64,000 nt of DNA from Laburnicola sp. R22_1. Taxonomy: Eukaryota > Ascomycota > Dothideomycetes > Pleosporales > Didymosphaeriaceae. Below, one piece after another: positions 1 to 64,000 of this stretch. Numbering within the stretch: the first letter of the stretch is position 1; the number at the start of each line of letters is the position of its first letter. A program made the position numbers and the translations under genes. The stretch is taken from assembly GCA_014281115.1 (NCBI GenBank), contig JACONQ010000018.1:186001-250000 (forward strand), written 5' to 3'. A model generated the notes under the pieces. The model was not told the DNA's origin. It saw nothing but the letters and a program-made list of their open reading frames with translations, and did no database searches.

Positions 1-1315
1 AAGCGCTTCATCCAGCATTTTCACAATGAGCAAGACGGTATCGGCACCGGCGAGTCTGGCTTCGAGGATCTGATATTCATCAAAAATGAATTCTTTTCGT
101 AGGACAGCAGGCCTGTTGGGCATTCCTTCCAGGCTCTGTCGCACTGCTCTGAGGTCGTCGATGCTGCCCTTGAACCACTCCGGCTCGGTCAACACAGAAA
201 TGGTGCTTGCGCCAGCTTTGGCATATGTTCGGGCCTGCGCAGGGGCGCATGTTGACAGTGAAATTATGCCCTTTGACGGAGAAGCTCGTTTGATCTCGGC
301 CATGAGCGAGAGCCGGTAGGGCGACTGTCGCAACCTGTCCGGGAATGAGATTTGAGGAGGCGCCAGGTTAAGATCGTATGCTGCTTGCAAGTCGCTCGGT
401 CTCTGTGAAGGAATCTTCTTTTGCTCAGTCACGGCAGCTTTGCGATGATGATAGATTTTCTCCAGGATCGAAGTCTGCTTGTCCTTGGAAGGTCCATCGG
501 ACGAGGTTGCACCGGGGACGGCACCGATAGCTTTTGCGTGTGCCTCCTTGGACAGTCGTTCGTTTTCTGCCCAAGTGCCTCCCTGCATGCGCAGGAAGTT
601 CTTGAACATGGGCCGGCCCTCCTCGCTCAGGATGCTCTCGGGGTGAAATTGGACTCCCTCGAGCACGTACTCCTTGTGACGCACCCCCATTATGACGCCC
701 ATGCCACCCTCGGGATGATCGATCCAGGATGTCACGTCGAGGCACTGGGGCACGGTCTGGTGAGTGCCCGCAAGGGAGTGGTATCGTGTGACGGGGATGC
801 CCTGGGGGACATTGGCGTAGAGGCCCTTCCCGTCGTGGATGAGCGGGGACGTCTTGCCATGGAAGATCTCGCCGGTAACGTCGACTTTGCCGCCAAAGGT
901 GTGGATGATGCACTGCCTGCCCAAGTCAATGTCGTGTTTCGCGTACCCCGCACGAGGCCACTCACTCTCCCATGCACACGCCCAGCACGGGAATCTTGCC
1001 GCTGAAGTGGCGTATGGCGGCATTGCTCACGCCGGCATCCTTCTCAGGGTGGCCGGGGCCGGGACTGATGACCAGCTGGGTGGGGTTCTTTGAGATGAGC
1101 TCGTCGAGGGTGGTTTCATCGTTGCGGAGGACCGTCACGGTGGCGCCTTCCAAGGTGAGGTACTGGTAGACATTCCAGGTGAAGGAGTCGTAGTTGTCGA
1201 TGAGGATCACGTTGGAGGCGGTGGGAATGGGCGGCGAGGCCTCGGGATGGTGGGGCGAGTGGTCGATGACGGGCAGCGCGGGCATGGCGAGGCGTGCAGT
1301 GCGGCTGGCTGGCAC
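1..1315 (-). CDS. trpC: Tryptophan biosynthesis protein TrpC (GATase-IGPS-PRAI), 3' part missing
   Basis: Multifunctional tryptophan enzyme: the N-terminal glutamine amidotransferase supplies ammonia to anthranilate synthase, followed by indole-3-glycerol-phosphate synthase and, in the family, phosphoribosylanthranilate isomerase. Exon 1 is 966-1315; a 49-nt intron (917-965, GTGAGT..GGCAG) interrupts the codon after GVCMG, and exon 2 runs off the window at 1. Visible motifs: [17 protein letters not shown], nucleophile Cys in GVCMGEQ (residue 114 from the first Met), HPES of the amidotransferase triad, then [11 protein letters not shown] typical of the synthase domain. The isomerase domain and stop lie outside the window. 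A second in-frame Met at 1285 could be the true start. It diverges from NUP188, with 334 bp between the two start codons. Confidence 0.95.
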
Positions 1316-1649
1316 AACTAGAGGTGGGTGTACAGGCCGGTCACAGAGGAGCGACAGAGCGGTGCCAATGAAGCCAGATGTCCAGCGCGTGAGTCACCCT
1401 CATCTCTGGCAATACGGGCCTGCGTCGGCGCTCGTCCCTGGCCCGGCCGACGCGAAATGCCCTGGACGCGGGTTGCTGGCCCGTGCACCGTGCAGCGGCA
1501 GGCGCGATCCTCAGAAAGCTTGAGCTTGGCGGTGAATCTGATATTCTTGATGCGCCCACGGCAGACTCCTGCGCTGCCACCTCTGCCTGCTCCCTTGATG
1601 GACTCTGGCTGAGCGCCTCGTACCCACGCGCGCAACCCCAGCGCCCGCC
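1316..1649. other. Intergenic region, divergent trpC / NUP188
   Basis: The 334 bp between the start codons of two divergently transcribed genes must hold both promoters and 5' UTRs. No TATA box or named factor site was recognised with confidence. Confidence 0.5.
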
Positions 1650-4600
1650 ATGGCCCCCGTCGCGCAGGCCGACCTGGACCTCGCCAAATGCTTCCGCGGC
1701 GAGCAGCAGCTCATGTGTGTTTACCAGCTGCATATCTCTCCCAGTGCCGCCGACCCAGCTGCTAATTGAGCCAGATCGTGGGAGACGGCCTACAACGCCC
1801 TCTGCGACCCCGCTACCGCCTCCAAGAGCCGGCCACTGCGCGAGTTCCTGACCGCCGAAGCCAACCTCGCCATCCTCAGCAAGCCATGGACGCCGTTCCC
1901 CCCGCCCGCGCCGCAGGAGAAGAGCAAGTTCGAGTCGGCCACGGCCCCAATTAGCGTCACGCCTGCGCAGAATGAGCACTACAATCTAGACGAGATCAAG
2001 GAGGACAGTCTGTGGTTGTCGAAAGAGGCGCAAATATCAGAGTATGCCGCATTGCGGCTGGCCGTGCAGGAGTGGCAGAGCAGGCCGACGATCCAGCTGC
2101 TGAGCGGGCTGACCGAGGAAGAGGCCGTGAGTGTGCACGAGGCCGCTGGATTCTCCAACCCGGGCGCCTCTACCTTCGCCCCCAACTCGTCCATTCTTGC
2201 GAACGCGACGACGCTAGGCATACAAACGGCTTCGCAGTTCGATTCGTCCGATCAGCGGAGACTGAGGCTCATTGGCATATACTTCTCCACCTGCGCCGCC
2301 ATTCTGAGGGTGAGCCAGCTGCTCATGACATGGGGTGCCGCCCAAGACTTGCGCATCAATGCCGCCTACCCTCCCGACTACCGCGTGGGCGACGACCGTT
2401 TTGAGCAGCTCGGCCGGGCCATTGCCGTCAAGCAGAACGACAAAACGGGCACAACTTCGGCTGCACCTGCCTTGGACCGATGCATCAAGGCTGTCAAATC
2501 GACGCTGGGTGCGCTGAATGAAGGCTGCAGCTGGAACCTGCCCGACTCAATTCAGGACGCTGTTCCGCGTATATGGGTCATGGGACATACCACTCAGCTA
2601 ATGCACACACTCCACATTGCTTTGTTTCATGCGGACCTCAACACCGAGGGCTTTCTTCCTACTCAAAGCATTGACCAATGGTTTGAGACCCTAGCCGAAG
2701 TCGGCTTTTTCGCCGTCTTCCCTGTAGTAAGCCGCATTCATCCTTTACATGAAGCCTTCTGCTAATTTTACCATCAGTTGTTCGACGACCATCTACCTCT
2801 GATCCACTCGATCCAGGTTCTTGCCGCCCTGCTTTCCATGGCTGTGTTGAAACCCCAACTGATCTTCGATGACCTTGACTCGGGAAGGTATAGCGAGTGG
2901 GCCCCGGATTGCTACGTGCTGGATCCCAGCTTGATCGAGCGCCTTACCAACTGCCTGATCACCGCGACCGAAATGGGTCCTAGCCCGGGAATCCCTCCCG
3001 CGTTTGCTTGGGCCACCATCGTATGGCGGCTGACTGAATATGCCCAAATTCTTGAAGAAGACCGTGATCGTTTATTGGAATCTGATTCTGATCCAAAAAG
3101 AATCATCCCCGCTCCTTCTACACTCGAGGAAGCAGTACTTCCACTGGCACGACTCGAGACGGGTGAAAAGCAGATTTCTGTACAGTTGGCGGAGAGATGC
3201 GCAGAGCTGGGTGTTCTGGATCTGATGGGTCAACTCCTTGATACTGGTACGGCGGCCTTTGGGACTGTCGTAGATCAAGTATCTCGCGACCGGTTCCGTC
3301 TGCTTTGTCTGCAAGTCATTCGCGCAGCCATGAGTGGCGGTGGGCTAGACTTGACCGGCGACCTGGTCAAGTTAGCTTATCAAATCTTGATCGGGGATAG
3401 AACCTTTGAGAATTGGACCGCACGTGATGCGCCACGACATACCGACCCCATCATCGCATTCTGCCTAGAAGACCACGCAGTACTCCGGCCATTGCTGATT
3501 GACAAACCTCGACAGCACTACCCTTACACAGTGGTACCTCTTCTCATGTTCTCAAGCGCGCTGATCAGGGGCGAGAAACCAAAGGAAAACGGAGAACCTA
3601 CTGCGTACGATGACCTTGTTCGAATGAACGAGGTGACACAGCGCATGCCCGTCGGCTTCGTCGACTACCAGTTAGAGCAGACCGATGACAATGCAAATCG
3701 TGTTGCTCTTTTGGTAGATCTTCCCCAGTTCATCAAATTGGACAGGCGCGCATTTCCCACCCCAGGGCGACTGCTTTCATCGAATGCCACTCCAATCAGT
3801 CAAGCATCTATGGTAATCGAAGCAGACACCCAGGGTCTCATTATCGAAGACGGAGTGCAACCGTTCCTTGCCTCGTGGCGCTACCCTCATTCAGGCTTGG
3901 AGTACTTGAGCCATCTCCTGGAGACATACGCGAATGGAAGTAATAAACTCCTGTATGCTACCCTGGAGCAGGCGTCAACTGATGAGGCCGCGAGGATCAT
4001 TGAGGTTTTTGCCGACCTACTGCATTCATCTTTGCAAGCTTCTCGAGCTCGAGGAGATGGTGGAGTGTGCTCTGTAGATCTACTAACAGCCTTGAATATC
4101 GGCGCGGAACGCGGCCAGGATACTGTTGATACTGTCAGCATTGTGCTCACCATCTTCGAGCAAGAGCTGCTCAGTCTATGCGAAATCCCCAACAATGAGG
4201 ACTCGCTAGCTTTGCTGGTGTCTTGTACACATTTCCTCCAGGCACTAATCGTGGTCGCACCCAAGAGAGTGTGGCCATGGATAGCCAGGAGTCGGTTGTT
4301 AGAGGGTGACGGCAACGGCGGCAGCCTCGCGACCATTTTAATCAGCACGGAAATGGTCCTCGGTCGTTACCAATTTCTCCTTGGTTGCATTCAGGTGTTC
4401 GGTGCGTTGGTGGACGATGCTGTCGACCGGTCCGTCTCTCGCAAGTCCTCCAGCAGGGCCTTGACACGCTTCAACGCCCCTGCCATATCTGAAAGTGGTA
4501 CATCTGATAAAATCATGAGTGCCACGCTCCTCACTTTCGGACGTACTCTTGCAAGCATATACGAGAGTTCATTGAGCTGGAAATATAGCCGACCCGAAGA

Positions 4601-7322
4601 ACGGCTACAGATCAATATTGGCATCTGCGAGACGTTTACAAACATTCTGCGACTAGCGTATAGTGTCGATGACGCCCCAATATTGACCCAAAAACTGACC
4701 AAAATCATCGGCCCAACTGCTGATTACATCACCGAGCTATACCTCTCAAAATCGGAAAACAATCTTCCGACGAATCCTATATTATCCTCTCTCCTGACTG
4801 GGACAGATTTAATCAGAAGCTCTCTTCTGACCAGCTGGACGGCGTTGTCGAAACAACAGACACAATCCACGCTACGCTTTTCAGAGATCCTCGTACGAGT
4901 CGCAATATTACTCAACAAGCCTTGGACGCACCTTGAACAGCAGCTCTTCAAAGCCACACCGCTTCTAGCGCGACTCTACGCGACTAGCGAAGTGTGGAAG
5001 TCCCCAGTGGTAGTCTTGCTCGAAACATTAGTGCGCGGAGCAATTCGCATCACAGAACATGAACCACCGAGCGCTGAAGGGACTTCAAAGCAAAGCGATC
5101 ACAAGGAGCCTCCCTCACTTCTCGGGCACTTGGGCTCGAGAACCGCGAAAAATTTCCTGATTGTATTATCACAACTGGACGGACCGTTGAGGATAGTCGA
5201 TACACAGAAAAATGTCTGGAACTTGCTCACAGCTGTGGTTACCTGCAAGCAGCAATGGTTCGCCCTTTACCTACTTACCGGAAATACGCCGCGGGAAACG
5301 ATGAGGAACAAATCGAGGACATCTGCGGACGTTTCAAGAAGCCAAAGTCTCCTCTCTCGAGCGCTTGGTGCTCTTTCTCATCTAGACCTAGACCTGGACG
5401 CACAACATCGACCATGGCATCTCTGGACAGCGATGCTTGAGTTTGTAACCTCTGCGCAGAACCACTGGTCGTGGGCGATGGGCGACCTTCGTCAGCGGAA
5501 AGACTTCATTCAACAACTCCTGGCATTTTTGAAATGGATATCCAAACAGCCCGATCCAAAGACAGACTTTGCAGTGAGTCTTCGCTCAGAGCAGAACAAG
5601 TTTGCTTCGCTAGGTGCCGAGATTCTCGCAATGTACTTGCATACCGCTCGGCAGGCTGGTGACCCTGCGCCGCTGAAAGATGTTGTATCAAGTTTGACTT
5701 ACTTCCAAGAGAATGCATTGGAATTGCCGTCCTATAACGTCGCGCTACATTCGAATCTTAAGAAGAACATCGAGGAGAAATTCCCTGGGGTCACACTGGC
5801 TAATTTGAAGCGTACAACATTATACCCTGCATCATACGGGACAAGTTTCTTCTACGATATCCCTTTGGCTGCCAAGCTGCTCGGGTTCGACAAAAGATGG
5901 TCTGGCCCTAGGCCAGGCCAGGGCTTTGAAAGCGAAGTTATACGAGCCAACTTGAACCTTACTCTAGTCGACTCTCAAGTGCAACTGTTGCAAAGCTGGA
6001 AATTGCTCACCTTGGAGTTGAGTCAAGCGATTACGACAGACGAGCGTATCACTCCGTTGCTGATTGGGGTTGTAAAAGGATGCATGGAGGCAAATGCGCG
6101 CTCGAATCTTCCGGAAGCTGTGTTTGGACAGCTCATGGTCCTGCGGGCCGACCTCGCTTTTGCTTTGCTCAAGAAGTTAGTGGAAGCAAAAGTCAAGTCC
6201 GAGGAAGCACGCAAACTCTTGGTTCCTATTTGGACTGCCATTCGTGCATCCACGCCTGATTTCGACAACGTATTTTCCAGCGACCACGTCGACTATTACC
6301 GCTCGTTGCTGCGGATTCTGTACCTCGCGCTCCACTTCCACCTTCTCGAGCCATCCGACAACGTGGACCCCAACGAGGAGTCTTTTCGCTCAAGCTTCCG
6401 TGCCACGATATCCAAGTCTGGAAAGGAGGGGTCTATTTCGCTTCGACTATTAGAGATTCTCTCAGACACGGTAGCAAAAGGATTCCGTAGCCTCGCGACC
6501 CAACTCCATGCTGATCCCTCCTCTGTCTCGCCCTCCGACTTTGCTCTCCTCACCGCCCTTCTCCAGCGCATCATCAACATTCCCGAGATGACTACCTCCC
6601 AGACCCAGGCTGCCCTCCTCTTCGCAAACAGCAACACCATCCGCTACGCAACGAGCCTCTTCTCCTGGTCCGACAAGCTCGCCATCCAGAATAACGGCGT
6701 CCCGGACCCCGTCTACGGCGAGCTCAGCATCCTCTTCATACTCTCGCTCTCCTCGCTCAAGACGCTTGCAGAGACCATGGCCGTAGAAGGCGTCCTCTCC
6801 CAGCTCAACAACGCCAACCTAATGAACTATTTCCGCAAACCCACCGGCATGGGCCCCTTTGACAAGCCGCCTCGTCTCCACTCCATCTGGGCGAAGGGCA
6901 TCCTCCCCCTCTGCCTCAACCTCCTCCTCAGCGTCGGCGCCCCCATCGCCTCGGAAATCTCCTCGTTCTTAAATGCGTACCCCGCACAACTACAGCGCTC
7001 GGCTAATGCGCTTAATACGCGCTATGCGAGGAAAATCACGTTCAATCTTGCTTCGGAGACGCATTCTCTCGCACTTATTTCTACTATTTTGGATGAGATT
7101 CGCACGGCGGGGGTGCGGGAGGGCGTGCAGCCGGGGGAGATTGCGTTGTTGGAGTGGGATAGGGAGGGGGTGAGGGAGGATGTTGAGGGGTGGGTTAGGA
7201 GGAAGGGGGCGTTGAGGGAGATTGTGGTTGGGAATGGGGAGGAGGGGTATGAGGAGAGGGTTGTGGGTGAGGTGGTGGCTGCGGGGGGTTGTTTGGGGGT
7301 GGGGAATGGGGTGGGGAGCTAG
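1650..7322 (+). CDS. NUP188: Nucleoporin Nup188 (inner ring of the nuclear pore)
   Basis: Large alpha-helical scaffold nucleoporin of the inner pore ring, partner of Nic96 in the family. Exons 1650-1714, 1775-2726 and 2778-7322, joined by 60-nt (GTGTGT..CCAG) and 51-nt (GTAAGC..TCAG) introns, give about 1853 aa, close to filamentous-fungal Nup188 (about 1850). The N-terminus after the first intron reads ISWETAYNALCD and the next block LWLSKEAQISEYAALRLAV matches my memory of the family's N-terminal region; the rest is solenoid-like with no catalytic motif. At the second junction GTAGTA three bases upstream is an alternative donor that would remove one Val. The last ~200 nt switch to very G-rich, C-poor codons. 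Nup192 is the main alternative; length and N-terminus favour Nup188. Confidence 0.85.
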
Positions 7323-8257
7323 TGTGGTTGTGGGTTGGGGTTGGAGTGGGACGAGAGAGAGGGTGCTGGTGGGAGGTGAAGTCGTTAATTGTGTAGGTTT
7401 GGTTTTGAAGTGAAGGCGGGGTTGGGATTTGGTGTTTATTTGGTTTTGGTTCTAGCGTTGTACTAACATTAACCCGTGCTTCTAACTCGTGGCCGTACTT
7501 TTCATTTGTTATTCTATCTCCATGACCGCAATCTTCGGCTTGGGCTTGAACACCTCTCCCCATTCTGATATTCCGTTACCAGGTACCCATATTCCCGTAG
7601 TGCAGATCAGTATGTATGGTCTTCCTCACGGAACGTCTCCGGCCCGGTCCGCTCACAGATAAGCATTCATTCATAGTCAAAAAGCTTTCCATGACAGCGT
7701 TTTCCCGTTACCCGAAAGGTTTGCGAAGATTTTCTCTCCGATATTCATAGTCAATACCCGCTGCAAATTTATGAGGCTTAGGAGCACAACCACGGTCCAT
7801 CAGAGGCGTGACTTTCAAATCCGTTGTAGCGACGTTCGGCGACTTTAAATCACGATTTTGGAGAAGAGGTGAAAATGCGAGACTATCTACTCTAATAGAA
7901 GGCTTGGGGCTGATATGAGTCTATGTTTGAAAGTAGGTAGTGCAGAATAGTGATGGGGTGATAAGAGGTCAAATCTAATTCGCGTTTGAGATTCCTTGTA
8001 CTAGGGCAGCATACAGATAGTGATCCGAAATTTCGCCCGAGTAGTATAAGAAAAGGAAAGAAATCTATAAAGACAAGTCTATGTTGGAAATACAATTGTG
8101 GAAACAATAAGGGGGAAGGAAATATGGAGGTCTGACGTTACATATTGCTGGTCCGAGATGGAGATTTGATATCCTACAACCGACTTACGTTGAGATCCGA
8201 AGGTAAGCAAAGAAAAAGAAAAACATTAAAAGAACGAAAGAACCGTGTCAGCACTGC
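7323..8257. other. Intergenic: 3' flanks of NUP188 and Argonaute 1
   Basis: No credible gene. It holds a G/T-rich NUP188 3' flank and, at about 7683-7739, a ~60-bp stretch resembling 15076-15132 downstream of the second Argonaute (shared core ACAGCGTT and CCGAAAGGT). Confidence 0.5.
7683..7739. repeat. ~60-bp dispersed repeat, copy 1
   Basis: Resembles 15076-15132 in the same orientation: AGCTTTCC, ACAGCGTT, CCGAAAGGT, GATTTTC and CTCC occur in the same order and almost the same spacing. Both copies lie downstream (520-770 bp) of an Argonaute stop codon. The second copy sits in the loop of an inverted-repeat element, so this is probably a remnant of the same element family. Confidence 0.5.
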
Positions 8258-11200
8258 CTACATCCAGAAGGTGCTCTCGTCCAGATTCGGATGCCACGGG
8301 TTAAGCCTCTGCACGGCACCCTGGATGGCTTCTGGCGCGTAATGCGGGCCCCAGACAGTACGCGTGTTTGCTAGAATCCTAGCCTTTTCAGCTTTCCAGA
8401 TCTTGAACTCGTCTTTGCCCATGGGCTTCTTGGGGTTCTTGGCATCTTTCGGCGGACTGAAGGTGGGCTCCATGCGGGGGTTGGTCAGCCATGGGCGCAG
8501 GTAGACGCGGCCGCGCTCGCATAGTCCTGCATTTTGGTTAGCTGGTGGCAGAGAAGTGCGGGGATGGAAAATGCTTACTATCAGCGATATAGGCTGGAGA
8601 CGCGTAGGAAACGGCTTTTGTAGCGCGACCGAAGGTGCAGCAGAGGAGGTGCGTGAGGTGTGGAATATCCGGGAGTCGCTTGTCGGGTTGCTGGAGGACA
8701 TGGTAGTGCGCCGAGCGAGCAGTCCCTTGGATCGCACAGTGGGACTGTAGAAAGAAGTTATCCGGGCTGGGGTTCGTGACTACGCTGTCGACCAACAGAC
8801 CCGGCTTGAGATTGCCGTTATCGACACGGTTTCCGCTCCTGTCGTTGAATTTGTACGTATCGCCCTCTTTCATGGCGTAGAAGCGTGTGTGGTGGCGCTT
8901 TCCGACGACGATGAAGGTTATCCGCAGGTTGGCGGGATTGCCTCCGAGGTCGGTGTAGGCCTTTTGGATTTGTGGGATCTCGAAGGTGGAGCAGTCTTTG
9001 AACATGGATTCGCTGATTCCGTCGCGGTAGAAGATGATTTGGGTGGGGAGAAGGGTCTTTGTGTTTTTCTTGCGGAAGGCTGAGATGCGATCTTTGATCA
9101 TGCTGCGGAGGTGGTCTTGGTCGATGAACTGTGTCAAGTTAGCATACCTTATTATTCTTCGTTCCTGGATCGCGCGAGCAACTTGCCTCTTGGTTTCCAG
9201 CCTGCAGTCTCATTGAGCCGAAGTACGTCATGAACTCTTCATCTACAGTGCCGACAACGCATGCGATGCTAGGAGCTCCAAGTCGGGATCCAGAGCCGGG
9301 GTGTGTCACGTCGGCTCCAAGGATGAGCGTCTGTTTTCGTAGTTCTTTGCCGCCAAGGAGTTTTGAAAGAGTATCTGACTGTAGGTGCCAGTTGTTACCC
9401 CCATCCTTCATGTTGACCTTCAAAGCGAGATTGCCAAAAAAGTCATTCCGTCTAGTGGCGCTCTTCTGCCTCGAGTAATTAGACACGGTCACGCATAAAG
9501 TCGACCGGCCTGCATAGAGATCTCCCTTGCGCTTGATAGCGGCGTAAATATCGTAGTCTTTCTCTCTCAGACGCATGACGCTTAGATCATGTTCTTTAAT
9601 TCCGGACGCTGGATCGAACCAAGTGTTGAGCTCGGCCTCTAGATTCTGAGTCTGTACGCCGGTGTAATCCGCAGTGATGTTGATGTTGTAATTCCGAAGC
9701 ACTGTTGCAAATTCCGTGCAGAAGTTGGCCGTGTTGTCTTGTTGTAACTGTCCACGACCTCCTCCGAAGTTTGGTCCCGCGGGCCAACAGTCCCTTAATC
9801 CTAACACGTAAAGTTTCCGGTTGTTGTGGTATGGAGTGGATGCCAGGGTGACACCTCCGAGGTTCCAGGAGGCTTGTGGCATCGTCACGAGCTTTGTATC
9901 ACGCGACGCTGTGGTTTTAGACTTGAGTGGTCGTCCGAATTCTAGTCGAGGGAACGGTAATGTCTTTGCGGGCAGGGAGACTAGTGATGGAGAAACTGAA
10001 AAGCCTTGTTTCGACTGTGTATGTTTGGTTAGCATGCCTTTTACTAGCTGGGATCATTGTTCTAGGTCTCTTACCAGGTCTGATGAGGCACACGTAATGC
10101 CGAGCTTACTCAAGCCCTCCTGTTCGATCAGTCCGGCGTTTGCGGCGGGGAGACGCACAGCGCAGTCGATCATGTCCTTTGTGTGCTGCGCACCGAGTGT
10201 GGAAGCCATGTGCTGGTAGGGAAGAATCTCAAGGAGGCCGGCAGGAATCCAGATCGCACCTTGTAGTGACTGTTCTTCGGGCGATTTAGTGATATCCACT
10301 CTCTTGCCAACATTGACGCAAAGCAGCTTCTCGGAGTTTGTGTCGCCGCATTCTCGTGATAAGTTCACACTAGCTTCTATATGCACGGTTAGTAACAATA
10401 TTAAAACAACACTGAATGTAGCCTTGACATAATGACTTACCATTTTCCAAATAGTTTTTGACTGTGCGGAGAGTTCCGGGGTCTACACGTCGCGTCTGGT
10501 TGGGATCGGATTTGTCTTTAGGTAACACATCGCAGAACTCCTGGGAAGTCGCCTGAATCCCAAATTGAATGAAGCGTTTGCTGCGCGCGAGTTCGGTATT
10601 TGGATTGAAGTCTTCATACTCTCTCCTGCTGTACGCAATTCGAACCTCGGCATTCTTTAGCATAGACTCCACATATCTCTTCCCATTTGGACCATAGAAC
10701 CTCAGGAGTTCGGAGACGCGTATAGGCGGAAGAAATGTAGAAGTGGCGGTGTTAACATTGAGAAGGGGACCTCCTTCCGTCGGCCGGATCGAGAAATAGT
10801 ATCCCCGTACGAACAACAGTTCATGCTTGGGAACATAGCCGCAGTTGACGAAGAATTTGTTCGCACCAACTTGCTTGAGCGCATCCTTTGGGTTGTTCTT
10901 TATGGCTGACTTGGCGACGTGTGCATTCAGAGCACTAAGATAATCATTCAAGTCCGTGATGTGTTCTTGCCGAAGTGCGGCTTCGATGTTCGTGAGTTTG
11001 TTCGAAAACTTCACCGTGGCTCTCATATCGTCTACCCTCCTGCCGTTGAGCTGTGTGTACTCGAACGCATCAATGTCTTTCTCCCAAAACTCGCTAGTGT
11101 GATCGTCATGGTCCTGTAGTGGCGAGCTGCACCACAAGTCTTTGTAGTTCGTAGCCCAGGTGTTGCTGGATGTATCGAGCCCAAGTTTGCCACTATCGAG

Positions 11201-12004
11201 TAGAGCTTCGAAGATGCTACTAATTACATTCTTCTTGTTGTAATCAATTTTTGCACCAGCTATTGTTGGATGCGGACGCCAGAAGCTAAGCGAATACACG
11301 TACAGGTCTTGCGGGACCTGCTTGACCTGGACATAGTTCGTCAGAACCATGAGCGAAGAGGGAATTCCTAATTTTACGGGGGGGTTCTTCGGGATGTGCA
11401 CGCCATTCTCCTTGATATTCGGTCGGAACTGGTTTGGTGTCTGGAACTTTTTGAAGTCAAGGGTTACTGCCTTGTTGTTTTTATTGTCTTGGAATGCGTG
11501 TTTCGTAGGAGCCTTTGTCGAATGCGAAGTGTGCGAAGTGTGAATAGGGCCCCGCTTAGTGCTTGCAGGAGTGGATGTATCCGCAGAAGCTTTGGATGCC
11601 GAACCGGTACTTGATGGAGTCTTCAGCTCGTTGAACAGTGCTTCGGCCTCCATGCGTTTCTCCTCAACATTTGAGTCGATGTTCTCCGGCAAATCAAGCA
11701 GCGTCTTCAGATTCTTCTGAAAGTCATCCTTCTTAGCAACCAAGTCGTTCTCGTCTTTTGACAGACGTAGCTTCCGAACATCCTTCTTCGCCTGAAGCTC
11801 GGCGATCTCTCGAATCTTCCCTTCCAACTTGTTGATCTTGTTTCTATCTTGCGGTTTCTCTCGAGGCACCTTCGTCCAGCACTTTTCGAACACTGCCGTG
11901 CAAGCGCGCATGCTGTGATCTGGTGCGTCGCATCGGAGGCACGGCATGTCGTCGTTCTTGAATGCTGTTGCGAGTTTGTCCCGGTAGCTTGGTGGGAGAC
12001 GCAT
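8258..12004 (-). CDS. Argonaute 1 with N-terminal CCHC zinc knuckle
   Basis: PIWI-domain protein expected to bind a small RNA guide and cleave target RNA. Exons (transcript order) 12004-10441, 10376-10075, 10014-9187, 9128-8579 and 8526-8258 give 1170 aa. Order: CCHC knuckle C22-X2-C25-X4-H30-X4-C35; a charged, coiled-coil-prone linker; Argonaute N/L1-like region; a diverged PAZ-position region; L2, MID and PIWI. Catalytic residues: D857 (LGADVTHP), E898 (GNQE), D934 (FYRDG), D1081 (PAYIAD), a complete D-E-D-D set. QSHCAIQGTARSAHYHVL is the conserved pre-C-terminal block. The protein ends ..ESTFWM. Introns are 49-64 nt, except that 9129-9186 is read as a GC-AG intron (GCAAGT..ACAG), because the only GT donor nearby would leave a 19-nt intron. 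The knuckle is not part of standard QDE-2/Sms-2 Argonautes. Paralogous to the gene at 15844-19782. Confidence 0.93.
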
Positions 12005-12899
12005 GATGTGTGGTGTGCTGAGTTGATTGTAATGTAGATAGATTGTTTTTGAGAAGTGGTGTGGTAACTGAGTTGCTTTTCCGAATGGTGGAAGAGGATG
12101 GTGATAAGAAATGAAGCTGAGGCGAAGAGGAGACTCCTTATATACATCGCGGGAACGTCCTAAAACTCGCGAAGATTAATTATTTTGCGTTGTAAAAAAA
12201 AGTCTACGACATGGTTTCAGTCGAAGAAGCGGCGGCGAGACATGTTTGATTGACTTGAGTTGTGTTGTTTTGCTCGAAATCAAAGACAGCCTGCAGCTAT
12301 GGCATTGTCTTGAGACAAGCGCGAGACTAGCAACGGTGAAACAGACGATAGTAAATCTTGAAAGCGGGTTTTGCTCGCGAGACTTCCAAGTGAGACGGAC
12401 TGTTTGTTTTGCAAAGGAAATGAGACGGTGCCCGAGGTGACCCTTCCATGACTGTGACACAAGTCATAACGTAGACTATATGCTCAGGCGATCGAACTCG
12501 GCATGGTATGGACGTTTTTACAAGATGAAACACAAATGGCGCACTCGATTACTAGTCTGGCTTCAATAACACTTCTGTCACCTAGATCTTAACATCTGTA
12601 AGTTACGGTGTCGTTCTGAGCGGTCCTGCATTTTGGGTGTCCCAGATGCTCTTTTATTGTCGTGAATAACGTTTACAGATAATGTGACTAACGAACAGAT
12701 TATAATGCAGTAAATACAACACAAAAGGTCGCACAAAAAGATACGACAAAGGGCAGAACTGCTGCTGAGGTGAAGACAGGGTAAAGGTTGAGCCGCGACA
12801 GAAATACTATGAAGCCGTCAAATGCAGCGGGGATAGGAGGTTTCGGCACGAGTAGTGCCGAACTCAAATATCAAACTTAGAGCACGAAGCGTCCAAGTC
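12005..12899. other. Intergenic upstream of Argonaute 1
   Basis: Contains the Argonaute 1 promoter side (high-coordinate flank). Short open frames on both strands lack coding character or recognisable domains. No repeat was identified. Confidence 0.45.
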
Positions 12900-13560
12900 T
12901 TAGACCTGCGCATCGTCGCTTTCTTCTTCATCTTCCTCTTCTTCTTCTTCCTCCTCATCCTCATCCTCGTCGTCCTCTGTATTAACTGCAGAATTAGAGG
13001 CATAGTTAGAATTATCTTCCCAGTCGGACGGCGTCGGATCCCAATCGTCGCAATCGTCGTAGAGAGGGAAGCTTCTCCTGCCTCCCATGCCGCAATCCAC
13101 GTCCATAGCCACCATCCTCCCGTTTTTCCACGTAGTAATACTCTCACCTCCAGTCATAGAGGCAACCATCTGCGCCGCAGGTCCATCACCCACGGTTTCG
13201 CCAACGCGAATGCACAGACTTGGTCGTGCTCTGGAAAGCGTTCTGATTCTCCTGTCATTATACGCGACGGGCTGGTCGTCGAGATCCAGGTCTTGTAAGC
13301 GAGGCAGAAGATCTTCATTCGAAGCTAGCTGTTCGAAGCACTTGCCCCTGATACTGCCTTTGATCTTGTCATTCCCCGTTATGCTGATTGCTTCGAGCCG
13401 CGGTCAGTGCTTTGCTAGCACCAGGATCGAATCATCGGAAACTCTCACAGCGGAGACGAAGCAAACTTCGACAAGTCGGGGACAGGCCTGCGCGAGCGTA
13501 CTGATGGCACCATCAGATATACCTGTGCCATAACCGGTGTCAGTGTCCCCAACGTTCTTT
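12900..13560 (-). pseudogene. LRR (AMN1/F-box-LRR-like) protein remnant with in-frame stop
   Basis: Reading from about 13560 to a TAA at 12900-12902, the minus strand encodes leucine-rich repeats of the AMN1/F-box-LRR kind (ISDGAISTLAQACPRLVEV; then VSDDSILVLAKH and PRLEAISITGNDKIKG), ending in an acidic tail of consecutive Glu codons. A TGA at 13404-13406 sits where the repeat consensus wants Cys (KH-C-PRLE). The upstream ORF at 13540-14289 enters this frame only by a one-base shift near 13545. Both breaks suggest a decayed gene; a very unusual splice pattern is the alternative. The acidic tail is encoded by a TCTTC-type microsatellite. Confidence 0.6.
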
Positions 13561-14289
13561 CTCTCCAGCCCAGGCTCTGCCCCATGTATTTAGGGAGTTG
13601 AATGCGATGGTTGCTCCAGTTGGGTCATGGTCCGTGTCGCTTCCTGGTTCATTTTCTGATTCGTTTTCTGCATCACGACGCCGCATGACATCGCAATAAG
13701 ACTCATCAATGAGCTGAACATCATCAGAGGTCTGGAAAAAAACAAAAGTTGGAGGCGTGTTGATGGTCCATTCAACGCCCATCGCCCGCAGCTCCTGAAC
13801 ATTGGCTGAAAGGATCCGCTTGACCGCCGGAATATGCCTGAGTTCGTCGCAGGGACACCGCCTTCTGTGGTCGCACGTGATACATTCTTGCATCTTTACG
13901 CACAGGTTGGGATCCTTGTTCCAGTAGTCGGGTTCCGAATATAGTCGGCAGATACGTTCATCGCCAAGGAGACGGCCTGTCTCGCTCCTGAAATGTGCGT
14001 CCAGTTCCTTCTTCGTGAGTTCGGTACCGGGAAATGATGTAAGATGCTCGACTGTCACAGGTTGTTGGACGCCCGCAGTTTCTGCTGCTGACTTCAACCT
14101 TGCGACGTGACCTGGTTTTACAAAAAAGACGCCACCCGGGAAGACAGACGCGTATCTAGCTCCCATCCCTTGGTAACGCATTTTTCGCAAATCGGCAGCG
14201 CTCCAAATCTTCTCTGGAAAAGGCGATTCGATAATAAGTCCATCTCCCAACGGTCCTCCGTGCTCGAGGTAAGTCTTGTTAAAATACTG
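13540..14289 (-). CDS. Uncharacterised protein, probable 5' part of the broken LRR gene
   Basis: An open frame of about 240 codons begins after an acceptor-like TTCCAG near 14290 with YFNKTYLEHGGPLGDG and ends in a stop at 13540. It contains a Cys cluster (CITCDHRRRCPCDE) and an acidic C-terminal segment; no family is recognised. There is no good ATG in the first 35 codons, so an upstream exon is likely, perhaps in 14414-14689. The last codons overlap the start of the LRR remnant in a different frame, so the two may be one gene broken by a frameshift. Codon use is coding-like. Function unknown. Confidence 0.4.
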   Translation of the reverse strand, partial: QYFNKTYLEHGGPLGDGLIIESPFPEKIWSAADLRKMRYQGMGARYASVFPGGVFFVKPGHVARLKSAAETAGVQQPVTVEHLTSFPGTELTKKELDAHFRSETGRLLGDERICRLYSEPDYWNKDPNLCVKMQECITCDHRRRCPCDELRHIPAVKRILSANVQELRAMGVEWTINTPPTFVFFQTSDDVQLIDESYCDVMRRRDAENESENEPGSDTDHDPTGATIAFNSLNTWGRAWAGEKERWGH

Positions 14290-14413
14290 GAATTATCAAA
14301 TTAGGACTAGCGTCTTGCCAAGACCCACACAGAATAGCCAGATTTCCGACCTTACGTCTCCATGTACTTTAACAATCAACTAACTACTTTTGACTACCTT
14401 TTACGGCCTTTTT

Positions 14414-14689
14414 CTAACAAGTCTCAACATCATAGTTATCCGGCTCCTTGAAGCTGCCGTCGCGCTCTGCTTGTGTTGCTTGTTCACGGTTGTTGCGCAC
14501 ATTCGAAGGCCCGCGTTTCTTGTGGACACGTGCAGATTCCGACGCGACCGCACGCGTGTTCTCGTTCTTCCCACGCTGCGCCTGCCCTGTCCGTCCCCTG
14601 CTGCCCTGCTGCTGTGGGGTACGAACAGGTCGATTCATGTTGCGTGTGATGAGATAGGAGTCGATGGATGTTTGCCGGAAATGATCCAT
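14414..14689 (-). CDS. Small basic hypothetical ORF or 5' exon
   Basis: A 91-codon frame starting MDHFRQTSIDSYLITRNMN, followed by a Gln/Arg/Lys-rich segment and ending YDVETC. It may be a 5' exon of the ORF at 13540-14289, with which it shares strand and order. A donor that joins the two in frame was not found, so the link is speculative. Confidence 0.3.
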   Translation of the reverse strand: MDHFRQTSIDSYLITRNMNRPVRTPQQQGSRGRTGQAQRGKNENTRAVASESARVHKKRGPSNVRNNREQATQAERDGSFKEPDNYDVETC

Positions 14690-14990
14690 AGTGCATGAAG
14701 CAAGATAAAACGAAGAGTGAGGCACCGTGGGCTGGCAGTGATGTTGGGGAAGCTAGTACCGAATACGGTTTGCTTGACTCCTATTCGCTGATTTCAACAC
14801 CGGGCGTACCCTTGCACGTGCCTTGGAACGCACATCTTCACCTGCCCGTGAGGAGACCTGTATAAGGCGTAACCCAAATAGAAATACACAGGAAAATATA
14901 GGTAGATTATTATATAATCTGTGTTGGTGTAACGTATAGTAAGATAAAAGAATACACTGAGAACGTAAATCATTCAATTATTTTGCTACT

Positions 14991-15235
14991 GTAGACTCTT
15001 ACCTATAAGCACCGTCGTAACCGCATTTAGAATCCTTGTTAAACTAATTAGTAGCAGAATATCTAATACCTTTACAGCTTTCCCTTACAGCGTTGTACCG
15101 TATACCGAAAGGTCGGCGATGATTTTCACTCCTGATCTATTACCTTTAGCCTACAATTAGCCTAGCTAAAGAGGCTGATTAGTTTAATACAAATTCTACA
15201 TACGATTACGACGGTGCTTATAGGCAAGAGTCTAC
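14991..15235. mobile_element. 245-bp inverted-repeat (MITE-like foldback) element
   Basis: Arms 14991-15051 and 15175-15235 are reverse complements of each other over 61 nt with a handful of mismatches. The shared core is ACGACGGTGCTTATAGG on one arm and its complement CCTATAAGCACCGTCGT on the other. The differences look mostly like transitions, as RIP would leave. The 123-bp loop carries the ~60-bp segment also found at 7683-7739. No clear target-site duplication was seen at the outer ends. Confidence 0.75.
15076..15132. repeat. ~60-bp dispersed repeat, copy 2
   Basis: Same-orientation relative of 7683-7739, located inside the loop of the 14991-15235 inverted repeat. Shared blocks are AGCTTTCC, ACAGCGTT, CCGAAAGGT and GATTTTC. 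Confidence 0.5.
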
Positions 15236-15843
15236 GCTATCCGTTTGGCCTATTCTGATTATCGTGAATTGTTACCATTTTTTCATTCATTCATATCGGT
15301 TTATAGTCGACCTAACCTTTTAGAGATTATAAGACTTAACAGCACAACAACTAAGGTTTAATAGCTAAAGTACGTTAAAAAAAAAGGGCTCAATTGGATT
15401 GGCTATAGTGGAGAGCCGAACCACGACGCGATGATTGTAAAGGGCCGATCGCATGACGGCCACCTAGAACTAGTAGCAGGTGAGAATCACATGTGTGTGC
15501 GAAAGAATAAAATGTTCACAATGGCAACAAGTTGTCCGACAAAAGATTCCAAAGACAACAGGGATGAGATGGAGTTGAATACAAGCCAGACCCAAATTTC
15601 TTTTTTCAGAATACATGTTAGAAAGCATAGTCTACAAAAGGAAGTCTATCAAATCCCAGAATAAATCAGAACAAGAAATAAACTCTATGATCGAATATAG
15701 AGAACAGTAAGAAAGTCCCACTAGAAGAGAAAAATAGGAAATCCAACAACAAAGGAAAACGAGGAACTTGGAGTTTTCCACGACCTGATGCCCACCCAGC
15801 TGGCCATCATCTCAATCTCGCTTGCGCCTCAACCAACGCCCAT

Positions 15844-18800
15844 TTACATCCAGAACATCGTCTTACTAATGTTGTCATGCCAAGGGTTGCGCGGGGTGTT
15901 TGGATTACGGTAGAGCGCGCTCCTAGCTTGGCCCATTGCCCATTGGTTGCTCGAAGCTGAGATCTGAGCCTTATCATTTCTCACATCCACCATCTCTGCA
16001 TGGGTCTGCATACGCTTCCGGCCGTTTGGCAGGCGCTCAGGACCGTATCGGGCCATTCTAGCGTTACGAAGTTGGTCCTCATGGTTCCGCTTGGTAATTT
16101 CAGCTTGATTGCGAAGATTATTGCCTGTAGCTGTGCCGGTGCGCACGAAGAAGTCGCGGAGATAATGACGGCCACGCTCGCAGAGTCTATCTGCATAATA
16201 AGCGGGAGGGCAATAGCTTACTCCAGTTGTCGAGCGGACGTATGTGTAACATAGCTCGTGGGTCTTATGAGAGTGATTAGCGGTGATAAAAAGTAATTTC
16301 TGTGATGAGTAGTACGTACCAGCTGGCGTATATCGGCTTCAGTCATGTTCATTTCATTCTCGACAACAAAATAGTGTGCTGGTATAGCTGTTCCCTGGAG
16401 TGCAGCATGGGACTGTAGATAAAAGTCCATGTAGAAGGGCGAGGTGACAACATTATCGACTAACGTGCCCGGTCGGCAGTTTCCATTTCTTTCCGCCTGT
16501 CCGTCACTTGGTTTCACTGAGGCAGGATAAAAGCGGACATTGTGGCGCTTTACGCAGATGATGGCCGTGATATTTGGCATTTGCGAATTCGTATCAGCTG
16601 GAATTCCATTCTGGCCTTTTAACTTCTTTAGCTCATCCACTGCAGCGACGAATGCACTGCGGATCTTTGGCAGTTCAATCGCCTTGACCTGTTGGAATTG
16701 CTCGTCGCTCACACCATCGCGGTAATAGAGGATATTCTTTGGTAACAGATCCTCGTTATGGCTCAGTTTGTAGGCCTTCTGCTCGAGGACCCAATCTATG
16801 ATTCGCTCTTTGACTATAGACTCTACTTCGTCAATCATCTATAACTGTTAGCATGACACAATTTCTTGGAAGGTATCATGAATATACCTCTTTCTTGCCT
16901 TGGCTTTGCAAGCGCATCGAACCGAGAAAACGTCCAGCTTCATAGTCCACTGATCCCACGAATGCAGCAATTGATGGGCATCCTGCGATGGAAGTTGGAC
17001 CCGGGTGGGTAACATCAGCACCAAGGACCAGCGTATCGGAGAATGTATTTCTCAGCAATGTGCTGTCGATGGTGTGGTTGGCGCCCCTGGTCTTTAAATT
17101 CGCTTTCAACATCAGGCCACCTATCTTGTCGCCCAGATTACCCCTGAGGGAACTCTCCGTGACACAAATTGAGTGAATACCCAATTCACGATCAGCAATA
17201 TCCTTGAAATTTGCATAAGCGTCAGCGTCTTTGGTGGCCAGCACGAGTAGAAACAAGTCAGTTTCGTTCCTGTGTAGCCTCATCTGGGCGGACATCTGTT
17301 GGCGAACTGTAGGATTGTTGATACGGGCGATGCGACCCGTGACCATATCGGCGATACTGTAGTTGACATTCGCTCCAACTGGTCGACCAGCGAAATTCCT
17401 GAATTGTGTGATCCAATTTCCCACACGGTCTGGTTCTCGCAAGCGTTGATCGATCAACAGAGTCACCCTCATTACTTGCCAATTGCGATGGAGTAGCGGT
17501 ATACCCCTTGTATTCCAGTGATTCCTAGCGGTGACTATGCGATTCGGTGCGTTCAAAGTAGGCACGCCGTATTTGAGAGCCGGGAATTGCAGTATGCGGC
17601 TAGGTATCTTCATCATGCTTGTGTTTATGAGGAGAACTGGACATTGGGGCTGCGCAGAGGTGTTATTAGTATAAATTCTGGTTTGGACTGCAAATGACTT
17701 ACGAGGGGCTGACTGCCAGTGGAATTCGGGAGGAATCCCAAAGTCTCCATGCTTGAGTTTTCAATCAAGGCAGCATTGTCGTAGGGGTGGATGCATGCTG
17801 TTTCAATCATTCCCGCTGTCCAAGCTGATCGTAGTAATCCTCGGTATAACTGGAAAGGAATGATGCTGAGATGCTCTGGAGCATACCATTTCGGGTCGTG
17901 TCGTGACCCAAGATTCACTGCCCGCAAGTTTGGAGATCTCAATGTGATTCCTTGGGCTAGAAACATAGTTAGCAAATGCATATGCCGTGTATAATAGACT
18001 AGTCTTACTTGTTTCCAAATGCGTCCTAACGGAAATTCGCTGAGGCGGGGTAGCGTTGTTGGTGAAAGTTTGAGTCGCCACCGATGCGCCGAGACCCTGG
18101 ATCATCTTCGCACGAGATTGTTCACTATTCAATCTTGTGAACTCCTCTAAATCATTGGGATCACCCCTGTCATAATTTATGCGAACATAAACGCCCCTCA
18201 GCACGCTTTCCAATTCGTTCGCACCAAAAGCCTGGCCATCCCCCATGAGGTCACTGACCAGGATAGGACGATAGGAAGCACTTGTACGTGTTTGGACGTT
18301 GAGAATAAGTCTGTCGACACCAGGTTTAACCTGGTAGTAGAACCCTCGCGAAGTCTCAAGCGAACCGCAGTACCGACGGCCGGGACCATTACCACCATTG
18401 CTCAGTGATTCATAGGAGTCTTTCATGTAAAAACTATTCGCTCCAGTTTGAAACGTATTCGTAGTCGCTTCAGCGAAACATTTGGAGATGAGAATATTCA
18501 GGGCCGTTATCGTAGGCTGAAGGTCAACACTTGCAAAGTTACTGTCAGCAGTTATGTATCCAGCCAGACTTGCGATGTCGACTGTGCCCTCATATCGGAT
18601 TGATAGAGGTCTAGGTGTCGCACCATCCTGCACAGTAGTCAGAATCCACTCAGAACCCGGCCCGCCGGTACCGGAACCTATTGGTGGCTCCGAGATATGA
18701 CTATGTAAATTCGTCCATGCAATGATTGTGTTGAAATAGTCCGTAGCAAAACTTGCTTGGTTTGACCTCAAGAATGCACACTCTTCGATCGCAGTCCTTA

Positions 18801-19782
18801 TTATATCTTTGACCTTCTTCTTGCTCAAAGACGGGAAGGCTGGAAGGATTGTGTACTTGTAGAACACATGTGCATGTTTCGGGATGTCGACTTCAAAATG
18901 ATTGGTGTATACTTCAGAGTCCTTGGGCGCAAACACCTCCCGCCGGGGAAACTTCAATTTAGCCTCCTCCAGTGCTTGTAACCTGAGAGTTAAACTGGAA
19001 TCGGGCACGATAGTATTTGGCATCTTTGTGAGATCACCGCGCCGCGGTCTCACACCAGGGGCAGGCTGATCTCGCGGCGGAGCTTCACGTACAACTTCTC
19101 GAAACACGCCGGGTCGTCCTAGTGGTGCCTGTGTAGATCCTTGCGTCGTCGGGGCGGCTTGATTGGTTGATAACCCCATACCAGATGGCACACCTGCAAC
19201 CATGGCTTTGTTCCTGACATTGAAATCCTGCAAAAGCCGTGAAGACCCTTGAGTTGTTGAAGCGGCTTGATCTGTTGCGGGCTGTTTGTCCTTTGGGGTC
19301 TTTTCTCGTATCCACTCCTCTCGGAACTCATCGAGCTCGGGATTGGTAGATGTGGGCCCAAGCGTCGTTGATGTGGCTTGTTTAGCTTGATCTGTTCCTG
19401 AGTTTTTGCCGAAAAGATCTTCGTCAGTCGGTCCTTCAAGTATTTCTGATGAATCAAGACCCGGCGGGGCGGCTGGGTCCTCTTCTTCACCTGATGATGT
19501 AATGTTCAATCCTGCCATAGTACCGGTTACTGCCACCGCCTCACTGCCCTGTACATTGTCACTAGATCCGGAGTGTCTGGCCCTCTCCTCCTCTTGCTCG
19601 TCTTTCAAGTAAGCGTTGGCCGGTTTGATTTGCCCTTTCGGTACCAGCTCCCAGACGTTTCCATTCTGCTTAGCTTCTTCTTTGCATTCAATCAAGGTGT
19701 GGTTCCCATAGCATCGTCCGCATGGCGCCTTATGCAGGTTCGTATCGATTCTCCTCTTGTTGAAATCACTGAGTTCTGCCAT
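15844..19782 (-). CDS. Argonaute 2 with N-terminal zinc knuckle
   Basis: Second PIWI-domain Argonaute. Exons 19782-18009, 17956-17703, 17649-16888, 16838-16320 and 16263-15844, with GT-AG introns of 49-56 nt, give 1242 aa. The N-terminus has a knuckle C21-X2-C24-X3-H28-X4-C33, then about 200 residues of disordered Ser/Thr/Gln-rich linker containing three imperfect repeats around DQAASTTQGS, then the Argonaute core. Slicer residues: D888 (LGADVTHP), E930 (GKKE), D971 (YYRDG), D1128 (PAYYAD). LCYTYVRSTTGVSYCPPAYY is a textbook PIWI C-terminal block. It ends ..KTMFWM. Intron positions after L2, after the Glu-finger residue and near the C-terminus mostly match Argonaute 1, supporting duplication, but sequence divergence is high, so the duplication is old. 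Expected role: guide-directed RNA silencing. Confidence 0.94.
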
Positions 19783-21204
19783 TTTTATACAAGCGAGTAG
19801 GATATTGAAGTGTGGTAGTGGAAACGATATTCATGCGTCGAATGGTGATGCTTAGATGATGGCGCAGCCCATGCATTATATGTTCAGCTGACGATTGAGG
19901 TTTGCCTATGAGTTCTGTAATAACGGTAGAAACCGCAACATTCAGGAGAAGAAAACAAGCAAAGCGGTGCAACTGACCAATTGCTGCAAGTTTACATGGG
20001 AGCCGCAAATTACATCCAAAGGCAAAAACAAAGCAGAATCCCAACAAAACATCGACTGAAGGATGCGGCTGCTTGTTAGCAAAGCTCACAAGCCTCCCGA
20101 GTCACAACAATCATCATCGTCAAACCCAAAATATTCCCCCGTGACTGCTTTGTCACTGTTGAAAACACGAGAAGTTAGAAAGCTTTCCAAACAAAACAAA
20201 ATTGAACGCTTCCAAGCCGCACAGAACTTGCAATCAAAGAAGCACAACGCAAAGAAAATGAATCGAAAACCATTCTAGGAAACATAAAAACAAAGACCAA
20301 ATATTGACAAGCAGAATGGTCGCGCGATAGACACATGTTTCCTGTTTTAGAGAAAGAAAAAACAAACGCAAACTGAATTCTGGCGTCAGACAAACACAAA
20401 ACACACCACAATCGACAAATTGCAAGTTATCGAGGAAGGGAATACTTGTAAAAGGTCAAATTAAACATACATTTTACTAAGCACAGTGAGTGAAAAAAAG
20501 TAGAAGATTTCAGGGATCGCTTTTACAGTTTCGTGGCACCAGGATCTCTAATTTGAATGCATTTTTGGACAATACTACTTATACAAGCGGATAGGATGTA
20601 TTATAACTGCTGTAAAGCCCGATTCTTTTCATGTATCCTGCATGAGGGGTAACATGGTCGCACAATTACATAGAACGTCGTGATTGCAATGTTGAGAATG
20701 TTTGAGAAGTCACTGTACTTTTGTGAAAAAATAGCTATACTATAGCATATCCGACCTACCATCGGCAATATGTGTAAACTTATCAGCTCGCAGAATCTGC
20801 AATATGTCTGTTATTTAAGATAAGTCGATTATGATTCTATGTGCTAGATGAGAAGAATGCTATGGAGTAAAACCTCCCTACAGCGCGCAGCTTTCAAAAC
20901 TAACTCTAAGCAAAGAGAAAGTACGTCCCCAACCAAAGTCAAAATACCCAAAACAGCCCATAGAAAAATACACCTGAACTCCAAGACCTCCCATTCAATA
21001 CATAGTCTATTACAAGAGCACAAGCAGCCTATCCCTCTCATCCTCCAACGCCTCCCTAACAACATACCTACCCATCCTCGGGGTAAAATACCTTCTTGCT
21101 CTCCACCATCGTCTCACCTGTGTAATTGGGGTAAACTAGAAGACCGCAAAGCATGCTGCGATAACCGCTGCAGAATGTGCCACGCTCTTAGTTGACGATC
21201 TGCC
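19783..21204. other. Intergenic upstream of Argonaute 2
   Basis: The Argonaute 2 promoter lies at the low-coordinate end. The stretch is A-rich on the plus strand (about 20080-20420), with no domain-bearing ORF. The short plus-strand frame at 20848-21195 looks like antisense to a 3' UTR. Confidence 0.45.
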
Positions 21205-21687
21205 CTATACCGCATCGAAGGCCTGCTCTATAAGACAGTTTCCGCATCTGTGGTGGCTATTGCACAAAATGCAGGAAGTGTAGAGACTCATGTTGAACGG
21301 TCCGTAGCCGCAGGTGCAACAATGCCAGAAATATTCTACCACTGGAGCCACCGCTGGAGCCGAAGCCGAAGCCATAGTCGGGACCTGGCTTGAAGCCTGA
21401 GCCGGCGGTGCAGGTCGATTTCTAGCCTTCTCTTTTTCCTTGTCAGATTGTGGATCATTATTGTCCATGACCCACGCGCCCTTGAGACTGTGCAGGAACT
21501 CTCTCGCACTATCCTGCTGGTTCTTGGGCACATAACTTAAAACTCCAGTGTTTATGTTGTACTGCGGGCAATCGATGCACCTATGTGAGGGATCACGGCA
21601 GCCGATGCAGGGCTTGATCAATATGTGATCCCTGATTCTCTCTTTTGCCTCGGGCGGAAGGGAGGTGTTTTTCTCGGGGGACGCCAT
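21205..21687 (-). CDS. Small double zinc-motif protein (CCHC knuckle plus C-terminal Cys-rich ribbon)
   Basis: Single-exon gene of 160 aa, taking the Met at 21687 (MASPEKNTSLPPEAK) as start; the frame stays open upstream to an ATG at 21813, so an N-terminal extension cannot be excluded. The N-terminus has C27-X2-C30-X4-H35-X4-C40, the same spacing as Argonaute 1, preceded by a similar amphipathic stretch (PPEAKERIRDHILIKP here, PPSYRDKLATAFKNDDMP in Argonaute 1). The middle is charged and Ala/Pro-rich. The C-terminus has a second Cys/His cluster (HCCTCGYGPFNMSLYTSC then CILCNSHHRCGNC) like the small Zn-ribbons found in many fungal proteins. It lies about 1.4 kb upstream of Argonaute 2 on the same strand. 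Function unknown; a nucleic-acid-binding partner is an inference. Confidence 0.7.
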   Translation of the reverse strand: MASPEKNTSLPPEAKERIRDHILIKPCIGCRDPSHRCIDCPQYNINTGVLSYVPKNQQDSAREFLHSLKGAWVMDNNDPQSDKEKEKARNRPAPPAQASSQVPTMASASAPAVAPVVEYFWHCCTCGYGPFNMSLYTSCILCNSHHRCGNCLIEQAFDAV

Positions 21688-22630
21688 GAGGTTGGAGTGG
21701 CTGGGACAAGTACCTTGGAAATTTGTAGAGGAGAAGGTGGTTGAGAGTAGTACCTTCGCAACTTTGCAGTACGAAGTTGACGAGTTAGATACCACTCTAG
21801 ACAGATATCTCACACTCTTCTACCCTTACTCCTGCTTGTCAACATGCTCGACAATCACAGTCGACGAAGTTCGTGACCATCCACCTGTGATCTCTCCACC
21901 AAGAACAAGGCCAAAACACCAAACAACAGCTCATCTCAAAGAACCACATGCTTACCATCAAGCCCCATGACTGCTGCTCCTCACCGCAACCACAACCAGC
22001 AAGTCTCCCCTTTATCTCGAGCAGTGTGTCTTGGTATAATCCGTACACCCCAATGTCGCAATGACTAGCAGCAGTCCACGAACCAGCCATTTCCCCCCAA
22101 GACAAGCAACAAGTGCATCAACGAGATCGAAGCAACAACCAGACACGCAACCAACATCCATCGCACATGCGCAACACACCAGGAACGATATCCGTAGCTG
22201 ATAATCTCCCGCATTCAATCGATTAGTGAGCTCGTCGAGTATCCTTCATAGTGCAACCCAAAAGCGATAGATAAATACAGAAATATCCCCGTAAAGAACC
22301 TCCACGAGAAACCTTGTTTAGCCGACAGAAAGAAAAAAAAATACACGAAAGGGAAGCCGCGACGGACTCAGCGACGAAGGGAAAAAGGGAAAGAGCTACC
22401 AGAGTACATACCCGCCCGTGGACCACAGCACAGCACACCCCACCGCACGACTCAACTCGACGCCATCAACAGTACTCATGCACACACACCCTCGACAAAT
22501 CTATAAGAATAGAGTCTACATTACATTACATATACACACCGACCGAGTTCCCGCTTAGAAAAGTAAAGTACAAAACCTCAAAGCAAAAGGGTTATATCGC
22601 CCACCCACAATACCTTCCCCGCCCACCCCC
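21688..22630. other. Intergenic between the zinc-motif gene and the carrier gene
   Basis: Promoter side of the zinc-motif gene and 3' flank of the carrier. Only short, low-complexity frames; nothing recognised. Confidence 0.45.
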
Positions 22631-23754
22631 CTACTCCGGCAACGCCCTCATAACCGACTCAAACGCCACAAGCGCCACCGCATTCGCCGGAAACGCCCTC
22701 AAAAAACACGGCACAAACCCCCTCCAATACCCCCTCCACCCGCCCTCGCGATATATCGCCTTCGCCGCATCTCTCCACCGTGGGAACCGCCGCCCCGCCC
22801 CCAGCGGATCCGTCATAATGCGCTGCTTAATCACGTCGCTGGGGTACGACGTGATCCAAAACATTTGCGCTGAGAGGCCGCCGGCCCAGAAGTTGATGGC
22901 GGGGGCGGATAGCTCGGTGCGACGTTGAAGTTGCCGTGTGAAGATGTCGTAGCTGCCCCACCAGAAGCAGAAGAAGGTGCGGAAGAGGAGGGTTGCGCTG
23001 AGGCCGTGGTAGATGCCGCGGAGGCCGTGGGATGTGTACTGTGGGGTTGTTAGAGAGAGGGTGTTTGTGGGGGGAGGGGAGTAGCACATACGGTCTTTTT
23101 TAGACAGTCGATGGGCCCGCTGTAGAGGCGTTTGCTCTTCTCGGCTGCGTATTGCACTTGCAGGCGGGCTTTTATGTGTTCGACGGGTCCGGCGATGAAG
23201 GAGACGGTCCAGCCGGCCATGATGCCGGCCATGGCGTGGCCGAGCACGGGAAGCTTCTTCTGTTGTTCGCCTGGAGACTTCGTGGGATGGAAGACGTTGT
23301 CGTTCAAGACGCGGCGGTATACGCTCAACGATCCTAGCATACTGCGTCCATATCAGCACACTTCTTCAAGCTTCTGCGGCTGCGTTGTGCCCATACATCG
23401 AGTCCATGAACATCCACCCCACCAGCGGCGGCGTCGCGCCCTTGTAGATCCCCTTGACGCCCTCATTCCGCAGCGTCTGCAGCAGACAGTCGACCGGACC
23501 CCGGAAGTGCGACTTATCCGTCGTCTGTAGTCGGACCTTGATGGTGTCGAACGGATGCCCCACTGCAAAAAGTATCCATCAGCTTCCCGTCTCATCCAGC
23601 CCAAGAGTCGCAACCTACCCGACAGCTTCGCAATGCCCGAGAACACACCGGCCACGAAGCCTCGGTAGTTCTTGGGCGACCTGCCAGATTTATTATTCTG
23701 CTCGGGCACGTCGACCAGCGCGGGCGGGGCCTGCGTCTTCACCGGGGCAGACAT
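22631..23754 (-). CDS. Mitochondrial carrier family (SLC25) protein
   Basis: Inner-membrane solute carrier of 319 aa. Exons 23754-23619, 23562-23397, 23341-23092 and 23038-22631 with 53-56-nt introns. Three tandem ~100-residue repeats with signature starts GHPFDTIKVRLQ, AGPVEHIKARLQ (Glu replaces Asp) and SYPSDVIKQRI. The second and third signatures resemble fungal Ymc1/carnitine-acylcarnitine/ornithine-type carriers, so the substrate is likely an amino acid or acylcarnitine, but it cannot be fixed by eye. The third repeat contains FFCFWWGSYDIFTRQ and INFWAGGLSAQMFWITSY, a conserved fungal block. It diverges from the GT8 gene with 421 bp between starts. Confidence 0.92.
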
Positions 23755-24175
23755 GGGAGCTCGTTCCGATGGAGTGGCAGCTGCTGCGCGATCATGCCGG
23801 CTTCAGCGACGGAGCTTCACAGGATGTGGGAAGCGAGCGGTAGAAGGAGTACCTGGCGGTGGGAATGGCTGATTCATTGCTGCTGACTGCACCAGCCAAA
23901 AGGAAGGGCTCGGGCGGAAAAGCGCAAGCCTCCGACGCAAGTGGTGACGATCTCGACTGCGTCCCGAGATCGCTTTGCAGGGGTCCAGCTGCGATTGTAC
24001 CAACCCTACCGGCCCTACCTACCTTAGTGCTACATGCGTGCCCCTCCACCGTAACATCGGCATGTGTCGCAATTTGTCGCAAACATGAAGCTCCCTTGAT
24101 TGCATTGCTAACGCACAGCACTGACATAGATATAGCCTTCTTGCGGTCGCTTGGTCGTAATTGACAAGAGCAGAA
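23755..24175. other. Divergent promoter region, carrier / GT8 gene
   Basis: 421 bp between two start codons. No specific regulatory site recognised. Confidence 0.4.
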
Positions 24176-25230
24176 ATGGAAGATTCCACGCCCTACAGCA
24201 ACTCTGATGCGCCCGTGGGCGGCTCAAACAAAGGTACGCGCGCATCGATCGTACAACAAGCAGAGCTGACCGACAGCAGTATGGACGACTCTCATCACGA
24301 ACACGGCGTACCTCAGCGGCCTTCTCGCGCTCGATTACAGCCTGAAGAAGCACGGCACAAAGTACCCACTCGTTGCGCTCTACACAGACACGTTCCCGCC
24401 AGAGGGCCACGAGGCGCTCCAAAGACGCGGCATACCCAAGAAGCATGTCAAGTACCTGCTGCCCAAGGTGGGCAAGGACTTCAAAAACGACCCGCGCTTC
24501 TACGACTGCTGGAGCAAGCTGACGGCCTTCTCGTTGGTCGAGTATGAGCGGGTGGTGCAGCTGGACTCGGATATGCTGGTGCTGAAGAACATGGACGAGC
24601 TCATGGAGATGGAGTTGGATCCTCCGCGTATGGCGGGCAAGGGGCAGAAGGTGTTCGCAGCGAGCCATGCGTGCGTGTGCAATCCGCTCAAGAAGCCGCA
24701 CTACCCCCAAGACTGGTACTTTTACGCGCCAACGCACATGGTTCAGACTGGCAGAGAGGCTGACGCCGCATAGGATACCAGAGAACTGCGCGTTTACGTC
24801 GCAGCATGACAAGCCCGACGAAGCGCACGCGCACGGCGCGTCCCCCTCGTTCGGTCTCGGCATGCCCAACGGCGGCCTCCAAGTTGTGAACCCCTCGAAC
24901 GAGGTCTATGAGCTCATCCTAGACCAGCTCTCGAATGAGACATCGATGAACTATGACTTTGCGGATCAGTCGCTACTGGGCGATGTGTTCCACGGCCGCT
25001 GGGTCGCGTTGCCGTACATCTACAACGCGTTGAAGACGATGAGGCACAAGGACGTGCATGACAAGATCTGGCGCGATGACGAGGTGAAGAACATTCACTA
25101 CATCCTGAGTCCCAAGCCGTGGGATGAGAAGGCCGGGGAGGAGAAGGAGGAGAGCCACAAGTGGTGGCATGCCGTGAACCAGGAGCGGTTGACGGAGGAG
25201 AAGAAGAGGAACATGGACGACGGCTTCTGA
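24176..25230 (+). CDS. Glycosyltransferase family 8 protein (glycogenin/galactinol-synthase-like)
   Basis: GT-A-fold retaining glycosyltransferase using a nucleotide sugar and divalent metal. Exons 24176-24233, 24280-24715 and 24774-25230 (introns of 46 and 58 nt) give 316 aa. The first junction restores VWTTLITNTAYLSG, the family's opening strand, and the second restores the Trp of QDWIPENCAF. The metal-binding DxD is in QLDSDMLVLKN, about residue 130. C-terminal NYDFADQSLLGDVF matches the GT8 acceptor-site region. There is no signal peptide or transmembrane segment, so it is cytosolic. Glycogenin proper is longer with a C-terminal glycogen-synthase-binding tail, absent here. Donor and acceptor are unknown. 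Confidence 0.9.
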
Positions 25231-26808
<1,578 letters not shown>

Positions 26809-27525
26809 GTCCCTTCCCTCGTTGACCCCTCGCGTCCACCCTGTACGACTGCATGCGCATCAGCTTTGTTCGTCCTCCAGCATATACCCGGTCCTCAGCT
26901 TTGGTTTTTGTAATGGCTACGCTCGCTTCCCCCATACTCGATTCTAATACGCCTGTCCTGCTTCCCTGAGCAGGGAGGCCCCTTTCTTTTCTCTTCGGCT
27001 ACACTTCGCTCGGCAGCGGCAGAACAGGTCGTGATACCCCCGCCGCTTTTGATGGTTTTTGAACTGGACGGGGGCGCCCCTGATGTTCGTTGCATGCCTC
27101 TCTTGTTTGTAGATTGTTAGCTTCTTCTCTTGTCCACTGGGCGCGCGGTTCCTCTTTTATTGAATGGGTCAAGTGCGCCTAACGTGTAGATAGACGATTA
27201 TGTTATGGATATGTGTATGAAAGTTTGGTCTGTGAGACTCTTTCTGTTGTGGTCGACGTGTTGAGATGTGGTCATGGTGACGAGAGTGAAGAACCAATGC
27301 CAGTATGCAGAGTATGAACGTCAAGAGCATGAATAACCAGTTCGCTACAACACCCCTATATCCAATTTAGGATCCTACTCCTACCCATAAGCAAAAAAAA
27401 AAAAATAAGATGAACGAGAAGAATAAAACGGACGAAACGAAACGAAAGGCAACGCGACGCGACACACCATGCCGCCTCTTTTGCGCTTCCTTGCACCTTA
27501 TCACTTCTCCCCCTTCCCACCCACC
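26809..27525. other. Convergent 3' flanks of the ARF6-type gene and SGF29
   Basis: 717 bp between convergent stops. It contains an A tract (about 27391-27404) followed by an A/G-rich stretch on the plus strand. No gene seen. Confidence 0.45.
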
Positions 27526-29912
27526 CTACGCCTTATCAAGCAAAACATACCTCCTCTCCACACTATTCACCATATCCACCTCATCCTCGCCCTCAAACCT
27601 CAACGTAACCTCAAACTTGCGATCCCTCTCCGCCTCGCCCTCGCCCTCCCCACCATCCTCCTTCTTAATCACCGCCCCACTCCCATTCCCCCCTCCACCA
27701 TTCCTACCCGCACTTACCCCCCTCCACCCCCCCACAACCTCGGCCTTATAAAACGTCGTCGTCCCCGGATACAACGCCAACACATTCCTCCCCGTATCCA
27801 AACTCGGCAGTCCAGGGTTCGCTTCCGGCGGCGGGATGGGCACCAAATGCGCGACGGAGGCGCGATACGGGATGCTGGGGGTTGGGGGGTCGGGGTCGGA
27901 ATCGATGATTTCGTAGCGGCGTTGTTTGCCTTCGCCGATTACGGAGGTGACGCGGCAGAGGATGCCTTCGCCTTCTGTGGTTGGGGGGTGGTGCGTGCGG
28001 GAGCGGGGCGCGCGGTAGAGGACTTCGGTGTTGACGGTTAGGCGTTGTTTGGGGTCTAGAAGGGGGGTTAGTGGGGGGTTTTGGTTTTGGGAGGGGAGGG
28101 GAGGGATGGTGAGATGAGATGGAATAGGATGTGGAAATGAGAGAGAAAGAGATGTTGGTACATATGGTGGTAATTTATGGAGAGTGAACCGAACTGAGAC
28201 TGAGACTGAGAGGAGACCGCCCATGGGGTATTGTTTGTAACAAGGGAGAAAGAAAATACAGAAGAGACACAGATACAGGGCACATGCGCCATCTAGCATG
28301 CTTAAGAGCAGACAGAAGGAAAAGGTATAAGAGAAAACGAGTAGAAAGACTAGCAGACACGCAGGCTCATCGAGCAGGGCCCGCGCCCCCCTTCCTGGAA
28401 GACGAAGAACTCTTAGTAGAACGTTTCTTCTTACCCTTTGCATGCTCGCTTTCATCCTCCGCCTTGACACTGCTCTCCCGTCCCGCAGGCACGCTGCCCG
28501 CCCTGCTCCCTCCACTCTTCGGCATCAACCTATCCTTGCCGAGGACGACCTTGGGGCTCGGAACAGCGGGGCTATCACCAGCGATGCTGTCGCGGTCCTC
28601 GTTCGCGGCATCCGTCAGCTTCCGCTTGTTCTGGCCGCGGTCGCGCGACTTGCCCGTGTTGGTGCCGCGCGAGGCCGGGCTGTCGTTGTCGGCGGAGCGG
28701 AGCGCAGAGAGGATGCTGAGCTGTTCGCAGAGGTCGCTGCCTTGGTCGGATTTTATCAGGAGGAGCATGTCTTCGGTGATTTTGATGTTGTCGCGGAGAG
28801 CGGCGTCGAGCTCGTTGTCGATGTTGGAGGAGGGTGTCTCGCCGCGGGCTGGGAGGGGGTTAGCTTGTCCTGTTTGTATGAGGTAGAAGTTGGGTACCTT
28901 TTCGGGCGTCTTGTTTGGCTGCTAGCTCGACAATCTTCTCTTGTAATGCATCTGATTGCGCCTGTGTAATGTTAGCATCGGCATGACTATAAACAGAGAG
29001 TTGAAATCGAGAAACGTAAGAAAGTTGGGCCGAGTCGTGTATGTCGTGGTATATCGGGGCCGTTCCTGGAAGGTGGTGCACTTGAGTACAACGGAGGTCT
29101 TAGCAAGGTATTGATGGAGCCTCCAGCGCAACCGGTGTGGAAAGATCAATTTCCCAGAAGATGAATTTGGCTCTACTCGTATCGGCGAATTTTGCCACTC
29201 GCAAGTACCGTCCACTGGGAGAGGTCCGCAGGTGGGCATTCTCTTACCAGCAACACTTTGAGCTTATCCAGGCCTTCTAAAATCATGGCCCAGCGGGCTC
29301 GCACCTCTGAGCTATGGTTTGCGATATATGCCATTTCTTCTTCGACGGTGAAAGTTTCTCGTTGGTGCCTAGACAGGCCAAGAGATCCTAGGTCTTGTCT
29401 CCGAGGTTGGGAAGTCGTCTCTGGTGAGTGGAGGGTCGAGTCAGATGAGGGGGCGGCCTTTGCATTTCTCCTCGATCTTCGAAGTACGTCAGGATCAGGC
29501 GGAGATGATTTAAGAGATGGTAATGGCGAGGAATTTTGTTGCAATGCGAGCAGCCGCGATGGCATTGACCGGGATACCGACGCTTGTGCTTCATCGTCAT
29601 CGGCTCTCTTTTTCCCTTTTCCGGTATATGTTGCGATAATCGGTACGTCCAAATGAGTGCTCTGGTATGCTGGTCGTGGTAGAGCTGTAGGCTGGGGGAC
29701 AGTAGGCGGCCGCGTTTGTTCTGCGTCCTCGTTGCCGTCCAGGTTCCAGGCGCCGGATAGATGATCCTGAAGTATGTTTCTGTAAAAGAATGCCATCTTA
29801 CCATAAGCTGATCGATACGCCGACCGTCGGCTTTGATCTGGTTCCACAGTGACCGTTCTTCGTCGATCTCATCTTTGAGCTGCCCTGCGCGGGGCCTGCT
29901 GCGTGCCGCCAT
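27526..29912 (-). CDS. SGF29: SAGA-associated factor 29 (tandem Tudor, H3K4me reader)
   Basis: Chromatin reader of the SAGA acetyltransferase complex. Best model: exons 29912-29802, 29691-29248, 28961-28898, 28848-28435 and 28055-27526, 520 aa. The C-terminal exon holds the SGF29 tandem-Tudor domain (LTVNTEVLYRAPRSRTHH, a REGILCRVTSVIG-like block, RRYEIIDSDPDPPTPSIPYR, NVLALYPGTTTFYKAEVVGG, FEGEDE). The N-terminus MAARSRPRAGQLKDEIDEER and the AQSDALQEKIVELAAKQDAR exon are coiled-coil-like. The 49-nt intron has a perfect GCTAAC branch site. Two introns are long for this window (28962-29247, 286 nt; 28056-28434, 379 nt), and the acceptor for exon 2 (29692) is the weakest choice. The Ser-rich second exon is not typical of the family, so the 5' half is uncertain. 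It diverges from the PMI gene. Confidence 0.8.
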
Positions 29913-30201
29913 GTTGTCGAAGCGGTCGCACTTCCCAAACTGTGCGCTACGACTGCTGGGCGAGGAAGAGGAGCATGGGCGGCAAAATTGATGTGTGAAG
30001 GGGAAGTCGTTGATGAGTGGAAGGTGAGTAGTACCATGGTAAGGGAAGCAGCCTCACAAGCGAGAGCGCTAGTCATCTAAGTAGATTAGTGTGGTGACTA
30101 GCTGCTGCTTAATTCGACCCATCCATGGTTCCACATAGAGCGCGGGGTTGGCTGAATTATTCACCAACCTTCGAAGGCACATTCAACAAACAACTGCCAC
30201 T

Positions 30202-31810
30202 ATGGTTCTGCAAGTTCCTCTTATCAGGCTGCAATGCGGTAATGCTAAATCAAACATTCCCTCTAATCTAATCGTGGACTAAATATCGCAGGCGTCAACA
30301 GCTACGACTGGGGTATGTCAGATATGGGTCCCCTCACCGGAAGGCGAAGCACCAATTCCCCGCCCTAAGATGAAAGATCCCGAAAAAAATGCTGAAGCCG
30401 GCCAGGGAAAATTGGAAAGACATCTGCAGCGGCCAAATTTGCTGCCGCGACACCCACTGGGGATTTTTCAATCCAAGAAGAGAAGCCCTACGCCGAGGTA
30501 CTCTCTTTTCATGTGTCTGGTAGTGATCAATCCGCTGACAATCCAAGCTATGGATGGGTACGCACCCTTCGCTGCCTTCGAAAGACTTCGAGACCCAGCG
30601 ATCGTTACTGGAGCTTGTCCAAGAGAATCAAGCTCTGCTTTCCAAGGACATCGCAGAGCGTTATGAAAACAAGCTGCCATTCTTGTTCAAAGTTTTGTCC
30701 ATCGGCAAGGCTCTGAGCATTCAGGCGCATCCCAACAAGAAGCTTGCGGAACAGCTGCATGCGAAAGATCCCAAAAATTATCCTGGTAAGTTTGCATCTT
30801 GAGTATTTGTTCATTCGGACTAACGCGGTCTAGATGACAATCACAAGCCAGAAATGACAATCGCAGTGACCGCTTTCGATGGACTTTGTGGATTCCGCCC
30901 TCTTGCTGAGATCTCACACTTCCTCCAGCATATCCCCTCGTTCCGCAAACTTGTCGGTGAGGAGGAAGCTAAGAACTTCGAGAGTGCCGTCAAGGGCAAA
31001 GAAACATACGACAAGGAAGAGGATATCACGGCCAACAAGAAGGTCCTCCAGGCTGCCTTCACGAAGCTCATGAACGTAGACAAAGAGGCGCTTGAGTCGG
31101 CAACCGAAGAGCTTCTCAAAGCGGCCAAGTCTGAAGGCGCAAGTTTCGCAGGCGAAGGTGGTCCTTCGAACGATGGCCAGGAGCTAGCTGACTTGGTCGT
31201 CAGACTGAACGACCAGTTTCCCAAGGACATTGGTCTGTTTGTGCAGTTCTTCCTAAACTACGTCAAGCTTGACGTTGGTGAGGCAATGTTCCTCAAGGCA
31301 GACGATATCCACGCCTATCTATCTGGCGACATCATCGAATGCATGGCCTCTTCCGACAATGTCGTCCGCGCAGGCTTCACGCCTAAGTTCAAGGACGTCA
31401 ACACCCTTACAACTATGTTGACGTACTCGTACGCCCCCATCAGCGAACAGAAGATGTCGCCTACCGACTACCCGTACGCCACTATGAACGCTTCCGCGTA
31501 TAGCTCCAACTCGTCTTCCACACTGTACGATCCTCCGATCCCCGAATTCGCCGTTGTGCGCACAGCCTTGAACAAGACTGGCGCAAAGGCTACTTTCGAT
31601 CCGATCCAGGGCCCGAGCATCGTGCTCTGCACCAAGGGCAAGGGAACTATCAGCGTTGGTCCCAAGAAAGAAAAGATTGAGGAGGGCTATGTTTTCTTCG
31701 TTGGTGCGACCGCGGAGTTGGTGGTCGAGAGTGAGACGGATGCAGAGGATGGAGAAGGTCTGGTGCTCTTTAAGGCTTTCTGTGAGATTGCGGATGAGCA
31801 GAAACTTTGA
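30202..31810 (+). CDS. manA: Mannose-6-phosphate isomerase, type I
   Basis: Zinc enzyme interconverting fructose-6-phosphate and mannose-6-phosphate, feeding GDP-mannose for cell wall and glycosylation; cytosolic. Exons 30202-30238, 30292-30312 (a 21-nt micro-exon), 30406-30497, 30548-30785 and 30834-31810 give 454 aa. The first junctions spell [12 protein letters not shown], the conserved N-terminus. Zinc and active-site motifs: [15 protein letters not shown], then [17 protein letters not shown] after the last intron; [19 protein letters not shown] and [13 protein letters not shown] are the C-terminal metal and substrate signatures. The 5' end has four introns in the first 630 nt. Divergent from SGF29, 289 bp apart. 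Confidence 0.96.
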
Positions 31811-33365
31811 AGAAACATATAGTGAAACGCGTAGCTAGAGGTTCTCACAATGATTACTGATGGTTCGTTTACCATAGACATAACTCTATTTAGTAGACTG
31901 CGATCTCTCTTGGGTCCCTCTTACTCTAACCATTGCTTGACTATCATGTCTAGCTATTCTATTTAGGATATTCTTTATAGAACACGGCCAGGCCCTCCCA
32001 TCTTGGATAATTTTCTGTGGTCTGATCAAATTCTCCATTGCATTGAAAAACTAGCCTACCGATCTCGGATGGCTCCTTTGGATAGAATAATGACTCTTCT
32101 TTTGGGTGAAGTTTCTGCGAACCCACGTAACTGCGAGTCTCCTCGTCGTGGCTAGGTAACAGGAAGACCATTTTAGGTAACGCGAGACCCGTACTTTAGA
32201 ACTTTTCATCGTAGTTCGTGCCATTCATGTTAAAGTTGGTGCACATGAAGCTGGTCTATTTTTGACTCGCATATGGCCCGAAAAAATTAGGGTCACGCCT
32301 CATAAGGGTTTCGTCGCCTGCCTGTGGAGACTCGATTCTTATATAATTTGTGGTCGCATAGACGATTCAAATCGGATAAAGAAGACGCAAAATAAGAATC
32401 GGTCTATGAGTTAAGAGGCGAAATTGGTACTGGTGAAGAGCGATTTCTAATTAGAAGAGGAATTTTCACTAGCAAAACATGGAAGCTGCCGCTGCTGTTT
32501 TATGTGCTATGTTGTTGTCGATAGTAGAAGAGAATTTTTTTTGTCCTTCTGTCGTCTTTGCCTTATACGGTCGTACAGGAAATCATGATGTATATTTGGC
32601 AACCTCACAGCGCTCTTCTACGGCATTATGTGGTCAGTAAAAAGACACAAGAAGCCAACCAGTACCTAGGTAATGTGTCCGGTAGCCGTTCTCGTCGAAC
32701 TCTGGTAGAAGAATGCAATGCAATACTGACTCAAGAGTAAGACATGGGAGATAAGACGCAGGTCTTATGGTTCGTCTGTCATGTGATTAGCGCTTTTCAG
32801 TTGTCGCGTTATACTTTAGCTCTACGCCATGTTTAATGGTATTTACCCAGTCTCGACCGAGACTCACATGCGCACACATTTACGATCTCCAACCCATTTT
32901 ATAGAGCTCGTATCCATAAAGACAAGTATAGCTAAGCTATTTTACTTTACCATAGTATGTTTGGAGAGGTTGCTTCATCCATTTTCGCTTTTTCTTTACT
33001 GATTTTGGTCATCTAAATTGGGATTGTGCTGTCCATTCTTAGAAAGGGATATGAATGAATGAACGCGCAACTGGCGAAGTCTTCTTCTGATCCTTTCGTT
33101 GTTGACATTTCTTCGCCCTGATTGTCTCCAAATCTCTGTGGGTGTGGTCGCATACTGCGGTAGATGTATATCAGACTATCACGTAGGTCTTTTTATGCAG
33201 GCCCTTGGGCAGGTCTGGAAGTGTCAAGTCCGTGTGAATGCCCACCCTTTGGTACAGTTCCTCTTCTCCCGGTAGTCTCTTAACTAGCAAGTGCCAGCGA
33301 GGGTAGCCATTTCCAACTTCTACACGGCGCCGAAGTACGTAAACCTCCCAACCGTTCTTTTCTGG
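31811..33365. other. Gene-free stretch after the PMI gene
   Basis: 1.55 kb, fairly AT-rich, with short frames in all phases and no recognisable domain. It may include decayed repeat sequence, but no paired copy was found in the window. Confidence 0.45.
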
Positions 33366-33615
33366 TCAGTCATCGAAGTCTTCTTCCGGAGCGTCGAGCC
33401 ACATAAAGAATTCTTGGCCTTTGCGAAACCGAAGAGACCGGTCATCTATCGTCTTGATAAGATACCATTCACCGTTTCCAGCTTGCCGAACGGTAATAAG
33501 TGAGCCCAACGCAGTGAAGAACATGCGACCCGATTTGGCATCGCCAAACGGAAGGCGTGAATCCGAGCACCTCTTCATATTCTCCAAGTGTTTGGAATGT
33601 TTTTTCTTCCATGTT
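33366..33615 (-). pseudogene. Short coding remnant with a frameshift
   Basis: From an ATG at 33615 the frame reads MEEKTFQTLGEYEEVLGFTP; in the next frame FGDAKSGRMFFTALGSL continues through VRQAGNGEWYLIKTIDDRSL to EDFDD and a stop at 33366. Each half looks coding, but they join only by a one-base shift around 33550-33560. No family is recognised. It could be a small broken gene; an intron solution was not found. Confidence 0.35.
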
Positions 33616-34180
33616 TGGGGTATTATTGGAGTGGGCTGAGTGGGGTAAAATCATGGGCAAGGAGGCTGACGAAGGCATAACCAGACAGTTGCCAGGCACA
33701 GCATGAGATTCTCGACGTCTGCTTAGATCCGACCAATCATCTCCATAGGGACACCTAGCCTATCAAACCTGCATATCTACCCCGCTTCACCGGAATTCCA
33801 ACACTGAAAACCAATCAGAGATAGAGTTGTGATAAGCGTGCAGAGGAGAGTCAGCCTGGCTTATCACTGCCGCTTTTGCTTTTTACCGGTTAACCGGAGT
33901 TGCGAGGACAACACCACTTGACTAAATTCTTCCAGGCTTCAACTTGGAGGAGAGACGGTTCACTATTTTGTTGCACTACACAAAGAGCGGCTACCGTCTC
34001 TTTGTCGGCTTTTTCTCTCGTGGTACCCTCGATGATATTTCTTGTGATAACAAAAATCAAGAGCAAGAAACCATAACTTGGTGGGGATTTGGCTACTTAG
34101 CGTGCGTAGATTCGAAGCAGCCAATAGCAGTCCATTCCAACTCGTCTTATGCGCAAATTCGAGGATTGATCGAAGAACGA
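33616..34180. other. Gene-free stretch before the hydrolase gene
   Basis: 565 bp, 3' flank of the alpha/beta hydrolase gene. No domain-bearing frame. Confidence 0.4.
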
Positions 34181-35352
34181 CTACAACTTCTTAGCCACTT
34201 TGTCCAGAATCTCCAACACCTCTTGGGGCTTCTCCAGCAACATCCAATGCCCCGAACCTTTCACAACCTCAACCTCCACATTCGGAAGATACCCCTTCTC
34301 CCTTCCCTGCTTAGCAGCATCGAAAGCGACTTCCGGACGTCCGACCGGATCCGTCTCTCCAGCAACAAAGAGTACAGGTTTCGAAATAAGCAGTGTATCA
34401 AGTGCAATACGCTGTTCTGCTTCCTTATCTACTTGCTGCGTTGCTGCCTTGTACCTGTAACACAGATTATGTTATTAGCTTGCTGACGCGTGTGTTTGGA
34501 AGCATAGCGTACCAGTTCAGAGGACCCGTAAAGCCACCCTGTGACAGAATCTTGCAATGCTCTTCGAATTCGCTCCGAGGCATCCAAGCAGGCAGTGGCG
34601 CCGTCTTGCCACTCGCAACCCACTCTTTCAATTTGCCCACAGGACAGAAGTCAGATTTCAACATCTCCGGATCACTCTGATAGATGATGGACAAGAAGGA
34701 TTCGACCTAAGTTTTTTTCATTAGTCCAAAAAGACAAAATGGCACAATATCACCAAAACCCACATTTTGTGAAATCAACTCAGCCGCCTCAGGCGCAGCG
34801 AAAAAGTACCAATACCCGCCAAACTCGTACCCAAACACCTCCTTCGTCATGGCATTCATAGCGTCCAGGTCCATCGGTTGAGGAAGCAGATACGGCACCG
34901 CCATGAACACCAACGAGGAGAAATACTGCGGGTGAAAGGTGCACACACGCGACAGCAACGCCGAACCCCTACAACGCGCATAAGCCCAGACCACATAGAG
35001 TTGCATCAATCGGCCGAGAAAAAACGTACCAGTCGTGCCCTACGCCAATGACTTGGCCCAGCTTCTCGTGATCCAGGATTTCTGCAATGTGAGCACTCAT
35101 TTTGGAACCTGCGTATTCTTCTACTGCGGCGGGTTTGTCGGTTCCGGCGTAGCCGAGGAGATCGGGCGCGAGGACGCCATAGCCTTTTGATGACAGGTCT
35201 GCGATGGTTTTTCTCCAGTCGTGGGCGGCGCTGGGGAAGCCGTGGAGGAGGAGGAAGGTCGGGGAAGAGGCCTTTGCAGGGATGTAGGTGTAGGAGTAAG
35301 TGAAGCCGCTGGTGACGGTGCAGGTCTTTATGTCTTGCTGTGTGGAGGTCAT
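34181..35352 (-). CDS. Epoxide-hydrolase-like alpha/beta hydrolase
   Basis: Soluble alpha/beta-hydrolase-fold enzyme, probably opening epoxides to diols through an Asp nucleophile. Exons 35352-35030, 34968-34764, 34706-34513 and 34454-34181 (introns of 57-61 nt) give 331 aa. Motifs: oxyanion HGFPSAAHDW; nucleophile elbow GVGHDWGSAL, completed across intron 1, with Asp as nucleophile; a cap region with FGYEFGGYWYFFAAPEAAEL (Tyr residues that could polarise the epoxide); acid in AGETDPVG; catalytic His in GSGHWMLLEKP. No signal peptide. Haloalkane dehalogenases share this fold, but the fungal cap points to epoxide hydrolase. Confidence 0.9.
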
Positions 35353-35810
35353 GGTGTTGGAGTTGATTTATGAGGAAGATTGTACTATGCGGAGCCTGGA
35401 CGTCCTTCACTTGAATGGAGCATCGTTGCAGTTCCGATTCCGGACTATGCTGTCGGAGTCGTCGGATACTAAGCCCCATTCGTCGTAGTGCGAGCGGCAA
35501 AACCTCGGAGATGGGAACCTCGCCGAATGCGCCGCAACAATCTATCTCATCTCTCATCGAAGCTCTCACAAGCCAATCTCGGCATCCAATTCACCAGATT
35601 AACAATTCCTCGCAGGATACAGCGAAACGGGAAATATCCCAAACGACAGCGTCACCGCTCAACGCACCACGCACGCGGCATGCTCCCCCAACAACCTCAC
35701 AACGAAGCAACCAACCACACCAACACCAACCCGACACCAAACACTCACTCCCCACAAAGCCACGCCTCACCCCAATCGCCCGCGCCTCGCCTCCACCACC
35801 CCCAAAGAAA
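35353..35810. other. Divergent promoter region, hydrolase / coiled-coil gene
   Basis: 458 bp between start codons, becoming C/A-rich toward the plus-strand gene. An upstream in-frame extension of that gene is open from about 35415, but the first strong start is 35811. Confidence 0.4.
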
Positions 35811-36700
35811 ATGAGCAACTTCTCCTTCCTCGACACCAACCCCCAACCGCCTCTCCCCCGCGCAGCGCCCTCCCCCTCCCCCTCACAAGCCAGCCAACCC
35901 CCCAACATGTCCGGCAACCCCAGCACCAATCCCCAGCAAAACGGCATCCCCATGGTCAACGGCCTCCCGAGCGGCGGCCAACAAACCGACATGAACCACC
36001 TCTGGAATGTAGTCCAGCAGCTAAGCCAGCTCCTCGAGGACAACCGCGCACAAACAGCAGGCATCGTGAACGGCGTGCAAGCGATACAAGCGCGGGCTGT
36101 GGAGGAGGGTGGCGTGGAGGGGCTGGGGATGAGGGAGGTCAATGGGGAGATAAGCGGTACGTCATTACCCCTCCACTATTATTACGCTGAGCCCGAAGCT
36201 GTTAAACACGAGAAAACAAAGAGCTAACACATGTTCCTGCCGAAACAGCATCCACCCTCGCCGCCCAAGTAACCTCCCTCCAATCCGCTCTCTCATCCGC
36301 CCAATCCCGCATCGCAACCCTCTCCTCCCAAACAACCACAATGTCAACACTCCTGACCGACTACGAAAACGCACTCACGCTGCTCCTCGATAAACTCCGA
36401 CCGTACGCATACACGCAAACGCAGGCCATCATCTCGCTGCACAAACACTACCAGTCGCTCCTCGAGCAAGAGCGCGCTACGAGCATGCAGTTACGGCTCG
36501 AACACGCGGAGTGGCAGGCGGGATTGGGACGTGTGGCCGAGTACGCAAGGGATGCGATGAAGGTGCATGGGGAGAGCGAGAGGGGGTTGAGAAGCGAGAT
36601 TAAGGGGCTGAAGGAGGAGAATAGGGTGTTGAGGCGGTTGGTGGGGTGGGAGGAGAAGGATGATGAGAGTAGCGACGAAGAGGAAGCGGAGAGGCCATGA
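35811..36700 (+). CDS. Conserved fungal coiled-coil protein, function unknown
   Basis: Exons 35811-36156 and 36249-36700 (92-nt intron, GTACGT..ACAG) give 265 aa. The N-terminal ~80 residues are Pro/Ser/Gln-rich (MSNFSFLDTNPQPPLPRA). Then comes MNHLWNVVQQLSQLLEDNRA, and the second exon is a long heptad-type helix (AAQVTSLQSALSSAQSRIAT, then LLTDYENALTLLLDKLRPYA, EEQERATSMQLRLEHAEW-like spacing), ending in an acidic ESSDEEEAERP. I recognise the pattern as conserved in Pezizomycotina but cannot name a function; a structural or scaffold role is inference. Codon use flips from C-rich to G-rich within exon 2. Confidence 0.8.
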
Positions 36701-37060
36701 AGTTCGATGCGCGGGGTATTATAACATTGGTATTTGGAGGTGGTGCTTATGGAACTCGGCATAGCGATGGCGTTGGGCGGGATATCCTTGATTTAGCATG
36801 CGTTACTTGGGCGCATGCACGATGTTCATACGAAGAGCGCAACTTTTGTGAATGACAAGTCATGCGGATCTTCGTTCTTTGAGCTTCAGATTATATGCAA
36901 AACTGAGAAATCGAGTAAAAGAACAATGATGGTCTAACCATCCATCTCCTCGCAAGGTCCTAGACACGCAATACAAAAGACTGCTAGGAATAACTGTCTA
37001 TCAAAATCCATCGCTCTCAACAACATGAAATAGAAGATGTTCCGTTTCACTTCGATGATC
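36701..37060. other. Convergent intergenic region
   Basis: 360 bp between convergent stops. Nothing seen. Confidence 0.4.
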
Positions 37061-37066
37061 TTAACG

Positions 37067-37105
<39 letters not shown>

Positions 37106-37609
37106 GTCGTCGTCGTCGTCGTCGTTATCGTCATCGTCATCATCGTCGTCCCCATCATCGTCCTGATGATATTTCTCATCATCTTGCTCATAAGCTGTCG
37201 CATCCCATGCCCCATCACCCCTTCCATCATCCCCTCCGTCATCCTGTCCATCATCCTCCTCTTTCTCATCTATCACTCCAGCATCCCTCAGAATTTTCTC
37301 GTCATCCTGCTCATAAGCCACCTCATCATATTCCCCATCATCTTCTCCATCATCTTCTCCGTCATCATCTCCATCATCTTGCTCACCATCCCCACTAGAC
37401 GTGCTATAAGACGGCCCTTTAAACCCGGGCGTTTGGTATTGTGGCAAGTCTCTATTTCCTGGCAAGTTATTATACCCAGGGGGCGGAGCGTCCCAGCTCC
37501 TGCCCCAGGTTTCCCCCCTGGCGATGCCACTTTTGGGGTGCCAGATTTTCCGGCCTTTGGGTGGGTTGCCAGAGGCGTCGACTTTGTAGTTGGCGTTGTA
37601 GTCTGACAT
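37061..37609 (-). CDS. Acidic low-complexity protein with poly-Asp tail
   Basis: Single-exon frame of 182 aa. The N-terminal third is ordinary (MSDYNANYKVDASGNPPKGR, then GETWGRSWDAPPPGYNNLPG). The rest is dominated by Asp, Glu and Gly, with a duplicated AYEQDDEK and a near-pure Asp tail ending in Arg. The tail is encoded by an ATC/GTC trinucleotide microsatellite (37064-37150 on the plus strand), so its length is probably variable between strains. No signal peptide and no known domain. The frame is likely real because the non-repetitive N-terminus has a good ATG and balanced codons. Confidence 0.55.
37064..37150. repeat. Trinucleotide microsatellite (ATC)n then (GTC)n
   Basis: About 14 uninterrupted ATC units from 37064, followed by a run of GTC units and mixed CATCGTC. 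Read on the minus strand these are GAT/GAC, all Asp codons of the overlapping gene. Confidence 0.95.
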
Positions 37610-38055
37610 GGTTATTCTTTTGGGGGTTGGGCGGTTGGTCTGTGAGGGTGTTGTGGTGGGTGTTTTGGTGTAGTGGGTGTGCTGGTGTGGTGAATGTGTA
37701 TGGTAAGTACGTGTAGTTATGCGTAGGAAACTTGTGTATCAAACGTGTATAATAAATGTATAATATATGTAGAGGTTCTGCTCGTCTATCAGGCTTTGAA
37801 TTTGGATCGTTGTGTTGTATTATCAGGTTCTGCAGTCGAGAGGTTCCGAGGGAGGTTTATATACGGATGCTGAGGGACATTGATGAATGGCGTGGTAAAT
37901 GTACCACAGTTCAATTGCTCTCATATTCATCTTGTAGGTCACCGCACTGGCTTCAATTACCATGAAAAAATGGAAGTCTTCGTATCACTCCCTTCTACAC
38001 TTCCGCATTCAAGATTTGATTATGCCACTTCAATACCATTCCACTCCCCGACTTC
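37610..38055. other. Intergenic, upstream of the poly-Asp gene
   Basis: 446 bp. G/T-rich just upstream of the minus-strand ATG, then AT-richer. No gene supported. Confidence 0.4.
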
Positions 38056-38535
38056 TTACATTACACTTGAGCCTTCTCCGTCACCTCTGCCCTGTCTAGT
38101 ATTCTTAGACGCAGGTGAATCCCTCGACCGACCATCATTCTTCCCACCCCACGTCCCGCCACGGCTGGTCCCAACGGCATTGCAGCAATCACCCAAGCTG
38201 GTCGGATCATGATAGTTAACGCCCACTGTCCACCCAGAGCCACGACCCATCCCAGTGATGTTGCGAGTCGGACCACTTTGATCGTCGTGGTTGGCGTCGA
38301 GACGTGAAGTAGAGCCATGGTTGTCGAAAATATTGTCACTGCGATTCAAATTGCCACGATCGTCATACCTAGCACCAACGCTCCACCCAGACCCATGACC
38401 CATCCCAGTCATGCTGTGAGCTGGTTCACTGCGGTTCGAATCACCGCAGTCGTCATGGCTAGCGCCCACACTCCAAGCGGACCCGCGGCCCATGCTGGTT
38501 ATGCTACGCCAGGCATTCGGATGAATGTTTGTCAC
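38056..38535 (-). CDS. Gly/Ser/Trp tandem-repeat hypothetical protein
   Basis: Single-exon frame of 159 aa built on three imperfect repeats of about 36-48 residues, each containing a core like TGMGHGSGWSVGARYDD (variants SMGRGSAWSVGASHDD and TGMGRGSGWTVGVNYHD), separated by Asn/Arg/Ser-rich spacers. The C-terminus GTSRGGTWGGKNDGRSRD is basic. No signal peptide. The repeat is preserved better at protein than DNA level, which argues for real coding. It shares a GGTWG/GETWG element with the neighbouring acidic protein at 37061-37609. Function unknown. Confidence 0.5.
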   Translation of the reverse strand: MTNIHPNAWRSITSMGRGSAWSVGASHDDCGDSNRSEPAHSMTGMGHGSGWSVGARYDDRGNLNRSDNIFDNHGSTSRLDANHDDQSGPTRNITGMGRGSGWTVGVNYHDPTSLGDCCNAVGTSRGGTWGGKNDGRSRDSPASKNTRQGRGDGEGSSVM

Positions 38536-39096
38536 AGTATATATGCTCCGTCCCTACCTACCAACCCAACTTGGCTTTGGGACTTAAAAATAAGCCTCTG
38601 TGCAGAGTCATGGTATGGCATCCCGATCCCATCCTTCGCGCGGGTCGCGTGCCCGTGCCCGTGCGTATAGGGCGTGTACCGGTGTCATAGCGCTTAGGCA
38701 CCATCTGATCTTCCTTCCTTGTAACCCACCCGCAACGCAGCGACGAATTACGCAAACCCCATCTGCCGACCCGTCCCTTAACGCTGCGGGAAGGATTGAT
38801 TATGCGGAACTTGATAGCGACGGAGGGGTGGGTGGGGCGCCAGGAGGAGCGGACGCGCATGAAGTGAGGCTACATATCCATACCTTGTAAATATTCATCT
38901 ATATTGAAGATCTTCGTCGTGTGGAGATTCCAACCTAGTTCGAGTCCGCACCGTACACAGAGAGGGGTAAAACAGGAGATACTACACCCAGTACCTAGCA
39001 GACAGTGATATTCATCTCTATATAAACTCATGACTCCTCGCTATATGACAACTTTACATACAGGTAAAGGACATAATTAGCGAATAGGTTAAAGTC
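38536..39096. other. Intergenic between the repeat protein and the membrane protein gene
   Basis: 561 bp. No supported gene; the frames here look like antisense noise. Confidence 0.4.
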
Positions 39097-40379
39097 TCAC
39101 AAGCCTCTTTCCATGCCCTCTAATGCATCAATATCCACCTGCTTTGTCACCATGATACCGCCCATGTTCTGACCCGCCGATTCGCGTGGCAGAATACTGT
39201 CTTTACTGTTATTCTTATACCCTGCATGCCACGTTTCGCTACTGCTCTCTGTGGGATGCGCGGTGATGTTGACTTTCCCCTTGGACCTAAAATCCGCCAT
39301 GGCAAAGCCATCCTTATCAGACGTATGCTCATGTTTCTGGTAGCCGGTGGAATTCTTGGACCCCTTCAACGTGCTGCGGGCAGCGTCGAAGAACCAGGCG
39401 AACAGGGGCTTGAGGGTGGGTAACGAAGCGGCGATGATGCCCACGTCGAGTTCGATGAAGTTCCACACAATGTAGCTGTCGCGGATCCATGGCTCGGGGG
39501 TGGCAAACTCTCGCATACTGACTTGTCGCTTGATACCTGCGACTGCTGCGAAGATGCCTAGCGCTAGGACTATGACGAGGGACAAGCGTGTGCGGAGGGG
39601 CAGTTGGAGTGTCCAGATGAGCGGAACGGGTATCACGGCGAGGAGGATGTCGGTAAGGATATGGACAACTGAGGAAGACATGAGTATTGCTGGACGGTAG
39701 CCGTAGTGCTATTTTCCTGCTGTCAACTCACCTCCGTTGAACAGGCCGATGCTGTTGAACGTCTCTGGGGAGAAACAAGAGGCGGTTCCTGTCCCCAGTG
39801 GTGGCGGTCGGAGTCGGACATCCCATGCAGCTTCTACCGGGACACACTGGAAGATGAGTGTTCCCAGGCAAGCCAACGTGAACGCTGCGAGGAATCCGAT
39901 GACACTCCACAGGAACCATATGTATGCTCTCCTTATTAAAAGCCGTAGTAAGAAGAAGCATATGGATATCTTGACCAAAGTCATTCCGACGCTAATGGCC
40001 GGCATGTGGACCCAGCGGAGCATGAGGAGTCGTCGAAATCCGTCGGGATCGGATTGTATCACTGCGGTATATTTCCCAATGCCGAGATTGATTTCCTCTA
40101 CGTACAATGCGAAACAGAGGGTGGCTATTATCTGGATAGCACGGGTGAGTGGGCTGTATCCGGATGGAGAGCAGAATTGCTTACCATTGCACCTGCCATG
40201 GCCCAGTCATCTCTACCAAAAGATTTGATCATGACAATCCGGACGTAACATCGCGTGACAAAGACCAATGCGGCGACTGAGAACAACGACGCCGTCTGCG
40301 CCAGAATGGTTGGTCCATTGCTGTAGTTGAGGACGTCAGGGGGAAGTTCCGAGATATCTTTCGGAGGGGGTGCGGCCAT
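39097..40379 (-). CDS. Multi-pass membrane protein, PTH11/rhodopsin-domain type
   Basis: Exons 40379-40185, 40131-39732 and 39668-39097 (introns of 53 and 63 nt) give 388 aa. About seven hydrophobic segments: TILAQTASLFSVAALVFVT, MAGAMIIATLCFALYV, ISVGMTLVKISICFFLLRLL, FLWSVIGFLAAFTLACLGTL, VVHILTDILLAVIPVPLIWT, LSLVIVLALGIFAAVAGI and LDVGIIAASLPTLKPLFAWF. The conserved FQCxPVxAAWD-like loop (IFQCVPVEAAWD), CF and the LP-LKP motif before the cytosolic tail are hallmarks of the fungal rhodopsin-fold/PTH11-related family. The tail is hydrophilic and Ser/Lys-rich. Some relatives are surface-sensing receptors; the ligand is unknown. Confidence 0.88.
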
Positions 40380-40751
40380 TGTGACAATGTCGAGGTTGAA
40401 AAAATCCGTGCTCCGTGGACGCTCGCTAGATCGGCGTCGCCCAGTATATATATTGGCAGCTGGTAGATCCTACACCCTGCACATGGCGGACCAGGAGAAC
40501 ACGCGGTCTGTGTACCTAGAGGTAAATGGCGCGATGTATCGATCCAGGTACTTGGTTTTCGGAGCCTTCGGAAGATAAGCGGAGTTGACAGCTCGTTTAG
40601 GACCTGCCAGAGCAGTAGCTTCACTCTCCACCCAAGCGTGTGAATAGAGTTTGTTGATAAACTAAAGTGTCGAAGTGGCTGTTGAACCTTGGTTATGCTT
40701 GCTGTTAAGTCTCATAATCTGTAAAAGGTTAGGTCGACTATAAACAGATCT

Positions 40752-40858
40752 TTTTACGCTCTTTTTAATTACTAAGCAGGGGGCTCTGCTTTTTTTGTTA
40801 TGTTATTTGAGATAAAAGCCTTTGTCGTTTTACCCCTAGGTAGATAATTTAACAACAC
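40752..40858 (-). mobile_element. 107-bp element copy A with 12-bp target duplication
   Basis: Flanked by perfect 12-bp direct repeats ATAAACAGATCT at 40740-40751 and 40859-40870. A related unoccupied site exists at 43982-44040 (TATAAACAGATAGAAATAAA), where the sequence runs through without the insert. It is one of the two least AT-converted copies. Confidence 0.8.
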
Positions 40859-40971
40859 ATAAACAGATCTGAATGAATAAAAAATGTCGAAGGCACGGCC
40901 GCGGGCAGCGCTTATTTCCCCTTCCCCGAGCTTCTAAACTTTATATTTAGACCGCCGCCTCCATAAAAGAT

Positions 40972-41112
40972 CTACACTCAACCAGCATGTACGGGTGATT
41001 AGCGGCAATCCTTTACACGGGGCAAATCTCTCCTGAAGGACCACCAAACCTTGGAAGGGCTTTGCGACCCATGCGCGCTAGTCACCCGTACATGGCAGCT
41101 GGTTGAGTGTAG
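40972..41112. mobile_element. Inverted-repeat hairpin, 141 bp
   Basis: Left arm 40972-40998 (CTACACTCAACCAGC..TACGGGTGA) and right arm 41082-41112 are reverse complements, apart from four extra bases in the right arm. MITE-like foldback; no clear flanking duplication. Confidence 0.75.
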
Positions 41113-41490
41113 GTACGCTCTTTTTTAGTGCTTCGCTACCACCCGTTTCATTCTCCTACAAGATTGGTCCCATGAAAACCAGGGGCGGAACGATTCTAGA
41201 TTTTCGGATCCGCCCTTTACGGGTCCACGGGTAGCAGGTGATGCAACCTTTGGTGCGCAATCATGGTCCAATTTCTGGACGGGTCTTGGTGTATGCTCCA
41301 GGCAAGAAAAGCGAAGCAGGTGTGTTTTGACGATATTGAGGCCTGTGGGAGGGTCCGAACGAAGTCTAGAATGCATTCGCATGTTATTGAATGCGGGAGC
41401 CGACTTTTGTTGGGGCGGCAAGCGCAGAAACGATGGAATTTAATCATCCTCCGCTGAAATCAAGTGTCGTATTTGCTAAATTCCTTTACT

Positions 41491-41559
41491 CGGGCCTAAT
41501 AGCAAGATGTCCGAAGCTACGCACGGGCATTTCGACGACAATCTTGCTATTAGGGCCGG
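41491..41559. repeat. Short inverted repeat
   Basis: CGGGCCTAATAGCAAGAT (41491-41508) pairs with ATCTTGCTATTAGGGCC (41541 on), spaced by 32 bp. Confidence 0.75.
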
Positions 41560-41769
41560 GGTATACTATGGGGAGGAGATCTTTAATGCAGATCTGTTAA
41601 GTACTTTATTAAGTTTTACATAGTAAACTCGGCCCCTTGCGGTCCTTAACTTTTCTCTAAAAAAAAGGCTGTGCTACGCATAGCCCACCTAGCTTAATAA
41701 TAAATTAAGTTTAATAATAATAAATTAAGTTTAATAATAATAAATACTTTTTATATAGTAAATTGTATG

Positions 41770-41878
41770 TGGCGTTATTTTATCTACCTAGGAGTAGGAC
41801 GATAAAGGCTTTTATCTTAAATAACATAATAAAAAAAGCAGAGCCTCCTACTTAGTAATTAACAACGGCGTAAAAAGG
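41770..41878 (+). mobile_element. ~107-bp element copy B
   Basis: Shares AAAGGCTTTTATCTTAAATA and the CAGAGCCTCCTACTTAGTAA core with the other copies. Confidence 0.75.
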
Positions 41879-43020
41879 TAATAATAAAAAAAGCGCGTTT
41901 AAATTACTAAGCGAGCTTAGTAGTCTTAGCGTAGGACTGCTCTTATAAGCAAAATTTTTACAAAGAGACTACTTAGAACTTTAGAAGAGATAAGACTTTA
42001 GCGTAGCTATACTATAAGCTATCTCTCTTCTACTATCCTAAGTTATAAACTACTATTCTAAGTTATAAACTACTATTTAGATTATTGCAAATAATATAAG
42101 TTAATATATTAATAGGTATATTTCTTATAAGTAGTAGAATAAGAATAACACGTACTAGATATACTATTACTCTATTACTATATTAAAGTTATTCTTAATA
42201 AATCTTCTTCTATTACTATTTTTCTACGCCCTACTATTTATTTAAGTATTAATATTATTCCTAAAAAGTTACTTACTGCTGTTAAAAAGTATATACTATA
42301 GTTTCGCGCTACTACTACTAAGGTAATAACACTAAAGTTCTATTCTATTTATAAAATAATTGTCTATAAAAGTCTAGTATACCTAACTATCTAGGAGGCA
42401 ATCCTTATATACTAGCTAGGTTAGTAGCTTATTTAGTTCTTAAAGACTAGTAAGTCTATGGTTCTACTCTAGTAGAAGCAATTACTCTTTATTAGTAATA
42501 GAATCCTCTAGTAGGGGACGTAAGAAAATAATAAGGCGTTTATTAATAAGCTATAAGGTAGTAAGAGTATTATATAGATCTATAAGATTCTTTTAGCTAT
42601 TATTACTATTATTGCTATTAAGTTAGCTTATCTAAGTAAGTATACCGCATAAGCGGCGTGTAAGCGTAAATAACTAATAATAGTAGTAGTAATTAGCTAG
42701 ATGTGCTATATATAGTGTAAGTAAATCCTATATAGGTTAGAAGCTTATAAGGTATAGATAGAATGTAAGCAGGTTTAAACTATTATTATATTATTAGGTA
42801 GTGTTTAAGGTTAGTCTTTAATTAGAATTAGGTGCTATACATAGTATATAATAATCTTCTATCTTAACCTACTTTAACCTCAAACTAAAATAAAGGTTAA
42901 AAAAGGTGTTTGGCAAGCTAATAAAATTAACACTATATTCTACTTCTAGACAGTTAATTTAATACTATATATTAGATATAAATTTTAGTAAAAAATATTA
43001 AAAGTTGTTTTTATAATTAC

Positions 43021-43123
43021 TTTTTACACTTTGTTTAATTTCTAAATAAAAGCTCTACTTTTTTATTATATTATTTAAAATAAAAGACTTTATTATACTA
43101 CCTTTAAGTTAATTAAATTAACA
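43021..43123 (-). mobile_element. ~107-bp element copy C (highly AT-converted)
   Basis: Reverse-oriented relative: AAAGCTCTACTTTTTTATTA and ATTTAAAATAAAAGACTTTA match the family core after C-to-T and G-to-A changes. Confidence 0.6.
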
Positions 43124-43128
43124 CTATG

Positions 43129-43236
43129 TATTGTTAAATTATCTATCTAGAGGTAGAATAATAAAGGCTTTTATCTTAAATAATATAATAAAAAAGCAGA
43201 GCCCCTACTTAGTAATTAAAAAGATTATAAAAAGAT
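43129..43236 (+). mobile_element. ~107-bp element copy D
   Basis: Begins TATTGTTAAATTATCTATCT and carries AAAGGCTTTTATCTTAAATA and CAGAGCCCCTACTTAGTAAT. Confidence 0.7.
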
Positions 43237-43269
43237 AATTACTAAATTAACACTATATAAATATAAAAG

Positions 43270-43370
43270 TTATACTCTTTTTAATTACTATGTAGAAGTC
43301 TCTACTTTTTCTTATATTATTTAAGATAAAAGTTTTTATTATTTTATTTATAGGTAGTTAATTTAATAAT
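43270..43370 (-). mobile_element. ~107-bp element copy E (AT-converted)
   Basis: Reverse-oriented relative: ATACTCTTTTTAATTACTAT at one end and TATAGGTAGTTAATTTAATA at the other. Confidence 0.6.
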
Positions 43371-43499
43371 ATATATATATAATAATATCTTTTATTAATA
43401 CTACCTTAAAACGCTTTTCTATGTTAATAATAGTAGAAGGGATAACTACTATTATTATAATATTTTTATTAGAAACTCCTTAGTCTCGAAAAAAACTAT

Positions 43500-43609
43500 G
43501 TATTATTAAATTATTTATTTAAGGGTAGGACAATAAAGGCTTTTATCTTAAATAATATAATAAAAAAAGTAAAGCTCCCTACTTAGTAATTAAAAAGAGC
43601 GTGAAAAGG
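43500..43609 (+). mobile_element. ~107-bp element copy F
   Basis: Carries AAAGGCTTTTATCTTAAATA and CTCCCTACTTAGTAATTAAA, ending GAGCGTGAAAAGG directly before copy G. Confidence 0.7.
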
Positions 43610-43610
43610 T

Positions 43611-43722
43611 ATGTGGCGTTAATTAAATCTACCTAGAGGTAGGACGACAAAGGCTTTTATCTCAAATAACATAACAAAAAAAGCAGAGCCCCCTGCTTAG
43701 TAATCAAAAAGAGCGTAAAAAA
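43611..43722 (+). mobile_element. ~107-bp element copy G (least mutated)
   Basis: Keeps C and G at many sites that are T and A in the other copies (CTCAAATAACATAACAAAAA; GCAGAGCCCCCTGCTTAGTA). It is adjacent to copy F, head to tail, with about 1 bp between them. Confidence 0.75.
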
Positions 43723-44100
43723 GGTGATTACAAAAAAAAGGTAAAAGGGTATATATTATATAATAATTAGAAATAAGTTATTAAATATATATTATATATA
43801 TAAATTTACGTAAATAAGTTATTCTTTAAGCCCTAGCTGTATATAGTTAGGGATGCGTGCCGCGCAGTAGATTGATGCGTGCCATGTAGTCTCGCCAAGC
43901 TGTGGTTGCCGCTGTCGCATTAACTCATCTAAGCGAGTAAGCCGCGTGAGCGGCGTGCGAGCGCGGATGGTCGGCGATAGCGATCATAATTTATAAAAGG
44001 CTAGGTTAACTATAAACAGATAGAAATAAATAAAAAATACTATAGGGAGGCAGCTAAGTTGTTAGCACACTTTGGGAAAACACCGATCGACAAGTTTTAC

Positions 44101-46387
44101 CTTTAGCGTTTCAGTTGTTTCATCATGGATTTTGCAACAACGGGAAGTCTACACGTCCACCTCTTTAGCCTTAAGCATGCTGTCGTTCTCGCCATGTATA
44201 CAATCCTCCAGTATTTGTCTTTAGTTCGTAGTATCCATTTAAACGTCAACATCGCCGACGTTGGCATCGATGCTATCTTCGACGCCACCAGTAGGTGCAA
44301 TCATTTGTGATCGCTTTACATTAGCTAACTTCGCCAAAGCTTGCAGCGAGTTGGTTTACACAACCGACCACGAATTATTGCATCCACTGGTGACGCCTTC
44401 GTCGGCGACAGCTCCTATTATAGCAAAGTCGAAGCACTTATCGGCACTTGCAGACCTGGTAACTGCCGTCGGCCCAGAGGGCAAGTATCCGGCCCGAATC
44501 CACGATAGTCTCGCCGACGCCCTTCGTCCAGCCGCCAGGTCGATGGATAGGTGCGGAGACGTGACCCATCCGGACTACCACAGAGGCGGTACAATCATAG
44601 TGTATTAAACCGACAAAAAAAAAGACTGCGAGCCAGTGCAAGATGCTTGCTATATGAGACTCCGGACGAAGCGGCACGGCGCTGCCGAACATGGGCGATG
44701 CAGCGAACTGCACTGGAATCCTCACGGGTTCTGGCACGGCTGGCAGGTGAATGTCTCATGGCTTCATGGAGCACGTTCGACTGGCTGCAGACTTAGGTAC
44801 TAGGTGCTGCCAATGTTATTGGTGGTGGTATGTTCCAATTTTAGGGCTGGCTTGCACGTGGGGGTCGGTTAATAAGAGCGTGCGTAACCGACAGCCGTGA
44901 ACTTTGCTGTAGACTGCATCGAGAGTTAGCAGTCGAGCTAATGCAATCTCTTCCTGGTGTATACGATTCCCCTGACTACATGTAGCTCTTGAGATTCTGC
45001 CAGGCGGATCTCCCGTGACGCAATTAGTAGCTAGTCCCGAGGGAGTAAAAATTCCGAGGAGCGATTCTGAACAATCTGACCGTTGATTCTGAAAGTTCGC
45101 CTTGGCCTGCAGTACCGACCAAAACTTTCGATTTCAACTGATGCACAGGCATTCCGCCGCTCCCCTCCAGGTTAATACTTGTTTCCCAAGCTTCCTGCGT
45201 AGCTAAGACTCGATGATCTTAACTTGGATTTTAATAGTATAGTTGTATGTATTAAGTTTGCGTGGAAAACAATATTTCCTTGCGTGCAGAGTTTAATACT
45301 TTGTTATTAACGGGTTCGAGTAGGTGGTTTCTAGACGGGGTTTGATACAGCTTCATATATAGACTGCTGCTACTAGTGTCTGTGTTGTAGATAATAGTGC
45401 GGACGTGTAAGTTAAGTTTAGGTGTGGAATAGCTGTTGTAGAAGTAACATGCTTGGTAAATAGGGACTTCCAGGTTGTTGTTAATAAATTAGTGACATTG
45501 TGTAGAACTGACTGTGATCCAGGGAGATCAGGTCGCTTCAAAGTTGTTTTGCAATCACCCTCATTGCCAGAGCACCTGCAAGGCAAAAACCTTTGTGAAC
45601 AGAAGCACAGGGGAGGAATCACCCTCATTAGCAAAGTACCTGTGCGAGATCATTGGCGCATTGCACGAATCCCGTGCCGATACCACCTACTGTTCCAACA
45701 CCTCAGGACAAAACCACGCGGCTTGAGCAAGCAGACCAGCGCGGCTCGACCAGAGACGCTGTAGACCTGACAAGGCAAAACCTAGAACCAGGGCCCGAGG
45801 GTATACCTCAGACTGTGCATCCGCAAGTCCAGGCTCCAAGGATAAAGCGTCATCCGCAGCTCAAGGATTCCTCGAGGTGACCTTTAGAGACATGGAGAGA
45901 GCGTCTCATTAGATTGATTAGCCTGGCCGACCAATCAACCCTTACCACGAAACATCAGGAAGCCAAGGACGAGTAGCTCGTCAATTGGCGGGAGCCTTGG
46001 ACAGGGTGCGCAACCCCGAGGATAGTTAGTCCTCGTCGAGTTGACCTGGGGAGGGGCGCCTCATTGTAGTTTATAGACCGGACCGGTCCGTCAACTGTGG
46101 AAACCAGGAAACAGAAGATAGAAACACTGTCGACTGTAATAAGAACGAAAGTTCTGTGGAGGGAGAGTCGGCGTGGAGCCGGGGGATTCGTATCTATAGG
46201 CGTGGGGAACGCGCTAGGGAGCGCTAAGCATGGGGCTAGTGTAGTCATGTGAGGCGCTATTCTCAATCTTATCGAAGAGTGCTGACCAGGGAAGCCTGGA
46301 AAGCGCGCCCGCCGTCATCCAGCGTCGGGTCTCCCTCAGCGCTGGTTCCAGCCCCGCCATGATGCAGGAACACATCCGGGACCCAGC
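44101..46387. other. Gene-poor flank right of the AT-rich block
   Basis: 2.3 kb of more normal base composition. A 115-codon plus frame at 44261-44608 and frames at 45453-45880 (with a Cys/His piece, CNHPHCQSTCKAKTF) may be decayed gene or transposon fragments, but none can be assigned. An AT-rich patch lies near 45210-45300. Confidence 0.4.
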
Positions 46388-47867
46388 ATGAAGAAGACGC
46401 TACTGCTATGCTTTATCCACGGCTTCAAGGTGAATCTTTCCGCTTTGCCTACCCCCTACATCGTGGCCCCTGCAACATTCCGCATGTGCCCTATCGACTC
46501 TCTATCATGACGTCTATATCGCTCCTAACATGGGCCTAGGGTAGCGACAGCACCTTCGGGAATTTCCCCTCGCACTTGAAGGCGCTGCTTCAGCATGCGC
46601 TGCCCAAGGTCACGGTCCTCGCCATCACATATCCGCAATATGAGACGAGGGGGCACTTGCACGAGTGTGTGGGCCGCTTCAAGGAATGGTGAGTGCATCC
46701 TCTGCCGGCACGCGACAACATACTGCCGCTCTCGACCGCTAGGGCCCGCGCTGACCAGGAAGAAGGCTGCAGGACAAAGTCATAGACCTCGAGGTTGCGA
46801 ATGGAACACCCTCCCCGACCGTTGACCCCTCCGTCCGCACCGTCCTCATCGGCCATTCCATGGGCGGCATCGTCGCTGCAGAAACGCTGCTCTCCATTTT
46901 AAACGAGCAGCCGATCCCTTCCCTCCAAAACTCGGCTTCGCATTCAGCGTCCTCGTTTCACGAGTCCTCTACGTTGATGTTTCCCTACATACAAGCTATC
47001 CTTGCTTTCGATACCCCATATCTAGGCATCGCGCCCGGCGTCGTGGCACATGGCGCGGAGACGCACTGGAACACGGCAAGCTCCGCCTATTCGGCCTACT
47101 CAAACCTCGCGGGCGCTTTCGGGTGGGGCAAGAACACCGAAGCCGGCGCTCGGGCAGCCGTTGACTCCAGTCGGATGCTGGAAGGGGCCCAGAAGTCAGC
47201 ACAAGCAGTGAATGATACTAACGCAGATGCCGCATCCGCTCCTCTATGGCAGAAGTATGGCAGAGTCGCGCTGTTTGCGGGAGCCGCTGGTGCCGTTGCG
47301 GCAGGCGGCGCCGCAGCGTACAGGAACCGGCAGCAGATATCCGCGGGCTTCGGCTGGGCAACATCGCATCTCGAGTTTATAGGCTCGCTGACAAGACCGG
47401 AGGAAATGAAGAAGCGCCTGGAGAGCATCACGAAGCTATCGGATACGCACGAGCTCGGCTTCGCCAACATTTATACCACCCTTGGTCACGCTGTTGATTC
47501 ACAGGGGAAGTCCTCCTGGACCGGCGAAGTGTTGGGCCGTGATCGTACTTTCTGCAACCTCCCTAAGGGCGATCTTACAAAGTACTATGTGCCTGCCGTA
47601 AACGACAAAAGCACAGCAGAGACACTGGCGCACACGGCTATGTTCGACCCGAGAAATAATCCGGGTTACTATATCATGAGCGAGCATGCGAAGGAGCATA
47701 TCATCGATTGGGCGACCAATGAGTGGTACGAGGATAGCGACGGAGCTACGAAGGGCGTGAGCATCGAAGAAGAGGAGGTCTTGGTGGATAGGCCGGTTGA
47801 AGAGGAATTTGAGGATGTGAAGCATTCGCAAAGTGACGATGAGAAGCCTAGGAAGGATGAGCTATGA
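46388..47867 (+). CDS. DUF676-type serine esterase/lipase-like alpha/beta hydrolase
   Basis: Exons 46388-46429, 46540-46688 and 46766-47867 (introns of 110 and 77 nt) give 430 aa. The protein opens directly with the first hydrolase strand and oxyanion motif, FIHGFKGSDSTFGNFP; the nucleophile elbow is IGHSMGGIVA, and LAFDTPYLGIAPGV follows, as in DUF676 serine esterases. A small Ala/Gly hydrophobic stretch (VALFAGAAGAVAAGGAAAY) could be membrane-associating. The C-terminus is acidic and ends exactly in KDEL, but there is no cleavable signal peptide. Substrate unknown. Both junctions restore conserved residues (HGFK-GSD and FKEW-LQDK). Confidence 0.88.
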
Positions 47868-48060
47868 CGCGAACTCCGACCATCAATAGCCTCTCGGCGC
47901 GGGGGTGCTCAGATCTCTGTATACCCTTTTTTTATTTTTCATGAACATTCAAACAAATGCCCCGATGACTCTGATTCTCGTCACAAAACTCAATCTTGAT
48001 GTTCTCATGAACGTTTTCTACACCACGTCGTAATCCTCGCCAAGCAAGCCCCAGCCCGCC

Positions 48061-48741
48061 CTAAAGCCCCTCACCACTGGGCTCGCTACCCTGCACGTGA
48101 ATGTACTTGCACTCGACAATATGGCACCTGCCCTCCATGAATCGTATACAATATCCCTTTTTCATGAAGACGCTCGCCGCCTCTTTAGACACCCTGTACC
48201 GCTTCCGTCCTGGGCTTCCTCCTCCGCCATCCTTCCCGTCCTCCTCCACAGCACCCCGCTTCACTTGCGCCTCTCTACCAACCCGCTTCCCCTGCGCCTC
48301 CCTCCCCATGTTCCCCATCTCCGCATCTTTCTTGTCAATCTCCACATGCAGCGCCTCGATGTACGCTTCTAGTCGCCGAATGTACGCGGCGAAGTTGTGC
48401 GTTAGGGGGTCTTCACGCGAGAGCTCGTTGCTGAAGATGTAGCGTGTGATTTTTGTGCGGAGGGCGCGGTTGGAGCGGGTTAGAGAGGCGATGGTTGTGT
48501 TGTGGGTGGTGGTTAGGGCGGTGTGCTCTTCGGTGGTGGAGGCGAGGGATTCTTGGAGGAGGGTGGTGGTTGTTTGGAGGGTTGTGTTTGCGGCGGAGAG
48601 GGTGGTGTTGGTGGCTTGGAGGGTCGTATTTGCAGTGGAGAGGCGCGCGATTTCGGCTTGGGGAGCTTGGTTGGCGGCTTCTAGGGTGAGGTCGGTTTGT
48701 AGCTTGTCGATGGGGGTGGCTTGCGGTTCTGAGTCGGCCAT
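48061..48741 (-). CDS. Coiled-coil protein with C-terminal CCCH-like zinc finger
   Basis: Single-exon frame of 226 aa. Residues about 15-95 are an Ala/Thr-rich heptad helix with internal repeats (ATNTTLSAANTTLQTT). A second helical part, NFAAYIRRLEAYIEALHVEI, precedes a basic linker. The C-terminus has C-X7-C-X4-C-X3-H (CIRFMEGRCHIVECKYIH), one residue shorter in the second gap than a classical CCCH finger. Possibly an RNA-binding protein; not recognised as a named family. It is convergent with the esterase gene, with 193 bp between stops. Coding-strand composition flips from C-rich at the 5' end to G-rich at the 3' end. Confidence 0.7.
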   Translation of the reverse strand: MADSEPQATPIDKLQTDLTLEAANQAPQAEIARLSTANTTLQATNTTLSAANTTLQTTTTLLQESLASTTEEHTALTTTHNTTIASLTRSNRALRTKITRYIFSNELSREDPLTHNFAAYIRRLEAYIEALHVEIDKKDAEMGNMGREAQGKRVGREAQVKRGAVEEDGKDGGGGSPGRKRYRVSKEAASVFMKKGYCIRFMEGRCHIVECKYIHVQGSEPSGEGL

Positions 48742-49555
48742 GGTGGGCTGGGGAGCTGGAGTGAGTGTTAGAGAGGTTGCACGGAGGGGATGGGTGTATG
48801 TGTGTACGTGGGGTGGTATGCGCGCTGGTTGATTGTGGAAATGGAGTGGGCAGGTGTGGAGGTAGAGACGTTGAGTACGCGGTGTAGAGGGGGGCTTTGG
48901 ACGGTGCGCTGAATTGCGAAAGGCTACCTAGGTAGCACGTTTCGTGCCGTGTCCCGTCGTTTGTAACTTTCACTCTGGTGGTTGGCTTGCACGTTGCCTG
49001 GTGAAGGGCAAGACGGGCTCGTGATTGCTCCTTTCACTATTCCGAGGCAGAAGCGGTGGCGAAATGTCTGCATTTATGCACGCAGGAGTATTTCTCTTGC
49101 AGTCTATTTCTTGTAGTGTTCGCTTGAACTGGACGTATTTAGGCATGGTACTCATTTGTGGGGAGTATATGCAGACGGTCAAGTTGGAGGTCCTGACGAG
49201 CATGTGGACGTTGCGACCAACGAGGTATCGCTTGTTGAGTCCATCATCGATATCTGCTAGAACAAGATCCGTATCTAGTATTGGAGCTCAATCAATAATG
49301 AAAACGTTCAGTCCGAATTGGAAAGCAATGATGTAGAAACGGAGGATATGCTTGGCATACTGTAGCAAAGCGACGATGAATGCATGATGACGCGCGACGA
49401 GTGAGTGAGTGTCATAATTAGCTCCCATTTAAGCACAGATTGCAAACTAACCACAAGCAGCCGCGGGGGCGGGCTGCGACGCACCACCACACGCATCGAT
49501 CGCGAGACGTCAACACGGAAAAAAAATCTCTACAGCCACATACCACCTCGTCAAA
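48742..49555. other. Divergent intergenic region, CCCH gene / PCC1
   Basis: 814 bp between start codons. No supported gene. Confidence 0.4.
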
Positions 49556-49944
49556 ATGCCTTCTCAATCCAACAGCCCCCCACAATCCTTCCCCTGCACC
49601 CTGTACGCCCCCTATCCCCCACAAACACAAAAACTAACGCCCCCACCCGCAGCACACTCACAATCCCCTTCCCAACCCCGCACCTCGCCACAACCGCGCA
49701 CCGCGCCCTCTCCGTCGACGCCGAACTCTCGCCCCTCGTCCGCCGCTCGTTCGCCACCGACAACGCCACCCTCCGCGTCGACTACGCCGCGACTACGAAC
49801 CGCATGCTGCGCGTGGCCGTGAATGGGTTTTTCGAGAGCCTCCGCGTGGTCGTGGGTGTCATGAGGGAGTTGGATGTTGATGTTGTGTATGCGCCTGTGC
49901 GGGAGGGGTTGGAGGGCGTGCAGGGGTTGGAGGTGGGGAGGTGA
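49556..49944 (+). CDS. PCC1: KEOPS/EKC complex subunit Pcc1
   Basis: Small dimerisation subunit of KEOPS, needed for tRNA t6A modification with Kae1 and Bud32, and linked to transcription and telomeres in yeast. Exons 49556-49602 and 49653-49944; the 50-nt intron has a CTAAC branch site (ACTAACG) and a CCGCAG acceptor. 112 aa, typical for the family. The junction restores TLTIPFPTPHLATTAHRAL, the first strand and helix of the Pcc1/CTAG fold; then SVDAELSPLVRRSF and LRVDYAATTNRMLRVAVNGF (helix 2) and a final helix SLRVVVGVMRELD. The C-terminal ~20 residues switch abruptly to G-ending codons. Confidence 0.93.
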
Positions 49945-50530
49945 GGGGCGGAGGGGATGGGTTGGGTCTGATGGAGATATGTTTTTGGAGAGGGGTGGAG
50001 GGTTGAGTGGGTGTGCCTGGGATGGGATGGGGGATGAGGATGCGCATGGGGGATTAAGGATATGAAGAGTGTGACGGGAACGGGAAATGGGGCGGCCTCC
50101 CTGGTAGAGTCAAGGAGTGCTGCTTGACCGCTTTGACGAGGGGACATAGCATACACTGCGAAAGAGTGAAAAGGCACAGCAGCAACGCGCGAGACACCAG
50201 CGTGCGGCACAAGATGCATGATAGCAAGCCTTGTGGGGTGGGATCAATGCATATGGGCTGAGGAAGCCTCTCAGTCAGAAGGACAGGAAGACTTCATCCA
50301 GCAAACATCCTACACGTTGGAAGGCTTCGACGGTATAACATGTAATTGATTATGGGACTACTTGGAACATACAACAACACCGAATCCCTGAACTCCCCGA
50401 TTGTCACCCTTACCGTCTCCGACCAATATCCTAACCAATCACGAAGATTATTTCCATATATATATGCACATACCATTCAACTCCCGACAAATTCCCATAA
50501 ACTCCAAATCAAGCCGACTGTATCACGAAC
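49945..50530. other. Convergent 3' flanks of PCC1 and the Cys-rich gene
   Basis: 586 bp, extremely G-rich on the plus strand for the first 150 bp. No gene. Confidence 0.4.
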
Positions 50531-52243
50531 CTACACATCTCCCTTGAAAAGGTCCTCCCAGTCCTCCTCCGTGATCTCAATGCGCTGAGTGTACCGCGGG
50601 TCACGGTAACCAAGAACATGGCGCGTAATCTTCTCGGCTGGTGCCTCAGCCGATTCATCAATCTCACCTTCTTCCAGATCATCTCTTGGTCGAATTGAAC
50701 AAGGAACAGACTTGGTAGTTGGCTCGACCTGATTATACAGACGACGAACAGACGCAGGAGGCATTGCCGTCATATGCTTGTTGATATCGACCACAGTCTT
50801 GGATGGCAGCATACTCGACATACGAGGCTTCCTCGGTGCAACATGTGCGCGGCGGAAGTACGGGTGCGTACGCGCATCCGCAATATCGGGCGCAGCATCG
50901 AGATGGTGGGGCGATGCGACGTTCTCGTCTGTATTTTGTCGCGCCATCAAGCGAGGCAGATGTTTAGACGCGTAATTCAAGTACGTCGTTGTCGATGGAG
51001 ACAGCTGGTAGCCGCTCTTCTGGGTGTCGAGAACTTTCGCATGGTGCAGCGTCTCCAGTAGAAGTGCGCCAACGTGTTGCCGATGCTCGGGACTGCCGTG
51101 GGAAGTCGACGCAATCGCGAGTGCTTCCATCATTATGGTTGTTCTGAAGGTCGGGTCTTCGAAGAGGAGAGCGACGGTTGGAGCACCTCGGGGTAGTGAC
51201 ACGGGGTTCGAGACCGTTTTGCTCTGTTCGCCATCGTTTGAGGAGCTTTCCCGGCTCGATTGGGACTTATTGATAGGAGCGTCCAGTGAAAGAGGTCGGG
51301 GCCTGTCACTGGTAGAGGACGTTGAGGATTCTATGCATGAGCCCGATCGCTTAGTATCCCGTTCCCGGTAGGTGCGTATGCTGTGGTCGGGAGCTGGCGA
51401 ACGAGAGCGGGTGCGGGTGTGTGAACTCGGAGGAATCGCGCAAGGACCTGACGATGAATACTGTGACCGCAACGTCCTGTCTGGAGGATTACAGGATCCT
51501 CTAGGAGGTGTAGGCGGCTCGTGGATTGGCGTACGAGGACCGATCGTTGAGGAAGAAGGCGAAGAAGCAGTGGAGAGCCGTGGGGTCGATTGAGCACACA
51601 CGGATGAGGCAGCGGACACAGACGAGGTAGCCGATGACGGAAAAGACAAAGAACAGGCAGCCGAGGATGGAGAAAACACAGGAGAGGCAACCGACGTCGA
51701 CGGAGCAGACTCGGACTCGGTTGACGACGACGAAGACCCATCTGAGCCCCATGATCTCAATCGACTCCGTCTATCCGGTGACGGAGACGGTCCACTGGGA
51801 TCGCAGCTCAGACCCGCTCTGAGGCTCCAAAACTTCTCCTGGCGTCGAAGTATACAGAGCCTAGAACAGAACTTGCCCCAGTGCTGTTGATCCGGGGGGC
51901 AAGCGGGGCACATCTTAGTGCAATTCATCCAATAGAAGCGGTGCGTGTACCCCTCTTCTTCGAGGCAATTGAAGCATCTCGTATCTTCTTCTTTGCGCAT
52001 GCCGACATGCTTGTATCTGCGATGAAGCTCCACGTCGGTAAGGACTTGAGGCTGCTTCTTGGGTGGCACCGAGGCGCTGACCCGTGTACTCGTAGGTGGA
52101 GTTATAAGGTGCGTTAGCTGTGCGAGGGCTTGAAGGAGATGGTCGTGAGTAGCCGTGACTGCGGGCGGTGTCATTGTCGGATTGATGAGGTACAATGAGG
52201 GATCGGCGTTCGCGCCTTCCGACTGAGCAAGGAAAGAGGGCAT
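50531..52243 (-). CDS. Cys/His-rich, Ser-rich hypothetical protein
   Basis: Single-exon frame of 570 aa. After an N-terminal helix (HDHLLQALAQLTHLI) comes a compact metal-binding-like cluster at residues 90-130: C-X2-C-X7-H-X6-C-X3-C-X2-C-X5-H-X4-C-X3-C, enough ligands for two zincs. Residues about 145-350 are a low-complexity Ser/Pro linker with many SSS and SPS runs. The C-terminal part has helices (MMEALAIASTSHGSPEHRQH) and ends with an acidic LEEGEIDESAEAP and EDWEDLFKGDV. Not recognised as a known family; possibly a lineage-specific nucleic-acid-binding protein. A later ATG within the first 30 codons (MTPPAV) is an alternative start. Confidence 0.7.
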   Translation of the reverse strand: MPSFLAQSEGANADPSLYLINPTMTPPAVTATHDHLLQALAQLTHLITPPTSTRVSASVPPKKQPQVLTDVELHRRYKHVGMRKEEDTRCFNCLEEEGYTHRFYWMNCTKMCPACPPDQQHWGKFCSRLCILRRQEKFWSLRAGLSCDPSGPSPSPDRRSRLRSWGSDGSSSSSTESESAPSTSVASPVFSPSSAACSLSFPSSATSSVSAASSVCAQSTPRLSTASSPSSSTIGPRTPIHEPPTPPRGSCNPPDRTLRSQYSSSGPCAIPPSSHTRTRSRSPAPDHSIRTYRERDTKRSGSCIESSTSSTSDRPRPLSLDAPINKSQSSRESSSNDGEQSKTVSNPVSLPRGAPTVALLFEDPTFRTTIMMEALAIASTSHGSPEHRQHVGALLLETLHHAKVLDTQKSGYQLSPSTTTYLNYASKHLPRLMARQNTDENVASPHHLDAAPDIADARTHPYFRRAHVAPRKPRMSSMLPSKTVVDINKHMTAMPPASVRRLYNQVEPTTKSVPCSIRPRDDLEEGEIDESAEAPAEKITRHVLGYRDPRYTQRIEITEEDWEDLFKGDV

Positions 52244-53695
52244 TGTGGACGAAGCTGAAGAGCAATTCTCCGCCCGGCGTCAGCATTTCTATATCCCACC
52301 CGCGGCCTGTAAACGGCCGTGCGGGCCTTTGTTTGCTGCTTCTCGAGCCTTGTGGGGACTGTCGGTTCTCTGCATGCTCTGGTCCCCACCAAGTTTCATA
52401 AGAAGGCTGCAAGTATCAGATTTTGTTTTTTAGGTAGTACGAATTGAGTTAAGGCTTCGACGCCATTGGAATAAGAAGCGTGTAATAAGCATGCATACGC
52501 TTCTGCCTGGCCCAATTCATGACTGTAGGTGGAACAGTGCAGGAGGAGTCATGGCCTGGGCCCTGGACGCGACCATGGAAGGCGCGAGTTACCTTCTTTT
52601 CGGGAAGCTGCAGATGGCGGGTGAAATTTCTAATTTCCCCCACCAAACGGAGGAGAGGCCATCTGGTCTGTAATTCAGAAAGGAAGCCTGTTCGTTCATA
52701 TGGTGTTCGCCCTGAGTCATGGCCTGCTGGCTAACTTCGGGACCGCTATGGGTCGGTACTAGCTACGACTCATAACTGTTAGATTCCGAACGATTGACAT
52801 CGGCGCGCATAGATGAGGCACCAGAATGAGGCTACAGCATGTGAACCACGATGGTGCAGGAACGTTCAACCGAAGGTAACCTGTGCTCGAATCATAGGCT
52901 GTGCGATTCCGTGACGACTGCGAGATACATATCGAAACCTGCATCGTAAATGGGTCGGGTTCCAGTTGAATAAGGCGAGCACGCGCTGGTGTTCATCACT
53001 TACTTAGAAAGGCTGTGCACCCACATCAGTGCATGTCTCAGCCACCGTATGCCATGGGCCCATTTCCTCAATCGCTCTTCCAAAGTGGATCTTCCGTGTG
53101 CGAACGATGGGATACATCCGCAGGTCGACTACAACGTAGCAAGAGTTGGAAGCCCGACACCTTTGAATCGATTTGACTTTGCTTCGAAGCCCTTCCAAGT
53201 ATAGAGAATGGCAAGAGATGGTCGCCGCTTCGTAAACGTACTTGTCGGTTATGTTGGATGATGAGCAAATGGCTACAACAGATTAGGAAAGCGCAGGTGG
53301 AAGATGCGAAGGGGAACTCAGTGCGGAGATGCCTGCAGGCTGTAATAAACTGATCACAGAGGTATTAGCATTCCAAGGTTAACTCTTTCCACCCAAAGAG
53401 CAGTGAGCTAAACTTGGGTCTGTGCCGGTGCGCTCCTGTGAGTCAATGCAGCGTGTTCTCTAGACGAGATGTGAGGCCACCCAGAATGATATTTTGGAAG
53501 GAGCGACTAATTGCGCATTCCATTGGATGTGGCTGACGCGCAAGCAGTTGCCTGACGTTACGGATGATATCGGTTACCTGCCGTGGCTACTCTTAATACT
53601 TAAACTCCGCCTCCTCCTCCACACAAATACCAGCCATATGCACTCTGCCCCAACGAAAAGCCTTCCCACAAAGTTTCAACCGTTGCCTTTGCATA
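52244..53695. other. Gene-poor stretch
   Basis: 1.45 kb between the Cys-rich gene and the F-box remnant. No frame with a recognisable domain or clear coding bias. Confidence 0.4.
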
Positions 53696-54788
53696 ATGTG
53701 GCAGTCCGGCAACTCCGCCCGAGTCGTATCCAGCCAGCCAGCTCCTATGCCGCCAAGGGCGGGTCTTACTTCTCTGCACGACGAATTGGTCTTGGAAATA
53801 ATCGATAACTTAAACAGCGACCACGACCACTAGGATTCCTGCGCCCTTTACAATCTCCGCTTAACAAATGGCCAGCTGCACCGTCTGGCTACTCCTGCTC
53901 TATATGCAAGCTTTAAGGCCGCGTTTCCACAACTAGACGGATACCTCAAAACAACCCTCAAGTATCCTCACCTCGCGGAACACCTCAAGTTTCTTGAATG
54001 GACGCTTGATGATGATGCCGCGTCCGACCTTGCCGGTAGTGGTGTACTCTCCGAGCCGCCCACGGAGCAGTACAAACTATCCCAGATAGACCTTGAAGAG
54101 TTGTACAAGAAGATTGAAGCGCTCGAACTTTCGGTGTTGTTTAGAGAGTACTTTATGGACTCCCAGACCCCGACATCCACAGCTGACCGCGCGGCATTGC
54201 TTGTCCGCACCCACAACATCAGCCGCCTCGCTGTCAACAGTCGTTACCGTGTCAGGTCAAACACAAAAGCGCCTGGCTCGCGTTACAGGACAAAATCGGA
54301 TCTGGTATGCCCGGCTCGGTTGGCCAATATTTCCAACAGCTGCACACTGTTAAAGTGAATACGGGATCGATGCTTATGGAGTGGATTACACCGATCCTGA
54401 AAATCAAGTAAGTCAGTTCCGTAATGTGTATCAGGACCCTTCGTCTCTCGGCTATGTACCGGGTCATGATGGCTTTGTACATTGTAGTATAACATCGTCG
54501 AGTTGATTACTAACACATGATCACAACGCCCAGATCTGTCAGAAATTTGACCCTGGTAGATGCCCACGAGTTCATGTACCGGATGATCCTCGCTGCTTAC
54601 CCCCCGCTCCCAGAACCGGGAGAATATCAGATCTGATCTCACGGATCTGCGCGACCCTGTCGGTCGGTCTGTGTCTCAGCTCGGCAATCTCGAGGCTCTT
54701 AAACAGTACACATGAGATGCGACTCTGCTTGAAGCAGTTGGAAGATGGGCTTGTGGGCATGTGCTGGACCGGCTGCGAGCCTCGCTAT
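53696..54788 (+). pseudogene. Decayed F-box protein gene
   Basis: From an ATG at 53696 the frame reads through LTSLHDELVLEIIDNLNSD, an F-box helix, to a TAG at 53831-53833, then continues in the same frame as coherent protein (LRLTNGQLHRLATPALYASF; LDGYLKTTLKYPHLAEHLKF). Later fragments in shifted frames also look coding: GSMLMEWITPILK near 54370, NLTLVDAHEFMYRMILAAYP near 54545, and LGNLEALKQYT followed by TGA then DATLLEAVGRW near 54690. The TAG could come from CAG and the TGA from TGG, both RIP-type transitions. Substrate-recognition role before decay, by family. Confidence 0.7.
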
Positions 54789-55358
54789 GACGGATGGACC
54801 CGGTGACTCCAAGTGACTGTGTGGCTCGCTCTACACGCAATCGGGAAGGCGGACGAGGGTGCGATTGCGTTGGTCATTGTTTTGGGGTCGCTCTGCAAGG
54901 TGTGGGCACGGGCAATCTTGATTTTGCGGTCAGCCACAGGCCCCTTCCCCTTGAATCCACCTCGGCATTATTGCCGTGGCTGATGAGATGCCGGGCCGGA
55001 AGGCGTATCGTTATCTCTTGGAATACGTCAGCGGCTACGGCAACGGCGGGAGCGCAAGTGTCGCAGGGTCGCGCGCCGGTGATAATCGTTTGGCCGTGGT
55101 GACGACTCGACTCGCTTGTTGTTTCATGACGCAGCGCTTCACAAGCGCGCCTCCTCTCCCTAGATACCTCCTCCGTCGTCCCTGCCCTTCTGCACTTCAA
55201 TTCCCTCTTCTCCGCACGCACCCTACCCACGCCGTACACCGCCCTGCTGCTTCCTCATGGCCGTCGCGGCCTGAACCGTCCTGCACCCTACGACGTCTTG
55301 CCATTATTGCCCATAGCCGGGAGCACAACCCAGTTTCACCTCAGCTCAGGCGAGCACC
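54789..55358. other. Promoter and 5' UTR region of the OSCA/TMEM63-type channel gene
   Basis: 570 bp; the last 250 bp are C-rich. No gene supported. Confidence 0.45.
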
Positions 55359-58300
55359 ATGTCAGCCAGGAGCCCTGCTCCACAGGCCTCGTCCACCGAT
55401 ATCACCGCCCCCAATTCGGGCGTCGCACAGAATGCGCAGAACCAGAGCATCAAGACCTTCGCCGCCTCGCTCTCTACAGCTGCCGTAATCTTCGGCGTGC
55501 AGTTCGTCCTGTTCCTGATATTGAGTGGCAACTGGAAAATCCGCAAATCCAGAGCAGCGACCGAGAAGGCTGCAGAGCGGCAGAGCCTGTTCCACAAGAT
55601 CTAGTACGTGGTGTCGCGACATCTCGGATTGCCTCAGCTGCATACTGACCGTTCCAGTTACTACAAGACCGCATTCGTCCCCAGACGCCAACGCATTGCA
55701 GCCCCAACGACCGCTATCGAGTCCTTCAAGAATGTCTTCGCCATTAGCGATCGAGAACTCATCCGTGTTGCTGGTCTGGACGGCTACCTCTTCCTGCAAT
55801 ACCTCCAGCTGCTGCTTCGCATCTTTATACCCATGGCCATCGTAATGCTCCCGATCCTCCTCCCGATAAACCGCATTGGAGACGTCCCCGACGTCTCTGG
55901 CCTGGACTCGTTCGCCTGGCCCAATGTCGGAGTGCCGGCCAAGGTGCATCGACTCTGGGCCCATCTCGTGCTGGCAGTGTGCGTCGTCATTTGGGTCTGC
56001 TACAATTTCTACGGAGCTTTGAGGAAGTTTGTGCGACTACGGCAAACTATTCTTACCATGCCAGAACATCGAATTCGCGCTTCTGCAACGACCATTCTGG
56101 TGCAAAGCATTCCTCGGAAATGGCTTACTGCAGCCGCGCTCGACGCGCTTTACGACGTTTTCCCAGGTGGAATTAAAGACATATGGATCAACCGCAACTA
56201 TGACGACCTGGCAGAGAAGGTCAACAAGCGAACAAAGATCGCGCGCGCGCTCGAAAATGCCGAAACCAACCTCATCATCCAATGTGCCAAGAAGGCCAAG
56301 AAGATGGAAGAGAAAAGGGCAAAGCAAGCAGGCAGTAAGAAGACTAAAGAAGAAAAGAAGGATGACGAGGCTGCAGAAAATAATATTATTCACCATGAAA
56401 CGCATGAGCAGGGAACGAGCGTTAACAACCCCCATCAGATCGAGCAGACCCTCCAGGATGTGCTTGCTGAGGACCCCTCAATCTCTTCGTCTTCCTCGTC
56501 TTCGTCTCGCTCAACTTCGCCCGAACACAAACGGAAAGGCCTTCCGATTCCTCTCTTAGGTGGAGGTATTCAAGTTGTGAATGAAGGGTTCCGCGACGTA
56601 GGCAAGTTTGGCAATAAAATGGTTGGTGGCTTTAGAGGGGCCTTTGGGAAACACGGTCACAATCGTGAAACGTCACAAGCAGACGCCCTGAACGACGAGC
56701 CCATGTCTTCACCCGCGACCGCCGATTTCGAGCAGAGGGGGACCAGCTCCGACACTTTCACGCCTCTGAACGATCCAGCCAAGGCGAAATTCGATTCGGA
56801 ACGATCCCCTGATTCTTTACCGGACAAAAAGCGACCACACACGGCTGAGTCCACATTGGGTCCGCTAAAGGCGATTAAAACAATTAAGAACTCACGGCTG
56901 AACCCAATCCGGCGATTGAGCGACTTCGCTAGCCCCCAGCCGTTCCGCGCCGAGGGGGAAGAGTTTCCATTGGAGAACAAGCCCTATGAAACCGCCAAGT
57001 ACGACTACGCCGGTGTGTACGACGAGTCATTTGTAGAAGACGACGAGAATGCCCTCTGGAGGAAGTACATCAAACCCAAGGATCGCGAAACGATGCGTGT
57101 GCCTTATTTTGATAAGTCATGGTGGCCATCGCTTCCCTTGCTCGGCAAGAAAGTGGACACCATTTACTACTGTCGCAAAGAGCTGGCTCGCCTGAATCAT
57201 GCCATCGCCCTTGATCAAGCCAATCTCGAACAATTCCCTCTGATGAACTCTGCCTTCATTCAGTTCAATCATCAGGTTGCTGCACACATGGCGTGCCAGT
57301 CGCTCACTCACCACATTCCACGTCAAATGGATCCACGCACTGTTGAGGTCAACCCCAATGAAATCATCTGGGACAATCTTACGATGGCTTGGTGGATGCG
57401 CTATGTCCGCATGTTTCTTGTCATTTCTGCAATCGTCGGTCTCATCATTCTATGGGGTATTCCGGTTGCCTTTTCCGGAGGTCTCTCCAAGATTTCCACG
57501 TTGACGGATGAGGTGCCCTGGCTAGCCTGGATAGAAGACCTGCCGGATTGGTTCATCAGTTTCGCGCAGGGTGTCTTGCCTCCGGCACTACTCGCCATAC
57601 TCTTCGCCGTTTTACCGATCATCTTGCGCCTGTTGGCCGAAGCCACCGGTACCACTACGATGGGCGAAAGGGAGCTCCTAGTTCAAAACTTTTACTTTGC
57701 TTTTGTTTTCGTCCAGCTCTTCTTGGTCGTGTCGATTTCCTCGGGTATAACTTCAACTCTCGACAACCTTCTCAAGGATCCGACTAGCGTAACGTCGACA
57801 CTGGCGCAAGAGCTTCCCAAGTCCGCGGGCTATTTTTTCTCTTATATGATTTTGCAGGCACTCAGTATCAGTTCCGGTACTTTGTTGCAGGTTGCGGCGG
57901 TACTGATCCTCCTAATTAGTCGGTTCTTGGACACGACCCCTCGACAGAAGGTTGCCAGGGTACTCAGTAGGCCTGGCATCACATGGGGAAACATGATCCC
58001 AGTCTACACGAATTTTGGCGCCATTGGTCTTATCTACGCTGTCATTGCGCCGCTTCTAATGGTCGTATTATTGATCACGTTCAGTCTTTTCTGGTTCACC
58101 TATAGATACCAGATGATCTACGTATCTTATGCCAAAGCTGAAACCAACGGGCTGATCTTCCCGAAGGCTATCAATCAACTTTTCACCGGACTTTACTTCC
58201 TCGAAATCACCTTGATCGGCCTCTTTTTTGGCCTGTCTTGCTTCCCGCAAGCCATCATCATGATCGTCACTCTCGGATTTACGATCTTGTTCCAGTTTCT

Positions 58301-59162
58301 CCTCAACAGAGCCTTTGGTCCTCTGTTCAAATATCTGCCTATTACTTTTGAGGATGAGGCTGTAGCGCGGGACGAGGAATTTCAGCGTGCCCAGGCTGCA
58401 CGATGGCAAGCCAGGGGCGAGGGTGAGGCTGATGAGCACAGCTCTCTCAACAGCGAACTTGAAGCCCAGGAAAAAGCTGAGCGACGCGAGTCTCAACGTC
58501 TTGAGGAAGAAGACCGACGCCGTTCACAGGCATACAACGACGGTTCCATCGAGTTGAAGCAGTTCGAGAACAATGACAGGCATAGCTCCCGCATCACAGA
58601 AAGCCCCGAGCGCATGCGCAAGTCCAATCGGGCTGATCGTTCTCGCGACCGCTCACGTTCTCAATCCCACCACCACGATGACTCTGCGCATAGTCGCTCC
58701 CGTTCGCACTCCCACCATCACGGCAAACGCGACAAATCTACTCCTAACACGCCCAAGAAGAAACAGAAGCAGAAAGTTGTCAACCCTCTAGACGCTGTCA
58801 CAAACATCCTCAAATCTGGCATTGATGATCTGGGTCGGCCTATCCGCGACATTGAAAACCAGACACTCCCCAGTGGAAACCTCTTCGACGATATTGACGA
58901 CCAGCTTGAAGACATCGAGCCCGAAGCCCGTCAGAAGCTTATCAAGCGTAGCTTCCAGCATCCGGCCACTCGCGCCATACAACCTGCCATCTGGATTCCG
59001 CACGACGAGTTGGGCATCGCCAAGGATGAGATTCAGAGGACGAGCCGGTTCACCAACAAGATCTGGGTTACGAGTGTGAATGCGAGACTGGATGCGAGCG
59101 GACATGTGTTGTTTAGGGGGTTGCCGCCGGATCGGGATCCTTTTGAGAATATTGAGGTTTAG
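55359..59162 (+). CDS. OSCA/TMEM63/CSC1-type cation channel (DUF221, RSN1_7TM)
   Basis: Osmo- or mechanosensitive calcium-permeable channel family member, plasma membrane. Exons 55359-55603 and 55658-59162 (54-nt intron, GTACGT..CCAG) give 1249 aa. The first membrane segment is TAAVIFGVQFVLFLILSG, then LFHKIYYYKTAFVPRRQRIA across the intron; segments around YLFLQYLQLLLRIFIPMAIV and LVLAVCVVIWVCYNFY. A long cytosolic domain contains the family motif LVQSIPRKWL, a Lys-rich coiled coil and about 250 disordered residues. The pore region (residues about 600-900) has WWMRYVRMFLVISAIVGLII and later hydrophobic segments. The C-terminus is a charged Arg/Ser/His-rich tail. At 1249 aa it is longer than yeast Csc1 (782 aa), mainly through linker and tail. 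A start at 55359 is supported by the conserved first segment. Confidence 0.92.
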
Positions 59163-59753
59163 CGGGGGAGGCCATTGGAGGTTATGATTTCTTAGAGCGA
59201 TGTACAATAGCGGGTGGCGTTTTGAGCGAATTTTTGGTGTCGGGTGCTGCTTTCAGGCATAGCATTTAGAGGGGCATTGTTTGCGGAGTGGGTTGTTTGT
59301 CGCTTTGTTCATGAGAGATGGTGCTATGACTTGGGTTGTGGTGATGATGGTGGTGGCGGATGGACGATACCCTAGTTTTCTTCCATGATCAAGTCCTCTC
59401 TGATGAGGAGGGTTGTCAAATGAACTTGGTTACTACTACAACTGGATCGCTGATGTGGTTTGTGATTTTAGACGATGTATTGTGACTTGGATAGTATATT
59501 CTGTAAGATAACTACGTACTTTTAGGATATAATTAGAATCGTATTAAGGGCATGTAACATGCATACTCTAGGTTGTGGGTGGTGTATCCCAAGTAGTAGT
59601 GAATAAGCCCGCGGTGCCCTCACAGTGCTCGCGTGCACACGTTTCGCGCTAGCACCCCGCATACGCGCATCCCTGTCAACAATCCATACAACCTCACAAC
59701 GCCCTCAATCCGCTACCTTCGAAAGCATCCGATACCGACGACCGACCCCCACA
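59163..59753. other. Intergenic, channel gene to FTA4
   Basis: 591 bp. G/T-rich 3' flank then AT-richer. The FTA4 frame is open upstream to an ATG at 59625, but 59754 fits the family N-terminus. Confidence 0.4.
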
Positions 59754-60598
59754 ATGTCCCGACAAAGTACGGTCGTGGAACAGAAGCAGCACTTTCTGCA
59801 GTCTAGAAAGCACTTTTTGTCTCGCGGCATTGCGCCCTCAGAGAAGCTGAAGCGCATCGCACATGAGGGGGGCGTCGAGATGAGCGTGCTGAAGGGCGCG
59901 TTGGAGAAAGGTATGCACTGCCAAAGCAAACGATTACAGCACGCGTAAATGAATCTGTTTGCTGATCTACACGTACGGCAGTCAACCGCGAACTAAAGCA
60001 GCACTCCCGCCGCGTCTACAGCCGCCAAATGACCGAGCACGTCGTCGAGCAAATCGACAACTTCTACTGGACCTCGGGCGCGCACCGCATCGACGACGAT
60101 GACGACCACGATCCCTCCGACGACACAGACACAACCGGTGTATACCAAACCGACGACCTCACGCAATACGAAGCCATCGCGAAGCTGCCCACCCGATGGG
60201 ATACGTCGTCCGACCCTGCTCCTCTCGGCTCCTCCGCCTCTGACGACGAAGAAGCGCCCGTCGTCGACCAAGACGACTACCTCGCTGCGCTGACGCGGCT
60301 GCAGAGTCTCTCGGCGAGGCGGCTGACGCTGCAGCAGAAGATGAATACGTATCGCACGTTGTTGGAGCTGTTGGAGCCGTATCGGGGGCCTGTGGAGGGC
60401 GTGCAGCCGAATTTAGTGTGGAGGGAGGGGTTGGTTGGGGGGGAGTTGGGGAGGACGAGGACGTTGGCTATTAGGGTTGCGGGGAGGGTGGGGGAGAGGT
60501 TTGGAGGTGGGGATGATGTGGATGGGGATGCGTGTGGGGATGTGGATATGGGGGAGGATGGGAAAGCGAAGGTGGATAGGGTGTTGGAGAGTTGGTGA
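59754..60598 (+). CDS. FTA4: Kinetochore Sim4 complex subunit Fta4 (CENP-U-related)
   Basis: Inner-kinetochore (CCAN/Sim4) subunit. Exons 59754-59910 and 59982-60598 (71-nt intron) give 257 aa. Family blocks: VVEQKQHFLQSRKHFLSRGI at the N-terminus, then ELKQHSRRVYSRQMTEHVVE and QIDNFYWTSG after the intron, an acidic linker, and the helical DYLAALTRLQSLSARRLTLQ with YRTLLELLEPYRGPVEGVQP. The C-terminus turns into a Gly/Asp-rich segment (GGGDDVDGDACGDVDMGEDG) written in G-ending codons. The junction completes VNRELKQH. Confidence 0.9.
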
Positions 60599-61064
60599 CG
60601 AAGATGGGAATGGGAATGGGCGTTTTTTGGTTTAGGATACGATACCCAGGGGAATATTGGAATACCGATTGGTTAGACGCGAAAGATGTTCTATATTGTT
60701 GGGTCTTTGTGGCATGCAACGGCACAGGCAGATGACTGCGATTTGCAAAGCTCCGCCTGGGCAAGGTTGCAGTCATGTAAGGCGGCAGGATCGTCCCAGG
60801 CAACAAAGGTAGGTAAAGGTAGCATCACCAGCTGGTGAGCGGTCCCAGGCAGGTGCGCTTCGAACACGTCCGCCAGCACTTTCCACAATTGAACAGGCAG
60901 GAGCTCCCCACTCGCAAGTCTACGAGCTTCTGTTGCTTCAGCCCAACTGAACTCATACACTACACTTTTACTCACCACACTTCGTTATTCACTACAACCG
61001 GCATTTATTATTTTGCTATCGTTTGAGTTCCGTCATTACGCCAGTTGTGCAGTCGCTTCTCACG
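60599..61064. other. Intergenic, FTA4 to the repeat-rich gene
   Basis: 466 bp. No gene or element recognised. Confidence 0.4.
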
Positions 61065-64000
61065 ATGTCTTCTCAGGACGCAGGGCGAGCCCGGAAGCAT
61101 GTTCCGTGCCACGCTGCACTCGTGCACGAAGCAACTCTTTGCAACGTTCGTTTGTTTCAGAGCATGGTACAAGAGCGGGAAGTCGCCGTCGCCACGTCGC
61201 CAGAGGTGAGTCTCCAGCAATTCGATAGCCACTCTGTCCACCGTGCTAATGGTCGTGCAGATGACACTAGTCCTCCGCCAGCAGCTCGAACCCGTGGCCC
61301 GCAAGCAAGTCGAGTACGCCAAAAGGCTGGGCCTCCCTAACAGACAAATCCACGACTACTACTGGGAATTTCGCAAGCAGCTCAATGAACGGTGGTACAA
61401 AAAGTGGCACCTTGCGAGGCCCTCGTCTCTATCGGCGGGCGCAATGGCCATTCTGGCGTACCTGGTTCACCTCAACGACGAAGAAGTGATGTACTGCGAT
61501 GGGAGAATGGCGCCTGAGATAGCGGTCAAAACGATGGCGATCGCACTCAAAGAGCTTTAGGAACGCCCGGGGAGGTACCATCTAGAGGCGGACTACGATG
61601 CGCGTCTGTTGCAGAGAGTAGGTCTGAACACTGTGAGTGGTGCTCGACTACGCAGCAGTGCAAGACTGACAGACATTGTAGTCCACACTCAAGGCGGAGC
61701 TTGTGGAAAACTTGCGGCAAAACAGCAACGAACCCGAGTATCAGCCTGGCAACCTGATCTTCGTTGAAACTTCACTTCCGGGTCCATCTTCCTCGTCTTC
61801 GTCCGGCGACGTCGTGCAGGCTCCAGACATTGTGTTTGATCCAAGGCTAGTTACCCACGGCTCTCTTGAGCCTCCCCAAGCCCGCTCGCCCACAATCGAA
61901 CTGCCAAGGGAAAGCAGCATAGCTGGCTCGGATTCTCTCCCCACGCCATTGGATAAAGGAAAGGGCAAGGCGAAGGAAAAGGCCGCAGTCGACCTAGACT
62001 TGAAGTCTATGGAGTCTATTCTAGAATCACGGGGTAAAGGGGAGTCGAAAGAAGCAGTGGGGGACCCAGCTGACCCAGACGCGAAGTCTAATCCAACATC
62101 CAAGGATAAAGGGAAGGGGAAGGCAAAAGAAGAAGCCGCAGCTGACGCGGAAACTGAGTCCAACACAGAGTCAAAAGACAAGGGGAAGGGATCAACAAGT
62201 GAAGAAGCCCCATCTGAGGCGAAAACGGATTCCAACCCCACGTCAGCGGATACTAAGTCAAAATCAAAGTCAGAGAACAAGGGGAAGGGGAAGAAAAAAG
62301 CAATGGATGAAGCCTCGACTGACGAGGACGCGGGGCCTAAGACAACCTCAGAGGATAAGGGAAAAGGGAAGGCAAAGCAAGAGAGACGAGTGCCAACAAT
62401 CCCTCGGGTGCTGAATCCTTTCCGATACAATCCGCGTACGCCCCTCAAGGCTTTAACACCCATAACGAAAGTGGTCAAGACAATGTGGAAGGCAAACAAC
62501 AAGGGCAAGGCAACGGCAGACGAAGAGGGTGCAATTGACCTGCCCAAGACGACAGCCTCCCAGCTTCGCTTCCCTCGACCAGCTCAGCCGCTTGAGCCCC
62601 AGACGTCCTTTGAGGACAGACCAGCGAAGCTGGATGACTTACCGCTAAGGCGTCTGACGCCTATAACGCCTAAAGATGAGGATAAGGGCAAGGGGAAGGC
62701 TGAAGAAAAGGCGGAGGATAAGGGCGATGGGGGAGCGGAAGAAGAGGCGGAGAATAAGGGCAAGGGGAAGGAGAAAGAAAAGGATCCCGTTGACCCACCT
62801 AAGCCGGCCAGTCACCCTCGCAGTCCTTCCCGCGACCCCCCATCTACGCCTCCACCACCGGACTCACCCTCGAAGTCGCTGACGTCCATCACACCGAAGG
62901 ATGAAGGGAATGCAAGGGATAAAGGAAAAGGAAAGGCGACAGAAGAGGGTCCAGCTACATCGCCCAATCCAACGGAGCTCAAACTCCCTGCTCCTTCTCG
63001 GCCCCACCCGAATCCGCCTTCAAGCCCGGACTCACACCTGAAACCTCACACGCCCAGCCCGCCTGAAGATAAGGGAAAGGGGAAAGCAAAAGAAGAGAGC
63101 CCGACTGACCCGCCCCTAACGCCTTCGACGCCCACAACGCCGAAGAGTCAGGACGGAGAAAAGACAAGGACTCAGGATGGAGTAGGGGCAGAGGCTAAAG
63201 GTAAAGGACGCGTGCAAGAAGCGGTTGCAAGTGCCCCCGCTTTGCCTGCACCCAGGTACACTTACCATCTGTATGACCCCCGGTCGGAAACAGGCTCGGT
63301 CATACTAGACCTCCAAGTGCTCCACGCGGTACACAAGATGTTGCCGAATAAGTACCTGGCGATGAGGATGGCGATGTTTGAAAAACTGAAGCAGAAGACG
63401 CAAACGCCAAACCAGAGGTATCGATTCCGCACCCACCCACAAGCAGTGGGCTATTCATGATAATCATGCTGACTATTATTAGCCAAGTCGTAGCTGCGAC
63501 CAGCTTGTCTACACCAACTTCTGCGGGCGAGTCATCGCGCATGGGTGCGACACTCTCGGCGCAATCTCGAGCCTCCTCCTCGTCTGCATCGTCTTCCTCG
63601 TCATTCTCGACATCACGTTCGACGGGGTCATTACCACCTTCAAGCCGTACCATAACGTTCGAAAGCCTCGCTCTCACCAACTATTTCTGGAGACTCCAAC
63701 GTGATGACGCTAGACCCTCACTAGACGTCGACCCAACAAGTCTCGCTATCAGTGTGTTCCAGTGCTTGTACCATCTCTCACCAATACCAGAAGACGAAGA
63801 AGATGAAGATCACGTTGGATCTCCCATGATAACTTTAGCAGACATTGTGCGAACCCAAGACGACGCTAGACCCAGTATATCCCATGCTGTACCTTCACGA
63901 ATGGGCACCCATCTCGCACCCATAGCAGAGGCCTCGGAAGAAGAAGAGGAAACTGTCACTAGAGACACCCCACCCGGGTCATCAGCCAGTGCTGCAACTG
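61065..64000 (+). CDS. Repeat-rich hypothetical protein with an in-frame TAG, continues past the window
   Basis: Model: exons 61065-61205, 61261-61632, 61682-63417 and 63483 to the window edge, with 55-, 49- and 65-nt introns (the last has a CTGAC branch site). The N-terminal part is ordinary globular sequence (LRQQLEPVARKQVEYAKRLG; IHDYYWEFRKQLNERWYKKW). At 61558-61560 a TAG follows ..AIALKEL, yet coding continues in the same frame (ERPGRYHLEADYDARLLQRV). Either the gene is broken, or a 75-nt in-frame intron 61486-61560 (GTGATG..TTTAG) is removed. Exon 3 carries at least twelve degenerate KGKGKAKEE units in Pro/Ser-rich sequence, then a globular end (YTYHLYDPRSETGSVILDLQ). Exon 4 is Ser-rich, then TFESLALTNYFWRLQRDDAR and an acidic tail. 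Family not recognised. Confidence 0.6.

Follow-up and report, generated by a model that had tools for sequence, protein, structure and literature searches.

What links two neighbouring Argonautes and a 160-aa protein encoded close by, each of which begins with a similar putative zinc knuckle? An earlier note on this DNA had proposed that the knuckle recruits RNA or a shared partner and that the small protein is a regulator or competitor built from the same module. We examined the proposal in the window, by which we mean the whole 64-kb stretch analysed (bases 186001-250000 of contig C10, in a genome of 63.9 Mb and 26 contigs), taking genomic context from this one genome and comparing other species at the protein level, with gene models as deposited. 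The observation of the knuckles was confirmed, and its interpretation was partly supported. All three genes lie on the minus strand within 13.4 kb, as had been described, their models spanning 8258-21687 (Table 1), and the small gene sits 1.4 kb upstream of Ago2 on the same strand. The locus is flanked by Nup188 at one end and by a mitochondrial carrier at the other.

Table 1. Features of the Argonaute locus, in window coordinates.
Feature	Position	Strand	Description
Ago1 gene	8258..12004	-	Five-exon model, 1170 aa; Piwi domain 8.9e-60; DEDD tetrad
Ago1 exons	12004-10441, 10376-10075, 10014-9187, 9128-8579, 8526-8258	-	Gene model
Ago1 zinc knuckle (putative)	11900..11941	-	Residues 22-35, C-X2-C-X4-H-X4-C
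Two intervening ORFs (between Ago1 and Ago2)	13543-14292 and 12903-13403 (span 12903..14292)	-	No Pfam family over cut-off
Ago2 gene	15844..19782	-	Five-exon model, 1242 aa; Piwi 1.4e-60; DEDD tetrad
Ago2 exons	19782-18009, 17956-17703, 17649-16888, 16838-16320, 16263-15844	-	Gene model
Ago2 zinc knuckle (putative)	19684..19722	-	Residues 21-33, C-X2-C-X3-H-X4-C
Small gene	21205..21687	-	One ORF, single exon, 160 aa; encodes a knuckle head of Argonaute type, not attached to an Argonaute, and a Cys-rich ribbon at the C-terminus
Small protein zinc knuckle (putative)	21568..21609	-	Residues 27-40, C-X2-C-X4-H-X4-C
Small protein C-terminal Cys-rich ribbon	21235..21321	-	Residues 123-151

The Piwi domain scores 202.9 bits in Ago1 and 205.5 bits in Ago2 (curated cut-off, 28.9), and in both proteins, as in a third Argonaute of the genome (Ago3, below), the columns aligned to human AGO2 D597/E637/D669/H807, which we take to be its catalytic residues, read DEDD. 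Both genes are intact and, with the tetrad in place, their products may be slicer-competent. Searches of the PDB with Ago2 returned KpAGO first (183.6 bits) and QDE-2 second (179.9 bits). Within the N-L1-PAZ-L2-MID-PIWI layout of eukaryotic Argonautes, PAZ gave no Pfam match at E <= 1 in Ago1 or Ago2, and the PAZ match of an Ago2 ortholog, P0121, fell below the cut-off. Introns in the two models measure 49-64 bp and are GT-AG throughout, except for the third intron of Ago1, which is GC-AG.

Re-checking the motifs recovered the knuckles of Ago1, Ago2 and the small protein with exactly the residues and spacings previously claimed, each with the reported proline just before the first cysteine (MP, AP and KP). 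In each Argonaute, exon 1 encodes the knuckle and, without a break in frame, the beginning of the core; joining knuckle to core therefore requires no splice choice. The strict motif occurs five times in the six frames of the window: at the three reported knuckles, in the C-terminal ribbon of the small protein, and in a minus-strand ORF opposite a GT8 gene. A looser motif was present in 76 of 230 Argonaute N-termini (first 150 aa), compared with 5 of 1260 downstream 150-aa windows. From its ligand spacing, the knuckle probably binds zinc; the retroviral-type knuckle family PF00098 gave no match at E <= 1 in Ago1, Ago2 or the small protein. Likeness between the N-terminal segments that carry the knuckle, hereafter heads, reaches past the 14-residue motif.

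Across the genome, a Piwi search gave 12 matches, including those of Ago1 and Ago2; some of the matches are exons of one gene. Ago3, a third knuckle Argonaute, lies at C10:158.8-162.7 kb, 23 kb outside the window, and its knuckle (CX2CX5HX4C, residues 26-40) had been missed by the strict motif. Also found were an Argonaute at C10:129-131 kb whose reading frames are interrupted and which seems to have decayed (introns left unmodelled), a QDE-2-like gene without the knuckle motif at C9:1875 kb (AgoC9; best PDB match QDE-2, 209 bits), a gene with DEDH at C21:3448 kb, a gene at C21:2296 kb interrupted by three in-frame stops, and, on C2, a fragment. Because the genome also holds RdRP loci (three without stops, one with stops) and two Dicer-dimer loci, the RNA-interference kit is present.

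We then placed these proteins among their relatives. Two protein searches found 123 and 258 relatives, and the best 120 from each gave 224 different proteins. All of these were kept and, together with six sequences from this genome (neither the C2 fragment nor the decayed gene at C10:129 kb among them), formed a tree of 230 rows, many of them unnamed metagenome proteins. The tree was built on MID-PIWI, excluding the head, over 452 columns, by a quick search with SH-aLRT support only. All 76 rows with the loose motif in their first 150 residues fall inside a single group of 159 rows (support 91, and 96 for an inner group of 153), giving a Fisher value of 5e-16 for knuckle versus group when relatedness of rows is ignored. 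Outside this group, 0 of 71 rows carry a knuckle; 52 of them group with the QDE-2-like gene, 18 fall in another group and one stands alone. A first, 126-row tree agreed with this result. The statement that standard fungal Argonautes lack the knuckle is thus borne out by all 71 outside rows, the 52-row QDE-2-type group included. Every knuckle among the 230 rows lies in one group, but 83 of its 159 rows are without a knuckle by motif, and parsimony places 38 state changes on the tree. Inspected by eye, some of the motif-less models begin late, and some have other N-termini, for example RGG-rich ones. The species names that we recognised in the group are mostly Dothideomycetes, and knuckle-bearing exceptions include Lachnellula (Leotiomycetes) and Candelina (Candelariomycetes).

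Ago1, Ago2 and Ago3 each combine an N-terminal knuckle with a core inside the 159-row group, and fall apart from the 52-row group holding AgoC9 (QDE-2 itself is not a row). Taken together, sequence comparison shows a group of fungal Argonautes, distinct from the QDE-2 type, whose members often carry an N-terminal helix-knuckle-helix head. Within it, a set of 15 rows (support 100) contains both Ago1 and Ago3; Ago2 is placed outside that set, with P0121 from Didymosphaeria variabile and P0122 from Paraphaeosphaeria minitans (SH-aLRT 99). Ago1 and Ago2 are therefore old paralogs and did not arise by recent tandem duplication.

The head is a unit of 60-80 aa in which, across aligned sequences, a helix is followed by P-C-x2-C, a His, a Cys, often an aromatic residue, and then a further helix. 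AlphaFold placed helices at residues 12-22 and 55-75 of the small protein, flanking its knuckle (18-row alignment; mean pLDDT 71.8 over the first 80 residues). For P0121 (54 rows), ten-residue block means of pLDDT were 63-89 across the head (11-100) and 25-52 across the linker (101-190), the core was mostly about 90, and the model aligned to human Argonautes over about 880 columns. In this one ortholog, the head is predicted to fold separately, joined to the core by a disordered tether. Neither the three window proteins nor the six relatives tried have a Pfam family over the knuckle; Ago1 has a match to IFT20 below threshold (E 0.07), from residue 73 onward. Canonical CX2CX3GHX4C knuckles occur in 14 of the 76 N-termini, some in tandem (P0038, P0078), with 10 changes between canonical and atypical forms among the 76 rows. 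The first 80 residues are near neutral in net charge in the small protein, Ago2 and Ago3, and basic in Ago1 (+20/-12).

These heads provided profiles against which the small protein could be compared. Four Argonaute heads, all from genera of the Didymosphaeriaceae (P0121, P0122, P0130 and P0135), matched it at 35.5 bits (E 7e-9), from its first helix to its second, and none of 10000 full shuffles or 10000 shuffles with Cys and His fixed scored as well (best 27.0), in agreement with the earlier proposal that one module underlies both the small protein and the Argonaute N-termini. A profile of seven other Ago2-type heads reached 25.7 bits, again with 0/10000 in each control, the best Cys/His-fixed shuffle coming close at 25.5. 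Nine Ago1-type heads gave 1.0 bit, at chance level, with 1093 of 10000 shuffles as good, and all twenty heads together gave 40.9 bits (best fixed shuffle 32.1). Overall identity of the small protein's head is low, 24-25% to the four Didymosphaeriaceae heads (83 columns) and scarcely less, 22%, to Ago2 (80 columns); against P0135, identity rises to 47% in the best-matching 32 residues. When the head of the Ago2 ortholog P0122 was searched against the 64-Mb genome, the one match listed was the small gene (E 5.4e-5); that search scores the best candidates only, and the heads of Ago1, Ago2 and Ago3 were not among the matches listed. The head of Ago2 itself scores 2.7 bits to the Didymosphaeriaceae head type and 60.6 bits to the other Ago2 type.

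At the other end of the small protein, the ribbon has one relative found elsewhere in the genome (C26:114241-114369, 48% over 42 aa). RanBP2-type zinc fingers follow the pattern W-x-C-x(2,4)-C-x3-N-x6-C-x2-C, which the C-terminus does not match, nor does it match any Pfam family at E <= 1. Among the 81 candidates of the protein search, none was a homolog of the small protein at E <= 1. The small ORF is open and resembles other proteins at each end, which makes selection on the gene probable. As far as sequence can show, the small gene is a detached copy of an Argonaute head joined to a Cys-rich ribbon, and orthologs of the adjoining Ago2 carry the kind of head that it matches best.

Head and core were also discordant between Argonautes. 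Ago2 is 61% identical to P0121 in the core and 18% in the head, with 56% and 19% for P0122; P0122 is 62% identical in the head and 41% in the core to P0130, and 66% and 39% to P0135. Concordant pairs occur as well (P0121-P0122, core 57 and head 50; P0130-P0135, core 73 and head 59). The Alternaria pair P0123-P0151 is likewise discordant, with a core of 35 and a local head score of 52, against a background of pairs with core 30-40 in which the median head score is 8 and the 95th percentile 14-20. Among the 76 knuckle rows, head and core correlate weakly (Spearman 0.19 over 2810 of 2850 pairs, 40 with fewer than 400 shared core columns being excluded). Low head identity by itself could stem from fast divergence. 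Since fast divergence does not explain high head identity on distant cores, heads appear to have been swapped, through exchange or conversion between paralogs within lineages.

How might such a head be used? To the reading we favour we give roughly even chances: the head would serve as a docking cartridge, of which the small protein would be a separate copy working in trans. Zinc-stabilised and tethered, the head would bring a slicer-competent Argonaute to a ligand common to the Argonaute paralogs of one species; bound to that ligand in trans, the small protein would act as adaptor or competitor, joining it to, or keeping it from, something bound by the ribbon. The ligand would be slightly likelier a protein partner than RNA: a protein is favoured because three of the four local heads are near neutral and the Gly-His of canonical knuckles is missing, and RNA because of the 14 of 76 canonical knuckles, the basic Ago1 head and a weak nucleocapsid similarity (HIV-1 nucleocapsid knuckles were the best PDB matches of a profile of the three window heads, at E 0.03-0.06). 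Counting against the favoured reading as a whole are the 83 motif-less rows with the 38 state changes, the low identity of the small protein's head, its chance-level score with Ago1-type heads and narrow margin with the other Ago2-type heads, the restricted scope of the genome search with the P0122 head, and fast divergence as another source of low head identity. The points on the ligand bear also on a rather doubtful alternative, in which the knuckle, like those of retroviral nucleocapsid, mainly binds RNA; it would strengthen binding to target or precursor RNA, and the small protein would be an RNA chaperone or competitor. Canonical CCHC knuckles, some of them in tandem, the nucleocapsid matches and the charge of Ago1 would fit this account; the atypical window knuckles, the lack of a PF00098 match in the three proteins and the near-neutral charge of the other local heads speak against it.

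Unlikely, in our judgement, is that the small gene is a relic without trans function, either the ancestral Ago2 head split off by gene fission or a stray copy, with the ribbon captured later. The heads of P0121 and P0122 do match the small gene while Ago2 carries another type, and the sole genome match listed for the P0122 head adjoins Ago2; yet the interval from the small gene to Ago2 showed nothing that convincingly derives from the linker of the orthologs, and the probable selection on an open frame with matches at both ends argues against a relic. Repeated gain of knuckles, for example from retrotransposon Gag, would make the likeness of heads a matter of convergence and would suit the scatter of canonical knuckles through the group with its 10 changes of form, but it seems improbable given a four-head match that runs from helix to helix and survives the Cys/His-fixed control. 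Knuckle-like motifs do arise by chance, as the 5 of 1260 control windows attest; that those at this locus are chance motifs or gene-model artefacts is nonetheless scarcely credible, being largely contradicted by their shared frame and exon with the core and by the 76 of 159 rows inside the group versus 0 of 71 outside. Going beyond the docking-cartridge reading, it is a long shot that freestanding head genes beside Argonautes constitute a cassette system, in which they would act in trans and also supply the sequence with which recombination replaces the N-terminal specificity cartridge of an Argonaute; if so, the fungus would re-target its slicers by head swapping, as immune receptors swap recognition domains.

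The distinct jobs of eukaryotic Argonautes are mostly explained by guide loading and GW proteins. A folded, exchangeable head in a large fungal group, accompanied by a detached copy, would if true be a novel means of directing a slicer; it also offers a testable handle on why such fungi retain several Argonautes. What appears to be new is the discordance of head and core, and a candidate detached head gene beside an Argonaute of the matching lineage. Among the open-licence papers that our searches listed, none describes knuckle Argonautes in its title or the opening of its abstract, and a description may have escaped detection; the word 'zinc' is absent from the available main texts of PMC8303167, PMC4290597, PMC12477606, PMC7763443 and PMC12560822.

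Compared with known systems, the knuckle Argonautes share with QDE-2-type fungal Argonautes a PIWI domain with the DEDD tetrad, and differ from them in tree position, the 52 rows that group with the QDE-2-like gene being without the knuckle. The C-X2-C-X4-H-X4-C spacing of Ago1 and the small protein is that of the CCHC zinc knuckle (PF00098; retroviral nucleocapsid, CNBP), from which these heads depart in having no Gly before the His, X3 in Ago2 and X5 in Ago3, and two predicted flanking helices. GTSF1/Asterix and fission yeast Stc1 are small zinc-finger partners of Argonautes, according to the available text of PMC9539491, and because small zinc proteins serving Argonautes are known, an adaptor or competitor role for the small protein is plausible. 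Like them it is small, with probable zinc modules, and by analogy may be adaptor-like; the GTSF1 motif CPX4HX9HX3C is absent from the small protein, Ago1, Ago2 and Ago3, and, as a further difference, the small protein has a head of a type found on the Argonautes themselves. Finally, eukaryotic Argonautes have disordered N-termini, as the available text of PMC12477606 describes, and a disordered stretch likewise lies ahead of the core here; the difference is that a folded head is predicted before that stretch in the ortholog P0121.

The Laburnicola sp. R22_1 genome may have undergone frequent duplication and loss of RNAi genes, because an RdRP gene carrying several stops accompanies three stop-free RdRP loci situated elsewhere in the genome. 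On contig C21, an Argonaute of the QDE-2 type has three in-frame stops and is adjoined by retrotransposon-like ORFs, which we take to be Copia-like. Another Argonaute, on the window's own contig C10, appears to have decayed, with broken frames and stops, and lies near a transposase-like ORF that is presumably pogo/CENP-B-like; dinucleotide indices did not suggest RIP at this decayed locus. Within the window, a strong RIP signature (TA/AT = 1.59) was observed in an AT-rich block with a GC content of 25.7%, compared to 45-61% in the rest of the window.

Locations of the described features (L009 and L013 are stretches cut from C10 and C21)
Feature	Location	Strand
Two long ORFs between Ago1 and Ago2	window 12903-14292	minus
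Ago1 intron 3	window 9129-9186	
AT-rich block	window 42001-44000	
Decayed Argonaute	C10:129-132 kb (L009 3650-6540)	
Transposase-like ORF	L009 966-2659	
QDE-2-type Argonaute	C21:2296 kb (L013 5100-6570)	
Stop-containing RdRP gene	C20:3981-3982 kb	

Between the two knuckle Argonautes, one of the two long ORFs contains a long acidic tract, and Pfam returned no family over the cut-off for either. The Ago1 gene model uses a GC donor at intron 3. Among relatives from protein searches, the Periconia digitata Argonaute P0163 carries two knuckles within residues 4-55: the first is a canonical CCHC knuckle, and the second is atypical and resembles those of the window proteins in type.
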